The notes under the pieces were generated by a model, which saw only the letters and a list, made by a program, of their open reading frames with translations, searched no databases and had not been told where the DNA came from. Made by a program: the position numbers and the translations under genes. A stretch of DNA of 64,000 bases from Bacteroidota bacterium (GTDB taxonomy: Bacteria; Bacteroidota; Ignavibacteria; Palsa-1295), in assembly GCA_030706745.1 (NCBI GenBank), contig JAUZNX010000001.1, forward strand, positions 62,001-126,000, written 5' to 3'. This document shows positions 1 to 64,000 of the stretch, one piece after another (within the stretch, counting starts at the first letter, position 1; every line of letters starts with the position of its first letter).

Positions 1-162
1 AGTTTTTCGAGAGCGATCACACCGATCCTGGGTGGCTGGATCATCGGCGGGCTGCATCCGAATTACATTGGTTACATCGGTGCGCTGATGGCGGCTGTTG
101 CGGTATTTTTCTCGATGCGGGTGCATTACGATAGCCGTGATCTGGCGAAGGCTACTCCTTAA
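1..162 (+). CDS. MFS-type transporter, C-terminal fragment
   Basis: The first 162 bases form an open frame that enters from outside the window and ends at a TAA (160-162). The 53 visible residues contain a glycine-rich hydrophobic segment (GGWIIGGLHP), a second hydrophobic stretch (GALMAAVAVFF) and a short polar tail ending KATP. This pattern fits the last membrane helices and cytoplasmic tail of a major facilitator superfamily permease, but substrate and subfamily cannot be read from so short a piece. Its end overlaps the end of the convergent T9SS gene by 11 bases. Confidence 0.6.
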   Translation, partial: SFSRAITPILGGWIIGGLHPNYIGYIGALMAAVAVFFSMRVHYDSRDLAKATP

Positions 163-1345
163 CAAACTGCGAGCGGCAATGACCATCGCTGATGGAATAA
201 ACTCCTTGCGGAAGTTTGCTCACATCTATAGTGCCATCGCCGGACATAGCACGCATACAAGTCCGCCCAAGCAAGTCCGTGATGACAATGTCATTCGAGG
301 TGGATTCGATGTGCAATTGGCCGGTTGTGGGATTTGGATAGATTTGGAATTGACTGGAAACTGTCTGTGCCTCGGTAACTGCGCTCGTTGTGATCATCTC
401 CGATAGCGGCCTTCGACAAACTTGAGCTTCGTAAATTCCTGCAAAAAGGAATGTGTTATTCGCAGCAAGTGAATAGACGTCAATGTGTGAGCTTGGGGCA
501 CCAGCGGCAGGTAGGCCAGTACCAACCGCCACCCAACTTGCGCCATTGCTTGTACTGAGAAATACGCCGTTTTCAGTTCCAGCAAAAACATTTGTGCCGC
601 TTGCAGCAAGCGCATAGACAAAATAAGCGTCACTTAGGCCACTGCTGACCGAAGTCCATCTTGTGCCTTCGTTAGTCGAAACAAACACATCCCGACCGGT
701 ACTTGCATAGATGGTTGTGCCGCTTGCCGCGAGGGCGATGACAGTAGAGTCTGTTAAGCCATTATTCACTTTGGTCCAGCTTGCGCCGCTGTCAGTCGAA
801 AGAAGAACTCCTCTGCTGGACCCCGCGAAGACATTCGTGCCGCTCACAGCAAATGATTCTACATCATTATCGTTGTTAACCGCTGACCAGCTTGTCCCGT
901 AGTTCGTTGAGAGATAAATGGTTGGGGTAGCAGCAAAGAGATTTGTGCCGATCACAGCGAGGGCATAAACATAAGTGTTAGTCAAGCCCGTCGGTGTCCA
1001 GCTTGCGCCGCTGTCGGAAGAACGAAAAACACCTCCTCCACTATCGGCACGGCCACCAATCCCTGCAAAGAGATGCGTACCAATTGTAGCAATAGCAAGG
1101 ACAGATGTGCTTGGCAGACCTTTATTGACCCCATTCCACTCGGCCCAGCTTGTGCCGTTGTCGCTTGAGTGAAAAAATCCGCCATAAGCGGTTCCGGAAA
1201 ACAGGTTTGTCCCGTTCACGGAAAGGGCATCGGTAACCCCTGCATCGGACGGGACACTCAGCTCCGTCCATTGAGCGTTCGCGCGCTGTGAGGCAAAAGA
1301 GGTAAGTGTAATAATCGAAGCAATTATCAAGAGTTTCCGTTTCAT
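152..1345 (-). CDS. Secreted Asp-box beta-propeller protein with T9SS sorting domain
   Basis: The start is placed at the ATG at 1345 (MKRKLLII), because a signal peptide begins there (KRK, hydrophobic core, cleavage near RANAQW); an in-frame upstream start at 1399 would precede it with 18 unrelated residues. The mature protein has about six units of roughly 45 residues, each with an SSDNGTSW or STNEGTRW Asp-box and a TNLFAGT-like strand, as in BNR/sortilin-type propellers. The last ~70 residues are a type A T9SS sorting domain (IYPNPTTGQL, then a GVYSI strand). It is probably exported and attached to the cell surface or released; the ligand is unknown. It is a paralogue of the gene ending at 56244. 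Confidence 0.85.
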   Translation of the reverse strand: MKRKLLIIASIITLTSFASQRANAQWTELSVPSDAGVTDALSVNGTNLFSGTAYGGFFHSSDNGTSWAEWNGVNKGLPSTSVLAIATIGTHLFAGIGGRADSGGGVFRSSDSGASWTPTGLTNTYVYALAVIGTNLFAATPTIYLSTNYGTSWSAVNNDNDVESFAVSGTNVFAGSSRGVLLSTDSGASWTKVNNGLTDSTVIALAASGTTIYASTGRDVFVSTNEGTRWTSVSSGLSDAYFVYALAASGTNVFAGTENGVFLSTSNGASWVAVGTGLPAAGAPSSHIDVYSLAANNTFLFAGIYEAQVCRRPLSEMITTSAVTEAQTVSSQFQIYPNPTTGQLHIESTSNDIVITDLLGRTCMRAMSGDGTIDVSKLPQGVYSISDGHCRSQFVKE

Positions 1346-1470
1346 GGCAAACTGACTGTAGTTAATCAATATATAAACCTGTGGGGCGATAGGCTTCATT
1401 AATACACAACCACTATCGCCATAGTGCCCAACTTTGGCTACTCAATCAATACGGATGTACTCAAAGCCAG

Positions 1471-1941
1471 CTAATCATACTCGACTTGTGCGACGGCATA
1501 CGCGGCAACGCCTTCCTCCCGGCCGACAAAGCCGAGCCGTTCGCTGGTTGTCGCTTTGACGGAAACGCGTTTGACGTCGAGCGAGAGTGCCTGTGCGATC
1601 CGCTCGCGCATGGCTTCGATATGAGGACGAAGCCGGGGCGCTTCAAGCACAACGGTCGCATCGACATTGACAATGTGCGCTTCCTGATGTCGAAGAATAT
1701 GAAAGACGCGCGAGAGCATTGCAATGGAATCAGCACCACGCCATTCTTCTTTAGTATCGGGGAAATGTAAACCGATATCGCCGAGCGCGAGCGAGCCGAG
1801 TAGCGCATCCATGATCGCATGAACGAGCACATCGCCGTCAGAGTGCGCAATCGTGCCCAACCGAGATTCGAAAGTGACGCCGCCTAAGACGAGTGTCTCG
1901 CCTTCGGCTAACCGGTGAACGTCATATCCGAAGCCGATCAT
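1471..1941 (-). CDS. ispF: 2-C-methyl-D-erythritol 2,4-cyclodiphosphate synthase
   Basis: IspF catalyses the cyclisation step of the non-mevalonate isoprenoid pathway, converting CDP-methylerythritol 2-phosphate to the 2,4-cyclodiphosphate and CMP. The 156-residue protein has the family length and the metal-binding GYDVHRL motif at the N-terminus, then AHSDGDVLVHAIMDALLG, the GDIGLHFPDT segment and the C-terminal KATTSERLGF(V)GREEG motif. The start at 1941 (MIGFGYDVH) overlaps the topA stop by four bases (ATGA), so translation is probably coupled to topA. An upstream in-frame start would only add 22 residues lying inside topA. Confidence 0.96.
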   Translation of the reverse strand: MIGFGYDVHRLAEGETLVLGGVTFESRLGTIAHSDGDVLVHAIMDALLGSLALGDIGLHFPDTKEEWRGADSIAMLSRVFHILRHQEAHIVNVDATVVLEAPRLRPHIEAMRERIAQALSLDVKRVSVKATTSERLGFVGREEGVAAYAVAQVEYD

Positions 1942-4295
1942 CCTTCCTTCGTTTCGCTGGCAATCTCGTTTTGGGATTCGTCGAATTCCCGCTTGCAGTT
2001 TGGGCACTTAAGGAATTCCCCGCGATCTCGCGTCCATTTCGTCGCAAGCCAATTATTGTTGCAGACTGGGCATGGCTTGTTGACCGGCTTATCATTCGAG
2101 ATGAAGTCGCACTCGGGATATCGAGTGCATCCCCAGAACTTGCGCTTGGCCTTGCCGCCACGCCGCTCGGCGATATCGCCGACGAGGCACTTCGGGCACT
2201 TGATGCCGGTGGGCATTTGCCGCGTAAACTTGCACTTGGGATATCGGCTGCAACCAATGAATTTTCCGAATCGGCTCGAGCGAATCAGCAGTTCGCCAAT
2301 CCCTTCGCCATCGTTACGCTGGATGCACTCCGGGCATGCTTCGCCAGTTTTTTCTGGCGCCGGTTTGCCTTCGTTCTTGAGTGATGTCTTTTTCCCGCAA
2401 TTTTTGCAATCGAGATACATCCCGAACCAGCCCGACTTTACCTCGGTCTCCTTCGAGCCGCATGCCGGGCATGGTCGAACCGGCATCTCCTCCGACAACC
2501 GCTCATCTACCTGATCGAGCACATGCTTGAACGGAACGTAGAAGTCCGTCATGACCGACTCGTAGGTACGTTCGCGGTCGGCGATCGTATCGAGTTCAAG
2601 CTCCATCCGCGAAGTAAATTCGACGTTGAAGATCTCTGGGAAAGACTTGACCAAAATGCGATTCACATCGCGGCCAAGCTTTGTGGGAAATAATCGCCGT
2701 TCTTCCTGCTCGACATAATTTCGTTCCTGGATCGTCCCAACAATGGAGGCGTAGGTCGATGGGCGTCCAATTCCGAGGGATTCTAATTCTTTGACAAGTG
2801 TGCTCTCACTAAAACGCGGTGGTGCTTTTGTCTGGCTCTCAGCCAGGTCAATTTCTTCGATGTTGGCGGTCTGTCCTTGCTGAATACCATTGGGCAGCCG
2901 TTTGGAATCCTCGGCATCTCCAGACTTCGCAGGGGCGTCATCTACATCCTCCAACACCTGCATGTAGCCGTTGAAGGTAATGACCGACCCAGTCGCACGG
3001 AAACGATACTGGCTTCCTGCTTTCTCGATCGATTCGATCTCGACCTGCGTCTGGTCCATCAAGGCCGGAGCCATCTGGCTTGCGACAAAACGCCTCCAGA
3101 TCAATTCATAGAGTGCATAGAGGTTCTTATCCTGCGCCTCGAGAAACGGGCGGACACGCTTCGGATCGTAGAAGGTTGAAGTCGGACGGATCGCTTCATG
3201 CGCTTCCTGAGCGCCCTTCGCCTTCTTTACATTGCGCTCTGGTCCCTGATATTGCGCTCCGTAATTCTTCTCGATATAGGAGAGTGCTTCCGTGCGTGCC
3301 TCGTCCGCGATCCGCGTCGAGTCAGTTCGCATATAGGTGATAAGACCGGTCAAACCTTCTTCGCCGAGCTCGACACCTTCATACAGCTTCTGCGCAAGCC
3401 CCATGGTCTTGCGCGGATTGAATCGCAGTTTCGAGCTTGCTGCTGCTTGCAGCGAACTTGTAATAAATGGGGGTGGGGAGTTCTTCCGAACCTCCCGTTT
3501 CGTAAGCGATGCGATACGGTACGTTTTGGACCGCGCATCGGCAGCATAGCCGCGCGCAATCGTGCCGTCGCTAATGAAGCTCTTGGCCTCTCCCTCGGCA
3601 AGGTCCTGTGCGCTGCCTTCGGGGTTGCGAAAATCGATACCATCGACCGAAACAAGTTTTGCGTGAATTGGAAATTCTGTCGATTCGGTCGAGAAGTCGG
3701 CCCAGAGATTCCAATACGCGATGGGTTCGAAACGCTCGATCGCGTCCTCGCGCTCGCAGATCAAACGGAGCGCAACCGATTGCACTCGTCCTGCGGAGAG
3801 CGCTTCGGCGCCACGTCCAACGAATGCCTTCCAGAGAATTGGCGATACCTGATAGCCAATGATCCGGTCCATAACTCGACGGGCCTGTTGGGCCTCGAAG
3901 AGCGCGTGGTCAACTTCGCGCGGATGCTTCATCGCCTCGGCGATTCCGGTCTTGGTGATCTCCGTGAAGAGCACGCGCTTGATGTTGCTGTTCTTCGAAG
4001 CGACTTCGACTGCCAGATGATAGGCGATGGCCTCGCCCTCACGGTCCGGGTCCGTTGCGATGAAGACTTCTTTCGACTTGGCGGCGAGCGCCTTCAGCCG
4101 GTCGATGATTTCCTTTTTGCCCTTGACGGTTGTGTAATGGGGCAAGAAACTGCCATCGAGATCTACGCCGATCTTCGATTTTGGCAAATCCTTGACGTGA
4201 CCGACCGATGCCTCAACAACGTAGTTGCTGCCGAGGTACTTATTGATCGTCTTCGCTTTCGCGGGCGATTCTACTATGACGAGCGACTTAGCCAA
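1938..4295 (-). CDS. topA: DNA topoisomerase I
   Basis: Type IA topoisomerase that relaxes negatively supercoiled DNA. I start it at the TTG at 4295 (LAKSLVIVESPAKAK): it has an AGAAAG-like ribosome site upstream and fits the family N-terminus, whereas the ATG at 4382 adds 29 unrelated residues. The Toprim domain shows VESPAKAKT and the acidic DPDREGE metal site. The catalytic tyrosine lies in YMRTDSTR, about residue 321. The C-terminus has four Cys4 zinc ribbons (for example CPACGS, CPECIQ, CPKCLV, CPVCNN). At 785 residues the length is typical. It is followed by ispF with a 4-base overlap. Confidence 0.95.
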   Translation of the reverse strand: MAKSLVIVESPAKAKTINKYLGSNYVVEASVGHVKDLPKSKIGVDLDGSFLPHYTTVKGKKEIIDRLKALAAKSKEVFIATDPDREGEAIAYHLAVEVASKNSNIKRVLFTEITKTGIAEAMKHPREVDHALFEAQQARRVMDRIIGYQVSPILWKAFVGRGAEALSAGRVQSVALRLICEREDAIERFEPIAYWNLWADFSTESTEFPIHAKLVSVDGIDFRNPEGSAQDLAEGEAKSFISDGTIARGYAADARSKTYRIASLTKREVRKNSPPPFITSSLQAAASSKLRFNPRKTMGLAQKLYEGVELGEEGLTGLITYMRTDSTRIADEARTEALSYIEKNYGAQYQGPERNVKKAKGAQEAHEAIRPTSTFYDPKRVRPFLEAQDKNLYALYELIWRRFVASQMAPALMDQTQVEIESIEKAGSQYRFRATGSVITFNGYMQVLEDVDDAPAKSGDAEDSKRLPNGIQQGQTANIEEIDLAESQTKAPPRFSESTLVKELESLGIGRPSTYASIVGTIQERNYVEQEERRLFPTKLGRDVNRILVKSFPEIFNVEFTSRMELELDTIADRERTYESVMTDFYVPFKHVLDQVDERLSEEMPVRPCPACGSKETEVKSGWFGMYLDCKNCGKKTSLKNEGKPAPEKTGEACPECIQRNDGEGIGELLIRSSRFGKFIGCSRYPKCKFTRQMPTGIKCPKCLVGDIAERRGGKAKRKFWGCTRYPECDFISNDKPVNKPCPVCNNNWLATKWTRDRGEFLKCPNCKREFDESQNEIASETKEG

Positions 4296-4481
4296 TGATA
4301 TTTCTTTCTGATCGTGGTCGATCGGACGTGCCTTATGAGCGAACGGCGGCAAACATACGACTGAAAGCAGTAGGTTCGCCACGATTTTGGGTAGATGCCC
4401 TTTCCCGTCTCCAGAAACGCAGATAATTTTGACCTCGAGAGGCTCACAGCGTAGCTACTGCGGCGCGCCGAATTAGGGCCC

Positions 4482-4507
4482 GCGGTTTTATTTAAAATAG
4501 AAACCGC
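4482..4507. repeat. Hairpin with AT-rich loop
   Basis: GCGGTTT at 4482-4488 is the exact reverse complement of AAACCGC at 4501-4507, with a 12-base AT-rich loop between. It lies about 190 bases upstream of the topA start. It could be a transcription terminator or a regulatory hairpin; the sequence alone does not decide. Confidence 0.4.
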
Positions 4508-4774
4508 AGCGTGCCGAGAAAAGAAGACAGCGCTGCGGAGCTCTTGTTTTGTTTGCCCTAATAGAATCCGATAGCCGAAGCCACCGGATTCCTCCCTACC
4601 GACGAAATTTCCTGAGGAACAGTTTCCACATTTATGGGAAAATTTCGAAAAATTCTAAAAAGAACAGGTCCGCAACGGGCTGCCGAAAACGTATGGCCCA
4701 GGTAAAATACAAGATTTACCCGTACAGGCTCATGCGCATCCGGCAAACCATCACGGACCTAAGGAGGCTTCGGT

Positions 4775-4852
4775 ATGTGCTATTACCACAAGGTCATCTA
4801 CGACAGGCAGACGATCCTTGCACCAAAATCGACACGGCACATCGGCGAATAG
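4775..4852 (+). CDS. Possible 25-residue small protein with strong ribosome site
   Basis: An ATG at 4775 follows an AAGGAGG site (4761-4767) with a spacing of seven bases, among the better ribosome sites in the window. The frame encodes 25 residues beginning MCYYHKV and ending with TAG at 4850-4852. A Met-Cys start resembles the exposed Cys2 of SOS-response-associated HMCES/YedK proteins, so it could be a decayed N-terminus of one, or a short leader peptide. No other domain is visible, and it may be chance. Confidence 0.25.
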   Translation: MCYYHKVIYDRQTILAPKSTRHIGE

Positions 4853-4890
4853 TTTCAACGGCCGCCCAAGAGATTCAACACTTGGATTCC

Positions 4891-5688
4891 TTATGTCCGT
4901 ACCACCATCAAATTGCCCGATTCATAACGCTTCATCGAATACCGGAAGAAGATAGCCGCAACGCTTAGGCTGAGCGCCCCTGCAAGCAATAATGCGCCGA
5001 GGGCCGGCCACTCGAATCGCGCGATGAGCCGCTCCGGAATCGTCGCGGTGAAGAATGCCGGTATGACGAAGATCGTCACTGCGCGAATACCGCCGGTGAA
5101 AATATTCTGCGGATAAAACGAAAAGCCGAGCAACAACTCGAAGATATCGCGCGCCGCGTCCTCGATGTTCGGTGTGTAAAACGCAAGTGATTGTGTGATG
5201 ACGATGAAGCCATACATGACGCATGCTGCCCCCGCTGATGCCACAATCAAAGCGACGAACGAAACCAGTGTCACATGCCCGAACACCAGAAATATCGTTA
5301 TGCCAAAGATCATATCGCCGATGGCATCGATCCGCGTGCGACTTACGGACAGATGCCAGAGCACATCCGCCGGGAAGGCGAGATAATAGTCCAGTTCGCC
5401 CAGCCGCACGGTGACAGCGAGGTCCATGGCACCCTTGGCAAAGATGAAGACAAGGGAGAAGCTTAATGTCGTCGTCGCAATGAGCATCGCGGTATCCAGC
5501 CACGCCCAGCCGTTGACGGTCGGGAAGCTTTGGAAGAAGATATACCAGAGCACCGTGAATGCGGCGTCGTTGACGAACATGCCGATGACCTGCATCAGGA
5601 ATGACGTGCGAAACTCCATCGCAGAGAGAATACTTGTGCGAGTGAAGTAGATTGAAAGCTGGAGTCGCCTCAGTATATGTTGTATCAC
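4891..5688 (-). CDS. ABC-2 type exporter permease (DUF990-like), second subunit
   Basis: A 265-residue protein with about six hydrophobic segments, a charged N-terminus (MIQHILRRLQ) and a GELDYYLAFP loop typical of the DUF990/ABC-2 permease family. With the permease at 5691-6488 and the ATPase at 6493-7566 it probably forms an exporter in the cytoplasmic membrane. It starts two bases after the stop of the preceding permease gene. It is the last gene of the operon. Substrate unknown. Confidence 0.85.
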   Translation of the reverse strand: MIQHILRRLQLSIYFTRTSILSAMEFRTSFLMQVIGMFVNDAAFTVLWYIFFQSFPTVNGWAWLDTAMLIATTTLSFSLVFIFAKGAMDLAVTVRLGELDYYLAFPADVLWHLSVSRTRIDAIGDMIFGITIFLVFGHVTLVSFVALIVASAGAACVMYGFIVITQSLAFYTPNIEDAARDIFELLLGFSFYPQNIFTGGIRAVTIFVIPAFFTATIPERLIARFEWPALGALLLAGALSLSVAAIFFRYSMKRYESGNLMVVRT

Positions 5689-5690
5689 GG

Positions 5691-6488
5691 TCAGCCTCCG
5701 TTCATTTCAACCTTTCGAATTCCTCTACGAAATAGCGTCATCGCAATCCCGCTCGCAATCAGCATCCATAGCAATTGTGCAAGAAGGTAGTGCTCGAACA
5801 ATCCCAAATCAAATTGGACGAGCAAGCGCGACGCACTGTAGTACATTGCGGGAAACGGCATCCACTCCGCAACGCTGCGGAGCGGACCAGGAAAAAGCGC
5901 CAGAGGCAGGATCAGCCCGCCGAAGATGAGTTGTCCCTTGAAGTAGATCCATTGGAAGGCAGATGTATCCTCTGTCCACATCGCGAGTATCCCGATCGCG
6001 AAGGAAAAGAAGAAATCGAGAATGTAACTCATCGCCAAAAGCAAGCTCCCTGCCAGCGCCGATTCTATCGTGAGGTGCAGCGGACCCACGAATATCAGGC
6101 TTGCGATCATCGCGGCCCCGAGGTTCACCAGGAGATTTGGCAGAACGCGGCCGACATACGACCAGAAGTGAAACGCCTGATATGAATAGGGCCGATTAAT
6201 CGAATACGCTAACGTCCCCGACTTCACATCCGCCTCGACCAGCGCAGCCACAACGGGCCAGCCCGATTGCCGAAATGCTTGCGTGAAGACGAGCATCCAG
6301 ACCACACCCGCGACATCGATTCCATTGATCGTTGTTGCATGTGCTGTGCGGTACGTCACCGTGTACAGCGTTGTGAAGATCCAGATCCGAACAATCACGA
6401 CAAGCGCACGGCCCGCCAAATTGGACAAATGGTGAAACCTCTCGGTGACATTTATTTTCGCGACCGAGAGGTATTTTGCAGTACGCAT
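5691..6488 (-). CDS. ABC-2 type exporter permease (DUF990-like), first subunit
   Basis: A 265-residue integral membrane protein with about six hydrophobic segments and a KSGTLAYSINRPYSY loop. That loop matches the position of the GELDYYLAFP loop in its partner, as expected for paired DUF990 permeases that heterodimerise. It begins four bases after the stop of the ATPase gene and ends two bases before the second permease gene, so the three are almost certainly one transcript. Transport direction and type are inferred from the family; substrate is not readable. Confidence 0.85.
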   Translation of the reverse strand: MRTAKYLSVAKINVTERFHHLSNLAGRALVVIVRIWIFTTLYTVTYRTAHATTINGIDVAGVVWMLVFTQAFRQSGWPVVAALVEADVKSGTLAYSINRPYSYQAFHFWSYVGRVLPNLLVNLGAAMIASLIFVGPLHLTIESALAGSLLLAMSYILDFFFSFAIGILAMWTEDTSAFQWIYFKGQLIFGGLILPLALFPGPLRSVAEWMPFPAMYYSASRLLVQFDLGLFEHYLLAQLLWMLIASGIAMTLFRRGIRKVEMNGG

Positions 6489-6492
6489 ACGG

Positions 6493-7566
6493 TTACGAAA
6501 TTAGAGGTGGCGTCGCGACGTGATTCTCCATCCACCCGTGCGTGGGTGATGGATGATCCTGATACATCCGGCGAATGATTTCTTCCATCGGCGGCTCGAA
6601 GATATTGACGTCCTTAAGCGTAAAATTCTCGACGGTATATGCCAGAAGCCGTTCGATAGGTTCGGAGCTTACTCCGGCGCCAGCAGGAAGTTCGATCGTG
6701 ATCGAGTGTTTGCTGCGTTGGGTGACGGCGCCTTCGCGGAAATCGAACGCAGAGGCGTCCTCATCAAGGTGCAGCTCGATGGTCTTCGTCGAAATAAATT
6801 GTGCGCGAAAGCTTGCGGTCGGACCGTCGAACATAAGCCGCCCGTGATTGACCACCATCGTCCGCTCTGCGAGCGATTCGACATCTCCTGCATCGTGCGA
6901 TGTCAGGAAAATCGTCACACCCTCTTGTTCGTTGAGATCGCGAATGACCTCGCGGATGCCGAGTTTGGCCACGACATCGAGTCCAATGGTCGGTTCATCC
7001 AGGAATAGAATCGATGGACGGTGCAGCAACGAGGCTACGATTTCGCAACGCATCCGCTCGCCGAGCGAAAGCTTGCGCACCGGAGTCTCGAGCATCGCGC
7101 CAATATCGAAGGCGGCCACGAGATAATCCAGCCGCTCGCGATACGCCGCGCGCGGCAACTCGTAAATGCGCGAGAACAATTCGTACGTATCGATCGCCGG
7201 AAGATGATACCAAAGCTGCGACTTTTGGCCGAACACTGTGCCGATCGAGTGGGCCAGTTGCTTGCGCTCGCGAGAGGGGTCGAGCCCAGCGCAACGGATA
7301 CTTCCACTCGTCGGCAGCAGGATGCCAGTGAGCATTTTGATCGTGGTCGATTTTCCGGCACCGTTCGGACCTATGAAGGCGATTCGCTCCCCGGTCTGGC
7401 ACTCGAAGTTCATCCCGCCCATCATGGCAGATCCTACCGCTTCTATTTCACGGAATTCCGGGTGCACGAGCGACCGCAAGCTGCCCCGAAGGCCAGCTTG
7501 CTTCTGTTTCGCCCGGAAAATCTTCCGGAGCTCGCACACCTCAATTATAGGATTCTCCACTTTCAT
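6493..7566 (-). CDS. ABC transporter ATP-binding protein
   Basis: Cytoplasmic ATPase that would drive the two ABC-2 permeases encoded immediately downstream. The Walker A motif GPNGAGKST starts near residue 66, the Q-loop region is FGQKSQLWYH, the signature is LSLGERM, and Walker B is ILFLDEPTIGLD, followed by an H-loop histidine in LTSHD. The C-terminal ~100 residues form the extra domain found in NatA/DrrA-like exporters. At 357 residues it has the length of that subgroup. It is the first gene of a three-gene leftward operon. Drug or lipid export is possible but unproven. Confidence 0.9.
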   Translation of the reverse strand: MKVENPIIEVCELRKIFRAKQKQAGLRGSLRSLVHPEFREIEAVGSAMMGGMNFECQTGERIAFIGPNGAGKSTTIKMLTGILLPTSGSIRCAGLDPSRERKQLAHSIGTVFGQKSQLWYHLPAIDTYELFSRIYELPRAAYRERLDYLVAAFDIGAMLETPVRKLSLGERMRCEIVASLLHRPSILFLDEPTIGLDVVAKLGIREVIRDLNEQEGVTIFLTSHDAGDVESLAERTMVVNHGRLMFDGPTASFRAQFISTKTIELHLDEDASAFDFREGAVTQRSKHSITIELPAGAGVSSEPIERLLAYTVENFTLKDVNIFEPPMEEIIRRMYQDHPSPTHGWMENHVATPPLIS

Positions 7567-7799
7567 GTATATCAGAAAATAGAATAAGTCTTCCCGGAAG
7601 GTTTTGTTACAGGGAAGAATGAGTTATTTGTTATGCGGGCGGCTGAAAGGGGTTAAACCATATGCGATGCTTCGCGGTCTATACAACCTCGGATTAACCT
7701 CAAATCGAGGGAGGAGTGGTCAAAACACATACACCTGCTGGCTTGTGGTCAACCACGCGACAGCAAGGATTTGCCATTTCGCTCTCAGCTTTTCCCCGT

Positions 7800-9143
7800 A
7801 TGCAGCGGTATTCAGTTCTGGCACTCAGACTTCTTTTGATAGGTATTGTCGCATTTAGTGGTAACCAGGAAATCTGTGCGACTATTCAAAGTGGCTCGCC
7901 TAATCGAACATCGGTTCGGCACGGCGCTGTCGTTGCCTCGCCGGTCCGAAACCGAGGCGAGTTAAGCCGTCTGTGGCATGAAGCGGGGTTGGCCTCCACC
8001 CGAAATGATCCTACGGCGGCGCGAGACACCTATCGGCTTCTCCTGAAGGTCTGCTCGTTTCGTCAAACCTCGTCGGCTACGTGGTACGCCGCAATGGCCG
8101 AGTTTGGGATTGCGCGGACATCATCGCGGATTGCAGCGAGCACTCAATCGCCCAGTGATTCCGCCGAGACCCGTCTGGCTCTGCTGAAAGCTCTCAAGTG
8201 CGAGTTCTGGAATTTCGAGGTGCTCGAACGCGACTCGATCCTCTCTAATGTCGCTGGGCGCCAGTGGTTCGATTCGCTCGTCTCCGTTTATAAAGTCCTT
8301 CGGCAGATCTCAACGCAAACATGGACCCCACAGCCGCCGCTTCTCATCCTACCTGTCACGGACCCAATCGTTGCCGCTCGACTTCCCGCATCATTTCCGC
8401 ATCGGCCGATCACCACCGAGTCGGTCCTCACTATGGATTCCACGCAGCGCGCGGAACTTCGAATCGCACAAACGATCCCACTCGATGATTTGAACCGAGT
8501 CCCGGCATCCGAAATGATCGCGATCAAGCATCGGCCACTGGTCATTACGCTTCATGGTGGCTGTGCGTCGTACCGCGAATTTTCGCACCATTGGTTTCGC
8601 GTTGCCGATTCGCTCGGTCTCAGCATCCTCGTCCCACCCGGTACTGTGCGTCATGGCGAAGACATGAATAGTTGGGAGGGCAGCATCGAATCGATCGACG
8701 AAGATGTCTCCGCCGTGCTCGACCGGTTCGAACAGGAGTCCGGCGCTCAGCCCGAGACATACGTTGCTGGCTTCTCGCAAGGTGCGACCGCGGCAATCAA
8801 AATTGGTATCATGCATCCCGATCGGTATCGCGGCGTATTTTCTGTTGCCGGCTTGCTCGATGGACCTCTGCCCGACGAACTGCTTCGCACTTCTGCTGAT
8901 GCCGGACTGTGTATCTATGCGATGAGCGGCGAATTCGATAGTCCTAATTTTCGTGCATCGCTCGAAGCAGCGGGCCGGCAGTGCATGCATGCTTCGTTGC
9001 CATTCAAACTCGAAATTATCCCTGACGTGATCCATGAAGTGCCACGTCCATTCGCGATGTACTTCGGTAGTGCACTGAACTGGATCAAGGATCGCCAGGC
9101 CGCGCGGGTTGCACAGTCTTCCATGGTTAAGTCTCGGCAGTAG
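7800..9143 (+). CDS. Secreted alpha/beta-hydrolase (esterase-like)
   Basis: I start at the ATG at 7800 (MQRYSVLALRL), which opens a signal peptide; a GTG at 7716 in frame would add 28 residues before it. The N-terminal ~190 residues look like a helical domain. The C-terminal half is an alpha/beta-hydrolase: oxyanion-hole motif LHGGCAS, nucleophile elbow GFSQG, a likely acid in SGEFDS and a likely catalytic histidine in VIHEVP. The fold resembles phospholipase/carboxylesterase or feruloyl-esterase-like proteins. It stands alone between the ABC operon (divergent) and the M24 peptidase gene. Confidence 0.75.
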   Translation: MQRYSVLALRLLLIGIVAFSGNQEICATIQSGSPNRTSVRHGAVVASPVRNRGELSRLWHEAGLASTRNDPTAARDTYRLLLKVCSFRQTSSATWYAAMAEFGIARTSSRIAASTQSPSDSAETRLALLKALKCEFWNFEVLERDSILSNVAGRQWFDSLVSVYKVLRQISTQTWTPQPPLLILPVTDPIVAARLPASFPHRPITTESVLTMDSTQRAELRIAQTIPLDDLNRVPASEMIAIKHRPLVITLHGGCASYREFSHHWFRVADSLGLSILVPPGTVRHGEDMNSWEGSIESIDEDVSAVLDRFEQESGAQPETYVAGFSQGATAAIKIGIMHPDRYRGVFSVAGLLDGPLPDELLRTSADAGLCIYAMSGEFDSPNFRASLEAAGRQCMHASLPFKLEIIPDVIHEVPRPFAMYFGSALNWIKDRQAARVAQSSMVKSRQ

Positions 9144-9243
9144 TGGTTTTGTGCTGAAATGGCTGGCAGATGGCGCCAAGGATCGGTGAAGTTTTTTGGC
9201 CCATTCGGTGTTACGCACCCCGCCACACAGGCATATACGCACT

Positions 9244-9266
9244 TTAGCACTTAGCACTTAGCACTT
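9244..9266. repeat. Seven-base tandem repeat (TTAGCAC, three copies)
   Basis: TTAGCAC occurs three times in succession (9244-9264), followed by TT. It lies four bases upstream of the ATG of the M24 peptidase, so it makes up its presumed 5' leader. A comparable 7-base array is at 10502-10532. Confidence 0.8.
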
Positions 9267-9270
9267 CCCA

Positions 9271-10347
9271 ATGGCTCGTTTAGCGAAATTACAGCGAATT
9301 GTAAAGGATAAGGGCTTGGACGCCCTGCTCGTCTCGCACCTGCCGCATATACAATATTTGATTGCCTTCACTGGTTCGAACGGCTTGCTGATTGTCCCGG
9401 CACAGGGAAAACCTCACTTCTTTACCGATTTCCGGTATAAGGCCCAAGTCAAACAAGAGGTCATTGGAGCCAAAATCTCGATTGTCGAGCGCGACAGAAA
9501 CATACAAGATGCGCTGGTCGAACGGCAACTCTTCAGCGATTACGATTCGCTGGGCTTCGAAAAGCAACATATCTCCTATGCACTCTTCGATTTCCTACGC
9601 ACAAAATTCCGTCATGTAAAGCTCGTCCCCGAGACAGAAATGGTCGAGAAGCTCACAGTCATCAAGAGCGAGGACGAGATCCTTGTGATGAAGAAGGCTG
9701 CCGAGATCACGGACAAGGTCTATACAACGGTCACCGAGATGATGAAACCCGGTATGACCGAGCGCGAGATCGCTGCCGAAATTGCGTATCACACCCGCCT
9801 GGAAGGCGGCGAACGCGATGCCTTCAATATTATCGTTGCCAGCGGCGAGCGTTCGGCATTGCCACACGGTGCCGCGAGCGATAAGAAGATTCGCAAGAAC
9901 GAACTCGTTACGCTCGATTTCGGATGCGTCTATCGCGGATTCAACTCGGACATGACCCGCACTGTTGCCATGGGCCGGGTTTCGACGGAGCTGCAAAAGA
10001 TTTACGAGATCGTCAGAGTCTCTCAGCAGCGCACGATCGATAAGCTGCACGCCGGCATGAATGCCCGCGAAGTAGATACACTCGCTCGCGACTATATTAC
10101 GCTGCATGGTTATGGCTCGAAATTCGGCCACTCGACCGGACATGGACTGGGCATCGAAGTACACGAAATGCCATCGCTCAATCAGCGCGGCGAGCGCTAC
10201 AAACTCGAAGCGAATCAGGTCGTCACGATCGAACCTGGAATTTACCTCGAAGGCATCGGCGGCGTCCGCATCGAGGATGATGTCGTCATTCGCAAAGATG
10301 GCTGCGAAGTCCTGACATGCTCGCCGAAGGATCTGATAGTCCTGTAA
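9271..10347 (+). CDS. M24 family aminopeptidase (Xaa-Pro peptidase type)
   Basis: Predicted cytoplasmic metallopeptidase that removes N-terminal residues preceding proline. The 358-residue protein has a creatinase N-terminal domain (DALLVSHLPHIQYL, about residues 1-130) and a pita-bread catalytic domain. The metal ligands are visible: two aspartates in LDFGCVYRGFNSDMTRT, a histidine in GHSTGHGLG, and glutamates in TIEPGIYL and VRIEDD. The length fits PepP/PepQ-like enzymes of Bacteroidota. I see no operon partner. Confidence 0.9.
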   Translation: MARLAKLQRIVKDKGLDALLVSHLPHIQYLIAFTGSNGLLIVPAQGKPHFFTDFRYKAQVKQEVIGAKISIVERDRNIQDALVERQLFSDYDSLGFEKQHISYALFDFLRTKFRHVKLVPETEMVEKLTVIKSEDEILVMKKAAEITDKVYTTVTEMMKPGMTEREIAAEIAYHTRLEGGERDAFNIIVASGERSALPHGAASDKKIRKNELVTLDFGCVYRGFNSDMTRTVAMGRVSTELQKIYEIVRVSQQRTIDKLHAGMNAREVDTLARDYITLHGYGSKFGHSTGHGLGIEVHEMPSLNQRGERYKLEANQVVTIEPGIYLEGIGGVRIEDDVVIRKDGCEVLTCSPKDLIVL

Positions 10348-10379
10348 GCTTCGCGTCCCACCAGTCCCCAAGCTTTAGA

Positions 10380-10394
10380 GTGTCTCTCAGACAC
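10380..10394. terminator. Possible terminator hairpin after the M24 peptidase gene
   Basis: GTGTCT at 10380-10385 pairs with AGACAC at 10389-10394 across a three-base loop, 32 bases after the peptidase stop. AT-rich sequence follows, but there is no clean T-run, so the assignment is weak. Confidence 0.3.
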
Positions 10395-10501
10395 GCTATA
10401 TAATTTTATATTCCGTTTTCGGAAAATATTCATGAACCTGTCACGGTGTCTCCTGGCAACTCGTATGCTTTCACATTGCCAACAAGCGATTATTGAGCCA
10501 G

Positions 10502-10532
10502 ATTCGTAATTCGTAATTCGTCATTCGTAATT
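10502..10532. repeat. Seven-base tandem repeat (ATTCGTA, four copies)
   Basis: Four head-to-tail copies of ATTCGTA, the third ending in C, are followed by ATT. The period is exactly seven bases. No gene overlaps it. Confidence 0.85.
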
Positions 10533-10621
10533 GAAGAAGAGACCCCCCTCCACCTAATATAACGTTGTTCGATACCTCCGCCATCGCATATTTTCGATGA
10601 ATTCTGCAAATTATTTGCACA

Positions 10622-10690
10622 GTGCGTGGCGTGCTTCAGCTTGCCCCAAAAAGAAGCGGTAACCAGGGACAAGCTAAAGCATGTCCCACA
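10622..10690. repeat. Palindromic intergenic repeat, copy 1
   Basis: The right arm (10670-10690) has the core CAAGCTAAAGCATG and ends CCCACA. The left arm (10622-10642) is its imperfect reverse complement (GTGCTTCAGCTTG core). The same arm sequence occurs in both arms of the palindrome at 26542-26599, which makes this a dispersed family. Confidence 0.75.
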
Positions 10691-10740
10691 CCACAAAGGG
10701 CTCCCACAAAATAGCCATAGCGAAGTAACCTGGAAATGTG

Positions 10741-10772
10741 TAGCGCACGCTTCAGCTTGCGCGAAGCCGCCG
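10741..10772. repeat. 32-base direct repeat, copy A
   Basis: Begins TAGCGCACGCTTCAGCTT and ends GAAGCCGCCG. A near-identical copy in the same orientation is at 11048-11079, so the two copies flank the nested palindrome. Confidence 0.75.
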
Positions 10773-10804
10773 TTCCCAACATAGTGCCGAAGGCACGGAG
10801 TACC

Positions 10805-10985
10805 CGCAGCCCAGGGTGGAGTGAAACGGAACCCTGGGTTACAGACGCGTAAAGAATTATCAGCCCTGAAAGGGCGATGTACTCCGCCCTTTCAGGGCTA
10901 TAGAAATTCCAACTCAGGGCTATAGAAATTCCAACGACGCGTAACCCAGGGCTCCGCTCGCAGGCTCGCTCCACCCTGGACTGCG
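10805..10985. repeat. Nested composite palindrome (~180 bases)
   Basis: Outer arms 10805-10821 and 10969-10985 pair with one mismatch in 17. Inner arms 10830-10842 and 10941-10953 pair with one mismatch in 13. At the centre is a perfect 15-base-pair hairpin, 10862-10876 with 10885-10899. The 22-base unit at 10892-10913 (TCAGGGCTATAGAAATTCC plus AAC) is repeated directly at 10914-10935. The layout resembles a non-autonomous palindromic element. Confidence 0.8.
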
Positions 10986-11047
10986 AGTACGCCGCCGCTC
11001 CGCGGCTAAATACTTCGGCCCTGAGCACATTCCTCGGTCGCGCGTTG

Positions 11048-11079
11048 TAGCGCACGCTTTAGCTTACACGAAGCCGCCG
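11048..11079. repeat. 32-base direct repeat, copy B
   Basis: Second copy of the repeat at 10741-10772, differing at a few positions in the middle (TTTAGCTTACAC in place of TTCAGCTTGCGC). Confidence 0.75.
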
Positions 11080-11147
11080 GGAAGCAGCGTCCATGATGGG
11101 TCATGACCCGGCACCATGAATAGAAGCATTTGTTTATTGTCCTCGCT

Positions 11148-11381
11148 ATGTCCGTCATCTACCGATACAATGGCTTCGTGTTCTTCTTTTTCTCTTCGGA
11201 TCGACCAGAGCCGAGGCATGTGCACGTAAGAGAAGGGCGACGGTGTTGCACAATTCTGGTTGGGCCTGTCGAATTAGTTAAGAGCGCGGGCTTCCGGCCC
11301 TCGCAACTCAGCGAGATTCGAGCGATCATCGAACAGAACTATGAGAACTTCATCAAACAATGGGACCGCTACTTTGGCTGA
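11148..11381 (+). CDS. DUF4160 domain protein
   Basis: A 77-residue protein starting MSVIYRYNGFVF and ending WDRYFG. The RPEPRHVHV segment near residue 20 matches the (P/H)HxHV feature of DUF4160. I use the ATG at 11148; a TTG at 11130 would add six residues. DUF4160 genes usually sit next to a DUF2442 gene, as here, and the pair is often treated as a toxin-antitoxin-like module, though the biochemistry is not settled. Its end overlaps the open frame of the next gene. Confidence 0.75.
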   Translation: MSVIYRYNGFVFFFFSSDRPEPRHVHVREGRRCCTILVGPVELVKSAGFRPSQLSEIRAIIEQNYENFIKQWDRYFG

Positions 11382-11730
11382 CGATAACGTCCGCGCGGTC
11401 GATTTGAAATTTACGAAGGACTCGCTGATTGCCTACTTAGAGGATGGACGTGCGATCGAAGTCCCGCTCGAGTGGTATCCGCGTTTGGCGCACGCTCCGG
11501 CCGCGAAGCTCCGCAATTACGAGTGGATCGGACGCGGACTTGGAATCACCTGGCCGGAACTCGATGAAGACCTTTCAGTCGAAGGATTCTTGAATGGCGT
11601 CCGTGCACCACGCTCAGCCGCCTATATGGACTTCTCGTGGCGAAAGCCTACGCCCGCCCGTAAGCGGGCCAAGACAATCCCCTCTACTGCCGTTCGCCCA
11701 CGAGCCGCGCATCAAAGAAGCGCACGTTAA
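11341..11730 (+). CDS. DUF2442 domain protein
   Basis: The conserved DUF2442 core runs from VRAVDLKFTKDSLIAYLEDG through PLEWYPRL and the tryptophan-containing WPELDEDLSVEGFL. The start could be the ATG at 11341 or a TTG at 11374 (LADDNVRAV) lying next to the stop of the DUF4160 gene; the TTG would give a more typical N-terminus. The last ~40 residues are Arg/Pro/Ala-rich and unlike the family, so the frame may read through into non-coding DNA. It probably partners the DUF4160 protein. Confidence 0.75.
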   Translation: MRTSSNNGTATLADDNVRAVDLKFTKDSLIAYLEDGRAIEVPLEWYPRLAHAPAAKLRNYEWIGRGLGITWPELDEDLSVEGFLNGVRAPRSAAYMDFSWRKPTPARKRAKTIPSTAVRPRAAHQRSAR

Positions 11731-11961
11731 AATGCCCGCCATGGCGGACTTGCGCTTGCGCGCGTTTGAACGCCAAGAGCGGCCGAGCGATAAATCCGGG
11801 TAGCGCGTGCACTCGGTGCAGCGTAGCTCCGTAGGAGCGCAATCTTCCCGTGAAGCACGCATCCTCTTCCAGGATACCGTAATGCTTGTCCTGTTCTGCT
11901 GCAGGACGTGCGCGGCACGTCCCTACGTTCGTTTACTGGCGTATTCGCCGACCCTTACCCC
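11731..11961. other. Intergenic DNA with short palindromes
   Basis: No gene is visible here. GGACGTGC at 11904-11911 pairs perfectly with GCACGTCC at 11915-11922 across a three-base loop, and a smaller GCTCC/GGAGC palindrome lies at 11826-11837. Both look like dispersed intergenic repeats rather than terminators, since no T-run follows. Confidence 0.5.
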
Positions 11962-12378
11962 TTACGGCACTGTCAGGAAGACCACGACCGGCTCCTGGAA
12001 ATCCGCGTGGGTGTCGGCGTCGTAGGTATAGAAGCGATACGCGGCCTGATGCAAACCACTGGCTGCACCGGGTTTAGCGGAGAACGTAACGCGATGGGTC
12101 GAGAGGGAGTCTTTGTACGAATCGGTTTGGGTTACAAGAATGGATGCCACATCGCCCGAGCTTACAACGGAATCGAAAATGAAGGTACAGCCGCAGTTCA
12201 GCCGAAGTGAAACTTCCTGACTTGCGCTGAGGCCCGCAAGGCGCACGGTGTCCGGTGTCGCCACCAAGGCATTCGGCGTTCCCAGATCGTTGACCGAGGG
12301 CGCGCATGAGTTCAGAGAAACGATCAGAGCAATGGCCAGGCCAATGGCTGCCGCGAGAGAGTACAGGGTTATACGCAT
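11962..12378 (-). CDS. Predicted lipoprotein of unknown function
   Basis: Starting at the ATG at 12378, the 138-residue protein opens with MRITLYSLAAAIG and a lipobox-like LNSC near residue 24, so it should be lipidated and held in a membrane. The mature part is beta-rich, with a CGCTFIFDSV segment and a C-terminal strand VVVFLTVP, and could be a single immunoglobulin-like or DUF1573-like domain. An in-frame start at 12423 would add 15 residues that spoil the signal. It is divergent from recO, 79 bases away. I do not recognise the family. Confidence 0.6.
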   Translation of the reverse strand: MRITLYSLAAAIGLAIALIVSLNSCAPSVNDLGTPNALVATPDTVRLAGLSASQEVSLRLNCGCTFIFDSVVSSGDVASILVTQTDSYKDSLSTHRVTFSAKPGAASGLHQAAYRFYTYDADTHADFQEPVVVFLTVP

Positions 12379-12457
12379 AGGATATAGAAATCGTACCGGC
12401 AATCCAAACCCCAAACGCCGCACCCTTGTTCACGGTTGATCTGCGCACGACCATCCG

Positions 12458-13105
12458 ATGATAGTAGAATCCGAAGCCATCGTACTCCGCGCCCGAAAAC
12501 AGGGCGAGACGTCCAAAATTGTGACGCTCTACACGCGCTCGTTCGGGAAGTTGAACGTCATCGCCAAAGGTGCGCGTGAAATCAAAAGCAAGTTCGGCGG
12601 CGCGCTCGAAATGTTCGCGCGCTCGAATGTCGTCTTTTATAAGAAGGATAAGCCCGAAGGGGGACTCTATCTCCTTTCAAAGGCCGATCTCGCGGATTCG
12701 AACGGCGCGATCCTGAAAAGCTTGGATACGATCGAATCGGCCACAGCGATTGTCGAGTTGATCCTGCGCGCAATGCATGATGAGGAAGAGCATCCCGAGG
12801 TGTTCGATTTGCTTGCGGGAAGTCTTCGGCAGCTTTCCACGAATGAAAATCCTCGGATCGTCCAATTCCGATTCTATATGGAATTCGTGGTCACGATGGG
12901 TTTTGGGCTTGGCGAGCAGGCGGAGCGTTCGCTTTCGCCGGAGGCACGGGCGTGGCTTCGATCGCTCAGCCGGAATGAAAACACATCTATCGCTCCGGGG
13001 CTCGAAGAAGAGCTTCAGCGCTTCTTCCGTGACTATTTTGCGGAGCATCTGCCCGGCATGAATTCACACTCGATGCGCAGCGAGAAAGTGTTTTCGGAGT
13101 TGTAA
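12458..13105 (+). CDS. recO: DNA repair protein RecO
   Basis: RecO acts with RecR to load RecA on gapped DNA in the RecF pathway. The N-terminal OB-fold is clear: EAIVLRARKQGETSKIVTLYTRSFGKL, then VIAKGAR. The following helical domain contains IESATAIVELILRA and FYMEFVVTMGF. At 215 residues it is somewhat short and lacks the cysteine cluster seen in many homologues. A hairpin (13106-13127) starts at the base after its stop codon, and secD follows about 200 bases later. Confidence 0.85.
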   Translation: MIVESEAIVLRARKQGETSKIVTLYTRSFGKLNVIAKGAREIKSKFGGALEMFARSNVVFYKKDKPEGGLYLLSKADLADSNGAILKSLDTIESATAIVELILRAMHDEEEHPEVFDLLAGSLRQLSTNENPRIVQFRFYMEFVVTMGFGLGEQAERSLSPEARAWLRSLSRNENTSIAPGLEEELQRFFRDYFAEHLPGMNSHSMRSEKVFSEL

Positions 13106-13127
13106 TCGCAGGGAAAAAGTCCCGCGA
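13106..13127 (+). terminator. Hairpin directly after recO
   Basis: TCGC(A)GGGA at 13106-13114 pairs with TCCCGCGA at 13120-13127, with one bulged base. It abuts the recO stop. Without a T-run it may be a weak terminator or an mRNA-stabilising structure. Confidence 0.35.
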
Positions 13128-13250
13128 TTCACATGGTGGCTCATCCGTCGCGTTGCCTCGGCAGAACCCTCCGGAAGAGGCAGGAAAACCCCGTCATTAC
13201 AACGAATGGGAACATAAGCCCCCCTAAAAGCTTTACGCACTGGCATTTTA

Positions 13251-13277
13251 CCCGGCTCCGGATACACGCGAGCCGGG
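13251..13277 (+). promoter_or_regulatory. GC-rich hairpin in the secD leader
   Basis: CCCGGCTC at 13251-13258 pairs exactly with GAGCCGGG at 13270-13277. It is followed by CCATTTTCGGGTTTTT, which has the character of a Rho-independent terminator, only 27 bases before the secD GTG. It could end recO transcription or attenuate secD. Confidence 0.4.
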
Positions 13278-13304
13278 CCATTTTCGGGTTTTTATCGTTC
13301 AATT

Positions 13305-15317
13305 GTGAAAAAGAACCGCGCCAAGATTATCCTTATCCTGCTTTTTATTGCGGGAGCTATTTATGCGCTCTATCCGACGTATCAGTCGCAAAAGCTGAAA
13401 AGCGAGCTCGACGAGTTCGGCACGACCGGCCGCGACTCGGTTCGCCGCGCTCAGTGGCTTGCGCAGAATGCCGAAGACATGAAGAGCGCCAGTACCAAAG
13501 CGATCAAGCTCGGCCTCGATCTGCGCGGCGGTATTTACGTCACGATGGAAGTGGACGTGCTCAAGTTTCTTGAAGAGCAGGCCCTGCAAAAAGACGATTT
13601 GCTCGACTCCGTCCTCAAAATCACGGAGCGCGAAGAGGCAACCACGGAGAATCCCATTGTCCCGCTATTTGTCCAGCATTTCAACGACATTGCGAAGCCG
13701 AAGGGCAAATCGCTGGCCAACTACTTCTATTTTGCCGACGCGAACAATGGCGATGACAAGAGCATCCAGGCCGCGCTCCAAAAGGGCGTCGATGAGGCCG
13801 TCGATCGCGCCATTGAGATTATTCGCAATCGTATCGATCAGTTCGGACTGACCGAACCGACGATCCAAAAGCAAGGCTCACGCCGGATTATTATCGAGCT
13901 TCCGGGAGGCCAGGACGTCAACCAGGTCCACCAGCTCCTCCAAGGGACAGCACAGCTTGAATTCCGCGTCCTGAAGGACCAGAAGATTGTCGAACGCGTC
14001 CTCGAGCGCATCGATAAACACTTGGCTGGCGATACCAGTCTCGCGAAGTTCGTCATGACCGACTCGGCCCGAAAGGCCGAAGCAGCTGCTGCTAAATCGG
14101 ACTCTACCAAGGCCAAGGCGATTGCAGCCAAGGACACGACCGCTAAAGACACGAGCAAAGCCGCAATCGCTGGCATGACTCCTGAAGATTCGGCGCACCG
14201 CGCGGATTCACTCGCGGAGATTGGCATGACGCAAGAGCAAAAGGCGGCCCGCTTTATCAAGCTCCATCCGTTCCAGTATCTTCTCGCACGCAGCACGCCG
14301 CAGCGCGCCCAGAGCTTTATCGTCAACGAACAGGACCGCAGTTCGATCAAGCAAATCCTGCAGCGGCCGGATGTCAAGCCCATCTATGGGGACGAAGTGG
14401 CAGTCATGTTTGGCCGGCCAATGCCTTCGGCAAACAATACGGTAAACTATTACGAGGTCTATTTCCTCGCGGCGCAGCCGGAGTTGACGGGCAAAGTCAT
14501 CACCGATGCTCGCGCGGACATCAGCCAGCAGGATGGCCGCCCCGAAGTCTCCATGCAAATGGATGAAGACGGTGCGCACGTGTGGCGCCGCGTCACCAAA
14601 GCGAACATCAATAAGCAAGTCGCGATCGTACTCGATAGCGTGGTCTATTCCGCGCCGAAGGTACTCGGCGAAATTCCGAGCGGCAACTCGCAGATCACCG
14701 GGATCGGCGATATGACCGAGGCGAATTTGCTCAAGATTGTCCTGAAGGCCGGCGCGTTACCGGCCCCGGTCAAGATCATTCAGGAGTCCGTCGTCGGACC
14801 ATCTCTCGGAGCAGATTCAATCTCCAAGGGCACCTGGTCTATCGTCTGGAGCTTTATCGTCGTGATCATTTTCATGGCCTTCTATTATATCACCGGCGGA
14901 CTCGTCGCGGATATGGCCGTGCTCATCAACTTACTCTTCACGATGGCCGTGCTCGCCACGTTTGGCGCGACACTGACGCTCCCCGGTATGGCGGGGCTTG
15001 TGCTCACCGTCGGTATCGCAGTCGATGCCAACGTGCTGATCTACGAGCGTATTCGAGAAGAGCTGAGTCTTGGGAAATCGCTGAAGCTCGCCATGGACGA
15101 TGGATATCACCGTGCGTTTGCACCGATCTTCGACGGCCATTTGACGGCGTTCTTCTCGGGTGTGATTTTGTATGCGTTCGGCACCGGGACGGTGCAAGGC
15201 TTCGCAGTGACGCTCATGATCGGTGTGGCTGCATCGCTCTTTACGGCAATCGTGATCACGCGAGTGATCTTCGACATCCTCATGGAGCGCAATCAGTCAG
15301 TCATCAAGTTTGGATAA
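13305..15317 (+). CDS. secD: Protein translocase subunit SecD
   Basis: SecD, with SecF, uses the proton-motive force to assist late steps of Sec-dependent export. The start is the GTG at 13305 (MKKNRAK), which leads into the first membrane helix. The LGLDLRGG motif lies near residue 68. The P1 domain is interrupted around residues 245-310 by a linker rich in Ala, Lys, Asp, Ser and Thr. The C-terminal RND-like membrane domain has GLVLTVGIAVDANVLIYERIREE. At 670 residues it is longer than many SecD proteins, largely because of the linker. secF follows after 39 bases. Confidence 0.95.
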   Translation: MKKNRAKIILILLFIAGAIYALYPTYQSQKLKSELDEFGTTGRDSVRRAQWLAQNAEDMKSASTKAIKLGLDLRGGIYVTMEVDVLKFLEEQALQKDDLLDSVLKITEREEATTENPIVPLFVQHFNDIAKPKGKSLANYFYFADANNGDDKSIQAALQKGVDEAVDRAIEIIRNRIDQFGLTEPTIQKQGSRRIIIELPGGQDVNQVHQLLQGTAQLEFRVLKDQKIVERVLERIDKHLAGDTSLAKFVMTDSARKAEAAAAKSDSTKAKAIAAKDTTAKDTSKAAIAGMTPEDSAHRADSLAEIGMTQEQKAARFIKLHPFQYLLARSTPQRAQSFIVNEQDRSSIKQILQRPDVKPIYGDEVAVMFGRPMPSANNTVNYYEVYFLAAQPELTGKVITDARADISQQDGRPEVSMQMDEDGAHVWRRVTKANINKQVAIVLDSVVYSAPKVLGEIPSGNSQITGIGDMTEANLLKIVLKAGALPAPVKIIQESVVGPSLGADSISKGTWSIVWSFIVVIIFMAFYYITGGLVADMAVLINLLFTMAVLATFGATLTLPGMAGLVLTVGIAVDANVLIYERIREELSLGKSLKLAMDDGYHRAFAPIFDGHLTAFFSGVILYAFGTGTVQGFAVTLMIGVAASLFTAIVITRVIFDILMERNQSVIKFG

Positions 15318-15356
15318 TCGTAGGGATGTGAGTATCACGTCTCCACAAAGAGAACT

Positions 15357-16346
15357 ATGAGATTTTTTCGTAAGACCAGCATTGATTTTATTGGGAAGCG
15401 CCGTACCTGGTATGTCGTTTCAATCCTCATCACTGTCACCGGTATTGTCTGGGCGCTGTTTCGCGGCGTCGAGTATGGTATTGATTTCGCGGGCGGTACG
15501 GAGGTCCAACTGCAGTTTCAAAAGGATGTCAGCATCGAGCAAATGCGCGGCGCATTGGATGCAGCAGGCATCCGTGGTGCGGAAGTAAAGTACTACGGGC
15601 GGGACGCGTCCGGAGTTCTCGTCCGTGTTCGTGAGGGCGCGCAGGGTGCACAGGCTGGCGCGGAAGCAACGAAAAAAGTGCTCGGCGCCGTTGCACAGGG
15701 ATTCCCGACCAACAAGTCCATTCTTTTGCAGGAGCAGCATATTGGTCCGAAGATCGGAGCGGAACTCCGAGCAAAAGCGGTCTGGGCGGTTTTCTTTACT
15801 TGCGTCGTGATCCTGATCTACCTCGCATTTCGCTTCCGGTTTGTCTATGGATTGGGAGCAGTCATTGCTATCATCCACGATGTGCTGGTCGCGTTTGCTT
15901 TCGCGGTCATCTGCAATGGCATCTGGCCATGGCTGAATCTTGAGATGAACTCGACATTGCTGGCGGCGTTCCTGACGATCGTCGGCTTCTCGGTCAACGA
16001 TACGGTTATTATCTTCGACCGAATCCGTGAGGACCAGAAGAAGTACAAGGGTCAATCCCTGAAAGAGATTATGAACCGCGCCATCAACGAGACGCTGCCA
16101 CGAACGATCATCACGTCCGGCACCGTCTTCCTGACACTGCTCGTGCTTTTCATCTGGGGCGGTGAGGTCTTACGCGGGTTCGCGTTCACGATGCTCATCG
16201 GTGTTATCACCGGGACATACTCATCGATCTTTGTGGCAAGTGCCATCGCGTATGATTGGCTCGAGCGTGGCAAATCGAAGACGACGCCAGTAGCCGCGAA
16301 CGTCCGCAGCCGCCGGTCGGCGGGACAGATGGCCACTTCGGTCTGA
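15357..16346 (+). CDS. secF: Protein translocase subunit SecF
   Basis: Membrane partner of SecD in the Sec accessory complex. The 329-residue protein has a first helix after RRTWYVVSI, the GIDFAGGTEVQL motif of the periplasmic domain, and five C-terminal helices with VGFSVNDTVIIFDRIRE, the hallmark of SecF. Length is normal. It follows secD by 39 bases and is probably co-transcribed with it. The STAS gene begins 33 bases downstream. Confidence 0.96.
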   Translation: MRFFRKTSIDFIGKRRTWYVVSILITVTGIVWALFRGVEYGIDFAGGTEVQLQFQKDVSIEQMRGALDAAGIRGAEVKYYGRDASGVLVRVREGAQGAQAGAEATKKVLGAVAQGFPTNKSILLQEQHIGPKIGAELRAKAVWAVFFTCVVILIYLAFRFRFVYGLGAVIAIIHDVLVAFAFAVICNGIWPWLNLEMNSTLLAAFLTIVGFSVNDTVIIFDRIREDQKKYKGQSLKEIMNRAINETLPRTIITSGTVFLTLLVLFIWGGEVLRGFAFTMLIGVITGTYSSIFVASAIAYDWLERGKSKTTPVAANVRSRRSAGQMATSV

Positions 16347-16378
16347 ATTTATCTAATTCGCAAGAGCGTTCTTGTGGC

Positions 16379-16684
16379 ATGATCTCATCCTTTAATTCGA
16401 CCCCGGGCAAGCTCACCGTATCGCTCTCGGGCGATCTCATCGGTGGTTCGGATGCTATGAAGTTCTCCATTGACTTGCGAGAGTCGCTCGCAAGTCACAC
16501 ACCGAAGCACGTGGTTGTCGATGCCTCACAGGTGGGATTCGTCAACAGCTCGGGCCTCGGAATGCTCATCGCCGCCAGACAGTCCGCGCTCGAGCATGGC
16601 GCTGAGTTCACGCTCGAATCCCCCGGCAGCCAACTCAAGAGTCTGCTGAATGTCACGAAACTCACGGAGTTGATGGGCGCGTAA
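16379..16684 (+). CDS. STAS-domain protein (anti-sigma factor antagonist type)
   Basis: A 101-residue single-domain STAS protein. The phosphorylatable serine motif is present as VDASQVGFVNSSGLGMLIAARQ, close to the D-x-x-x-x-x-S-S-G-L pattern of SpoIIAA/RsbV-like antagonists. I start it at the ATG at 16379 (MISSFNSTPG). It would be phosphorylated by a serine kinase in a partner-switching circuit, but no such kinase is encoded nearby. It lies 33 bases after secF and could share its transcript. Confidence 0.85.
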   Translation: MISSFNSTPGKLTVSLSGDLIGGSDAMKFSIDLRESLASHTPKHVVVDASQVGFVNSSGLGMLIAARQSALEHGAEFTLESPGSQLKSLLNVTKLTELMGA

Positions 16685-16719
16685 TAGACCAAATTGCTAC
16701 CCTTTGGAGTTAGTTTGGT

Positions 16720-16917
16720 ATGAGTGAGATTACGGTTCAAGTATCAGATCGCGAGCGGCAGCTCCTGGATGAACGCGCCCGTGAATGTGGCATGACATCC
16801 GAACAATTCGCGCACCTCACAATCGCGTCCGCCATCGAGAGCGAAGACGGTGACTTCGAACAGATTAAAGAGTACCTGTTCGAGAAATACGAAGACCTCT
16901 ACCGCAGGTTGGCGTGA
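16720..16917 (+). CDS. Antitoxin, probably ribbon-helix-helix, of a Fic/Doc module
   Basis: A 65-residue protein beginning MSEITVQVSDRERQLLDERA, with a predicted beta strand and helices as in ribbon-helix-helix regulators, and an acidic C-terminus (DGDFEQIKEYLFEKYEDLYRRL) suited to binding a toxin. The stop overlaps the GTG start of the Doc-like frame (GTGA, 16914-16917), typical of a toxin-antitoxin operon. The role is inferred from position and size. This gene appears intact while its partner is broken. Confidence 0.65.
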   Translation: MSEITVQVSDRERQLLDERARECGMTSEQFAHLTIASAIESEDGDFEQIKEYLFEKYEDLYRRLA

Positions 16918-17331
16918 AACAGTACATTACACTTCGGGAAGTTATTGACTTTCACGAAGAGATGGTAACGAGAACTGGAGGCTCCCACGGGATTCGTGAC
17001 TTTGGACTTCTCGAATCAGCCATCCAACAACCTCTGCAACAGTTCGGTGGAATCGATCTCTATCCAGATGTCGCCGCGAAGTCGGGCAGCGCTCGGCTTC
17101 TTCCTAATATCCAATCATTCCTTTATTGACGGGAATAAACGGATTGGACTTGCCGCGATGCAAATGGTGCTTTACCGAAATAGATTTGAGATTGCGGCTT
17201 CGAAAGACGAAATTGAAGAGATTGTTCTCAAGGTCGCGGCAGGAGACCTGAAATTGGATGGCTTTACGCTATGGTTACGGTCGCATTTGCGAACGCGCAT
17301 CGGACTTATACATCATCCGCGCCGAAAATAA
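16914..17331 (+). pseudogene. Frameshifted Doc/Fic-family toxin
   Basis: The first frame (16914-17129) encodes a Doc-like N-terminus (MKQYITLREVIDFHEEM, GGIDLYPDVAAKS) and then runs into a stop. The second frame, ending at 17331, continues with ALGFFLISNHSFIDGNKRIG, the Fic catalytic motif (HxFxDGNKR), and the expected C-terminus. Removing one G from the GGG at 17084-17086 joins them as AAKSAALGFF, which fits the family exactly. The toxin is therefore either inactivated by a one-base insertion or affected by a sequence error. Doc proteins phosphorylate EF-Tu in known cases. Confidence 0.8.
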
Positions 17332-17360
17332 AAACCTCCCCCGCGACGGAAGAGGTTTTT
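17330..17360. terminator. Bidirectional Rho-independent terminator
   Basis: AAAAACCTC at 17330-17338 pairs perfectly with GAGGTTTTT at 17352-17360, giving T-runs on both strands. It lies between the end of the Doc-like gene (rightward) and the end of the DUF6496 gene (leftward) and should serve both. Confidence 0.8.
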
Positions 17361-17363
17361 AGC

Positions 17364-17555
17364 TCAAGAGTTTCGCGTTGATTTCTTCGGCACCTTCGCG
17401 CCTTTTTCCCGTGCCTCGGATAAACCGATTGCAATCGCCTGCTTCCGGCTCGTTACTTTCTTGCCGGAACGTCCACTGCGTAACGTTCCAGCTTTCTCTC
17501 TGTGCATCGCACTCTCGACCGATTTCGATGCGGCCTTGCCATATTTTCTGGGCAT
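17364..17555 (-). CDS. Small basic DUF6496-type protein
   Basis: A 63-residue, Lys/Arg-rich protein beginning MPRKYGKAASKSVESAMHREK and containing SGRSGKKVTSRKQAIAIGLSEAREKG, the pattern of DUF6496. The ATG at 17555 is chosen because an AAGGAGGTG ribosome site lies just upstream; an in-frame start at 17603 would add 16 residues. The basic character suggests nucleic-acid binding, but no function is known to me. It is a single-gene unit ending at the shared terminator. Confidence 0.8.
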   Translation of the reverse strand: MPRKYGKAASKSVESAMHREKAGTLRSGRSGKKVTSRKQAIAIGLSEAREKGAKVPKKSTRNS

Positions 17556-17605
17556 TGCGTCATCACCTCCTTCCGCTGATAACTTCTTCAAGAACCATTC
17601 CATAG

Positions 17606-19045
<1,440 letters not shown>

Positions 19046-19112
19046 CGGAAGCTCGGCGCTGGAGCTCGACGTTGAAGACGCGGCACTTAACACTTCGCGC
19101 CCAGGACTTTCG

Positions 19113-19120
19113 TAACTTTG
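19113..19120 (+). promoter_or_regulatory. Bacteroidota-type -7 promoter motif before tldD-like gene
   Basis: TAACTTTG matches the TAnnTTTG -7 consensus of Bacteroidota. It ends four bases before the ATG at 19125, so transcripts would have almost no leader. I see no TTG at the usual -33 distance. Confidence 0.4.
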
Positions 19121-19124
19121 CACC

Positions 19125-20762
19125 ATGAATCGCCGACTGTTCCTGAAAGGCGCGCTGGCAACCGGCGCAATATCACTCGCGAATCTCGATCAACTCGCGA
19201 AAGCGAACGCGGCCAGAGTGGCCCCGAAACGGATGGATACTCCGCTGACCAAGCCCGGCAAGACCGAGCAGGACCTTGCCGACACGCTGATCGCCCACGC
19301 GAAATCGCTTGGCGCGACCTATTGCGATGTCCGGCTGGTGCGCATGCTCTCGCAATCGGTGACCGCACGAAACAATGTCGTCACCGGACTCTCCGACAAT
19401 GAGTCTTACGGTATGGGCATCCGAGTCATCAAGAATGGGACCTGGGGGTTCGCCGGAACCCGTGAAGTGAATGAGGCCAGCGGCAAGATGACAGTTGCCG
19501 AAGCGATTGTCATTGCCGAGAGTAACTCGAAGATCCAAGCTGTACCGCTCGATCTTGCGCCAGTTCAGGCCGTTACTGCCGAGTGGAAGACTCCGATCAA
19601 GAAGAACCCGTTCGAAGTCTCGTTCAAAGATCGGGCGCAGTTTCTGCTCGATATGCATGCTCTCGGAGCAAGTGCGCCGTTAGGCAATAACAAGCTGACG
19701 CTCACTTCCGACCTTCGGTGTGTCCGCGAAGAGAAATATTTTGCATCGAGTGAAGGCTCCCGGATTTGGCAGGAGGCAACAAGAATTGACCCTTCGACCT
19801 GGGCAACAGTAGCGGATCCGGCTAAAGGAGAGTTTGCTTCCCGCGCGCTCTTCGTGCTGCCCCAAGGCCGCGGATTCGAATATGTCGAGGAGTATCCCTA
19901 TAAGGACGAGATCAAGGAAGCCGCCCAGGAGGCAAACGAGAAATTGACCGCCACTCCGGTAGAGCCCGGCAAGTACGATCTCGTGCTCCACCCGACGCAT
20001 TTATGGCTCACGATCCACGAGTCCATCGGCCACCCAACAGAGCTCGACCGCATCTTAGGATATGAGGCGAACTTCGCGGGCACGAGCTTCCTGCCGGCGG
20101 ATAAGTGGAATGGCTATTCTTATGGCTCATCCTATATGAATATCATGGCCGATCGAACGCAGGATGGCGCGCTGGCCACAATCGGCTATGACGATGATGG
20201 GGTCCCGGCTCAGTCCTATCCAATCATTGAGAAAGGCGAGTTGGTGGCGCTTCAGACGACACGCGAGCAAGCAAAGATGATCGGCGAAAAGACTTCGCGC
20301 GGCGAGAGCTACGCCGAAGGCTGGTGGAATATACCATTCCAACGCATGCCGAATGTGAGTTTGCAGCCGAACAAGAAGCCGATGTCGCTCGATGACATTA
20401 TCAAGGATACCGGTAAAGGCATCTTCATCAAAGGCAACTCGAGTTACTCGATCGATCAACAGCGATACAACTTTCAATTTACCGGACAGGTCGCGTATGC
20501 GATCGAAGACGGAAAGATTGGCCACATGCTGAGGGATGTCGCGTATTACGGCAAGACCTCTAAGTTCTGGGACAATCTCGATGCCGTTGGCGATCAAACG
20601 ACGTACATGCTCGGCGGCGCGATGTACGATGGCAAAGGTGAACCGATGCAGTCCAACCCGGTCTCGCATGGTTGCCCGGTTGCCCGCTTCTCCAATCAGC
20701 GAGTGATCAATACTCGGCAGCAATCTGCAAACGCCAAGAAGGGAATGATGGACTATGATTAA
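19125..20762 (+). CDS. TldD-type metallopeptidase with Tat-like signal
   Basis: Member of the TldD/PmbA (U62) peptidase family. The zinc site HESIGH is at residues 298-303 (LTIHESIGHPTE), marking it as the catalytic TldD-like subunit. The N-terminus, MNRRLFLKGALATGAISLANL, has the RR-x-F-L-K pattern of a twin-arginine signal followed by a hydrophobic stretch. The family is usually cytoplasmic, so export would be unusual. At 545 residues it is longer than E. coli TldD, partly because of this signal. It overlaps the next gene by eight bases. Confidence 0.88.
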   Translation: MNRRLFLKGALATGAISLANLDQLAKANAARVAPKRMDTPLTKPGKTEQDLADTLIAHAKSLGATYCDVRLVRMLSQSVTARNNVVTGLSDNESYGMGIRVIKNGTWGFAGTREVNEASGKMTVAEAIVIAESNSKIQAVPLDLAPVQAVTAEWKTPIKKNPFEVSFKDRAQFLLDMHALGASAPLGNNKLTLTSDLRCVREEKYFASSEGSRIWQEATRIDPSTWATVADPAKGEFASRALFVLPQGRGFEYVEEYPYKDEIKEAAQEANEKLTATPVEPGKYDLVLHPTHLWLTIHESIGHPTELDRILGYEANFAGTSFLPADKWNGYSYGSSYMNIMADRTQDGALATIGYDDDGVPAQSYPIIEKGELVALQTTREQAKMIGEKTSRGESYAEGWWNIPFQRMPNVSLQPNKKPMSLDDIIKDTGKGIFIKGNSSYSIDQQRYNFQFTGQVAYAIEDGKIGHMLRDVAYYGKTSKFWDNLDAVGDQTTYMLGGAMYDGKGEPMQSNPVSHGCPVARFSNQRVINTRQQSANAKKGMMDYD

Positions 20763-22107
20763 CCTGCTCGATCTCGATGAATTGCAGGCGCTCGGCAAAA
20801 AGATTCTCGCCCACTCGAAATCCGAATGGGCTGAAGTCTCACTGGGAAGCAGCCATGTTTCGAATTTACGATACGCCGCGAATACCGTTACAACCAGTGG
20901 GTCGTATACCAACACTTCGGTCTCGATTACGGCCGTGAATGGGAAACGGGCCGGTACAGTATCGACAAACGACCTCTCGGATGACGGATTGCATCGCGCC
21001 GTTGCACGCGCGGAAGAAATCGCGGGGCTTGCGCCCGAGAACGATGAACTCGCACCGCCGCTCACGGCGAAGCAGGCCTATCCTCGGTCTTCGGCTTACG
21101 ATGCTCGCTCGACGGACCTGGAGTGGGCAGCGCAGCAACGGTCGAAGATTGCAGCCAGTGCGATCAAAGAGGCGACCGCGCATCAGTTTCAGACAGCCGG
21201 ATTCCTCGAGTCCGGTATCCACCATAGCGTCTACCGCAATACCAAAGGGATCATTGCGGCCGATCAACACACGCGTACGACCTTCTCCAACACGATGCGT
21301 TCTGCCGAAGGCAAGTCGAGCGGGTGGAACAAGCGTGCCTCCCATGCGATCTCGTTACTCGATGCGCAGAGCGCAATCCTGCGTTCCAGCGAGAAGTGCG
21401 TAGCATGGGACGGTGCAAAGAGTATGGATCCCGGTGTTTATAAAGCGATCCTCGAGCCAAGCGCAGTCGCTGATCTCCTTCAGCAATTTGCATGGGCGCT
21501 CGATGCTCGCGATGCGGAGGAAGGCCGCAGCGCATTCTCCCGGCCGAATGGCGCAACTGCGCTCGGCACCCAGATCGTTGGCGAGAAAGTTCATATTTAT
21601 AGTGACCCCTCACATCCGTTGGTCCCGAGCGGGGTATACGGCGAGAGTGGCCTTGCTGTCCCGGCAACAGAGTGGGTCGCGGGCGGCAAGTTGATGAACT
21701 TGCACCGCAACCGTTATTGGGCGCAGAAATCCGGCAAAGCTCCACTACCCGGACCAACAAATCTTATTATGGATGGCGGCACAATGCTACCAGAGGATTA
21801 TCTCACCACGGTCAAAGAAGGTTTGCTGATTACCAGCTTTTGGTACATCCGCGATCTCGATAATCAGACTCTCGTCAAAACCGGCCTTACCCGCGATGGA
21901 CTCTATTGGGTTGAGGATGGAAAGATCCAGTATGGCGTCTCCAACTTCCGTTGGAATGAGTCGCCAATCACTATGCTCCAGAATGTTATCGACTTTTCAG
22001 TGCCGGTCGTCACTGCTCCCCGCGATGGCTGGGACGGGATGCCAATGTACGTGCCGATGATTTACGTGAGCGGATTCAACTTTGCCTCGCAAAGCGACGC
22101 GGTCTAA
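20755..22107 (+). CDS. TldE/PmbA-type partner protein
   Basis: A 450-residue member of the TldD/PmbA family without the HExxxH zinc site, as in the TldE (PmbA) partner. TldE pairs with TldD to cleave unfolded peptides or process RiPP precursors in characterised systems. Family features include AEVSLGSSHVSNLRY near the start and PGPTNLIMDGG and GLLITSFWYIRDLD in the C-terminal half. There is no signal peptide, in contrast to its partner. It overlaps the tldD-like gene by eight bases and ends in a four-base overlap with the convergent penicillin-binding protein gene. Confidence 0.88.
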   Translation: MINLLDLDELQALGKKILAHSKSEWAEVSLGSSHVSNLRYAANTVTTSGSYTNTSVSITAVNGKRAGTVSTNDLSDDGLHRAVARAEEIAGLAPENDELAPPLTAKQAYPRSSAYDARSTDLEWAAQQRSKIAASAIKEATAHQFQTAGFLESGIHHSVYRNTKGIIAADQHTRTTFSNTMRSAEGKSSGWNKRASHAISLLDAQSAILRSSEKCVAWDGAKSMDPGVYKAILEPSAVADLLQQFAWALDARDAEEGRSAFSRPNGATALGTQIVGEKVHIYSDPSHPLVPSGVYGESGLAVPATEWVAGGKLMNLHRNRYWAQKSGKAPLPGPTNLIMDGGTMLPEDYLTTVKEGLLITSFWYIRDLDNQTLVKTGLTRDGLYWVEDGKIQYGVSNFRWNESPITMLQNVIDFSVPVVTAPRDGWDGMPMYVPMIYVSGFNFASQSDAV

Positions 22108-24215
22108 TACTCCACCGGTTTCCGCATCGAGTCAATCTTCGTAATCTGCACCTGACCCAGTGAATCGCGCTTGGTCGTGTCCGGCGCAGCTTGAGGCGCT
22201 CCGGGATAACCTGTATTGAAGTATTCGATCTTCGGACGCACGGCGTCGTAGGCGTACTTCATAAACTTGCCCCAGATCGGTGCGGCGGCGCGGCCACCCT
22301 GACCGTTCGAGCTGTTGAACGTGATCCGCTTGTCATCAAACCCAACCCAAACGCCAGCCGTGTACTGCGGTGTATAACCCATGAACCAAGCGTCGGCATA
22401 GTTCTGAGTCGTGCCCGTCTTTCCAGCGGCGGGATAGCGGAAGTAATTCAACACGCGGGTAGCTGTGCCGCGAAGGATCACACCCTGAAGAGCGGATGTC
22501 AGTTCGCGGCAGATTTTTGGGTCGAGTACGTTCTCAAACTCCGGTTTATGTTCATAGAGCACCTTGCCGTTCTTATCTTCGACTCGAATAATATCATAGG
22601 GTTCGGCTCGCACGCCTTCGTTCGCAAAGACCGCGTATGCAGCAGTGAGATCGAGTGGACTCACCTCAGCGGTCCCCAACGCGATCGAAGGATATGGTGG
22701 GACATTCGACCGAATCCCTAACCGCTTCGCCATGCTCACAACGTCCTTGGCGGAGGTCAACTCCAGGATCGTATGGACCGCGGAAAGATTCAGGGACTGC
22801 TCGATGGCGTGACGGATACTGACTGTACCGCCTTCATATTCTCCCGCAAAATTGTGCGGCGACCAGTTCTGTCCACCGCTGCGGATTGTAATCGGTTCAT
22901 TGGAGACACTCGATTCGGGAGTGGATCCGTGCTCGAATGCTGAAGCGTACAGAATCGGTTTGAACGCGCTGCCCGGCTGTCGAAGTATCTGCGTAGCATG
23001 GTTCAGTCCGTAGCGGACTTCCTTATAGTTCGATGCGCCGACCATGGCTACGATCTCGCCTGTGGATTGATCGATCGCGACCAGGCCTGCCTGGAGCACA
23101 AGTTCTTCATCCTTGACACTATCGACAAAATCCTTGTTCGCCCTCAACGCGGCTGCAATCTTGTTGCGATCGGCATCCGACGAAGCCGCATGATAATCTG
23201 CGTTGTTGCGAATGGCTTTCGCCAGTACGGAATCGAGCACAGCCTTGTGCTTGGCCCAATTCCAACCACGATCGACGACGTTCTTTTGATAATCCGCGAT
23301 ATGCTCGAGCACCGCACGGTTTGCGGCGCGCTGCATTGCAGCGTTCAGCGTGGTATAGACGATCAGTCCGTCGCGATAAATATCATAGCCAGCCAATTGC
23401 GGCATCTTCTGGAGCTGCTGGCGAACCATCTCGGCAAAATGCGGGGCGATACCTTGGTAACCAACATAAGGTTTCGTTTTTAACGACTCCTTTTTGAGCC
23501 GCTCCGCATCGGCACGGCGAAGATAGCCGGCGTTCACCATGTTTTCGAGTACAGTGTTGCGGCGTGCGATCGCATTGTCATAGTCATCTTCCGGGTCGTA
23601 ATTCTCTGGCCCTTTCAGAATGCCGACAAGATAAGCACATTGAGCCGGTGTGAGCCGGTTCACATCCCGACCAAAGTACGCTTGACTCGCGGCCTCGATG
23701 CCGTAGGTACCACGGCCAAAGTAGGTGACATTGAGATACATTTCCAATATCTCATTCTTCGTATGGTTGCGCTCGATCTGCACCGCAGTGATTGCCTCAC
23801 GCAACTTGCGAAGGATCGATTTTTCTTGAGTCAGATAGAGATTCCGTGCAAGCTGCTGCGTGATCGTACTCGCGCCCTGCTTGGCATGCAGCGAAAAGAT
23901 ATCAGTGCCGATTGCGCGAACATTACCCCAAAGGTCAATGCCCCAATGATGGAAGAAATTGCGGTCCTCCGTAGAAATCAGCGCCTTGATGAGAAACGGC
24001 GGAACGTTGCGCAGATGAATATTCGTCCGGTTCTTGACAAAGTATTGATCGATCGGCTCACCGTCCGTCGAGATGATGCGCGTGGCAATTTCCGGGTGAG
24101 GACTTTCGAGTTGCGCAAGGCTCGGCAGGCCGCGCTGGACATCCCACCATAGAAGAACGAGCAGCACAACTCCGGCTGCGGATGCGATGTATATGTTTCG
24201 ACGACGTGTAGTCAC
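22104..24215 (-). CDS. Class A penicillin-binding protein (PBP1A type)
   Basis: Bifunctional peptidoglycan synthase anchored by an N-terminal helix (residues ~8-24). The glycosyltransferase 51 domain has the catalytic glutamate at residue 83 in STEDRNFFHH and the KQGASTITQQLARN motif. The transpeptidase domain has the active-site SxxK at 416-419 (GSAFKP), an SxN in EQSLNLSA, and KTGTTQNYADAW. The 703-residue length is typical of PBP1A. The C-terminus is a short polar tail. The gene stands alone and is convergent with the TldE-like gene. Confidence 0.95.
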   Translation of the reverse strand: MTTRRRNIYIASAAGVVLLVLLWWDVQRGLPSLAQLESPHPEIATRIISTDGEPIDQYFVKNRTNIHLRNVPPFLIKALISTEDRNFFHHWGIDLWGNVRAIGTDIFSLHAKQGASTITQQLARNLYLTQEKSILRKLREAITAVQIERNHTKNEILEMYLNVTYFGRGTYGIEAASQAYFGRDVNRLTPAQCAYLVGILKGPENYDPEDDYDNAIARRNTVLENMVNAGYLRRADAERLKKESLKTKPYVGYQGIAPHFAEMVRQQLQKMPQLAGYDIYRDGLIVYTTLNAAMQRAANRAVLEHIADYQKNVVDRGWNWAKHKAVLDSVLAKAIRNNADYHAASSDADRNKIAAALRANKDFVDSVKDEELVLQAGLVAIDQSTGEIVAMVGASNYKEVRYGLNHATQILRQPGSAFKPILYASAFEHGSTPESSVSNEPITIRSGGQNWSPHNFAGEYEGGTVSIRHAIEQSLNLSAVHTILELTSAKDVVSMAKRLGIRSNVPPYPSIALGTAEVSPLDLTAAYAVFANEGVRAEPYDIIRVEDKNGKVLYEHKPEFENVLDPKICRELTSALQGVILRGTATRVLNYFRYPAAGKTGTTQNYADAWFMGYTPQYTAGVWVGFDDKRITFNSSNGQGGRAAAPIWGKFMKYAYDAVRPKIEYFNTGYPGAPQAAPDTTKRDSLGQVQITKIDSMRKPVEY

Positions 24216-24271
24216 AGGGGACTAACAACCAGTTACGCTCTCGTCGTGCCTTGCGAGGCGCGCCGTGTGAG

Positions 24272-25759
24272 CTATCGAACCCGCTGGGAAATGTACTCGC
24301 GCACCTTGTCTGAAGCAATTCTAATCTGCTGCATCGAATCCCGCTCGCGAATTGTCACAGTCTGATCCACCAGCGTATCGGAATCGATCGTGACAGCGAA
24401 GGGCGTGCCGATCTCATCCATGCGGCGGTAGCGGCGGCCGACGGCTCCGGAATCGTCGTAGAATGACTTCATCGACTTGCGAAGGTCTTTTTCTAATTTT
24501 TGCGCAATCTCCGGCATACCCTCCTTATTCACGAGCGGCAGCACGGCAACTTTGATCGGTGCGATGGATGGATGCAAGCGCATTACCACTCGCTGCTCGC
24601 CCTCGACCTGTTCCTCCTCGTAGGCATTACAAAGCAGCGCCATGAAACCACGCGTGGCGCCGGCGGCAGTCTCGACAACGTACGGCGTATACTTCTCTTT
24701 CGTCACTTCGTCATGCACCTGCAGGCTCTTGCCGGAGAACTCGGTGTGCCGTGTTAAATCAAAATCGGTACGATTGTGGATACCTTCAATCTCGCCAAAC
24801 CCGAATGGGAATAGAAACTCGATATCGCCCGCAGCCTTGGCATAGTGTGCGAGCTTCTCGTGTGGCTTAAAGCGCATCTTCTCCGCCGGCATTCCGAGCG
24901 ATTGCCACCAGTTCCAGCGCGTCTCGCGCCAGTCTTCGAAGAACTGCTCGTCGGTGCCCTTCTTGCAGAAGAACTGCATCTCCATTTGCTCGAACTCGCG
25001 CGTGCGGAAGAGGAAGTTCTTCGTATTGATCTCGTTGCGGAAGGACTTTCCGATCTGGCAAATGCCAAACGGAATCTTCTGCCGCGAGGACTGCATCACG
25101 TTCAGGAAATTTACGAAGATCCCCTGCGCCGTCTCCGGGCGCAAAAAGACAGCATTCGTGTCATCCTTGACAGGGCCGATATGTGTCTCGAACATGAGAT
25201 TGAAATTGCGCGGCGGGGTGAGCGTCTTGACTCTGCCGCAATTCGGACAGGCCACCAACTCTTTCTCGACCAGGTCGGAGAATAGTGTATCACTCTTCTC
25301 AATCATACCCAGCAGGATTTCCGCGAGCTGGTCCTTGGTCACGTCCTGCGACTGCATGTTCAGCGTCTTGGCGAGAATGCCTTCGAGCTGGGTCGCTTTG
25401 GAGATGGCGCGCAGCCGTTTCTCCGACATCTCGCTGAAGAGATGATCGACGCGGTAGCGCATTTTGCACTCACGGCAATCGACCATCGGGTCAGAGAAAT
25501 TCTGCACGTGCCCGGAAGCCTCCCACACACGCGGGTGCATAAGGATGGACGCATCGATGCCTTCGATGTCGCCGCGCTGCGTCATCGACTGCCACCACGC
25601 GTTCTTCACGTTGCGCAGCATTTCGACGCCGAGCGGGCCGAAATCCCAGCAGCCATTCAAGCCGCCATATATTTCGGACGATTGAAAAATAAACCCGCGC
25701 CGCTTCGCGAGAGAAACGATCTTTTCGAGCAGCGCCTGTGAAGAAGATACCTGAGCCAC
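24272..25759 (-). CDS. glyS: Glycyl-tRNA synthetase, homodimeric type
   Basis: Class II synthetase of the alpha2 type (GlyQS/GRS1-like), charging tRNA-Gly. Near the N-terminus it shows [28 protein letters not shown], followed by [17 protein letters not shown]. Motif 2 is in IGKSFRNEI, and motif 3 and the anticodon-binding domain follow (CNAYEEE, then PLVNKEG). I start it at the GTG at 25759 ([13 protein letters not shown]), as the next ATG upstream would add 28 unlikely residues, though no strong ribosome site is visible. Length 495 is normal. Confidence 0.94.
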
Positions 25760-25816
25760 GATTACTTTGTCAATAAAGGAGAAAAGCCAAAAGTACGACG
25801 GAGAGTAACGTGTAGC

Positions 25817-25836
25817 GCCCGGAGTATACTCCCGGC
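25817..25836. repeat. Short palindrome between glyS and the broken outer-membrane gene
   Basis: GCCCGGAGTATACTCCCGGC is an imperfect palindrome of 20 bases centred on GTATAC. It resembles dispersed intergenic repeats seen elsewhere in this window, but only one copy was recognised here. Confidence 0.4.
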
Positions 25837-25915
25837 ACCACACCGCTGTAACTATTTCTCGGTTCGCTGGTTCTTACCCTTGCGGCACCGTGCCGCCATT
25901 CTCCGAAATAAGGCT

Positions 25916-26394
25916 ATGAGCCGAACCGGTCGATTTCGTCTTTTCGCTGCAAGTGTCGCTTGCGTATTCCTAACGCGGCAAGCCGTTGCGCAACCATTTG
26001 GGTCTGTTGGACCGAAGTTGGGGTATACTTCGGGCGATAACGGTGGCTTTACCTGGGACTGGAAGCGAGATACTTCCCGAATCCGATTTCCGATTTGTCG
26101 TCACACCCATTGTGGGGATTAACAACCGATTTGACAGTCTGGAAAAACAACATCAGTTTCCACCTCGGGATTGAGGGCATTGCTCAAGTAATAGGACTCG
26201 ATGTTGGACCCACGGTCTTTTATATCAATAAATCCTTTCAGGCGGGCGTTAGCGTTATTCCATTCGCTGGAATTCTTTTCATCGGCTATTATGAGTTTGC
26301 TTGGCCATTTTTTCAAACGCCATTTCAAACATTTGGTGGATACGCGAAAATACCGATCGGAATTCAAATCCTTCCCAATGGATCAGCATTCTAA
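25916..26394 (+). pseudogene. Frameshifted outer-membrane-like protein
   Basis: The ATG at 25916 (MSRTGRFRLFAASVACVF) opens a signal peptide ending near AVAQPF, followed by GPKLGYTSGDNGGFTWDWK. The frame then shifts near 26060-26075. The continuation in another frame (KRYFPNP through LGIEGIAQVIGLDVGPTVFYI and PIGIQILPNGSAF, ending at 26394) reads as a coherent set of alternating beta strands. It looks like a small outer-membrane beta-barrel broken by one indel. An orphan T9SS tail fragment follows. Confidence 0.6.
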
Positions 26395-26442
26395 GAATCG
26401 TCTATTCACATCTTGTTGGTGTGATCCCGGCCCGCGCCAGAT

Positions 26443-26539
26443 CACCCTCAACGTCGCCGATGTGCCGAGCGGGATGTATTTCCTGCGTCTGAGTGCGCCG
26501 GGCATCGAGCAGGTGCAGAAGGTGTGCATCGCGCACTAA
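26443..26539 (+). pseudogene. Orphan T9SS sorting-domain tail
   Basis: A short frame reads ITLNVADVPSGMYFLRLSAP and ends VQKVCIAH then TAA. This is the last strand pair of a type A T9SS sorting domain (LPSGxYFLRL form), with no upstream secreted protein in frame. It looks like the remnant of a deleted T9SS gene, joined to the broken outer-membrane gene by the deletion. Confidence 0.6.
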
Positions 26540-26541
26540 GT

Positions 26542-26599
26542 TGTGGGACATGCTTTAGCTTGTCTCACTGTTCCGGGGCAAGCTAAAGCATGCCCCACA
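26542..26599. repeat. Palindromic intergenic repeat, copy 2 (contains a start codon)
   Basis: The left arm 26542-26562 and right arm 26579-26599 pair with a single mismatch in 21. The right arm (CAAGCTAAAGCATGCCCCACA) is the same as the right arm at 10670-10690 but for one base. The ATG used as the start of the SpoU methyltransferase (26590) lies inside the right arm. It could also act as a terminator for the genes before it. Confidence 0.85.
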
Positions 26600-27207
26600 T
26601 CACCAAATCTACCTACGACGAAATCCAGCAGCACCGGCTGACCGAAGCGGCTGCGCAAGCCTCGACGCAAAGGCTTCCGATTATCGCAATTCTCGAAGAC
26701 ATCCGCAGTCTTTATAACGTCGGCTCGATCTTTCGCACGTCCGATGGCGCGCATATCGAAGCGCTATACACGGTCGGCTATACGCCGCACCCGCCACGCA
26801 AGGAGATCGATAAGACGGCGCTCGGCGCCACGCGGACTGTGCCGCACCAGCATTTCGCGACAATTCAGGAGGCAGTCGCATCCGTTCGCGGGGTCGACCA
26901 TCCCCCAGCCCCCTCCTATTCCGCTTCGCTTCATAGGAGGAGGAGTCCTAAGATTGCTGCACTTGAAATCGCGAGCAATAGTCGCTCCGTGTTCGATCTC
27001 ACGCCGATGGATTTCCCGCTCGCGATCATCATCGGCAATGAAATCACCGGCGTGAGCCAGGAGGCGTTGGCGCTTGCGGATTTTGCGCTCGAGATTCCGA
27101 TGTTGGGTGCAAAGCACTCGCTGAATGTCGCTGTGGCATACGGCGTAGCACTCTTCGAGTGCGTGCGGGTCATCCAGACGGTGGAATCCCCGCTTTCCGG
27201 CAGATAG
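26590..27207 (+). CDS. SpoU/TrmH-family RNA methyltransferase
   Basis: SPOUT-fold enzyme predicted to 2'-O-methylate tRNA or rRNA using S-adenosylmethionine. The motifs are clear: EDIRSLYNVGSIFRTSDGA (motif 1), IIIGNEITGVSQ (motif 2) and IPMLGAKHSLNVAVAYGVALFE (motif 3, forming the knot). Residues ~100-119 (RGVDHPPAPSYSASLHRRRS) are an extra Pro/Ser/Arg segment encoded by a palindromic DNA insert, placed where homologues go straight from the VASV helix to the KIAALE strand. The start codon lies inside another palindromic repeat. Target unknown. Confidence 0.88.
   Translation: MPHITKSTYDEIQQHRLTEAAAQASTQRLPIIAILEDIRSLYNVGSIFRTSDGAHIEALYTVGYTPHPPRKEIDKTALGATRTVPHQHFATIQEAVASVRGVDHPPAPSYSASLHRRRSPKIAALEIASNSRSVFDLTPMDFPLAIIIGNEITGVSQEALALADFALEIPMLGAKHSLNVAVAYGVALFECVRVIQTVESPLSGR
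26912..26940. repeat. Palindrome inserted in frame in the methyltransferase gene
   Basis: CCTCCTAT at 26912-26919 pairs with ATAGGAGG at 26933-26940 across a 13-base loop. Further bases on both sides are C-rich and G-rich and could extend the pairing. The reading frame is kept through it. Confidence 0.65.
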
Positions 27208-27236
27208 CATCCGCTCCACTTAGAGCATAATTGCGT

Positions 27237-27244
27237 TATATTTG
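27237..27244 (+). promoter_or_regulatory. Bacteroidota-type -7 promoter motif
   Basis: TATATTTG matches TAnnTTTG. It lies 28 bases upstream of the ATG at 27273 of the secreted kelch-like protein gene. No clear -33 TTG is present. Confidence 0.45.
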
Positions 27245-27272
27245 CAGTCCGTCTTTTTCAATCGATCAGCCT

Positions 27273-29804
27273 ATGAGACTCTGTCTGTCGTTCCTTATAG
27301 TTATCCTCTTTTCACCGTTTTGTCTTCGCGCACAAGGGCTCCCACTTGGGTCCGCAGGTTCGGGAGGCGATGAATCGCACATGCGAGCCATCGAGCATGC
27401 GCTCAGCGATAGGACCGACGCTCCCGCCGGGCACGACGCCAAAGGCATTATGCTGCCCGAAGGACTCACGTGGGATGGGACCATTGGCAGCGGACCGAAT
27501 AGCCCGAATGGCGGCTCCGTTCGTTGTTTTGCTTCCGATGGCGATGATCTATATATCGGCGGCGACTTCCTCGATCTCGATACCGTGCGTGCATCATACG
27601 TTGTCCACTACAATCGCGCAACGAAAATCCTTAACGCGATGGACCTCGGACTCGGGGATATCGTGCAAACATTAGCAGTCCACAATGGAAAATTGTATGC
27701 TGGAGGACATTTTATACACGCCGGATCAAGTAATTCAGTTGTCAATCACATCGCAGTTTGGGATGGGACGAAATGGAGTTCTCTCGGCGGCGGAATTGAC
27801 GGGTATGTGAATGCGCTGACATTCATCGGCGATACTCTCTATGCCGGGGGCAATTTTGCCCACGCAGGAAGTAATACGGCATATAATCTCGCCTCTTGGG
27901 ATGGTACTCAATGGTCTGAAGCAGGTAATGGGACCTCTTATCCTGTCTACGCACTGCTTGCAACACACGACAGTTTGTTCGTCGGCGGGGACTTCCAGTA
28001 CGTAGGATCGGAAAATCAGAATACCGGCCAGGTCGCGAATGGGGTTGCAATGTTACGCCAAAACGTGTGGACTACATTCGGAAGCGGCATGGATGGCAGC
28101 ATCTGGAGTCTCGCGCTATTCAAAGGCAAGCTTTGGGCTGGCGGTACATTCTTTCGAAGCAGCAACCTGCTTTATTGCATTTCCTCCTGGGATGGAGCGA
28201 CCTGGAACTCGTATGGCCATGATACCATCGTTGGGACTAATGCAACAGGATACGTTAACGCTCTTCTTGCCGTCGGAGATACCCTCTTTGCTCTTGGCAA
28301 TTTCAGTTCGATGGCGGGTGTCTCGGCCAATGGCATTGCGCGCATCGATGCTGCTGGAAATGTCTCACCGGCCGAACAGGGATTGTTCGGTTATGGCATG
28401 GGAGCGTTCGTCTTCGATGGAAAGATGTATGTCGGCGGACTCTATACCCAAGCGGGCGGCATATTGGCGAAGCACATCGCGACTCGATCGCAAGGCCTCT
28501 GGGCTCAATTCGGAAGGGGGCTTGGTGCGAACGGCGGTTGGGAATCCGATCAAGTGAGAGCAATTGCGGTGAGCAGCCGCTACGTTTTCATTGGAGGAAA
28601 TTTCACAACAATCGCGGGTATGACCTGCAATCATGTTGCAGCGTGGGATAAATTAGCCAAACAGTGGATCACACTCGGCGCCGGTGTGGATGGATGGGTT
28701 TCCGCGTTGGCCGTCCAAGGGAATAATCTCATTGTCGGTGGGATGTTCAATCATGCCGGGACTGTCGAGGCAAGACATATCGCATCATGCAACATCACGA
28801 CGAGGGTCTGGTCGCCGATGGGTACAGGCGTGATGCGCGAAATCTCGGCGCTTGCGACCGATGGTACGAATATCTATGCACCAGCGTATTTTGAAGTCGA
28901 TGGAATCTGGTGGACAAATTATCTTGGCAAATGGGACGGCTCGAACTGGAGCGTGTTCGGTAACGGCATCGTCGGATATATTAACGCGATGTGCTTTAAG
29001 GCGGATACGCTTTTCGCCGGAGGAAGTCTACTGACATCAGCCGGGATTTCCCTCAATGACATTGCGCAACTTCAGTCCGGCACTTGGGGTGCGCTCAATA
29101 ATGGTGTCAGCGGCGGACCCGTAGAGGCATTGGCTGTCTCCGGAAATAAGCTATTTGTCGGTGGATGGTTTACAGCGGCTGACAATCAAAGTTCACCTGC
29201 CTTCGCTTCCTGGGATGGCAGCTCCTGGCAGCCAATCGGCAGCGGGTTTGATGATGCGGCCGAGGCACTCGTTCGCGACGGCAAAGGCGGCATCTATATC
29301 GGCGGTAGGTTTAGCACAGCCGGCTCTTCGACCGTTAATAATATCACCGAATGGAATGCGGCAACATCGACATTCGAACCAGTTGCGGGAGGGGTGAACA
29401 ATACCGTCTCCGCCCTCGCGATTGACACGGGTGCGCTTTTCGCCGGCGGCTGGATGTCAAATGTGGGACCAACTCATATCCCCAGCTACCATATCGCGGA
29501 GTTAAAAGGCGCGGGAGCCGGCGTTAGTGCGAGTGCTTCGCAACTCGCTCAAGATATTCAAATCTATCCCAATCCCGCACACGAGGGTGCGACGGTTTCG
29601 CTCGATCTGACGTCATCTGGCTTCGTAAGCGCCGAGGTCTTCAACTCGCTTGGCGAACGGGTGACGGTCGTATCCTATGGACGCATGGAGCCTGGTCAGC
29701 ATGAGCTCGCGATTAACACGAGTGAATTTCCTAATGGCATCTACTTGGTCCGGATATCCGCACCGGCGGGCGTAGCCAGCGAACGGTTGGCGATCCAAAA
29801 ATAA
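27273..29804 (+). CDS. Large secreted beta-propeller protein with T9SS sorting domain
   Basis: From the ATG at 27273 (MRLCLSFLIVILFSPF) a signal peptide precedes an ~840-residue protein. Most of it consists of repeated ~45-residue units with NKLFVGGWF or DTLYAGGNF strands, then HIAxWDG and xWxxLGxGV motifs, a pattern of secreted beta-propeller (kelch/delta-60-like) proteins. The C-terminal ~80 residues form a type A sorting domain (IYPNPAHEG ... FPNGIYLVRIS). It is expected on the cell surface. Function and ligand are not readable. Confidence 0.88.
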   Translation: MRLCLSFLIVILFSPFCLRAQGLPLGSAGSGGDESHMRAIEHALSDRTDAPAGHDAKGIMLPEGLTWDGTIGSGPNSPNGGSVRCFASDGDDLYIGGDFLDLDTVRASYVVHYNRATKILNAMDLGLGDIVQTLAVHNGKLYAGGHFIHAGSSNSVVNHIAVWDGTKWSSLGGGIDGYVNALTFIGDTLYAGGNFAHAGSNTAYNLASWDGTQWSEAGNGTSYPVYALLATHDSLFVGGDFQYVGSENQNTGQVANGVAMLRQNVWTTFGSGMDGSIWSLALFKGKLWAGGTFFRSSNLLYCISSWDGATWNSYGHDTIVGTNATGYVNALLAVGDTLFALGNFSSMAGVSANGIARIDAAGNVSPAEQGLFGYGMGAFVFDGKMYVGGLYTQAGGILAKHIATRSQGLWAQFGRGLGANGGWESDQVRAIAVSSRYVFIGGNFTTIAGMTCNHVAAWDKLAKQWITLGAGVDGWVSALAVQGNNLIVGGMFNHAGTVEARHIASCNITTRVWSPMGTGVMREISALATDGTNIYAPAYFEVDGIWWTNYLGKWDGSNWSVFGNGIVGYINAMCFKADTLFAGGSLLTSAGISLNDIAQLQSGTWGALNNGVSGGPVEALAVSGNKLFVGGWFTAADNQSSPAFASWDGSSWQPIGSGFDDAAEALVRDGKGGIYIGGRFSTAGSSTVNNITEWNAATSTFEPVAGGVNNTVSALAIDTGALFAGGWMSNVGPTHIPSYHIAELKGAGAGVSASASQLAQDIQIYPNPAHEGATVSLDLTSSGFVSAEVFNSLGERVTVVSYGRMEPGQHELAINTSEFPNGIYLVRISAPAGVASERLAIQK

Positions 29805-29905
29805 TGTGTGAACTGACCGGCGCTCGGGATGTTCTCCAATACTCATTCGGTACTAGGCCCGTTCGTGCTTAGCCCGTCGGCATCTATAGCATTGAGCATT
29901 TAACT

Positions 29906-30367
29906 ATGAAACACGGTCTTACTCGCATTCTCTTCTCAGCCGCTCTCCTTAGCATTGTTCTGTTGTGCTCGCCCTCTGGCGTGCGCGCGCAATTTTCCAA
30001 GCCAGTCGTGGTGATGAAAGGCTCCGTCATGACCACCGACGGTAAACCGGCGGTCGTTCGCGTGAGCATTCACGAGACCGGCGGCACGGAAGACGAAAAT
30101 GACACATCGAGCGATGTGATCACCTGCGGTATTCAGGAAATCACGGCGGGCCGCGCCAATTCCGAATCTGGACGGTACTTGCTCGTGCTCAAGCCAGCCA
30201 AAAAATACTGGGTCCATATCGAAGGGACATTTATTCAGTCCATCGATTCGCTGATTGCAACTCCGAAGACCGATAAGTCGCTGCAACTCGAGCGGAATTT
30301 TACAGTCGGCTGGAAGAGCGCACCGGAAGCCAGTAACCCAGAGGCTGCTCCGGCAAAAAAAGATTAG
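29906..30367 (+). CDS. Secreted hypothetical protein
   Basis: A 153-residue protein with a signal peptide (MKHGLTRILFSAALLSIVLL, cleavage near VRAQFS). The mature part starts KPVVVMKGSVMTTDGKPAVVRVSIHETG, which resembles a carboxypeptidase-regulatory (Ig-like) domain. It continues through a KKYWVHIEGTF strand and ends in a flexible Pro/Ala/Lys tail. It has one CGIQ cysteine and no lipobox. It sits between two T9SS genes in the same orientation; a role in the envelope is likely but unknown. Confidence 0.65.
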   Translation: MKHGLTRILFSAALLSIVLLCSPSGVRAQFSKPVVVMKGSVMTTDGKPAVVRVSIHETGGTEDENDTSSDVITCGIQEITAGRANSESGRYLLVLKPAKKYWVHIEGTFIQSIDSLIATPKTDKSLQLERNFTVGWKSAPEASNPEAAPAKKD

Positions 30368-30412
30368 CGCATGGTTGCACACGAGCGATGCGCCCACTCG
30401 TGATCCAGAAAA

Positions 30413-32590
30413 ATGATTCGTCTTACTCTCCGGTCAATAGTTGTTGCATCGTTACTGGTGGTGCTAACGGCGTCTTCACACGCCCAATATACCTGGAAGA
30501 AATTATTCACGTTTCCAAACGCGATCGGTTGTGGCTTCTTCTTTGATGAGGACCACGGGCTGATCGGATCGGGAGTTCGATGGATTGGAGATTCCACTGG
30601 TCAACGTCCTTGTTCGATCTATCGGACCAGTAATGGAGGCCAGACATGGAGCACCTGTGCTGTTCCCACGAGCATTTATGGCGCCGTTAGCTCCATTTGG
30701 ATGCAGGATGCCGATACTGGATATGCCAGCATTTTCCCATCGGTCTTTTATACTGACAATAACACCTTTGGCAAATCATCGCTTTGGAAAACGACCGATG
30801 GTGGAAGCTCGTGGTTCGATCCGTATCACGTCGATCATGCAGCGAGTTGCGTTTACGGCCAGAATGGCTTGATCGTTCTTACGATCTGGGATAATTCCGA
30901 GCCGCCGTCCAACTTTGCTCCCGACCAAACCGGCGGCGATTTCTCCTTCGATGGAGGCCTGAACTGGACGCAAGGCCCATTCCGCCGCGCTAATGGAATC
31001 GCATTTTCGGATAGCTTGAATGGCGTCGTTACGGAAATGAACCTGAATCGGGGTGGAGCGAACCATTGGTATACTTTGGATGCTGGAAGGACCTGGCGTG
31101 TCACTTCGGCCAATCAATATGAATCATGGTCGGTCTATGCTCTGCCTGGCAAGCGCATCTACTTTACAGCGAATGAATCGCAACCGGGATTACCTCAGCA
31201 AACAGTAAACTGGTCCACCGATGGTGGAATGACTTGGGCTCCTCGTTACACCTTTGCACACATGCTGTTTACCGGCACAATTACCGGCAAGGATAGTGTC
31301 CTCTATGTCCAGACAGACACGACCATAACAAATGATCATTCGATTCTTCGAGGTATGTACCGCTCGGATGATCTCGGCGCAACCTGGCATTTTGTCGGCG
31401 GACCAGCTCACAGTCGCGATTCGCGCTTTGTGGTCACGGGCTGCGGCGGCACCGTCGTCTATGCGTTTGATCCCTTTGGTAATGTTTGGAAAACGATCGA
31501 TGGTGGTGATGGGACGCTACACCAGCTTGTATTTCCCGGCATGCCCAAGACGAGTTACGAAGCTTACACCTTCCTGGCGGACTCGCCGGGCGCCGATTGC
31601 CGGCCATTGGAAGGAAATATTCAATTCGCGATTCAAGGATGCGATACGACAGGCACACTCGATAGCGCATGGATGACGGGCTCGCCGTTATTTCAAATAT
31701 CCGATTCCCGCTCGCTACCACGTCCGGTATCGGAGGACTCGATAATCGTAACGTACGATCCGCCGTCGGTCCCTGCTAATGTAAACAGGCCGAATGATAC
31801 CGCGTTTTTACACCTGCACTTTCAATTCAGTGGAAAGATGGTTGACACCATCCTTACTCTGGCTGGCGTGGGTCCAACTGTCGCCCGTGGAAACTTCGCT
31901 CTTCAGCGACTCAGCGTCCAAACTGGTGGATATGGACAGGACATTGACATGCCAATGCTCGAAATCCTGTCTCCTGCCGCCAACGATTCCTTGCGAGTGT
32001 CCAGCCTTCAGAAGCTGAATTTCACTATCGCGTTTGACACCACGCGGCTGGTTTACGTCTCGTATGCGCCCCCAACGGGGCTCTCAACCGTTAGCGTCAC
32101 GCCTCACGCCGGAACAGTCGATATCGTTGATCAGAATTCTTCGTGGTCCTATTCCAACGGTGATTTCAACATGGGGACGGTCCGGTTTCGCGTGCTGACT
32201 CGTTCACCGTCCGGAACACTGATCACGCTCAGCGATCTTGGCCTGGTTACGAGCAAGGGCGGCGTAGCATACCCGTGTCTGGGCAATCTCGAAGGAAATA
32301 TGTGGGAAGTCCAGATCCTAAACACAGCGGATGTAAACCCAACATCCGATTTCTCTGGCCTTTCTTTTTCTCCTTCACCCTTCCAGGATCATATAACCGT
32401 CGCCAACTCATTCGATCATCGGATGAACGTCACACTCTGCGATTTGCTTGGCCGGACACTTTCTTCGTTCGATGCACCTCCATCATGTTATTCTGAATGG
32501 CCCACGAATATGCTTCGACCCGGGATGTACCTCATTCTATGGAGACAGGATGGCAAGCTCCTCTCGAAACGCTTGACTAAAATCGAGTAG
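30413..32590 (+). CDS. Secreted Asp-box propeller protein with T9SS sorting domain
   Basis: A 725-residue protein with a signal peptide (MIRLTLRSIVVASLLVVLTA, cleavage near SHAQY). The first ~350 residues carry Asp-box units (RTSNGGQTWS, KTTDGGSSWF, STDGGMTWA, RSDDLGATWH). A middle region with CGGT and several PSVPAN and DTAFLHL strands looks like immunoglobulin-like modules. The C-terminus is a T9SS sorting domain (FSPSPFQDHITV ... RPGMYLILW). The next gene begins one base after the stop, so the methyltransferase may be co-transcribed. Confidence 0.85.
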   Translation: MIRLTLRSIVVASLLVVLTASSHAQYTWKKLFTFPNAIGCGFFFDEDHGLIGSGVRWIGDSTGQRPCSIYRTSNGGQTWSTCAVPTSIYGAVSSIWMQDADTGYASIFPSVFYTDNNTFGKSSLWKTTDGGSSWFDPYHVDHAASCVYGQNGLIVLTIWDNSEPPSNFAPDQTGGDFSFDGGLNWTQGPFRRANGIAFSDSLNGVVTEMNLNRGGANHWYTLDAGRTWRVTSANQYESWSVYALPGKRIYFTANESQPGLPQQTVNWSTDGGMTWAPRYTFAHMLFTGTITGKDSVLYVQTDTTITNDHSILRGMYRSDDLGATWHFVGGPAHSRDSRFVVTGCGGTVVYAFDPFGNVWKTIDGGDGTLHQLVFPGMPKTSYEAYTFLADSPGADCRPLEGNIQFAIQGCDTTGTLDSAWMTGSPLFQISDSRSLPRPVSEDSIIVTYDPPSVPANVNRPNDTAFLHLHFQFSGKMVDTILTLAGVGPTVARGNFALQRLSVQTGGYGQDIDMPMLEILSPAANDSLRVSSLQKLNFTIAFDTTRLVYVSYAPPTGLSTVSVTPHAGTVDIVDQNSSWSYSNGDFNMGTVRFRVLTRSPSGTLITLSDLGLVTSKGGVAYPCLGNLEGNMWEVQILNTADVNPTSDFSGLSFSPSPFQDHITVANSFDHRMNVTLCDLLGRTLSSFDAPPSCYSEWPTNMLRPGMYLILWRQDGKLLSKRLTKIE

Positions 32591-32591
32591 C

Positions 32592-33386
32592 ATGCTGTCG
32601 ACCGAACGGTTCTCCTCTCGGGTCGAGAATTATGTTAAGTATCGACCGCACTATCCGCCAGAGATCATCCACTCATTGATCGAGCAAACCGGCCTCACGC
32701 AGAAGCACGTTGTTGCGGACATTGGCTCGGGCACCGGTATCTCATCGGAGTTATTTCTGGAAAATGGCAATGTCGTTTATGGTGTCGAGCCGAACGAGGC
32801 GATGCGCAAAGCTGGAGAGCAGTATCTTGCTCTTTACATGAATTTCCGCAGCATCGACGGCACAGCCGAGGATACAACATTGCTCGATCGAAGCATCGAT
32901 TATATCCTTGCTGGACAAGCATTCCATTGGTTCAATTTAGAACCGTCTTATTCTGAATTCAAGCGAATCGTAGAACCAAACGGATGGCTTGTCATATTAT
33001 GGAATGACCGTCAGACTGACACGACTCCGTTCCTGATTGACTACGAGCAACTCCTGCTCGATTTTGGGACCGACTATGTCCAAATCAATCATCGGAATGT
33101 GCATACCCGTTCTGCCCCCGATGCAGGCATTCACGGATCGAACTCGACCCGCGTTTACGACTTCTTTCACGGCCGGGACATTCTCGAACTTGCATTCGAA
33201 AACAATATCATGATGGATTATGCGGGACTCGAAGGCCGTCTGCTCTCATCATCGTATGTTCCCGCGGCCGGCGAACCGAATTATGAGGCTATGCTGGATC
33301 GGCTGCAAGCCCTCTTCTCCAAGCATGCAATTGACGGTGGTGTCGAAATGCGATATACGACACTGTTATTTGCCGGTCAATTGTAG
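32592..33386 (+). CDS. Class I SAM-dependent methyltransferase
   Basis: A 264-residue methyltransferase of the Methyltransf_11/25 type. Motif I is VVADIGSGTGISSELFLENG, followed by an acidic loop VYGVEPNEAM and a motif II-like DYILAGQAFHWFN, typical of cytosolic small-molecule methyltransferases. It starts one base after the preceding T9SS gene. Substrate unknown. Confidence 0.85.
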   Translation: MLSTERFSSRVENYVKYRPHYPPEIIHSLIEQTGLTQKHVVADIGSGTGISSELFLENGNVVYGVEPNEAMRKAGEQYLALYMNFRSIDGTAEDTTLLDRSIDYILAGQAFHWFNLEPSYSEFKRIVEPNGWLVILWNDRQTDTTPFLIDYEQLLLDFGTDYVQINHRNVHTRSAPDAGIHGSNSTRVYDFFHGRDILELAFENNIMMDYAGLEGRLLSSSYVPAAGEPNYEAMLDRLQALFSKHAIDGGVEMRYTTLLFAGQL

Positions 33387-33424
33387 ATGCTGGAAGCACG
33401 GAGAGAAATCACAGAGCGCCAAGA

Positions 33425-33847
33425 TTATCGGCGACCGGTTGTCGCTTGTTGTGCGGCCGTGATGCGGGCCTTGGCCCGATCGCGAGAAGCACGCGCGCGA
33501 TCATAATCAATCGTACCGTCTACGGCATGCTGAAGCCGTTGTTCTGCGCGCTGTCGTGACCGCTCGGCACGATCCAGATCGATCTGCTCCGGCTTCTCGG
33601 CGGAGCTTGCCAGAACCGTTGCCTGGTTTTCGTGAAACTCGAGGAAGCCGCCTCCCAACACGAAATTCTCCTCACCCTTGCCGAAGCGATATCGGAACGT
33701 GCCCGGTACCAGCGCCGAAACGATTGGCGTGTGATTGATTAATATCGTGAATGGTCCGACTTCGCCGGGAGCAGTCAGTTCATCGACCTCACCCTCGAAT
33801 ATGGTGCGGTCCGGGGTGACGAGTTGGAGCTTAAGCGCTTTTGCCAA
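33425..33847 (-). CDS. atpC: F-type ATP synthase epsilon subunit
   Basis: Epsilon is a central-stalk subunit of F1 that couples and regulates rotation. The N-terminal beta sandwich is clear (KLQLVTPDRTIFEGEVDELTAPGEVGPFTILINHTP, then GGGFLEF) and the C-terminal helical hairpin is Ala/Arg-rich (RAERSRQRAEQRL). The start is a TTG at 33847; no ATG gives a better N-terminus and the ribosome site is weak. At 140 residues the length is normal. No other ATP synthase gene is adjacent, so atpC is isolated from atpD here. Confidence 0.92.
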   Translation of the reverse strand: MAKALKLQLVTPDRTIFEGEVDELTAPGEVGPFTILINHTPIVSALVPGTFRYRFGKGEENFVLGGGFLEFHENQATVLASSAEKPEQIDLDRAERSRQRAEQRLQHAVDGTIDYDRARASRDRAKARITAAQQATTGRR

Positions 33848-34018
33848 GGCGGTCAGGTTAGGAATAGTACGGAATTCTGGGCTCAGAAACCACTAAGAGC
33901 AACTCCTAATTCCAGGGTACGAAAATTGATGGAAACGTGGAAAAATCTGTCGGCTGCCGTATTGATTCCTAACTGTGACACAATCGCTAACGAATGGACC
34001 CATAGCGTTGTGGCCGGG

Positions 34019-34714
34019 CTAATTCTGGACGATCTCACTTGGCTGCTTCTGAGCAAGCACTCTGCTTTGGGCACTGGAAGTCCCAAGCCTCGCGCGAATG
34101 CCATCATGCACGACCCGATACGACTGATGCACAATAACGAGCAACACCCACATGCTCAGGACGACCTTCACGACGCGAAGATTCTGCGCCGCCGCCTGAC
34201 TCGTGTGGATGATCGCTCGCGGATCGGTAAGGATATCCCAGCTATTAAACCTGGCGACCCGGCCGAGATAGATTCCGATTGATGAAATGAGCGGAATCAT
34301 GAAAAGCCCTGCCCAATAGCCGATTTTTCCCACTCGCATCCGTAAGGCGAACAGCAGCCGGTCTGTGGTGAATGAATAGCATAACAGCCCAAACAGTACA
34401 AATCCTACGTAAATGGGAAATTCGGTCGCGAGTAGCTTCCAGAGAGACATATCTGATTGTCGGACAGTCTCGAGAAAATGAATCAAATCCGTCGCGACGT
34501 ACGGAGCATTTGGCAGCAGGGCAATCACGACCCCGAGTTCTAGGCCGAATGTGATGGTCCTCAATGTTTGGCGCGGCTGCTCCTCGCGCTTAAAGAATAC
34601 GATTGCGAGAACGACCGGAAGGATGGCAAGAAACCCGTTCCAGATCATCCACCCAAATGTACCGAGCTCTCGGAGGTTTTCTCGAAATAGCTGGATCGAA
34701 GAGGTATCAGACAT
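34019..34714 (-). CDS. DUF1361 membrane protein
   Basis: A 231-residue integral membrane protein with about six hydrophobic helices, including WMIWNGFLAILPVVLAIVFF and FITxLIH-like LPNAPYVATDLIHF, the conserved feature of DUF1361. Several conserved features fall in loops (LGRVARFNSWDIL). Start at 34714. Function is not known for this family. It lies between a small hypothetical gene and atpC with no overlap. Confidence 0.8.
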   Translation of the reverse strand: MSDTSSIQLFRENLRELGTFGWMIWNGFLAILPVVLAIVFFKREEQPRQTLRTITFGLELGVVIALLPNAPYVATDLIHFLETVRQSDMSLWKLLATEFPIYVGFVLFGLLCYSFTTDRLLFALRMRVGKIGYWAGLFMIPLISSIGIYLGRVARFNSWDILTDPRAIIHTSQAAAQNLRVVKVVLSMWVLLVIVHQSYRVVHDGIRARLGTSSAQSRVLAQKQPSEIVQN

Positions 34715-34789
34715 CGGACACGGATACGAGCAGCAAACACTAAAGGTTCAAAGGCGGGATCGGGACGGCTGCAGGGGGGGCCGTTTTCG

Positions 34790-35029
34790 TCAGGCGTTGT
34801 AGTCGTCAAATGATGGCCAATTACTGCCGGCATCGCTTCGAAGGCACTGTTCCCAACGATTGCCTTCGGCCGCCAAAACGGCCCGAGCATGCTCGGCGAA
34901 ATCATCATCCACGCTCAGCAAGAGATACTCGCCGTTGCGAGAAAGCTCCGGCGGAATCGCACACTTCCGCAATGCCTCCATTCCGGCATACGCATCCACC
35001 AAGGTATTCAACTGGGCAATGATTGTCAT
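34790..35029 (-). CDS. Small hypothetical protein
   Basis: A 79-residue soluble protein beginning MTIIAQLNTLVDAYAGME and ending SFDDYNA, with an acidic VDDDFAEHARAVLAAEG segment that suggests a helix. I recognise no family. It lies 75 bases upstream of the DUF1361 gene in the same direction and may be co-transcribed. Confidence 0.45.
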   Translation of the reverse strand: MTIIAQLNTLVDAYAGMEALRKCAIPPELSRNGEYLLLSVDDDFAEHARAVLAAEGNRWEQCLRSDAGSNWPSFDDYNA

Positions 35030-35200
35030 AGAAAGAGCCTAAAACCTGGATTCCGCTGAAGGGGAATTGAGCGGACGATTTTAGAAATTGCTGCGTGATT
35101 CTGGATTTACCATCTTACAAATCCAGCTTCACCCCAATATACTACCGTTTCTATGCCAATAGGACCTGCGATTGATGGAAACGAAGCCAATCGAAAGGTA

Positions 35201-36442
35201 TCAACCCGCTTCTACCTGATGCTCGAGCCGTGCGTAGAGCTTGTGGAAACGCTCTCCCAATCGCGGTGCCTTTAGAAATGGCGCCTCCACAAAACGATAA
35301 ATGAATGCGATAACCGGAATCGAGAGTATCAAGACTACGGTCCGCAATGCGAACGGGAGAATCGTACCTGGCAAAGTCCTGATCCAGGGATTTGCAATCC
35401 AGGAAAGTTGTGCGTGAAAGAGATAGAGTGAATAGCTAATGGTACCGATCCAGACAAGCCGCCGATAAAAATTGGTTGCAAGCCATGAGGTTCGAGTCGG
35501 TTCTTTTGATGCGATCACCGCTTTTCGCGGGGTGATCGACGCTCCAATTAAATACGCAAACCCAAGACCGAAAAGAATGTCGGTCAGCGACCATAGACGT
35601 TGATCGAGCGATGAGAGTATAGCCAAAAGCAATATTAGTGCGGAGATGAATGCCAACGACATTCTTCTCGCCTTCTGATGTCCGCCATGCACATACCACT
35701 CAGCCAGCCATGCACCGAATAGCCACTCCGGCATTCGAGCGAGCACACTGCCCATCATTGCGTATGGGCCAGTCCATGAGATGCTGATAAGTTGATAGTG
35801 GAACACATCGAGCGAGACAATCCGCCATGCAAGAGCGACCACAGTAAGCACGGCAACAGCGCGCGTCGCACCAAGCTTGTAGAAGCTATAAAGAAATATC
35901 GGATAGAGTAGGTACAACTGAAACTCCAGAGCGAGAGACCAATAGACATTCACAATGCTATAAAAGTATCGGTCGAAATAGCCTTGCGTGAGGGTAAGGT
36001 GAGAAAGCAGATCGCCAAGATTGTGCGATGGCACTTCCGTACTCGTCGTTGGATAGAGAAGCGTCAACAATAGAAACGTACCGATGACCGAGACAGCATA
36101 CGCTGGGTACAACCGCCACAACCGCCTCAGATAAAATGCGCGCGCATTGAAGTCATATTGCTCACCCGATTGCTTTCTGCGCGCGAATGGCAAGTGAATG
36201 CAAAACCCGCTGAGCACGAGGAACAGACTTACGCCGAGGTATCCCCATCTGAGCGGCGAAACCAGGTACGCGAAGAACCCCGCATCCGATGTATATGGAA
36301 CGACGCCGAGTGATGGAAACGGATAGATCCCGTAATGACCCCAAATGTGGTAGCCGGCGACCATGAGCGCGGCTATGCCACGCAACGCGTCGATGGAATC
36401 GAGGCGAACCTTGGTACCGGCTGGATTTGAGGATTGGGGCAT
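35201..36442 (-). CDS. Acyltransferase 3 family membrane protein (OafA-like)
   Basis: A 413-residue protein with about ten hydrophobic helices. Family motifs are visible at the N-terminus: the SIDALRGIAALMVAGYHIW region with its conserved histidine, and RWGYLGVSLFLVLSGFCI. These enzymes transfer acyl groups to sugars of surface polysaccharides or LPS, but the acceptor here is not readable. The gene is single, with unassigned DNA on both sides. Confidence 0.88.
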   Translation of the reverse strand: MPQSSNPAGTKVRLDSIDALRGIAALMVAGYHIWGHYGIYPFPSLGVVPYTSDAGFFAYLVSPLRWGYLGVSLFLVLSGFCIHLPFARRKQSGEQYDFNARAFYLRRLWRLYPAYAVSVIGTFLLLTLLYPTTSTEVPSHNLGDLLSHLTLTQGYFDRYFYSIVNVYWSLALEFQLYLLYPIFLYSFYKLGATRAVAVLTVVALAWRIVSLDVFHYQLISISWTGPYAMMGSVLARMPEWLFGAWLAEWYVHGGHQKARRMSLAFISALILLLAILSSLDQRLWSLTDILFGLGFAYLIGASITPRKAVIASKEPTRTSWLATNFYRRLVWIGTISYSLYLFHAQLSWIANPWIRTLPGTILPFALRTVVLILSIPVIAFIYRFVEAPFLKAPRLGERFHKLYARLEHQVEAG

Positions 36443-36673
36443 CGATGATTGCTAACTCCGAAACGTGCGCTTGGGTGTCAAAGGGCCTTCTTTTATGACC
36501 AGACAAATCCATCATTCTTGGATAATAGTCAATAGAATCGGAGAGATCACGTTTCAAATGGAGACTGCAGGGTTTTCAATAAGCATAGATGCCCATCAAC
36601 CGAGAAGTAACCTAACAAAACCAGGAGGCAAATGCAAGTGACTCCAAGAATGCACCCTCATGCAGCTCGCGAG

Positions 36674-37384
36674 TCACGGCATTGTAACCTTAATCACGTT
36701 CGACTTCGGACCAGTGGAGGCATAGCGCGTCTCGTGATGGACCGGATCGTAAAAAGAGACCGCATATCCTATACTGTACCCGTCATATCCATCGAAAATC
36801 GTTGATGCGCTAACATATAACACTTGACCGCTTGCCACTCCAGCAGCCCTAAGGTCATTGGTGGAGATATAACAATCGACCGGATCGAACATGGTTACTG
36901 CCAAGTGTGGGTCTGACGGCTTGGACGTAGAATCTATATCACAATAGCCAATTATAGAGTGTCCAGCGCTGTCAAACAAACTTAAAGCTCCCGCGAAGGA
37001 ACCAAGACTAATGACTGGGGTGAAGTCCTTCATCCTGGCAATGGCTGCAGTCTGCACATCAAGCCGCCCACCTACCATCACTTGCTGGTACCAATGGAAT
37101 GTTCCAAACCCGGGCTTTGACGCAGTGATATCATAGCGTCCCTCGGGCAAGCCACCGATTTGCCAGGCCCCGACAGCATCCGTTAGCGTACTGAGGGTGG
37201 TGCCATCGATGCTGACTTTCGTACCCGAAAAATCGGAAAGTTCCATTCGAGTCGAATCGAACAGCACGACTCGGCCGGCAATCATGCCGCCGCCGCCCGG
37301 AGACGTGGTATGGTTACATCCGGTTGCCGCAACAATCACGAAAACGGCAATCGCGAACAGGAGAGTGGACCGAGATGGAGTCAT
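36674..37384 (-). CDS. Predicted lipoprotein with carboxypeptidase-regulatory-like domain
   Basis: Starting at the ATG at 37384 (MTPSRSTLLFAIAVFVIV), the lipobox is VAATGC near residue 23. After a GGGG linker comes an Ig-like CarboxypepD_reg domain (GRVVLFDST, then TDAVGAWQIGGLPEGRYDITASKPGF). The C-terminal half is beta-rich with no identifiable fold. It is divergent from the DUF433 gene, 134 bases away. The role is unknown; likely cell envelope. Confidence 0.7.
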   Translation of the reverse strand: MTPSRSTLLFAIAVFVIVAATGCNHTTSPGGGGMIAGRVVLFDSTRMELSDFSGTKVSIDGTTLSTLTDAVGAWQIGGLPEGRYDITASKPGFGTFHWYQQVMVGGRLDVQTAAIARMKDFTPVISLGSFAGALSLFDSAGHSIIGYCDIDSTSKPSDPHLAVTMFDPVDCYISTNDLRAAGVASGQVLYVSASTIFDGYDGYSIGYAVSFYDPVHHETRYASTGPKSNVIKVTMP

Positions 37385-37518
37385 GGGTAACCTCGCGTTA
37401 GTTGTGCATCGGAAGAACACGTCGAGATCGTTTTTGTTACACCTGAAGCGTGCTCTGAACATCGGAACGCGCGGTGAGTCCCAAGAACCTCCACTCGGGA
37501 CACAGTGTTCGCAAAGTC

Positions 37519-37746
37519 ATGGACTGGCAAGATTACATTCACTCGGTGCCCGGCATTCTCTCGGGAAAACCTGTCATTAAAGGCACTCGGATTTCGGTTG
37601 AACTTATTCTCCGGCTTCTTGCCGAGGGATGGACGGAAGCACAGATCCTCGATAATTATGAGGGCATCTCGCCAGAAGCGCTCCGGAGCTTTTTTGTCTT
37701 TGCGGCCGAAGGTCTCACCGAAGACAAAGTCTATCAATTTGGATGA
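37519..37746 (+). CDS. DUF433 antitoxin
   Basis: A 75-residue DUF433 protein (MDWQDYIHSVPGILSGKPVIKGTRIS, then LLAEGWTEAQILDNYEGIS), the helix-turn-helix family that commonly accompanies DUF5615 PIN-like toxins. I start at the ATG at 37519; a further in-frame start at 37474 adds 15 residues. The toxin-like frame begins 12 bases downstream. The gene appears intact. Confidence 0.85.
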   Translation: MDWQDYIHSVPGILSGKPVIKGTRISVELILRLLAEGWTEAQILDNYEGISPEALRSFFVFAAEGLTEDKVYQFG

Positions 37747-37758
37747 GATTATACCAGA

Positions 37759-38090
37759 GTGATTTTTCTCGCCGATGAGAATTTTCCCCGAAGTAGCGTT
37801 TTGCTTCTGCGAGAGGCGGGATTCGATGTCATTCGGATACAAGAAATAGCGCCCGCTACGGAGGATCCCGATGTGCTATCAACTGCCGTTGCTCAGCAAC
37901 GCATATTGCTAACCTTCGATCGCGATTTTGGCGAACTGATCTTTCACAAGAAGCTAACGCCGCCTCCCGCCGTGCTCCACTTCCGGTTCGATCCCTCGAG
38001 ATACTTCAGCAGGTTCTGCATGAGTTTGAAATCGAAGGTAATTACACCGTTGTCACGAGGCGGGGCGTTCGGCAGCGTCCATTAGTGTAA
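37759..38090 (+). pseudogene. Frameshifted DUF5615 PIN-like protein
   Basis: The first frame starts with MIFLADENFPRSSVLLLREAGFD and contains LLTFDRDFGEL, matching DUF5615 (PIN-like fold, acidic residues D6 and E7 and the DRDFGE site). Near 37985-38002 the frame shifts: the in-frame product ends in unrelated residues at 38085, while the neighbouring frame continues LEILQQVLHEFEIEGNYTVVTRRGVRQRPLV to a stop at 38090, the family C-terminus. A one-base indel has therefore separated the two parts. Confidence 0.75.
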
Positions 38091-38122
38091 GACTGTTATT
38101 CCAAGCCTTCGGTTTCAGCGGT

Positions 38123-39178
38123 CTATCGAAATTCCGCCATCAACTCCTCCAGCTTCGCACTTCCGGGACAAAGGGTTGTGTATGGCACTTGTGTCAGCGG
38201 CACATCCGCCGTGCCCATGATCTCATGCATATCGGGTTGAGCTTCATCGATAAACAGAATGCCGGTCGGGACCTTACCTTCTTGCTGATGCTCGTGCAAA
38301 TAGGCAAAGACCTTCGCTCGGTCACGCGGATCATAGCCTTCCGGAGTGTGTGTGAAGTGGACCACGGTGCCATCGTGCATCGTCACGGCCGTGTGTCCGT
38401 TGCGGCCGATACTCGCAATGAGTTCGTCGGCGGGAAAGACCACATCGGAATCGGTCACGTGATACTCGTGCTTGCGCGTGAAGGCATAGCTCTTCGTCGA
38501 TCCTTCGTGATCGTTAAACGTCACGCAGGGTGAAATCACGTCGATGAGCGCAAGGCCTTTGTGCTTGAAGGCCGCTTCGATGATCGGCACAAGCTGCTCT
38601 TTCTCACCGGAGAAGCTGCGCGCAACGAATGTCACACCCAAACTCAGTGCGAGCATGACAGGATCGATCGGCGACACTCGATTGGCTTCACCCTTCTTGC
38701 TTTTCGAGCCAATGTCAGCCGAGGCAGAGAACTGGCCCTTGGTCAGACCGTAAACGCCATTGTTCTCGATAATATAAACAATATTGAGATTGCGACGAAT
38801 GGCGTGCGCCAATTGTCCGATACCGATTGAAAGCGAATCGCCATCGCCGGAAATACCGATGGAAACGAGCGAGCGGTTCGCCGCGCCAGCGCCCGTCGCA
38901 ATGGCTGGCATGCGGCCGTGCGCGGAGTTGAAGCCATGCGCTCCGCTCACGAAATAGGTCGGAGTCTTTGAGGAGCAGCCGATTCCCGAGAATTTTGTCA
39001 TCTCGTGCGGCTTGATCGCAAGCTTCCACGCCGCCCTTGTGATCGCGGCGGTGACGCTATCGTGTCCGCAGCCGGCACAGAGCGTGCTCATCGCGCCTTC
39101 GTAGGCGCGCACGTTCAATCCGAGCGCGTTCTTTTCGAGGCTCGGATGGGTAACGATTGGTTTTACTATCGATGGCAC
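38123..39178 (-). CDS. 2-oxoacid:ferredoxin oxidoreductase, beta subunit (set 1)
   Basis: Thiamine diphosphate-binding subunit of a KorAB/OorAB-type enzyme that decarboxylates a 2-oxoacid and reduces ferredoxin. CAGCGHDSVTAAITRAAW is near the start, and the TPP motif is GISGDGDSLSIGIGQLAHAIRRN, followed by NNGVYGLTKGQFS. The substrate, 2-oxoglutarate or another, is not determined. The gene follows the VOC gene after 29 bases. A divergent copy of the same subunit is at 46555-47598. Confidence 0.9.
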   Translation of the reverse strand: MPSIVKPIVTHPSLEKNALGLNVRAYEGAMSTLCAGCGHDSVTAAITRAAWKLAIKPHEMTKFSGIGCSSKTPTYFVSGAHGFNSAHGRMPAIATGAGAANRSLVSIGISGDGDSLSIGIGQLAHAIRRNLNIVYIIENNGVYGLTKGQFSASADIGSKSKKGEANRVSPIDPVMLALSLGVTFVARSFSGEKEQLVPIIEAAFKHKGLALIDVISPCVTFNDHEGSTKSYAFTRKHEYHVTDSDVVFPADELIASIGRNGHTAVTMHDGTVVHFTHTPEGYDPRDRAKVFAYLHEHQQEGKVPTGILFIDEAQPDMHEIMGTADVPLTQVPYTTLCPGSAKLEELMAEFR

Positions 39179-39207
39179 GGTGTGATCTTCCTCTGATAAA
39201 CAGTTAT

Positions 39208-39624
39208 TTAGTGTCCAAACGTCTTTCGTCCGATCATCTCAGAAAATCTGAGAAAATATCCGTCCGGGTCCAAAACATGAATTTCGATCTCGCCAACAAA
39301 TTCATTGCCAGCCCTCCGCCAGGTTTCTTCGATGTCTCTGTGGATCGGATAGTTATGATCACTGAGCTTTGCGGCGAGCAACTTGAGATTCTTCGTCGTA
39401 ATCTGGAAATTGATTCCACGCCCATACGGAGCCTCCAAGGGGCCCGTCGAAGCCCATCCTGTATTCTGCTCCTGGATCATCAACTGTGCACTTCCATAGG
39501 AGAGAAGGGCAAAAGATGGATTTGAACGGTCATACTCAAGCTCGAACCCTAAGATATTTGTATAAAAGTCTAAGCTTCTATCATAATTTGACACGTCAAG
39601 CTCAGGTACTAATGCGTTGAACAT
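39208..39624 (-). CDS. VOC-family (glyoxalase/bleomycin-resistance fold) protein
   Basis: A 138-residue protein with two beta-alpha-beta-beta-beta modules: VPELDVSNYDRSLDFYTNILGFELEY at the N-terminus and GEIEIHVLDPDGYFLRFSE at the C-terminus, the usual metal-binding acid near the end. The ATG overlaps the korA stop (TAATG), with a GGAGGAATA ribosome site inside the end of korA, so translation is coupled. A position between the alpha and beta subunits of an oxoacid oxidoreductase is unusual. Enzyme activity is unknown. Confidence 0.85.
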   Translation of the reverse strand: MFNALVPELDVSNYDRSLDFYTNILGFELEYDRSNPSFALLSYGSAQLMIQEQNTGWASTGPLEAPYGRGINFQITTKNLKLLAAKLSDHNYPIHRDIEETWRRAGNEFVGEIEIHVLDPDGYFLRFSEMIGRKTFGH

Positions 39625-41483
39625 TATTCCTCCATTAAGATACCGCCGCTCAGCTCTGGCACGACGTGCTTGCCTTCCTTGTGCTGAATCGCTTCGATGA
39701 CTGTTCGTGCCGAGAGTGGGAATCCGCCATACTCGCGGATCGAGAGCAGCTTCTCCTTCGGCGTCTTTGTTTCGAGGATCAGGAGCGAGCGAAGCTGCCC
39801 ATCGCGGTTTTGTTCGACCACATAACAGACGTCATGCCGCCGAAGGAATTGCTCGACCTCGCGACCAAATGGGAACCCACGAATGCGCATGTAGTCTGCC
39901 GCGACACCGTCCTGTTCGAGAATATCGATCGCTTCGCGGCAAGCCGCATCGCAACCGCCGACGCTGATAATTCCGATCGACGCGCAATGTCCCGTTCCAT
40001 CGACGAAATGAAGCTTGTTCTTCACAAATACCGCCTCCGGCACAGACTTCGCCGCCGCGTGATGCTTGCTGAGCAGCCGGTCCATCACTTCCTGATATTC
40101 CGATGGCGTTTCGGTGTAGCCGCCTAAACGGTTGTGCCCCGAACCGCGTGTGAAAAATGCCCCCTTCGAGTTAACACCTGGAAGCGTACGCGCGGCAACG
40201 AAGTTTTCATCCACAGGTGAGTACCGATAGAAGCTCGTGAGCTGATCGATCTCTTCGGTCGTCAGCACCTTGCCGCGGTTTGGCTTGTAGTTATCATCCC
40301 ATGTGAAGCGGTCAGTGACCCAATCGTTCATGCCGATATCCAGATCGGAAAGCATGAAGACCGGCGTCTGAAATTGCTCGGCCAAATCGAACGACTTGAC
40401 GGCAAACTCGAAACACTCGGTCGGATTTGCCGGGAAGAGCAGGATGTGTTTTGTATCGCCGTGCGAAGCATACGCGCACAGAAGGATGTCCGACTGCTGC
40501 GTGCGCGTCGGCATCCCGGTCGAAGGACCGGTGCGCTGTACATCCATGATCACAGCGGGAATCTCCGCGTAGTATGCAAATCCGATCAACTCGTTCATCA
40601 GCGAAATACCCGGGCCCGAAGTAGCCGTAAACGATCTCGCGCCAGCCCACGAGGCACCGATCACCATGCCGATAGCAGCGAGTTCGTCCTCAGCTTGCAG
40701 GAATACGTAGTTGTTCTTCTTGGTCTCCGGATCGACGCGATACCGGTCCGCGAAGCTCTTGAATGCATCCATCACCGATGTCGAAGGTGTGATCGGATAC
40801 CACGCAGCGACCGTCGCGCCGGCATAGATCGCACCGAGTGCGGAGGCGGTGTTGCCATCGATCAGAATCTTATTCTTATTTCCGTCCATCTTCTCGCAAT
40901 GGAAGGGAAGCGGACACGCGAATTGCTTTTGCGCAAACTCGTAGCCTGCCTGCAGTGCCTTTTTGTTCGCATCGAGCAGCGCTTGTTTCTTGCCGAACGA
41001 CTCTTTGATCAGCTCTCCAATGATCTCCATATCCAGACCGAGCAGCGCGGCGAGCGAACCGGAGTACATGATGTTCTTCATGAGAATGCGCGCACGCGGC
41101 TCGGGCACTGTCTTCGTGAGCATCTCCGAAAGCGGCACGCCAAGGAACGTCACATCGTCGCGGTAGAGCTCATTCGGAAGCGGCCAGGAGGAGTCATAGA
41201 GAAGATATCCGCCGGAGCGCACTTCCGCGACGTCCTTCGCGTAGGTCTGTCCGTTCATCGCGACCATCAAGTCGTAATCCAACGCACGGGCGCCGTAACC
41301 TTTGGCGCTCACGCGGATCTCGTACCACGTTGGGAGCCCCTGAATATTGGATGGGAAGAGGTTCTTGCCCGCGACGGGAATGCCCATGCGAAACATAGTC
41401 TGCATCAGCAGTCCATTGGCGCTGGCCGAACCCGTCCCATTGACGTTGGCAAGCTTGATAGCGAAATCGTTAATACCTGGCAT
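39624..41483 (-). CDS. 2-oxoacid:ferredoxin oxidoreductase, alpha subunit (set 1)
   Basis: Fused gamma-alpha subunit of a KorA type, 619 residues. The gamma domain opens MPGINDFAIKLANVNGTGS and GYGARALDYDLMVAMN. The alpha domain has NTASALGAIYAGATVAAWYPITPSTS, DELAAIGMVIGASWAGARSFTATSGPG and QRTGPSTGMPT, all family signatures. It pairs with the beta subunit at 38123-39178. The stop overlaps the VOC gene start. A truncated korA-like fragment lies just upstream. Confidence 0.93.
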   Translation of the reverse strand: MPGINDFAIKLANVNGTGSASANGLLMQTMFRMGIPVAGKNLFPSNIQGLPTWYEIRVSAKGYGARALDYDLMVAMNGQTYAKDVAEVRSGGYLLYDSSWPLPNELYRDDVTFLGVPLSEMLTKTVPEPRARILMKNIMYSGSLAALLGLDMEIIGELIKESFGKKQALLDANKKALQAGYEFAQKQFACPLPFHCEKMDGNKNKILIDGNTASALGAIYAGATVAAWYPITPSTSVMDAFKSFADRYRVDPETKKNNYVFLQAEDELAAIGMVIGASWAGARSFTATSGPGISLMNELIGFAYYAEIPAVIMDVQRTGPSTGMPTRTQQSDILLCAYASHGDTKHILLFPANPTECFEFAVKSFDLAEQFQTPVFMLSDLDIGMNDWVTDRFTWDDNYKPNRGKVLTTEEIDQLTSFYRYSPVDENFVAARTLPGVNSKGAFFTRGSGHNRLGGYTETPSEYQEVMDRLLSKHHAAAKSVPEAVFVKNKLHFVDGTGHCASIGIISVGGCDAACREAIDILEQDGVAADYMRIRGFPFGREVEQFLRRHDVCYVVEQNRDGQLRSLLILETKTPKEKLLSIREYGGFPLSARTVIEAIQHKEGKHVVPELSGGILMEE

Positions 41484-41950
41484 TATTTCAATAATTCGGC
41501 GGATAGGCGATCATCCATGGTGCATGAGTCCTCGCGAACGCGGGGATCATCCACGGGCGGTCATAACAAAGCCGAGAGACAGCTTACTCCGCGCCGGGCC
41601 ACGAAAACAGGTGAAACGGCGAGGGGTTCCGGGAGGAAGCTGATTCAAGCTCTTATCGCGCGTCGAACCCGTCACATTGACGTTGGCGAGCTTGATCGCA
41701 AAACCGGCACTATAGGTCAGGAATTATGGTAAGTCACCGAGGGCGCAGAACACCGGTAGAAGGGTGTTGCTCCGCGGAATGGGCAGGTGCAGATGATTTC
41801 GCGTAACTACTCCGCCCAGGTAGTGGAAAGCCGAATGCGACAGAATTCAGAATCTGAGTCAACAATCCAATGAGATGCCGATACTTTTGGGATGGTTGTG
41901 TGTTCTTTTTTAGGAGTTGATGCATTTGGGGTAACAAACGTTCGGAAACC
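41484..41950. other. Intergenic region with korA remnant
   Basis: 467 bases separate the start of korA (leftward) and the start of a T9SS gene (rightward). The part at 41641-41735 is a damaged copy of the korA 5' end. I see GATCATCC copies and a GC-rich inverted repeat at about 41505-41560, and no gene in the rest. Confidence 0.55.
41641..41735 (-). pseudogene. Truncated korA-like fragment
   Basis: Read leftward, this stretch encodes GFAIKLANVNVTGSTRDKS, which matches the N-terminus of the adjacent korA (DFAIKLANVNGTGSASANG) at DNA and protein level. There is no ribosome site or open gene downstream. It is most simply the remnant of a tandem korA copy. Confidence 0.7.
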
Positions 41951-44071
41951 ATGCGTACCACACTTTGTCTTGCGATCGCAATCGCCTGCTCAGTCAGCCT
42001 TCGCGCCCAAAATTGCTCCCACACCTCAACGGGCTATTATTCGATCACCGATCTTGCCAAGAATCACGACGAAGTAGCCGGGCTCTATCCGTACGGTTCG
42101 AATAGTGGGGATGGCGGAGTCCACGATGAGGAAGGGTTCCAGCGGGCCGCGACGATTGTCCCACTAAACACGAATGGCTTCGTCGATAGCCTACACGGCA
42201 AGATCGTTATGATCGCCTTCGGTATGCGCGAACGCATGGCTGAAGCATCAGAGTTCAAGCACATGATCGATACCTTCGCACAAAAGAACACTGCCTTGCA
42301 ATTTATCGATTGTTCGCAGCCGGGCATGGATGTCGAACAGTTTTTGACCTCTGGACAGGCTTGGAATAATATTTTAGCATCCTTGAGCACTGCTGGAGCA
42401 ACACCGAAGCAGGTGCAGGCAATGTGGTTCGAAGATATCTTGTTGCGGCAAACCGATACGCTTTTTTATCGCTATGCTGACACCCTCAAAAACTATTACG
42501 TTCAGGTCTTTCAAAAGCTCCATCAATTATTTCCGAATCTGAAGAACTGCTACCTTACTAGCAGCGCGTATGCGGGGTATGCGACTACGGGCGTTATTCG
42601 GGAGCCGTACGCGTATCAAACTGGATGGGCAGTCAAGTGGCTAATTCAAGAGCAGATCAATCACGATGCATCTTTGCTATTTTCCATCACTGGAGGACCG
42701 ATGCCACAAACAGAGAACGTTCCCTGGCTTGCGTGGGGGCCATACTTTTGGGCAGATGGTACCCGGACATGGATGGACACTACGCTAAGGTGGTTCTGCC
42801 CAACCGATTTCGACACTGATGGTGTCACGCTGGCCGGAGCAGGAAAAGTCAAAGCAGCGAAGATGCTATTTCAATTTTTTACTCACGATGGGAGTTCTGT
42901 CGGCTGGTTTACCAATACCATCATAAAGTATTGGAACATAGTGCAGCTTATTTCGCCGCAAGTTTTTGATACGATCTATTCCGATACGATTCATTTTAAG
43001 TGGAACCGAGTGCCTGGCGCAATAGAATATCTTCTAGAATATGATGGATCAGGTATTTACCGTGGGCCTGATACTGCATTCGATTTTCGTGGGTATTCTC
43101 CTGGCCCACGTTATTGGGGGGTAGTGGCGCTTGATGATTCCGGTCGTAGTATTGCTTCGACTCCGTCAGGCTTACTGGAGTATTTTCCTCTTGGATACCC
43201 AATAAGCTTAGTCTTGCCTCCGAATGGCGCTACCAATGTCGGTGAGCCAGTCGAACGCGAATGGGACATCATAACCTATCATGATTACCGCTATTACGCG
43301 GATTATGCAACCATCTTCATTTCGACAGATTCTTTTGAGCTCGTCACAAATTGTTGGTACGGCGAGTATGGGTACGACGCCTACAAAAGTAATCAAGCAT
43401 CCGGGCATTTATTGCCATCAACAACGTACTATTGGATGGCGAGGTCATACAATTATGGTGCGTTCACACCGGTCTGGAGATTCACGACATCGGCTGCGGA
43501 TGCTCCCTTTAACCTATATCCTCGCAATGGTTCTGATTCTATTCCAACGCCGATCAGGCTTAGTTGGGATATCGCGGATCAGCCAAAAGGTGGGCGAGCA
43601 GAAATTGCGAAGGATCCCCAGCTCACACAAATCGTCATAATTGATTCGATTAATGGCCAATACATCACACTTGATACGATGACGACGTATTACTGGCACG
43701 TAATTAATACCAAAACAGGTGAAACCACCGATACCGAAGTATTTAGAACGGGTCACCGGCACGACACTACACAGATGTTTTCTTCCGTCGATCTGAAAAA
43801 GGAAGACCCAAACATAAGAACTAGTAGCACTTCGCCGAACCCCTTCACTCGCTCAACGACGCTACACTTTTTAGTAGGGCAAGCAAGCTTTGCGACTCTG
43901 GAGGTCTTCGACGCCACAGGCCGGGAGGTGAGACATGTGAACGAAGGTATAATGGATGCGGGCGAGCATGACATCGAGTTCGATCGGCACGATTTGCTTG
44001 CGGGTGTGTACTTCTATCGCTTAATCACGAATGACAATGAACAAGCCGGCACGATGGTGATTAGCAACTAA
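41951..44071 (+). CDS. Secreted protein with T9SS sorting domain
   Basis: A 706-residue protein with a signal peptide (MRTTLCLAIAIACSVSLRAQ). The first ~320 residues are an unrecognised domain with many aromatic residues (FIDCSQPGMD, WFEDILLRQTD, PWLAWGPYFW). The middle resembles fibronectin-like modules (YPISLVLPPNGATNVGEP, YPRNGSDSIPTPIRLSW). The C-terminus is a T9SS sorting domain (TSPNPFTRSTTLHF ... LLAGVYFYRL). A degenerate relative of its codons lies on the other strand at 44140-44192. Confidence 0.85.
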   Translation: MRTTLCLAIAIACSVSLRAQNCSHTSTGYYSITDLAKNHDEVAGLYPYGSNSGDGGVHDEEGFQRAATIVPLNTNGFVDSLHGKIVMIAFGMRERMAEASEFKHMIDTFAQKNTALQFIDCSQPGMDVEQFLTSGQAWNNILASLSTAGATPKQVQAMWFEDILLRQTDTLFYRYADTLKNYYVQVFQKLHQLFPNLKNCYLTSSAYAGYATTGVIREPYAYQTGWAVKWLIQEQINHDASLLFSITGGPMPQTENVPWLAWGPYFWADGTRTWMDTTLRWFCPTDFDTDGVTLAGAGKVKAAKMLFQFFTHDGSSVGWFTNTIIKYWNIVQLISPQVFDTIYSDTIHFKWNRVPGAIEYLLEYDGSGIYRGPDTAFDFRGYSPGPRYWGVVALDDSGRSIASTPSGLLEYFPLGYPISLVLPPNGATNVGEPVEREWDIITYHDYRYYADYATIFISTDSFELVTNCWYGEYGYDAYKSNQASGHLLPSTTYYWMARSYNYGAFTPVWRFTTSAADAPFNLYPRNGSDSIPTPIRLSWDIADQPKGGRAEIAKDPQLTQIVIIDSINGQYITLDTMTTYYWHVINTKTGETTDTEVFRTGHRHDTTQMFSSVDLKKEDPNIRTSSTSPNPFTRSTTLHFLVGQASFATLEVFDATGREVRHVNEGIMDAGEHDIEFDRHDLLAGVYFYRLITNDNEQAGTMVISN

Positions 44072-44237
44072 GTTGTCTTGAGCGGCAACGAAGTCATGCA
44101 CTTCCAAAGTCTGCATCGAGTAACCCTTCGCCGCCACATTTATCATCGCCTGTCCAAGCTGGCTGAGGAATGATGCTCGGCTGAGAACAATCAACTATAG
44201 CAAAGAGTGTGGTCGTCGGCTCGGAAGACAGATCTGC
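44072..44237 (-). pseudogene. Possible degenerate relative of the 41951 gene
   Basis: Leftward, GATTGTTCTCAGCCGAGCAT (44192-44173) resembles 42308-42327 of the preceding gene (18 of 20 bases), and TTGGACAGGCGATGATAA (44157-44140) resembles 42352-42369. The implied residues, FLSQLGQAMINVAAKGYS, also parallel FLTSGQAWNNILASLST. The two pieces lie in the same order but in different frames. I read this as decayed, inverted coding DNA; the match is short. Confidence 0.35.
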
Positions 44238-46535
44238 TTAATTGAACTGCGCGGCGCGGATCAGCAGATCTTCCAATCCCGGCTCCTTCGGGTTGCGAGG
44301 TTTTCCCGGATGAATGATGGAGACCTGGCAGCCTTCGGCCGCTTCGACCAATTGGCGGAACGTACCGGCGCTCGGGTCGGCGATGTGGGCCTGCTTCTCT
44401 GCGTTATAGGCAAACATCTTGTTGTTGACCTGCGTACACTCATTACACGTGGTGCATCGGGATGTCTCGATGTATGGGTCGTCGCCGTGACTTTCTTCAA
44501 CTATAGCGACAGCAACTTCGGCAACCATCACTGGTTGCGCGGGAGCCGCAGTTGGCTCTATCACAGGCTGTACTGTTAATGCAGGCGCGGCACCGAGTGC
44601 CCTGATCTGCTCGGCATGTCGCTCCTCGGCGCGCGCCTCGGCGAGGCGTTCCGCGAGTGCAGCGTGTGAGTTGTTAATCCCACCCAACTCTTGCAGACTG
44701 CGCCATAAGTTCTGGGATCGACGCGTCTCTTCGAATGCACGGCGATTGACAATGGCCCGCATCATACGGGATCCACTGTCAATGAGCGTGATGAACGGTA
44801 CTGAGTTTGGAAGACTCTGGGGTTTTAGTCGAAGCGATTCGGGAATCGCGATCATCGCATCATTCCAATCGCCCTCAGGCACGATCGCGAAATGCTCTCG
44901 GAAGCGGTCATCCATCGCGATAAAGTCAGCGAGTGTAAATGCGACTTGCTCCGTGCATGATTGATGCGTTGCGCTCTCGTATTCGAACGCATGCACTGGC
45001 CAGCCATCCTCGGGGCTGGGATTATCATCAATGACAAGCCGGGTCGCCCAGTCCGCGCCAGCGGCGGGATCGAAGACGATCGTCGGAAACGCTCGCGACT
45101 CCACTGCGGCTGCAGCAACAAGGTACGCGGGCACGTCTCCATTATGACCGGTCGAGCCTGAGAACACACTGAAGAATGCTGGGCCGCTGTACGACATGCC
45201 GCGCAGTAATGCGTCCCGCAAACGGAACAACTGCGATGCACTCGATTGCAGCACGAATACATCGGTCAAACTGATCGCGGTGTCAAGCATTTGGCGGGAG
45301 CGCGATGCCAGGGCAAGATGTCGCTCCGGTACGGCGAGTGTTGCTCGTCCGATCGCCGATGGCTCAAGTAAGTCGTCCGTTTGAACGACGACTCGAATCG
45401 GAAGTCCCGTTGATAACGCTTCTACAATCTGCAACGACTCTTCGGCGCTGAGCTCCGAGCTGTTCTTGCATACCAGATAGTCCGGCAACGTTGCGAGAAG
45501 ACTGGCGTCGAGCCCACCGATTCCAAAATCCTCGAAGATCGAGTCGTGCGATGGAGCGCCGGTAGAATCAGTGTCGATCGCCTTTCCTGATTCGCGGTAT
45601 TCGCCATTGACTTCCAACTCCGCGATTGCGAGAGCCTTCAGCAGATCGACGGCTTCGCGACGGCGCTCTTTGTAGGCCTGCAAAGCATCAGCACAGTTGT
45701 AGAACACGAAGCTATGGACCTTGGCGTCCTGGGCGACCTGGCTGCGTGGCGCCTCGTAAAATCGCTGCCCTTCGAGTACGTCAATGACACCCTGGATCCG
45801 TTTGCGGCGAGACTCGGAAAGTGCGATACCCGGTTTCGCCTCGATCAGGAGGCGCGACATCAGATCGAAATCAAACGTCGTTGCGAACGATGTTCCGTCT
45901 TGCGCTGCGATCCCAGCCTTGAGGCGCTCGGGCGAGCGGCCTCGGTCGGAACTTGCGAGTTCGGCATCCAGAATGCCGTGAAGCTTCAGCAGGAGTCGAT
46001 CGGCCTTTGCGCGAAACGCTTTGGTCTTGCTCGCCTGGACTACGCTCCACACATGGCGCGCCGCACGGGAAGGCAATGCGAACTCCACATCCACAAGTTC
46101 ACCTCGTGCTTTGAACAGGTCCCATAATCGTTTGGCGGAGTCCGCAACGGTTAGGTCTTCGAGGGCCAGCCGGGTTGCCGCCGCGTTCCAAAGCGCCTTG
46201 AAATCGGTCGTTGTGCCATTCGTGCGCCCGCCGAGGTGGGACAATTCTTTGCGCACTTCGCGTTCGATTTGGTAGCCCTGCTGTGCGACGCGGTCGCGAT
46301 CTTTATCATCTAGTGCCTCGACGGCATCGTCCACGAGTCCACTGAGCGAGAGAATGGCGCGATCTGGCGATCCATCCGTGTTGAGCACGATCGGGAAATC
46401 GTAGCGGAGTGCGCTGAGGTCCGCATAACGCGCAAACAACGCCGGTCGATAGCCTTGCTCCAGCGGCTTGAGTCCTGAGCCATTATGCTGGCCTGTGAGG
46501 TAGAACGCGATCTGATCTTGAGCTTTCACTTCCAT
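44238..46535 (-). CDS. Large ferredoxin-domain protein of the kor operon
   Basis: A 765-residue protein starting at the ATG at 46535 (MEVKAQDQIAFYL), 20 bases after the korB stop; an earlier in-frame ATG lies inside korB. The N-terminal ~450 residues are mainly helical and unrecognised. The region around residues 455-640 (LPIRVVVQTDD, VFVLQSSASQLFRLRDALLRG, MSYSGPAFFSVFSGS, FPTIVFDP) parallels the C-terminal domain of pyruvate:ferredoxin oxidoreductase but lacks the TPP-binding GDG. The last ~65 residues hold one Cys4 cluster motif (CTTCNEC then EGCQVSIIHPG). It probably accepts electrons from the adjacent oxidoreductase; this is inference. Confidence 0.7.
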   Translation of the reverse strand: MEVKAQDQIAFYLTGQHNGSGLKPLEQGYRPALFARYADLSALRYDFPIVLNTDGSPDRAILSLSGLVDDAVEALDDKDRDRVAQQGYQIEREVRKELSHLGGRTNGTTTDFKALWNAAATRLALEDLTVADSAKRLWDLFKARGELVDVEFALPSRAARHVWSVVQASKTKAFRAKADRLLLKLHGILDAELASSDRGRSPERLKAGIAAQDGTSFATTFDFDLMSRLLIEAKPGIALSESRRKRIQGVIDVLEGQRFYEAPRSQVAQDAKVHSFVFYNCADALQAYKERRREAVDLLKALAIAELEVNGEYRESGKAIDTDSTGAPSHDSIFEDFGIGGLDASLLATLPDYLVCKNSSELSAEESLQIVEALSTGLPIRVVVQTDDLLEPSAIGRATLAVPERHLALASRSRQMLDTAISLTDVFVLQSSASQLFRLRDALLRGMSYSGPAFFSVFSGSTGHNGDVPAYLVAAAAVESRAFPTIVFDPAAGADWATRLVIDDNPSPEDGWPVHAFEYESATHQSCTEQVAFTLADFIAMDDRFREHFAIVPEGDWNDAMIAIPESLRLKPQSLPNSVPFITLIDSGSRMMRAIVNRRAFEETRRSQNLWRSLQELGGINNSHAALAERLAEARAEERHAEQIRALGAAPALTVQPVIEPTAAPAQPVMVAEVAVAIVEESHGDDPYIETSRCTTCNECTQVNNKMFAYNAEKQAHIADPSAGTFRQLVEAAEGCQVSIIHPGKPRNPKEPGLEDLLIRAAQFN

Positions 46536-46554
46536 GTCATACTCCAATGCGGCC

Positions 46555-47598
46555 TTATGCAGTTGCCCGAGCGTGCCCTTCGGGCCAAATTGTGAACTTG
46601 TCGAACTCTGCCTCGAGTCCATTCTTAACCAGACTGGTCGTTCGCAACCGTGTGTCGGCACGGACCTCCTCGTAGAGTGGCACGTTCTCGTTCCGATATA
46701 GGATGCCTACCGGGATCGGATCGCTGCCCGAAGCGATCTCTCTCGCACGGTTCAGGTCGGATGGATCATGCTCTTCCATCTTGGTGTACCGCTTGGCCAG
46801 TTCGGAATCGATCTCAAGACCGTTCTCGTGATGCAGAAGCAACACGCGCTGCGGATCATGCAGATACTCGTCCATGTGCGTCGGCAGCCATTCGGGGCAC
46901 CGCTGAATGATCCTCACAAACGAAAAACCCTTGTGATGATAGGCGGCCGACAGCGTCTGATACAACAGCTTCGGAATCCAATCCACCACCTGCGCGACGA
47001 ACGAGACATTGGATACGCCAAGTGTCACAGTCAGCGGGTTTAGCGCTTCAAGATAGCTTCCGCGTGGCGTCGTGTTTGTCTTCAGTCCGATCGGAGAAGT
47101 CGGGGATGCCTGCTTTTTCGTGAGACCGTAGATGTTGTTGTCGTGCAACATGGCGGTCATGTTCATGTTATAGCGGATCGCATGAATCCAATGCGCGGCG
47201 CCGATCGAGCAGCAGTCACCATCGCCCATGTTCACGAACACTTTGAGATCCGGCCGTGCGAGCCGAACGCCTTCAGCAATTGGCAATGCCCGGCCGTGAA
47301 GGCTGTGAAACCCGTAGGTATTCATGTAATGCGGTAGTCTGCTCGAGCAGCCGATCCCGGACACGAATACCGTCTTTTCGGGTGCCAGCTTCTCGTCGCG
47401 ACACAGACGCTGGACGGCAGTAAGAATCGCGTTATCTCCGCAACCGGTACACCAGCGCGGCACGCCCTTCTGGTAGTCCTCGAGTTCATAGTGCTCCTCG
47501 TAGAGTTGGAGCAGACAGTCATTTACATTAATAGGCGCAGCCATTGGCGCAACCATGCTTGCGCCGTTGGCGCCATTCAATACGTTCAGTTCATTCAT
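46555..47598 (-). CDS. 2-oxoacid:ferredoxin oxidoreductase, beta subunit (set 2)
   Basis: A KorB-type TPP-binding subunit, 347 residues from the ATG at 47598 (MNELNVLNGANG). The motifs are CTGCGDNAILTAVQRLC, VSGIGCSSRLPHYMNTYGFHSLHGRALP, and the TPP site NMGDGDCCSIGAAHWIHAIRYN, followed by NNIYGLTKKQ. It forms the enzyme with the KorA at 47595-49517, whose stop overlaps this start (ATGA). Substrate is undetermined. Confidence 0.93.
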   Translation of the reverse strand: MNELNVLNGANGASMVAPMAAPINVNDCLLQLYEEHYELEDYQKGVPRWCTGCGDNAILTAVQRLCRDEKLAPEKTVFVSGIGCSSRLPHYMNTYGFHSLHGRALPIAEGVRLARPDLKVFVNMGDGDCCSIGAAHWIHAIRYNMNMTAMLHDNNIYGLTKKQASPTSPIGLKTNTTPRGSYLEALNPLTVTLGVSNVSFVAQVVDWIPKLLYQTLSAAYHHKGFSFVRIIQRCPEWLPTHMDEYLHDPQRVLLLHHENGLEIDSELAKRYTKMEEHDPSDLNRAREIASGSDPIPVGILYRNENVPLYEEVRADTRLRTTSLVKNGLEAEFDKFTIWPEGHARATA

Positions 47599-49517
47599 GC
47601 AATTGCCTCCAGGATTACGCGGCGCACGGTGTTGGGCTTGAGTGGCGTGCCACGGCACTCGCTCCAGCAATCAACATCGACCAGGTATCGCGAGCGCAGC
47701 AGCATTGCGAGCGCCGAATACCGGCGGTTGGACTCATCGATCATTTCGTCCACGGGTGAGTCCGACCAGTTGTTCTCGATCGTAATGACCTTCTTGAATC
47801 CAGCCAGGATCTCCTTAATGCCGGGTGGCATGGGCTGGATAAAGGTCAGATGCGTCGAGGATACTTTCTTACCTTCCTGTCTTAATCCTTCCACAGCTTC
47901 CTCGATCGCGCCTTTGGTGCTGCCCCATCCGATGACGAGCAGATCGCCGGTGCGGTCACCGAATACGGTCGGTGGCTTCAGAGTCTTTTGGAGTGTCGCG
48001 AGCTTCAAGCTTCGCGCTCGCATCGCTCGCTGGTTGATCTCGGCATCGTAAGCGACGTGGCTGTTCTCGTCATGTGCGAGTCCGGTCAGGGTATGCATGC
48101 CACCGGGCTGACCCGGAATAAACCGGCGCGCAAGGCCCGTCTTCGGATCCCAATCGTATGGCTTTGCGCCAGCAGGGATCGCGCTCTGGTCGATGGGCGG
48201 CGCCAACCACGCTTCATCGAACATGGGCCGTTTGAACGGCTGTTGTGAACTCGCAAGGTTCGCATCCGAAAGGATGACGACCACCATGTTGAACGTCTCG
48301 GCAATCTTTCGGGCGGTGATGACCGAGTAGAAGCATTCCTCGATTGTTCCCGGGGCGATCACCACTTTCGGTGCATCCCCGTGGCTGCCGAAGATCGCCG
48401 TCATCAGGTCGCCCTGTTCGGTCTTCGTTGGTTGTCCAGTGCTGGGTCCGCCACGTTGAACGTTAATCACCACGAGTGGAATCTCACCCATCACGGCAAG
48501 TCCGATCGCCTCTTGTTTCAGGGAATATCCGGGGCCGGATGTGACGGTGACCGTACACTTGCCGGCATAGGACGCTCCGATTGCGAACGCGCATGCCGCG
48601 ATCTCATCTTCGGCCTGATGCACGACTCCTCCGACTTCCTGAAATGCATCGCTCAAGTAGTGCGATGTTGAGGTCGCGGGTGTGATCGGATACATCGCAC
48701 AAATTTCCATTCCGGATGCGAGCACGCCGAGAGCGAGTGCGGTATTGCCGTTGACGACAATTTGTGGCTCCGTCGATTTGGTGGCAGGCACCTCGTATTT
48801 GAAATCCAGATTCGCGTCAGCCCAGGCATAACCGGCATCGAGCAGTGCAATGTTGCTCTCAATGACTTTCGCCGACTTCTTGCCGAACGTAAGCACAACC
48901 TGATCGCGCGCAGTCTGAAGATCGAGACTGTACAATCCGCACAAGATGCCAAGGACAAACATGTTCTTGCCCTTGCGCGGGTCAGAGACAATCTTGCGGC
49001 ATTCCTTATCCATCGGGATCTCGACGACCTTGAAGCCTGCGGCCAGCAGCTGGTCGACGGCATCAGCGTATGTCGTGGCGATGCGACGATCATCGCGCCA
49101 CATCGATTCCAACAAGATCGTACAGCCCGGCTTCAGCTCGTTCGCGCGAACGCGGCCCAGAAGGACCTGCTCATTAAATGCGATTACGAGATCCGTCTCG
49201 TTGCCACCATTCGATATGTGCTTGGATCCGATGCGGATCCTGTTTCCACTCGCGCCGGCGACGCTACGAGCAGGAGGCCGGATTTCGGCTGGAATAATCT
49301 CGGTCGTCCAGACGCCTAAGCCCATTTGGGCCACGATCGCGCCAAAGGACTGGCCACACTTCTGAGCGCCTTCGCCGGAATCGCTGATGATCTCGACAAT
49401 ATGTTCGCTAAGCCGTGTGACTTTGCGTGCCAGAACGCCACCGGCAGCCTGCACGCCTGCGTTTTTACGCGCGGCCTTGCCATTCTTCACGGTACCTACT
49501 TCACCTGCTGCTATCAT
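47595..49517 (-). CDS. 2-oxoacid:ferredoxin oxidoreductase, alpha subunit (set 2)
   Basis: A 640-residue fused gamma-alpha KorA-type subunit. The gamma domain begins with MIAAGEVGTVKNGKAARKN and contains SGEGAQKCGQSFGAIVAQMG. The alpha domain has NTALALGVLASGMEICAMYPITPATS, DEIAACAFAIGASYAGKCTVTVTSGPG and QRGGPSTGQPTKTEQGD. The gamma domain is more divergent from set 1 than the alpha domain. It overlaps nfnL upstream (49514-49517) and korB downstream by four bases each. Confidence 0.95.
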   Translation of the reverse strand: MIAAGEVGTVKNGKAARKNAGVQAAGGVLARKVTRLSEHIVEIISDSGEGAQKCGQSFGAIVAQMGLGVWTTEIIPAEIRPPARSVAGASGNRIRIGSKHISNGGNETDLVIAFNEQVLLGRVRANELKPGCTILLESMWRDDRRIATTYADAVDQLLAAGFKVVEIPMDKECRKIVSDPRKGKNMFVLGILCGLYSLDLQTARDQVVLTFGKKSAKVIESNIALLDAGYAWADANLDFKYEVPATKSTEPQIVVNGNTALALGVLASGMEICAMYPITPATSTSHYLSDAFQEVGGVVHQAEDEIAACAFAIGASYAGKCTVTVTSGPGYSLKQEAIGLAVMGEIPLVVINVQRGGPSTGQPTKTEQGDLMTAIFGSHGDAPKVVIAPGTIEECFYSVITARKIAETFNMVVVILSDANLASSQQPFKRPMFDEAWLAPPIDQSAIPAGAKPYDWDPKTGLARRFIPGQPGGMHTLTGLAHDENSHVAYDAEINQRAMRARSLKLATLQKTLKPPTVFGDRTGDLLVIGWGSTKGAIEEAVEGLRQEGKKVSSTHLTFIQPMPPGIKEILAGFKKVITIENNWSDSPVDEMIDESNRRYSALAMLLRSRYLVDVDCWSECRGTPLKPNTVRRVILEAIA

Positions 49518-51043
49518 GCACCGACCCTCACTCTCGTAAAATTATGCTCGCGAACATCGATCCCGAATAAAGATGGAGCGCAACCGTCGCCAGTTGCCAG
49601 TCTCTGAAGCGGACCGATATCGCGAATGCCTAAGAACGCTTTCATACCACGGGCTGCCTTGCGGCCTGCTCCCATCGCTTCGATGACCGTCGCCGCGCCG
49701 GTAACGATATCGCCGCCAGCAAAAACGCCGGCGAGCGATGTCATAAGCTTGCTGTCTGTCTCGATGTAGCCGCGCTTGTTCAGCTTCAGCTTCGACGTTT
49801 GACCGATGATCGGATTGGCGTTCGTTCCGATCGCATAGACCACTTCATCGGTCTCGATCTCGAATTCGCTTCCGGGTATCGGGACTGGCCGGCGGCGTCC
49901 AGAAGCATCTGGTTCGCCAAGCTCCATCCGAATGCAGCGAATAGCTCGCACCGATCCTTCGGCATCGCCCAAAATTTCAATCGGATTCGAGAGCCAGTGA
50001 AATTCGATGCCCTCCTGTTCGGCATGATGAACTTCCTCGGCGCGTGCAGGGCACTCCGCCTTCGAACGGCGATAGACGCAAGCGACGGTCTCGGCTCCCA
50101 GGCGCTTGCTCACGCGCAGTGCGTCCATCGCGGTATTGCCTGCGCCGACAACGACGACATGCTTGCCGAGTGGCAGGGGCGTATCGACATGCGGGAAATC
50201 CCGTGCACGCATCAGGTTGCAGCGCGTCAAAAGCTCGTTCGCGGAGAGCACACCGTTCAGCGAGTCTCCCGGAACTCCGAGCATCGTTGGGTACCCTGCA
50301 CCTGTTCCGATGAACACGGCATGGAATCCCAACTCCTCGATCATCTGCTCAATGGTAAAGAGCCGACCGACGAGGGTATTGCACTCGAACTTGACGCCGA
50401 GCGATTTCAGCTTTTCGATCTCTGCGTCAACGACTAAATTTGGAAGCCGGAAATCAGGAATACCGTACCGAAGAACTCCGCCCGCTTCGTGGAATGCTTC
50501 GAAGACCGTTACATCGCATCCAGCTTTCGCCATGTCGGCGGCACAGGCCATCCCGGAGGGTCCGGAGCCGACGATTCCAATCTTAAATGGAGCACCATCG
50601 GTGTTCTTGCTGGGCTGAATGTATGGCTTGTTCACCCAACCGTTCGTAATTGCCAGGTCGCCGATGAATCGCTCCAACCGGCCAATCGCGACCGATTCCA
50701 ACGTCTCGCCAACCGTGCAGACGCCTTCGCACTGGTTCTCTTGCGGGCACACTCTTCCGCAAACCGCAGGCAGCAGGTTGGTTGCAGTAATGACATCGTA
50801 GGCTCCGCGGAAATCCCGCTCGCCGAGCTTTTGGATAAAATTTGGAATGTTGATGGATACGGGACAGCCCTCGATGCACTTCGGGTCTGGGCAAAAGAGG
50901 CACCGCTCGGACTCGCGGATGGCTTCGGTTTCTCCATAGCCGCAATTAACCTCTTCAAAGTTGTGGGCGCGGATAAAAGGATCAAGTTCTCGTACCGGTG
51001 TCCGTTCCTGGTGGATCGTTCGGACTGTGCGTTTCTTTGCCAT
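49514..51043 (-). CDS. NfnL/GltD-type NADPH-dependent oxidoreductase subunit
   Basis: A 509-residue flavoprotein of the glutamate synthase small-subunit family. The N-terminal region carries two iron-sulfur motifs (RCLFCPDPKCIEGCPV and CGRVCPQENQCEGVC). FAD and NADP sites follow: GIVGSGPSGMACAADMAKAG and VVVGAGNTAMDALRVSKRLG, and a C-terminal FAD motif GVFAGGDIVTGAATVIEAM. Beside an NfnS-like gene it is most likely NfnL (NfnB), the NADPH-handling half of an electron-bifurcating ferredoxin:NAD(P) transhydrogenase, rather than glutamate synthase. It overlaps korA by four bases. Confidence 0.85.
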   Translation of the reverse strand: MAKKRTVRTIHQERTPVRELDPFIRAHNFEEVNCGYGETEAIRESERCLFCPDPKCIEGCPVSINIPNFIQKLGERDFRGAYDVITATNLLPAVCGRVCPQENQCEGVCTVGETLESVAIGRLERFIGDLAITNGWVNKPYIQPSKNTDGAPFKIGIVGSGPSGMACAADMAKAGCDVTVFEAFHEAGGVLRYGIPDFRLPNLVVDAEIEKLKSLGVKFECNTLVGRLFTIEQMIEELGFHAVFIGTGAGYPTMLGVPGDSLNGVLSANELLTRCNLMRARDFPHVDTPLPLGKHVVVVGAGNTAMDALRVSKRLGAETVACVYRRSKAECPARAEEVHHAEQEGIEFHWLSNPIEILGDAEGSVRAIRCIRMELGEPDASGRRRPVPIPGSEFEIETDEVVYAIGTNANPIIGQTSKLKLNKRGYIETDSKLMTSLAGVFAGGDIVTGAATVIEAMGAGRKAARGMKAFLGIRDIGPLQRLATGDGCAPSLFGIDVREHNFTRVRVGA

Positions 51044-51110
51044 CGACCTGTCGTGCGCTGATTAGTACTGATTACGCTGAATTGTTCGGGCGGGAGTTTC
51101 GGCTTCTTCC

Positions 51111-52031
51111 TTAGGAGACCGCAGCCGCTAATCCTGCGGCAGCAATACTATCGTCGTTCATCCGGCAGGAATCGGACCATCGCTGCGTTGCGACGCGCTC
51201 TTCTTCCTTGTAGCGTCGAAGCCGCAGCATCAAATCATCGAAATCCACTTGATGGCCGTCGAAGTCTGGCCCATCGACGCAAGCGAACTTGACGCTCTCG
51301 CCAACCTTCACGCGGCATCCACCGCACATTCCGGTACCATCCACCATGATTGGATTCAGGCTCACCATTGTCTTGATGCCGGCTTCCTTGGTCGCTTGTG
51401 CGCTTGCCTTCATCATGACGGGCGGACCAATGGCCACGACTTCCTGGATGTCGGAGTGTGCTGCAATGGCCTGTTTGATGCCGTCCGTGACAAAGCCCTT
51501 AATGCCTGCACTGCCGTCGTCGGTACAGATAATCAGTTCGTCGCAGATCGCACGAAACTTGTCTTCCCAAAAAATCAGGTCCTTATTCCGATAACCCAGC
51601 ACCCCGATGACATACGCGCCGCTCTCTTTGAGGGCGCGGGCCTGCGGATACACCGGAGCGACACCCAGCCCGCCACCGACGCAGATCACCTTCTTGGCTG
51701 TGCTGGCGTGGCTTGGAATGCCCATCGGCCCGGCCATGCCATAAAGGGCGGTTCCAGCCTGACAGGTCTGTCGCATTTCCATGGTCGTCTTGCCGACGGC
51801 TTGGATAACGAGGGTGATTGTGCCTTTATCGCGATTGAAATCGGCTATGGTGAGCGGGATACGCTCACCGGTGGCATGGGACATCACTATCACGAACTGG
51901 CCGGGTTGGGCAGCTCGGGCCATCTGGGGATGATGCACCTCGAGCATATACGTGACATCCGAATAATCCTCACGCGTAAGGATTTCAAATGGTTGATAGG
52001 CAGGACGAACAGGGGATAACTTATTTATCAC
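51111..52031 (-). CDS. NfnS-type FAD/NAD-binding subunit (sulfide dehydrogenase beta-like)
   Basis: A 306-residue protein of the dihydroorotate dehydrogenase electron-transfer/NfnA type. The FAD-binding motif is QPGQFVIVMSHATGERIPLTI, the NAD-binding segment is KKVICVGGGLGVAPVYPQARALKE, and the [2Fe-2S] motif is GTGMCGGCRVKVGESVKFACVDGPDFDGHQVD. The next gene, nfnL, begins 67 bases downstream. It is the first gene of the nfn-kor run and the probable promoter lies in 52032-52224. Confidence 0.87.
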   Translation of the reverse strand: MINKLSPVRPAYQPFEILTREDYSDVTYMLEVHHPQMARAAQPGQFVIVMSHATGERIPLTIADFNRDKGTITLVIQAVGKTTMEMRQTCQAGTALYGMAGPMGIPSHASTAKKVICVGGGLGVAPVYPQARALKESGAYVIGVLGYRNKDLIFWEDKFRAICDELIICTDDGSAGIKGFVTDGIKQAIAAHSDIQEVVAIGPPVMMKASAQATKEAGIKTMVSLNPIMVDGTGMCGGCRVKVGESVKFACVDGPDFDGHQVDFDDLMLRLRRYKEEERVATQRWSDSCRMNDDSIAAAGLAAAVS

Positions 52032-52224
52032 CCCAATCTACTGCATAAAAATCATACCGTAGCAGTTTCATCATACAATACGTTGACGGATGCTCAGAGA
52101 CTAGTAAAGATTTCTTATCATTTGGTCTATTTCGTAAGGATTCTTTATTTAGGACTAATTAGGTGCGACTTCGAGATTCCAATCAATATGGATAATGACT
52201 CATCCCCGATCTCAGAAACGTAAA

Positions 52225-52252
52225 GAGGCCATTCGCATCCGCGAATGGCCTC
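52225..52252 (-). terminator. Strong hairpin terminator of the GltD-like gene
   Basis: GAGGCCATTCGC at 52225-52236 pairs perfectly with GCGAATGGCCTC at 52241-52252 across a four-base loop. Read leftward, the sequence after the hairpin begins TTTACGTTTC. It lies 28 bases after the stop of the leftward GltD-like gene and ends its transcript before the nfn genes. Confidence 0.8.
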
Positions 52253-52280
52253 CAGTTACACTAATGATTTGCAGCTTTGC

Positions 52281-54161
52281 CTACGCCATTACCAGATCCT
52301 TCATGTCAATCGCTTTCGGAATGATCGCATCAAACTTCTGCATGTCCCACGCAAAAGTTGGGCAGCGTTCGGCACAGAGACCACAATGAACACAAATGTC
52401 TTCGTCCTTGACCATTAGACGGCCGGTTTGCTTCAGGGCCTCGCTGACGAAAAGCGCCTGATCGAGATTCGTTGCTGGTGCGGAAAGATGTTTTCGGAGC
52501 TCGTTCTCATCCGGGGCATCGCGCGTGATCGTCAGGCACTGCACCGGACAAATGTCGATGCAGGCATCACATTCGATACACTTCGGCGCGAAGAAGACCG
52601 TCTCCATGTCGCAGTTCAGGCAGCGCTGGACTTCGTGTGCTGTCTGCTCGGCATTAAAACCAAGCTCTACTTCCGTTGTGAGATTTTTGAAGCGTTCGAC
52701 AAGATCGACGTGCGTCATCTTCTGACGCATCGCAGGATCGTAGTTGTTGTGATACGACCACTCGCTGAGGCCCATCTTCACGCTCACGAGGTTCTTGCCA
52801 CGCGCCGGACGCTCGGTCACCGGGACCTCGTTGCAATGATTGTGTATCGAGATCGCAGCTTGATGGCCGTGCTCGACAGCCCAGATAATATTCTTTGGTC
52901 CCCAGGCCGCATCGCCGCCAAAGAACACGCCAGGTCGCGTGGACATGTGTGTCTTCTCATCAACCTTTGGCATGTCCCACTTGCCGAATTCGATACCGAG
53001 ATCCCGCTCGATCCAAGGGAAGGCGTTGTCCTGACCGATTGCAAGGATTACATCATCACAGGGAATGATGACCGAGTCAATGATGCGCGATTCGGTCGCG
53101 CCCTCGTTCCACTCGACGCGCTCGAACTCCATGCCGACGAGTTTGCCGTTCTCGATCACAAACCGCTTGGGCGAGTGATTGACAACGATCTCGATGCCTT
53201 CTTCCTCGGCATCTTCGAGCTCCCACGGTGAGGCCTTGAAATACTTGCGCGGACGGCGCGCCATCACTTTGATATCCTTGCCGCCGAGCCGGCGCGAGGA
53301 GCGGCAGCAGTCCATCGCGGTATTGCCGACACCAATGATGAGCACGCGCTCGCCAATCGACTTGATGTGCTCGAACGCAATCGAAAACAGCCAGTCGATG
53401 CCAATGTGGATGTTCGCGGCAGCCTCTTTGCGTCCGGGAAGTTCGAGATCTTTACCGCGTGGTGCGCCGGAGCCAACGAAAATCGCGTCGAATTTTTCGA
53501 ATTCGTAGGGGCTAATGGCGTTAGCCCGTTTTGAATTTGATTTATTATTCGAAGACGGGTTGATGCCATTAAGCCCTACGGCCGATTGGTCGCCGTTAAG
53601 CAGTCCCTTGAGACTCCTAACTGGCGAATTATATCTGACATCCACGCCCATATCGACAATCATCGCGATCTCTTCATCGAGCACGTGTGCGGGCAGACGG
53701 AAGGAGGGGATATTCGAGCGCATGAGTCCACCCGGTTTATCCATCGCTTCGAAGATCGTGACTTCGTAGCCCAGCGGCATGAGATCGTTCGCGACCGTGA
53801 GCGATGCCGGTCCCGCGCCGATACAGGCGATGCGCTTGCCGTTCTTCGCGGTCGGAATTTTGGGGAGGCGATCCGAAATGTCATCCCGATGATCGGCGGC
53901 GACGCGCTTCAAGCGGCAAATCGCGACGGGCTTGCCGTCAACGCGCTCGCGGCGGCAGGCCGGCTCGCAGGGACGGTCACACGTGCGTCCGAGAATTCCG
54001 GGAAACACGTTCGACTCGCGGTTGACCATGTAGGCATCCGAAAACCGCCCCTGCGCGATCATGCGGATATACTCCGGCACGTTCGTGTGCGCCGGGCACG
54101 CCCATTGGCAATCGACTACTTTATGAAAATAATCCGGATTCTGTGTGTCTGTGGGCTTCAC
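52281..54161 (-). CDS. GltD-like iron-sulfur flavoprotein with ferredoxin domain
   Basis: A 626-residue FAD/NAD(P) oxidoreductase. The N-terminus has CQWACPAHTNVPEYI and CDRPCEPACRRERVDG cluster motifs, then FAD motif CIGAGPASLTVANDLMPLG and a second nucleotide site VLIIGVGNTAMDCCRSSRRLG. The C-terminus has a two-cluster ferredoxin module (CIECDACIDICPVQCL and CVHCGLCAERCPTFAW). Residues ~194-220 (AVGLNGINPSSNNKSNSKRA and so on) are an insert encoded by an in-frame palindrome. It probably passes electrons between NAD(P)H and ferredoxin. A terminator separates it from the nfn genes downstream. Confidence 0.85.
   Translation of the reverse strand: MKPTDTQNPDYFHKVVDCQWACPAHTNVPEYIRMIAQGRFSDAYMVNRESNVFPGILGRTCDRPCEPACRRERVDGKPVAICRLKRVAADHRDDISDRLPKIPTAKNGKRIACIGAGPASLTVANDLMPLGYEVTIFEAMDKPGGLMRSNIPSFRLPAHVLDEEIAMIVDMGVDVRYNSPVRSLKGLLNGDQSAVGLNGINPSSNNKSNSKRANAISPYEFEKFDAIFVGSGAPRGKDLELPGRKEAAANIHIGIDWLFSIAFEHIKSIGERVLIIGVGNTAMDCCRSSRRLGGKDIKVMARRPRKYFKASPWELEDAEEEGIEIVVNHSPKRFVIENGKLVGMEFERVEWNEGATESRIIDSVIIPCDDVILAIGQDNAFPWIERDLGIEFGKWDMPKVDEKTHMSTRPGVFFGGDAAWGPKNIIWAVEHGHQAAISIHNHCNEVPVTERPARGKNLVSVKMGLSEWSYHNNYDPAMRQKMTHVDLVERFKNLTTEVELGFNAEQTAHEVQRCLNCDMETVFFAPKCIECDACIDICPVQCLTITRDAPDENELRKHLSAPATNLDQALFVSEALKQTGRLMVKDEDICVHCGLCAERCPTFAWDMQKFDAIIPKAIDMKDLVMA
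53504..53580. repeat. In-frame palindromic element in the GltD-like gene
   Basis: The arms 53504-53529 and 53555-53580 pair at 21 of 26 positions across a 25-base AT-rich loop. The element lies inside the coding sequence at residues ~194-220, between the SLKGLL and FDAIFVGSGAPRG segments that are contiguous in homologues. The reading frame is kept. Confidence 0.85.
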
Positions 54162-54323
54162 GTGAGTTCAAACGTCTGATTTTTGACGACGGGTTCGCTA
54201 ACAGAGTGGACGGGGCTGGCGTTCGGGGTAGTGGGTGTAGCTCGACCTTCGGGCCGAGGCTCATGTGTAACAAAATCGCCCGCCCGAGGTTGTTACGAGT
54301 ATCATTCATCACTCCCAAGCATC

Positions 54324-55136
54324 ATGAAATACTTCGTTACACTTTTTCTTCTGCTGTTCGCCGTCTCGGCGCGGACGCAGATCACGCTGGAGCATAGCTA
54401 TCAAAATACGACTGACAATGGATTTTGCTTGGTCGAAGTGGATTCTGGAGTTTGGAAGTATGTAAGTTTCAACAGAAAGGATTCAATATCGATCTTCAAT
54501 CTCGATCATTCCCTTGATCGCGTCATTCTTGTCCCATCAGATCTCTGGATTCGAATCCAAATGATTGCGAAGCATCTTTTTGCACTTGATAGCTCTTATC
54601 AAGTCCTCTTGTCAAGCTATCCGACACAAGGATTGCGAGCTTTCAAGGAGGATGGCACGGTTCTGTTCTCTTGCGATACGTGCTATTTGGGCGCCGTTCA
54701 AGCTTCCCAAGAAATTGAGGGAGCCGTCTTGGGCATCAGATCCACCCCAGGTGGAACGAAGATGATTGTAGGTAGAGGTTTCGCAGACTCAATTGTAGAA
54801 GTCTATTCCCTCCCGGGCAAACTCCCGCCCTGCCCACAAAAAGCGGGAATCATCAATGCCTCCTCATCACTGCCCGATGCCGTGCTTCCCACTTCCGCCT
54901 ATCCCAATCCCGCGAGCGGCCGCGTGCGCATCGCGTACGATCTGCCGAAAGGCGTCGCGAGCGGCGAAATGATACTCACGAGCGAGGATGGCCGCGAGGT
55001 GAAGCGGTATCACGTGACGAATGTCTTCAGCGATCTCTTGATCGAAGCCACCGATCTCCCGAGCGGCTCCTATTTCTATAAGCTCGTAACGGACAAAGGC
55101 GAAAGCCCGTCCAAGCGGATCGTCTGGATGAAGTAA
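54324..55136 (+). CDS. Secreted protein with T9SS sorting domain
   Basis: Starting at the ATG at 54324 (MKYFVTLFLLLFAVSARTQ), a signal peptide precedes ~250 residues. The middle (YSLPGKLPPCPQ and FNRKDSISIFNLDHSLDRVI) is unrecognised, beta-rich and perhaps a small propeller. The last ~85 residues are a type A T9SS sorting domain (AYPNPASGRVRI ... LPSGSYFYKLVT). Expected outside the cell. The DUF1028 gene follows after 39 bases but has its own promoter. Confidence 0.85.
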   Translation: MKYFVTLFLLLFAVSARTQITLEHSYQNTTDNGFCLVEVDSGVWKYVSFNRKDSISIFNLDHSLDRVILVPSDLWIRIQMIAKHLFALDSSYQVLLSSYPTQGLRAFKEDGTVLFSCDTCYLGAVQASQEIEGAVLGIRSTPGGTKMIVGRGFADSIVEVYSLPGKLPPCPQKAGIINASSSLPDAVLPTSAYPNPASGRVRIAYDLPKGVASGEMILTSEDGREVKRYHVTNVFSDLLIEATDLPSGSYFYKLVTDKGESPSKRIVWMK

Positions 55137-55140
55137 TAGA

Positions 55141-55170
55141 TTGCTTTCCGGTCCGAACGTCGTAAGTTTG
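55141..55170 (+). promoter_or_regulatory. Bacteroidota-type promoter of the DUF1028 gene
   Basis: TTG at 55141-55143, a 19-base spacer and TAAGTTTG at 55163-55170 match the -33/-7 (TTG-N19-TAnnTTTG) form of Bacteroidota housekeeping promoters. The ATG at 55176 follows closely. Confidence 0.7.
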
Positions 55171-55175
55171 CACCC

Positions 55176-56228
55176 ATGCAAGCCAACTACGTTCGGACAT
55201 TCCTCGGCGTCCTGATCTGGAGCCTGTCATTTGCCTTTATATGTATCAGCCAATCGGTTCGAGCGCAGGACACCTTTTCTATCGTCGCTGTCGATACGGT
55301 GACTGGTGAGGTTGGCAGTGCTGGTGCGAGTTGCATCCAGAGCAGCATCATTATCAGCGATGTTCATCCCGGCATTGGCGCTATCCACACGCAGGCCTAC
55401 TGGAATAGCGATAATCAGAGTTTTGGATACGATCTCATGGAGGCACATCACACGCCTTCAGAGATTATCGATTCGCTTCGGGCCAACGATGCCGAAGGCA
55501 CGCCCGCCTTCCGGCAATACGGGGTGGTGACATTGGCCGGTCCGGTCCACAGCGCTGGATTCACTGGTGATAGCTGCATGGACTACAAAAACCACATCGT
55601 GGGTCCCTACTATTGCATCCAAGGCAATATCCTAAAGGACAGCACCGTGCTCGAGCAAATCGAGTCGAATTTCCTCGCAGCCACCGGCCCGCTGGCCGAT
55701 CGGCTTATGGCCGGACTCCAGGGCGCGAAGATACCCGGCGCCGATACCCGATGCATCGCCGATGGAACGTCGTCAAAATCCTCCTTTCTCCGAGTTGCCA
55801 AGAAGACCGACGGGCTGACTTCATTCTCACTAGACCTCAACGTTCCGGCTGTACCAACCGGCGTCGAACCGATCGACTCGCTGCAACATCTCTACAATCA
55901 ATGGAAAGCAAGTTCCGGCGTGACTAATACGCCGGTACAAACTGGATCTGTGAGGGTTACAGCATCCGCAGATGAGACGCATATCGCGTTTACGATCCAC
56001 GGCATCACGAATGTGAGTTCTATTTCGCTCACGCTCATCAACTGCGTCGGGACTGCTATGAAACGGATCGTCCTGAATCCCGCGGATGGTGGCGATGGTA
56101 TCTTCCGCGTCACAGCGGACCGGAGCGGTCTCGCCTCCGGCGTCTATTTCTACCGGCTCTATGGCCAGCCGCGCGGCAGTGTGCCGCAATCGGTTATGCT
56201 GGGAGCGGGCAAGGTTATCGTGGAGTGA
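55176..56228 (+). CDS. Secreted DUF1028 protein with C-terminal T9SS-like domain
   Basis: A 350-residue protein with a signal peptide (MQANYVRTFLGVLIWSLSFAF, cleavage near RAQDT). The DUF1028 core (FSIVAVDTVTGEVGSAGASC, QAYWNSDNQSFGYDLM, HIVGPYYCIQGNIL, KTDGLTSFSLDL) is an Ntn-hydrolase-like family whose activity is uncertain. The last ~85 residues are a beta-sandwich sorting domain (GVYFYRLYGQP). The gene has its own promoter (55141-55170). Confidence 0.85.
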   Translation: MQANYVRTFLGVLIWSLSFAFICISQSVRAQDTFSIVAVDTVTGEVGSAGASCIQSSIIISDVHPGIGAIHTQAYWNSDNQSFGYDLMEAHHTPSEIIDSLRANDAEGTPAFRQYGVVTLAGPVHSAGFTGDSCMDYKNHIVGPYYCIQGNILKDSTVLEQIESNFLAATGPLADRLMAGLQGAKIPGADTRCIADGTSSKSSFLRVAKKTDGLTSFSLDLNVPAVPTGVEPIDSLQHLYNQWKASSGVTNTPVQTGSVRVTASADETHIAFTIHGITNVSSISLTLINCVGTAMKRIVLNPADGGDGIFRVTADRSGLASGVYFYRLYGQPRGSVPQSVMLGAGKVIVE

Positions 56229-56243
56229 TGATCCCTCCGCCTG

Positions 56244-58304
56244 CTATCGCGCGAGGACGATCGGCACGCGAGCCACAACGCCATTCGTCGTGATAACGCA
56301 CTCATATATACCCGGCGCAAACTCGTGCGCATCCCACGAGAAGCTATGTTCGCCAGCGCCTAACTCACCGGAGAATATCCGTTTTACTTCCGTGCCGAGG
56401 AGGTTCACGATGGTCACGTCCGCTATTCCACTCTCCGGTGTTGAAACGCTGATGGTGGTGGATTGGGTGAATGGGTTTGGATACCCGATGATCGAGTGTT
56501 CCGCACGTGGCAAGACATTGACGGCATTCGCGGGGATCATCTCTGCAAGAGGGCGGCGCCAAACACCGCCGACATCAACATTCCCAGCAAAGAGATCGGT
56601 ACTGCCGACAGCGAGCGACTCGATCGAGTCATTGACCATTCCGCTTTCGATGGAAGTCCAGCTTGTCCCGCTATCGGTCGAGAGCATAAGCTTGCCAGCC
56701 TTTGTAAAGAGATTTGTGCCACTGACGGCAAAGGTATTGATGTACGGATACGGAATGGGCAAACCTGAACTTGCCGGCGTCCAACTAGTGCCGCTGTCGG
56801 TCGAACGAAAGATGCCGCCCTGGGATGTTCCCGCAAAAAGGTTGCTGCCCGTTAATGCGAACACGAGCACCATCGAGTCCGTCAATCCGCTACCGACTTT
56901 CGTCCAATGTGTGCCGATGTCACTCGAGCGGAACACGCCATGCTGCGTTCCTGCAACGAGATTGGGCCCCACAATGACAAGTGCGTAGACTTGAATACTC
57001 AGTGGGCTGGCATTGGATTCAGTCCAAGTGTGGCCAGTGTCAGTCGAGCGGTATACCCCGCTATCCTGCGTGCCGACGAAGATTGCTGGGCCACTCGCAA
57101 CGAATGCTATTATCGGCGATTTTGGCAAACCGGTAACCGAAGGCTCCCAACTCTCGCCGCTGTCAGTCGAGCGAAACAAGCCGTCGCCGTAGGTACCTGC
57201 AAAAAGGGTTGCACCGCTGATCCCAAGGACGTTGGCAATCGAGAAGGTCGCGCCGTCGCGCGATGCTGTCCAGCTCATGCCGTTATCGGTCGAGCGAAAC
57301 ACGCCTGCATCGTATGTACCGGCATAGAGATCCGGCCCGCTCACGAGAAGCGAAAGCACTCCAATAATGGGCAAGCCCGTACTGGAGGCTTGCCAGCGAG
57401 TGCCGCCATTTGACAAGCGATAACAACCGGCTCCCTCCGTTCCGGCATAGACGTTCGTTCCATTTGCGATGAGCACATGGATGAATAGACTCGTCAATCC
57501 GGTATTTACTGCGCTCCAGCTTGAACCGTTGTTGGTCGAAAGGAATATGCCAGCAGCAGTGCCCGCATAGATACTCGAACCACTTACGGCAAGTGCAAAA
57601 ATATTGCTGTGTGTCAGACTTGAATTAACATCAATCCAGCTTGCGCCATTATTCGTAGAGCGAAAGACCCCATCAGCAGTCCCAGCAATCACATCTGTAC
57701 CATTCGCGGCAAGGCTTCCAACATGCGTCTGATTTAACCCGGTATTAGCGTCCGCCCATGTGCCTCCGGCATCGTACGAAGCATAGACACCTCCTCCATC
57801 GGTCCCCGCAAAGACGTTTGTTCCGCTGACGACTAAGGCCAGAACAGAGTATGGGATGACCTGAGTCCAAGAGGTCCCGTTATCGGTCGAACGAAACCCT
57901 CCATTACTACCACCAGCGAAGAGATGTGTGCCGCTTGCTGCAAGCGCTCTCACTTCATATCCCTGGGAGAAAGGACTATTGATTGCGTTCCATGTCGCAC
58001 CGCTGTTGGTTGAACGGAAAATGCCACCAGAGGCTAATCCTTCGAACAGGTTCGTATCGTTGCCAGCAAGGGAAATCGCGAACGGAGTGAGCCCATTGTC
58101 GGTGGGCGTCCAACTTTCCGCGTTGTCGGTTGAGAGAAATACGCCGCGTTCTGTCCCCGCGAAGAGATTCAAGCCACTCGCGAGGATGCTGAACACGCGA
58201 CCGCCGGATGGGCCATTGGTTTGCACCCACTGCGCGTTCGCACACGGCGCAACAGAGAGTATGAGTGTGAGAACCACACCGATTAGCGAGAGACGTCGCC
58301 TCAT
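56244..58304 (-). CDS. Large secreted Asp-box propeller protein with T9SS sorting domain
   Basis: Starting at the ATG at 58304 (MRRRLSLIGVVLTLILSV), the signal peptide ends near CANAQW. The ~685-residue protein carries about thirteen ~43-residue units of the form RSTDNGTSW, SGTNLFAGT, ending in a C-terminal sorting domain (GYPNPFTQSTTISV ... APGIYECVITT). It is a longer paralogue of the gene at 152-1345 with closely similar units. Probably surface-exposed. An upstream start at 58463 is in frame but would add 53 residues before the signal. Confidence 0.88.
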   Translation of the reverse strand: MRRRLSLIGVVLTLILSVAPCANAQWVQTNGPSGGRVFSILASGLNLFAGTERGVFLSTDNAESWTPTDNGLTPFAISLAGNDTNLFEGLASGGIFRSTNSGATWNAINSPFSQGYEVRALAASGTHLFAGGSNGGFRSTDNGTSWTQVIPYSVLALVVSGTNVFAGTDGGGVYASYDAGGTWADANTGLNQTHVGSLAANGTDVIAGTADGVFRSTNNGASWIDVNSSLTHSNIFALAVSGSSIYAGTAAGIFLSTNNGSSWSAVNTGLTSLFIHVLIANGTNVYAGTEGAGCYRLSNGGTRWQASSTGLPIIGVLSLLVSGPDLYAGTYDAGVFRSTDNGMSWTASRDGATFSIANVLGISGATLFAGTYGDGLFRSTDSGESWEPSVTGLPKSPIIAFVASGPAIFVGTQDSGVYRSTDTGHTWTESNASPLSIQVYALVIVGPNLVAGTQHGVFRSSDIGTHWTKVGSGLTDSMVLVFALTGSNLFAGTSQGGIFRSTDSGTSWTPASSGLPIPYPYINTFAVSGTNLFTKAGKLMLSTDSGTSWTSIESGMVNDSIESLAVGSTDLFAGNVDVGGVWRRPLAEMIPANAVNVLPRAEHSIIGYPNPFTQSTTISVSTPESGIADVTIVNLLGTEVKRIFSGELGAGEHSFSWDAHEFAPGIYECVITTNGVVARVPIVLAR

Positions 58305-58516
58305 GGTCGTTGACAAAAAAGAATGTTCAGGGGCTGACACAGCAATGTATGTTTGCATAAAGAACCAATCAACATCGGAAAATATGCCAGTTGAGTATAT
58401 CCCGAGAGACTCCCACACGATCACCCCATGACTCATCATCAAGGACGCGAAGTGGCTCGTCACATAGTGGATAAAGAAACAGGCAACATCTTAGATATCC
58501 GAGCGGTTATTATCTG

Positions 58517-58524
58517 CAAACTTA
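58517..58524 (-). promoter_or_regulatory. Possible -7 motif for the Asp-box gene
   Basis: CAAACTTA on the plus strand reads TAAGTTTG leftward, the TAnnTTTG form, about 210 bases before the ATG at 58304. No TTG is present at the -33 distance. Confidence 0.35.
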
Positions 58525-58548
58525 GTACATGATTCTTTTGACGTTCCC

Positions 58549-59862
58549 ATGTCCTATTCGCCCATGATATTCCCGCATCGTATCCCCTCTATTGTTCGCT
58601 TACACTCTCGCGCGCTGATTCCGGCACTCCTCGTTGTTAGTCTTGTATGGCTATCGAGTTGCTCCAGCAGCACGACCACCGATCCGGGAAGTGATAATAG
58701 CGCCGGTGCCGCCGGGCGCGGAATATTCACCGGGACCGTGACGGATAGCGCCACGCATATCGCGGTGCTCGGGGCAATCGTGACACTATCGCCATCCGGC
58801 AAAAGCAAGCAGACCGATGCTTCGGGCGCGGTCGAGTTCGACAGCGTTGCGATGGGCATAACGACCGTCACAATCGCAAAGCCGGGTTACATCACGCTCA
58901 CGCGTCCGGTCACTATCCTCAATGCGAAGACTGTCCATGCAAATTTCGCACTGCTGGCAGGAAGTGCGGGTAACAGTGCGATCGTCGGCTGGCGCAACGT
59001 CCCGAGCGGGACCCAAAAGAACTTGCAAGCGGTCTGCTATGCCGGCAGTCCGGCGCTGATGTTTGCCGTTGGATTCGAAGGGACATTTCTGCGAAGCTCG
59101 GACGGTGGCAATACGTGGAGTACGCTGCCTAAACCATCAAACGTCGATCTGTATTGCGTCCACTTTTACGATGCATTGAATGGAGTTGTCGCTGGCGATA
59201 GTGGAGTGCTTCTCATGACAAAGGATGGCGGACTCACCTGGAAGCGTGCATATTCGTATTTGGGCAATGTTCGCTCGATCTCCTGTCCCGACTCCACGAC
59301 AATCGAACTGGCCGGCTTCTATCCCGGTAGCCACACCGAAGGCATTCTGGAGCGGAGCACAGATCGGGGGATTACGTGGACAGATCAGGGGCTTCAATTT
59401 GGCGTCGATACGCTGTATGCCGTCGCATTCTCCGACAAGAATATCGGCTTGACCGTCGGCAAGCATGCGTATACGCTTACGACACAAAGTGGCGGAGAAG
59501 GCTGGAATGGCGACCGGCCCACGTACCGCGATATCAATCTCTGGTCGGCCTGGGCGCCGGATAATAGCCATGTGTTCATAGTGGGTGATAGCGGCTTTAT
59601 CTCGATGCGCAATCAGGATCAAGCATATCAAACACAAATGAGTGGCGTCACGAACAGCTTGTTCTCCACCTCGTTTGCCGATGCCGGACATGGCGTTGCA
59701 GTAGGCGAGCAAGGCACCATCCTCGTCACTGCCGATACCGGCCAGACATGGAAAAATCAATCTACAGGAGCCATCGCCTACCATGGCTCGGCATTCTCGG
59801 ATGCGGTACACGCGGTCATCGTTGGTGATGGCGGGATTATCCTGCTCTCCATCGTGCAATAG
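58549..59862 (+). CDS. Predicted lipoprotein with CarboxypepD_reg and Asp-box propeller domains
   Basis: A 437-residue protein. The lipobox is LSSC near residue 38, following RALIPALLVVSLVW. Residues ~55-140 form a carboxypeptidase-regulatory domain (GTVTDSATHIAVLGAIVTLSP then KPGYITL). The rest has Asp-box units of the YCF48 type (RSSDGGNTWST, MTKDGGLTWKR, TADTGQTWKN). There is no T9SS domain, so it is likely anchored to a membrane. A start at 58564 is also possible. Confidence 0.75.
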   Translation: MSYSPMIFPHRIPSIVRLHSRALIPALLVVSLVWLSSCSSSTTTDPGSDNSAGAAGRGIFTGTVTDSATHIAVLGAIVTLSPSGKSKQTDASGAVEFDSVAMGITTVTIAKPGYITLTRPVTILNAKTVHANFALLAGSAGNSAIVGWRNVPSGTQKNLQAVCYAGSPALMFAVGFEGTFLRSSDGGNTWSTLPKPSNVDLYCVHFYDALNGVVAGDSGVLLMTKDGGLTWKRAYSYLGNVRSISCPDSTTIELAGFYPGSHTEGILERSTDRGITWTDQGLQFGVDTLYAVAFSDKNIGLTVGKHAYTLTTQSGGEGWNGDRPTYRDINLWSAWAPDNSHVFIVGDSGFISMRNQDQAYQTQMSGVTNSLFSTSFADAGHGVAVGEQGTILVTADTGQTWKNQSTGAIAYHGSAFSDAVHAVIVGDGGIILLSIVQ

Positions 59863-59871
59863 GCAAGACTC

Positions 59872-60261
59872 ATGACTATTCGCTCGTTCGAGGTGATTCT
59901 CTACGTTGCCGATCAAGCACACAGCCGCGATTTTTATGCTGCCATCTTAGGACTTACCCCGGCGCTCGATGTTCCCGGCATGACGGAATTCCAAATCGGT
60001 GACGCCACGCTGGGACTCATGCCCTCGCGTGGCATTAAGCGATTACTCGGTGACTCAATCAAAAATCCAGAACTCACCCGCGATATTCCGAGATGCGAGC
60101 TATATCTGACTGTGGATGATCCGAATCTGTATGCATCGCTCGCCATCGAATCCGGCGCGCGACTGCTGAGTCCCCTGGCGCGGCGTGATTGGGGGCATGA
60201 TGTTGTTTATCTTGCCGACCCGGATGAGCACATTATTGCGTTTGCCAGAGCACTCCCATAA
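59872..60261 (+). CDS. VOC-family protein
   Basis: A 129-residue glyoxalase-fold protein. It opens TIRSFEVILYVADQAHSRDFYAAILGL and closes GHDVVYLADPDEHIIAFA, the end strand with the last metal-binding acid. It is the same superfamily as the protein at 39208-39624 but not closely similar. It begins nine bases after the lipoprotein gene ends, and the HEAT-repeat gene follows after 10 bases. Substrate unknown. Confidence 0.82.
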   Translation: MTIRSFEVILYVADQAHSRDFYAAILGLTPALDVPGMTEFQIGDATLGLMPSRGIKRLLGDSIKNPELTRDIPRCELYLTVDDPNLYASLAIESGARLLSPLARRDWGHDVVYLADPDEHIIAFARALP

Positions 60262-60271
60262 TAATTCTCCT

Positions 60272-60895
60272 ATGAATGTTATCGAACGCCTCTCTTCTTC
60301 GCGTGGCGAGCGGGATAACGCCGCAGACATCGCGCTTGCCGAGGACATCACTCTTACGCGAGACGTGAAGGCAGTGCGCGAGCTTGTCGAGCATTTAGCC
60401 GACAAGAACAAACGTCTTGCGTCTGACTGTATTAAAACGCTCTATGAAATAGGTGAGCGCGAGCCGAAACTGATCGCGGAGTACACAGATGAATTTGCCA
60501 CACTTCTAACGAGCAAGCATCAGCGCCTTGTCTGGGGCGGAATGTGCGCGCTCGATTGCTGTGCGAGTGTGAAGCCGGAAGAAGTACACGCGCATCTCGC
60601 GGCAATTCTGAAAGCTGCCGATGGCGAGTCCGTCATTGCACGCGATCATGCAATCACGATTCTCGCAACGCTCTCGGCCGGTAAACATGCGCGAGAGTGC
60701 GTACCACTGATGCTCGATATCATTCGGACGGCCCCCATCAATCAATGGCCGACGTATGTGGAAAAAGCCGAGCCAGTTGCCAAGGGCGAGGATCGCGATA
60801 CTCTCAAGAAGATTGTCGCACACCGGCTGCCTGAAATCCGAGAGCATAAGTCGAAAACGATAAGGATGGAGAAAGTCCTTCATCGCCTTCCATAG
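60272..60895 (+). CDS. HEAT-repeat-like protein
   Basis: A 207-residue helical protein from the ATG at 60272 (MNVIERLSSSRGERD). It has several helix pairs of HEAT/armadillo type (RELVEHLADKNKRLASDCIKTLYEIG, then VWGGMCALDCCASVKPEEVHAHLAAIL and VARDHAITILATLS) and probably forms a short solenoid for protein binding. It lies 10 bases after the VOC gene and could be co-transcribed. Confidence 0.7.
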   Translation: MNVIERLSSSRGERDNAADIALAEDITLTRDVKAVRELVEHLADKNKRLASDCIKTLYEIGEREPKLIAEYTDEFATLLTSKHQRLVWGGMCALDCCASVKPEEVHAHLAAILKAADGESVIARDHAITILATLSAGKHARECVPLMLDIIRTAPINQWPTYVEKAEPVAKGEDRDTLKKIVAHRLPEIREHKSKTIRMEKVLHRLP

Positions 60896-60913
60896 CTAAT
60901 TTTCCAATTTAGT

Positions 60914-61231
60914 TTACTTCCTCAGCCTGGCAACGTAGTCCAGGGCTTCCTTTGCAATGCTCGGCCACAGATTCGCACTTGTGAGCGGGACGACGACCCA
61001 CTCCTTCATTGGACGTCCAGCCATCGGCTCGAAGAGCTTCGCTCCTTTTGTGGCAAGTGCGCGACTGTGCGCTTCGCCAGTGAGCTTGAAGACCATTGCT
61101 TCACCTGTGAGTCCGGCGAATGCTTTGCCCTTGATCTTCAGCGTCGGCATGCCGAACATTTGGCTTGGCACTGCACCTTCCTCCGCAAGTTGCGAGGCAA
61201 TCTCATTATAGTGGGCTTCTGTGTTTGTCAT
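60914..61231 (-). CDS. TfoX N-terminal-like protein
   Basis: A 105-residue protein from the ATG at 61231 (MTNTEAHYNEIA); an in-frame ATG at 61246 adds five residues. It resembles the TfoX/Sxy N-terminal family: VPSQMFGMPTLKIKGKAFAGL, then KLFEPMAGRPMKEWVVVP. TfoX N-terminal proteins have been linked to competence, but many free-standing homologues have no known role. It stands alone. Confidence 0.75.
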   Translation of the reverse strand: MTNTEAHYNEIASQLAEEGAVPSQMFGMPTLKIKGKAFAGLTGEAMVFKLTGEAHSRALATKGAKLFEPMAGRPMKEWVVVPLTSANLWPSIAKEALDYVARLRK

Positions 61232-61453
61232 ATCAAGAAGTTTCAAAGAAGTCCTTGTGAATCGACCTCATTCTGGGAAGAGATAGCCTTCATAGTCGGA
61301 ATTGCTTCGTCGGCCTTCTGCCGCGCCGCAATGACACTACTTAGTAATAATTCTGAAAAATCAATCCGCGCAATCCCCATCACCGGCGTAATCCCGGTTC
61401 TTCATCGTACCTTTGTAACGGAATTGCGCTTATAATTATTAATTCTCATCGTC

Positions 61454-62413
61454 ATGGCATCGTTATTCTTCGCACTCATTCTCATCGGGATTGGAATATT
61501 ACTTCTTTACCTTCGGAAGTCCCGTGTCGGTTCCGTCTCGGCTGGTGGTCAGTTGAATCAGGCAAATGTGGGCAGAATCGCTGGTATGGCCGCGCCAATC
61601 TTCTTCGTGATTGCTCTCCTGGTTATCGCAATTGGCTCGTTTGTGACTATCGATCCGGGTGAAGTCGGGGTTCAGGTGTTTTTCGGCGATGTGCAGCAGG
61701 ATGTGCTCGAAAGTGGCTTTCATGTCATTAATCCGCTCATCAATGTGGTCCAAATGGACCAGCGAACCCAGGCGTACACCATGTCCGCAAAGACAAATGA
61801 AGGGCAGATCAAAGGTGACGATGCCATTCAGGTACTGAGTCAGGACGGACTTACGCTGACGCTCGAAGTGACCGTGCAGTATCATCTCTCGCCGGAGAGT
61901 GCACCGAAAGTTTACAACTCGATTGGTCTCGATTATGTGGAAAAGGTCGTGCGCCCCGAGATTCGCTCGGCATTGCGCGATGCGGCGGTGAATTATCTCG
62001 CAACCGATCTCTATGCCAGCCGGCGCGACGAATATACCGGGCTCGTCAAAAGCAAGTTACTCGCGGCTTTCAAGAACAGGGGTATCGTGCTCGAGGGTGT
62101 GCTCCTCCGCGACATTTTGCTACCTGAGAAAGTCCGTACCGCGATCGACGAGAAGATTGCGGCCGAGCAAGAGTCGCAGAAGATGCAGTACGTCCTGCAG
62201 CGCGAGCGCCAGGAAGCGGATCGGAAACGAGTCGAGGCCGGCGGCATTTCGGACGCGCAGAAGATCATCGCCGGTTCGCTCACGAACCAATATCTACAAT
62301 ACAATTACATTTCAACGCTCAAAGAACTCGTCAACTCGAAGAACTCGACCTTTGTCATCACGCCATTCGACTCCAAGCTCACACCGATGCTGAATGTGAA
62401 TCCGAACAAGTAA
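61454..62413 (+). CDS. SPFH/band 7 (prohibitin-type) membrane protein
   Basis: A 319-residue protein with an N-terminal helix (SLFFALILIGIGILLLYL) and a second (MAAPIFFVIALLVIAIGSFV). The band 7 domain follows: VTIDPGEVGVQVFFGDVQQDVLESGFHVINPL, TLTLEVTVQYHL and RGIVLEGVLLRDILLPEKV. A charged coiled coil (ERQEADRKRVEAGG) precedes a short hydrophobic-rich tail. Such proteins scaffold membrane microdomains and proteases. No neighbour identifies a partner. Confidence 0.85.
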   Translation: MASLFFALILIGIGILLLYLRKSRVGSVSAGGQLNQANVGRIAGMAAPIFFVIALLVIAIGSFVTIDPGEVGVQVFFGDVQQDVLESGFHVINPLINVVQMDQRTQAYTMSAKTNEGQIKGDDAIQVLSQDGLTLTLEVTVQYHLSPESAPKVYNSIGLDYVEKVVRPEIRSALRDAAVNYLATDLYASRRDEYTGLVKSKLLAAFKNRGIVLEGVLLRDILLPEKVRTAIDEKIAAEQESQKMQYVLQRERQEADRKRVEAGGISDAQKIIAGSLTNQYLQYNYISTLKELVNSKNSTFVITPFDSKLTPMLNVNPNK

Positions 62414-62419
62414 AGCGGC

Positions 62420-63217
62420 TCACAGGATTGGCGCCTTCGCGTCAAGTTGCTGATTCAGCGCGTAACGGAGGCGATCTTGAATCATTCTAAGCTCGCCAAT
62501 GTCGATTGGCCCTATTTTGCGGACAGTGGGCTGTGGCTGATTAGAATAGAGGAATTCCCATGCTTTTGCGCGAGTATCCTCGCTCAAAATAGTGATCCAA
62601 AACTTGTAGTCCTTTCTCGCCAATGCCACCCTTGCAGTTTCATCACCTACGTTGAAGCCGACCTCCGACCCAACAACGAGGAGTTCATAGTTCTCCGGAT
62701 TCGGGAGTGTTAAGTAGTAGTCGGGTTTGTTTTTTTTAGCTTCAGATTCTTGGAGTTCAATGGATCGAAACGTAAGCTTATTGTCTAATCTGAAAATCGA
62801 GAGAGACGAAGACTCATCAGGAAGGATGTTTCGAGTAGCCTGGTACTTGCCATCAATTGTCATTGACCATGGAAGGGCATCCTCCACCACAGTGACAATA
62901 GATCCTTTCCTAATAAATGTCTTGAAACCCTCAGGCTCGATCACGTCATTGTGTCCGTGCTCGATTGTGATGACAGCTCTGGCTAGATGTATGGGATAAT
63001 CCTCACCATTGACTTCTACGCGAACAGTGAATCCATCGCCTTCTCTCCGTGGTTCACCGATGTTGAGTGCTTTAGTTAACCGGCGAACAAGCCTCTTGCG
63101 CTTCATTCGCTCCGAGCGAATGCCGAGCCAATATGAAAGCAATGCGATGAGCACTCCACCGATTCCTGGAATGAAATCTCTTGCTTTTATTCCTCCGTCA
63201 GTAATACACATGATCAT
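62420..63217 (-). CDS. Hypothetical membrane-anchored protein
   Basis: A 265-residue protein with one N-terminal membrane segment (FIPGIGGVLIALLSYWLG) followed by a basic cluster (RSERMKRKRLVRR). The long soluble domain is beta-rich, with EVNGEDYPIHLA and KPDYYLTLPNPENYEL, and ends in a helix. I recognise no family. Its first codon overlaps the stop of the SHOCT gene upstream (63214-63217), so the two are translationally coupled. Confidence 0.5.
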   Translation of the reverse strand: MIMCITDGGIKARDFIPGIGGVLIALLSYWLGIRSERMKRKRLVRRLTKALNIGEPRREGDGFTVRVEVNGEDYPIHLARAVITIEHGHNDVIEPEGFKTFIRKGSIVTVVEDALPWSMTIDGKYQATRNILPDESSSLSIFRLDNKLTFRSIELQESEAKKNKPDYYLTLPNPENYELLVVGSEVGFNVGDETARVALARKDYKFWITILSEDTRAKAWEFLYSNQPQPTVRKIGPIDIGELRMIQDRLRYALNQQLDAKAPIL

Positions 63218-63879
63218 GCCAACATCTTAGACTTCTGAGCCAGGAATTCCTCTTCGGTCAATATTCCCTTATCCTTCAACACAGCAAGCTTCGAAAGCTG
63301 CTCGACTATGTCGAGCTTTGGCACACCTCCTACCACTTCCGGCTCCGGCGGAATGATGTTCGTTTGAAACTTCTCAGAAAGCGTTTTGGCGAAGAACTTC
63401 TCAACGGCCGACTTATCCTTCTCGTGAACATGAAAGAGAATCACGTAATCCTCACCATTATCATCGAATGAAAAAGTAAGTATGTGATCGGCGACAATGC
63501 TGGAGCCACTAGGTTGCAGCCCGCTCATTCCTCCAACCATTGCACCGATAGGTCCTAGCAACAAGCCTCCGAGAAGGGCTCGCCCAACAACTGACTTCTC
63601 TTTCTGCTGCTCAATATGTTGACGCGACTCGAGCGAGATAGATTTTATTGAGTCAAATGGTATAGCGATCTTTTCCCTTTTGAAAATAGAACCAACCATC
63701 AGTTCAAAGCCGCGCTCGTGTTTATTGAACGTGGTGGATCGTGAGAGATCATCCACTTTTTCCTTGATAAGCGGATCGAATTGTTCGACACCGGAAAGAT
63801 AGTACACCTTCCCGATCAAATTGCCGAATGGCGAGACATTCCCAATAGCCTTCGTTGTTTCAGAATTCAAGAATTTCAT
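63214..63879 (-). CDS. SHOCT-domain protein with glycine-rich membrane segment
   Basis: A 221-residue protein. The N-terminal ~90 residues are soluble (ERGFELMVGSIFKREKIAIPF). A glycine-rich hydrophobic stretch (GRALLGGLLLGPIGAMVGGMSG) may insert in the membrane. The C-terminus is a SHOCT motif (LAVLKDKGILTEEEFLAQKSKML), which is often a short oligomerisation or interaction tail. It starts the two-gene leftward unit with the membrane-anchored hypothetical. Confidence 0.75.
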   Translation of the reverse strand: MKFLNSETTKAIGNVSPFGNLIGKVYYLSGVEQFDPLIKEKVDDLSRSTTFNKHERGFELMVGSIFKREKIAIPFDSIKSISLESRQHIEQQKEKSVVGRALLGGLLLGPIGAMVGGMSGLQPSGSSIVADHILTFSFDDNGEDYVILFHVHEKDKSAVEKFFAKTLSEKFQTNIIPPEPEVVGGVPKLDIVEQLSKLAVLKDKGILTEEEFLAQKSKMLA

Positions 63880-63955
63880 TGGAGGAATTATATAGTTGTC
63901 CGCAAAACTACGAAAATAATCGCGTCCGGCCTAAGAGCGAATGAACTCTTCGACT

Positions 63956-64000
63956 TTACTCAATATTCTTCTTCCACTCCGCAATCTTGTTGATCGCCTG
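63956..64000 (-). CDS. C-terminal fragment of an unidentified protein
   Basis: Reading leftward from the window edge, 14 residues (QAINKIAEWKKNIE) precede a TAA at 63956-63958. The gene enters from outside. The tail is charged and could be helical, but no family can be assigned. Confidence 0.4.
   Translation of the reverse strand, partial: QAINKIAEWKKNIE

Follow-up and report, generated by a model that had tools for sequence, protein, structure and literature searches.

The question raised by this locus is how a palindromic repeat comes to lie, in frame, inside the gene of a GltD-like flavoprotein, and what kind of element it is. The gene occupies 52281–54161 on the minus strand of the window, the 64,000-nucleotide stretch of DNA analysed as a whole, and was assigned from its ORF, Pfam matches and orthologues; its 626-residue product contains Fer4_20, Pyr_redox_2 and a C-terminal 4Fe-4S domain. 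The original prediction described 26-base arms paired at 21 positions, which proved exact, the arms lying at 53504–53529 and 53555–53580. The frame was likewise found open through the whole 626-aa ORF, the palindrome being in frame and without a stop, as had been stated. Inverted repeats of equal quality numbered 0, 0, 0, 2 and 0 in five block-shuffled windows; the real window holds three clusters of them, one of which is the flavoprotein palindrome. The single-strand fold of the palindrome reached a z of -7.96 against dinucleotide shuffles, and 0 of 200 shuffles folded as well.

Compared with orthologues in which the site is empty, the in-frame insert amounts to 96 nt (53499–53594, minus strand; residues 190–221), with edges uncertain by a few codons. 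The palindrome itself supplies 25 of these 32 codons, and 21 nt of the insert lie outside it. In the orthologues of the congeners G005 and G006, which lack the insert, residues 1–189 and 222–626 align back to back with a gap-free junction. The empty site was observed directly in four congeners in all (G002, G004, G005 and G006) and also outside the genus, in G028 and G055. Furthermore, 80 homologues representing about ten phyla were compared, and the loop measures 21–22 residues in all but one, PLYO01000014 (Ignavibacteriae palsa_1295), a congener that carries the insert of G003, a different palindrome. These loop lengths rule out that the inserted residues are shared with distant homologues, from which they are absent.

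The insert was originally placed between two conserved strands; the predicted model instead gives a helix (residues 184–188) on one side and a strand (226–229) on the other. Residues 198–220 have a pLDDT below 50, a value used here as a local contrast alone, given that the overall pLDDT of the model is only 66.5. Outside the insert, dN/dS is 0.068 between the window genome (G000) and G001, both of whose genes carry inserts, and 0.034 for the empty-site pair G005/G006. Judged by these ratios, the flavoprotein gene stays under purifying selection.

The palindrome itself is a REP dimer (53505–53579), made up of two 23-nt REPs in inverted orientation, whose GTAG tags form the outer ends. REP 1, GTAGGGGCTAATGGCGTTAGCCC (53505–53527, plus strand), was recognised by its match to the family pattern and by hairpin covariation, while REP 2, GTAGGGCTTAATGGCATCAACCC (53557–53579, minus strand), matches the family pattern with 2 mismatches. 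The spacer between them (53528–53556) varies in length and sequence among copies, whose arms are conserved in the alignment. The 23-nt unit has the consensus GTAGGGGYTAATGGCATTARCCC, namely the GTAG tag followed by an 8-bp stem with a 3-nt loop. Among 21 distinct arm sequences, 14 carry the exact tag and the others differ from it by one or two changes. Covariation of the stem is directly visible in these 21 arms: 95.8% of cells are paired, and at 4 pairs a total of 19 cells are changed on both sides, compared with 0–2 double-sided changes when the partner position was slid as a control.

A genome-wide search for the arms, on which the original prediction depended, returned 25 matches in the window genome and none with the reversed pattern. 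Ten further matches were found in G002 and 0–2 in each of the other five congeners. The 25 matches fall into about 12 sites in this 3.8 Mb, 30-contig assembly: one inside a gene, one at the 3′ end of hisC and one near a gene start, the rest having no convincing spanning gene. Nearly all GTAG sites are inverted pairs with GTAG outermost. The repeat at the hisC 3′ end is present in both G000 and G001 and is an example of inheritance. The family occurs in 3 of 294 genomes of the class, all three from one genus of Ignavibacteriota, and none was detected outside this genus among the 294 searched. The seven genomes compared (G000–G006) are drafts of 20–350 contigs, all of the identifiable ones assembled from metagenomes; some strain mixture is possible, but it is unlikely to have produced in-frame inserts in several genes. 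An ordinary fast-evolving linker containing a palindrome by chance might also be considered, as short insertions are often tolerated in helix–strand loops. However, arms that recur throughout the genome, the folding score and relatives with an empty, length-conserved site make this extremely improbable, and the idea was rejected on the other genomic copies together with the folding.

A candidate for the mover comes from the relatives. In G002, two dimers (C53:72088–72162 and C53:72756–72830) flank a RAYT-like ORF, the end of which lies about 30 bases from the first dimer; this ORF has a Y1_Tnp match above the cut-off and HIH and YIQNNP motifs. In G006, an ORF 54% identical to it is also located between similar repeats. 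The link to RAYT is drawn from these two genomes, and it suggests that a RAYT-type single-strand transposase moved the dimer. In the window genome, no intact RAYT close to that of G002 was seen, so the element would have moved in the past or with a transposase supplied in trans, and near its seven Y1_Tnp genes the arms gave only weak, chance-level matches. This genome does contain a GTAG repeat cluster (L005, C12:91807–92227) enclosing a truncated RAYT-like N-terminus (MSENYPTRRNPRLKGHDYSPEGYYFITMC...), which is probably a decayed REPtron.

Other palindromes occupy the same flavoprotein loop in other congeners. In G001 it is a near-perfect palindrome on CCCCTCCCGC(TT/AA)GCGGGAGGGG, called family B; the G003 insert, family C, is the hairpin CCCTCTCCCCTTCAGGGGAGAGGG, and neither breaks the frame. 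In a tree built from eight genes, G000 and G001 are sisters, and G003 falls together with G005 and G006 (support 100); G004 and G002 branch further out. Because the insert-bearing G003 groups with the empty-site G005 and G006, at least two insertions, and most simply three, occurred at this site. Families B and C share their architecture and may be related, so the clearly unrelated families number at least two here and at least three in the dxs loop described below. It could instead be that one old insertion widened the loop in an ancestor within the genus and that later repeats inserted into it, recombined with it or replaced it, the families then sharing the site because they inherited a soft target. 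In favour of this, inserts are present in both members of the sister pair G000 and G001, and the part of the G000 insert that the palindrome does not cover (21 nt) could be a remnant of such an event; for this pair alone, a single old insertion is possible. For the genus, the position of G003 next to two empty sites, with empty G004 and G002 further out, would require several exact deletions back to the ancestral length, which makes this history rather unlikely.

Scans with families B and C yielded more in-frame insertions, in dxs, a GH57 branching-enzyme-like gene, a DegT aminotransferase and a class-V aminotransferase of the cysteine-desulfurase type, among others. The dxs insert loop, bounded by LRDMLFTA and GP(I/V)AIRYPRG, is filled in frame by a GTAG dimer in G002, by family B in G001, by a family-C-like palindrome in G003 and by an inverted heptamer-repeat element in G000, so that inserts of several families at the same coding loops are directly observed. 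The loop is short in G004 and G006, and in E. coli DXS it comprises about four residues. The repeat type of the G000 dxs insert has 63 matches in that genome and 0 in the control. Its heptamer, TATCCAC, forms inverted arrays that are abundant in G000 (about 60 matches besides the one at C1:11169, one array being the dxs insert), G003, G004 and G006, and absent or rare in G001, G002 and G005. Three inserts were left out of the counts: those in G006 nifS and at c101 of G004, which are not clearly palindromic, and a non-palindromic 43-residue segment in the dxs loop of G005. Between genes, G001 holds other palindromes at three places where G000 has GTAG dimers, and G002 does so at two; repeated filling of short intergenic gaps is less surprising than that of coding loops.

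Further repeats were noted in the course of this work. A CCCCTCCC-type repeat lies in frame at the same place in a restriction/helicase-like C-terminal region of both G001 (C12:874) and G002 (C60), by either common descent or transfer. A second strong palindrome of the window (26542–26599; TGTGGGACATGCTTTAGCTTGTC...GGCAAGCTAAAGCATGCCCCACA) overlaps a 205-aa ORF at its start codon; the ORF may encode a TrmH/SpoU-like methyltransferase, and the palindrome resembles a GTAGCGCACGCTTTAGCTTGC repeat pair of G001. A weaker inverted repeat at 10622–10690 (GGCGTGCTTCAGCTTGCCC...GGGACAAGCTAAAGCATGTCCCAC) is similar to it in sequence.

What brings different families to the same few loops may be sought in the proteins or in the DNA. 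A simulation of site sharing suggests that permissive sites are few; no P value was drawn from it, as the event list is biased, the flavoprotein site having served to define families B and C, and orthologues having led to one of the dxs events. The reuse of sites could reflect a target preference of the mobilising machinery, that is, hotspots of sequence or DNA structure and not selection on the protein. The flavoprotein loop speaks for this, since its conserved length in 79 of 80 homologues argues against a general freedom to vary, yet it was struck two to three times in one genus. On the other hand, the sites are common to families with different ends, no common target motif is obvious by eye on the flanks, and every internal insert examined keeps the frame, which selection explains. 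We therefore regard target preference as unlikely and selection as the presumable cause of site reuse. The GTAG repeat is open in some frames only, so its orientation and phase would be filtered, and the arms of the GC-rich families, read directly, are stop-free in every frame.

Taken together, we consider it very probable that the palindrome is a mobile, genus-confined, REPIN-like GTAG REP dimer inserted by a RAYT-type mover, that selection kept the in-frame copy, and that turnover of repeats refilled permissive sites. A RAYT-mobilised dimer would have entered the flavoprotein gene in the G000 lineage, where its net length of 96 nt, a frame open in the given orientation and phase, and the position in a helix–strand loop would let the protein keep working; we infer such function for the insert-bearing product. 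Selection would then retain the insert as a disordered extension of 25–32 residues. With many palindrome families turning over rapidly in the genus, whichever family was active would refill short gaps between genes and the small number of coding loops that permit insertion, and only in-frame, stop-free copies, adding tolerated disordered extensions of about 13–37 residues, would pass selection. A bolder view seems possible but doubtful: a small set of protein loops, perhaps tens per genome, would serve many unrelated palindrome families of the genus as common insertion sites, and conserved enzymes such as DXP synthase would be repeatedly re-tagged by mobile peptides, insertion possibly being targeted there.

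These species offer natural replicates: among close relatives, one and the same loop either lacks a repeat or holds one of three or four different ones. This allows tests of whether in-frame repeats are neutral and whether sites are reused through selection or targeting. It seems that functional proteins gain short disordered segments from these repeats, at the same few spots where such additions are tolerated. In addition, the repeats are a warning that an odd insertion in a protein from an uncultured genome can turn out to be a mobile repeat.

GTAG-tagged REPs and REPINs with RAYT transposases are well described (Di Nocera 2013, PMC3733652; Bertels and Rainey 2011, PMC3116915; TnpA-REP study 2021, PMC8266576). 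The present family belongs to this class, sharing its 5′ GTAG tag on a short imperfect palindrome, inverted dimers, dispersed and mostly extragenic copies with some in-frame genic ones, and association with a RAYT (Y1/HUH) gene. The unit matches REPSm of S. maltophilia in having GTAG, an 8-bp stem and a 3-nt loop (PMC8266576), and the dimers flanking a RAYT-like gene in the relative G002, a hallmark of the class, have the arrangement of a REPtron of GTAG repeats (PMC3733652). Unlike those repeats, this sequence family was not found outside its genus among the class genomes searched, and its host phylum is absent from the GTAG-repeat list of the 2013 survey (PMC3733652), so that GTAG REPs with in-frame genic copies now extend to a further phylum. 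In contrast to a strictly replicated REPIN, the spacers vary among copies, and no intact cognate RAYT was seen in the window genome.

The original prediction of a family similar but unrelated to the Rickettsia palindromic elements is borne out. Both lie in frame in genes of unrelated function that are retained under selection, a likeness of behaviour and not of membership. The R. conorii elements carry a CGTC tag and have no dedicated transposase (PMC3733652), whereas the tag of the present family is GTAG or close to it, none of the 21 distinct arm sequences has CGTC at its end, and the repeats are associated with a RAYT-like gene. REPs within genes may be neutral where they fall in flexible loops, as Di Nocera and co-workers proposed, and recB of Xanthomonas campestris and X. 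oryzae holds different REPs at about one coding site (PMC3733652). Unlike that case, the present comparison spans a genus, has a tree and includes congeners with empty sites, and the families number three at the flavoprotein loop and four at the dxs loop. In-frame REPs are already published, and what is added is a new GTAG family and an example in which repeated use of the same sites is unusually clear.
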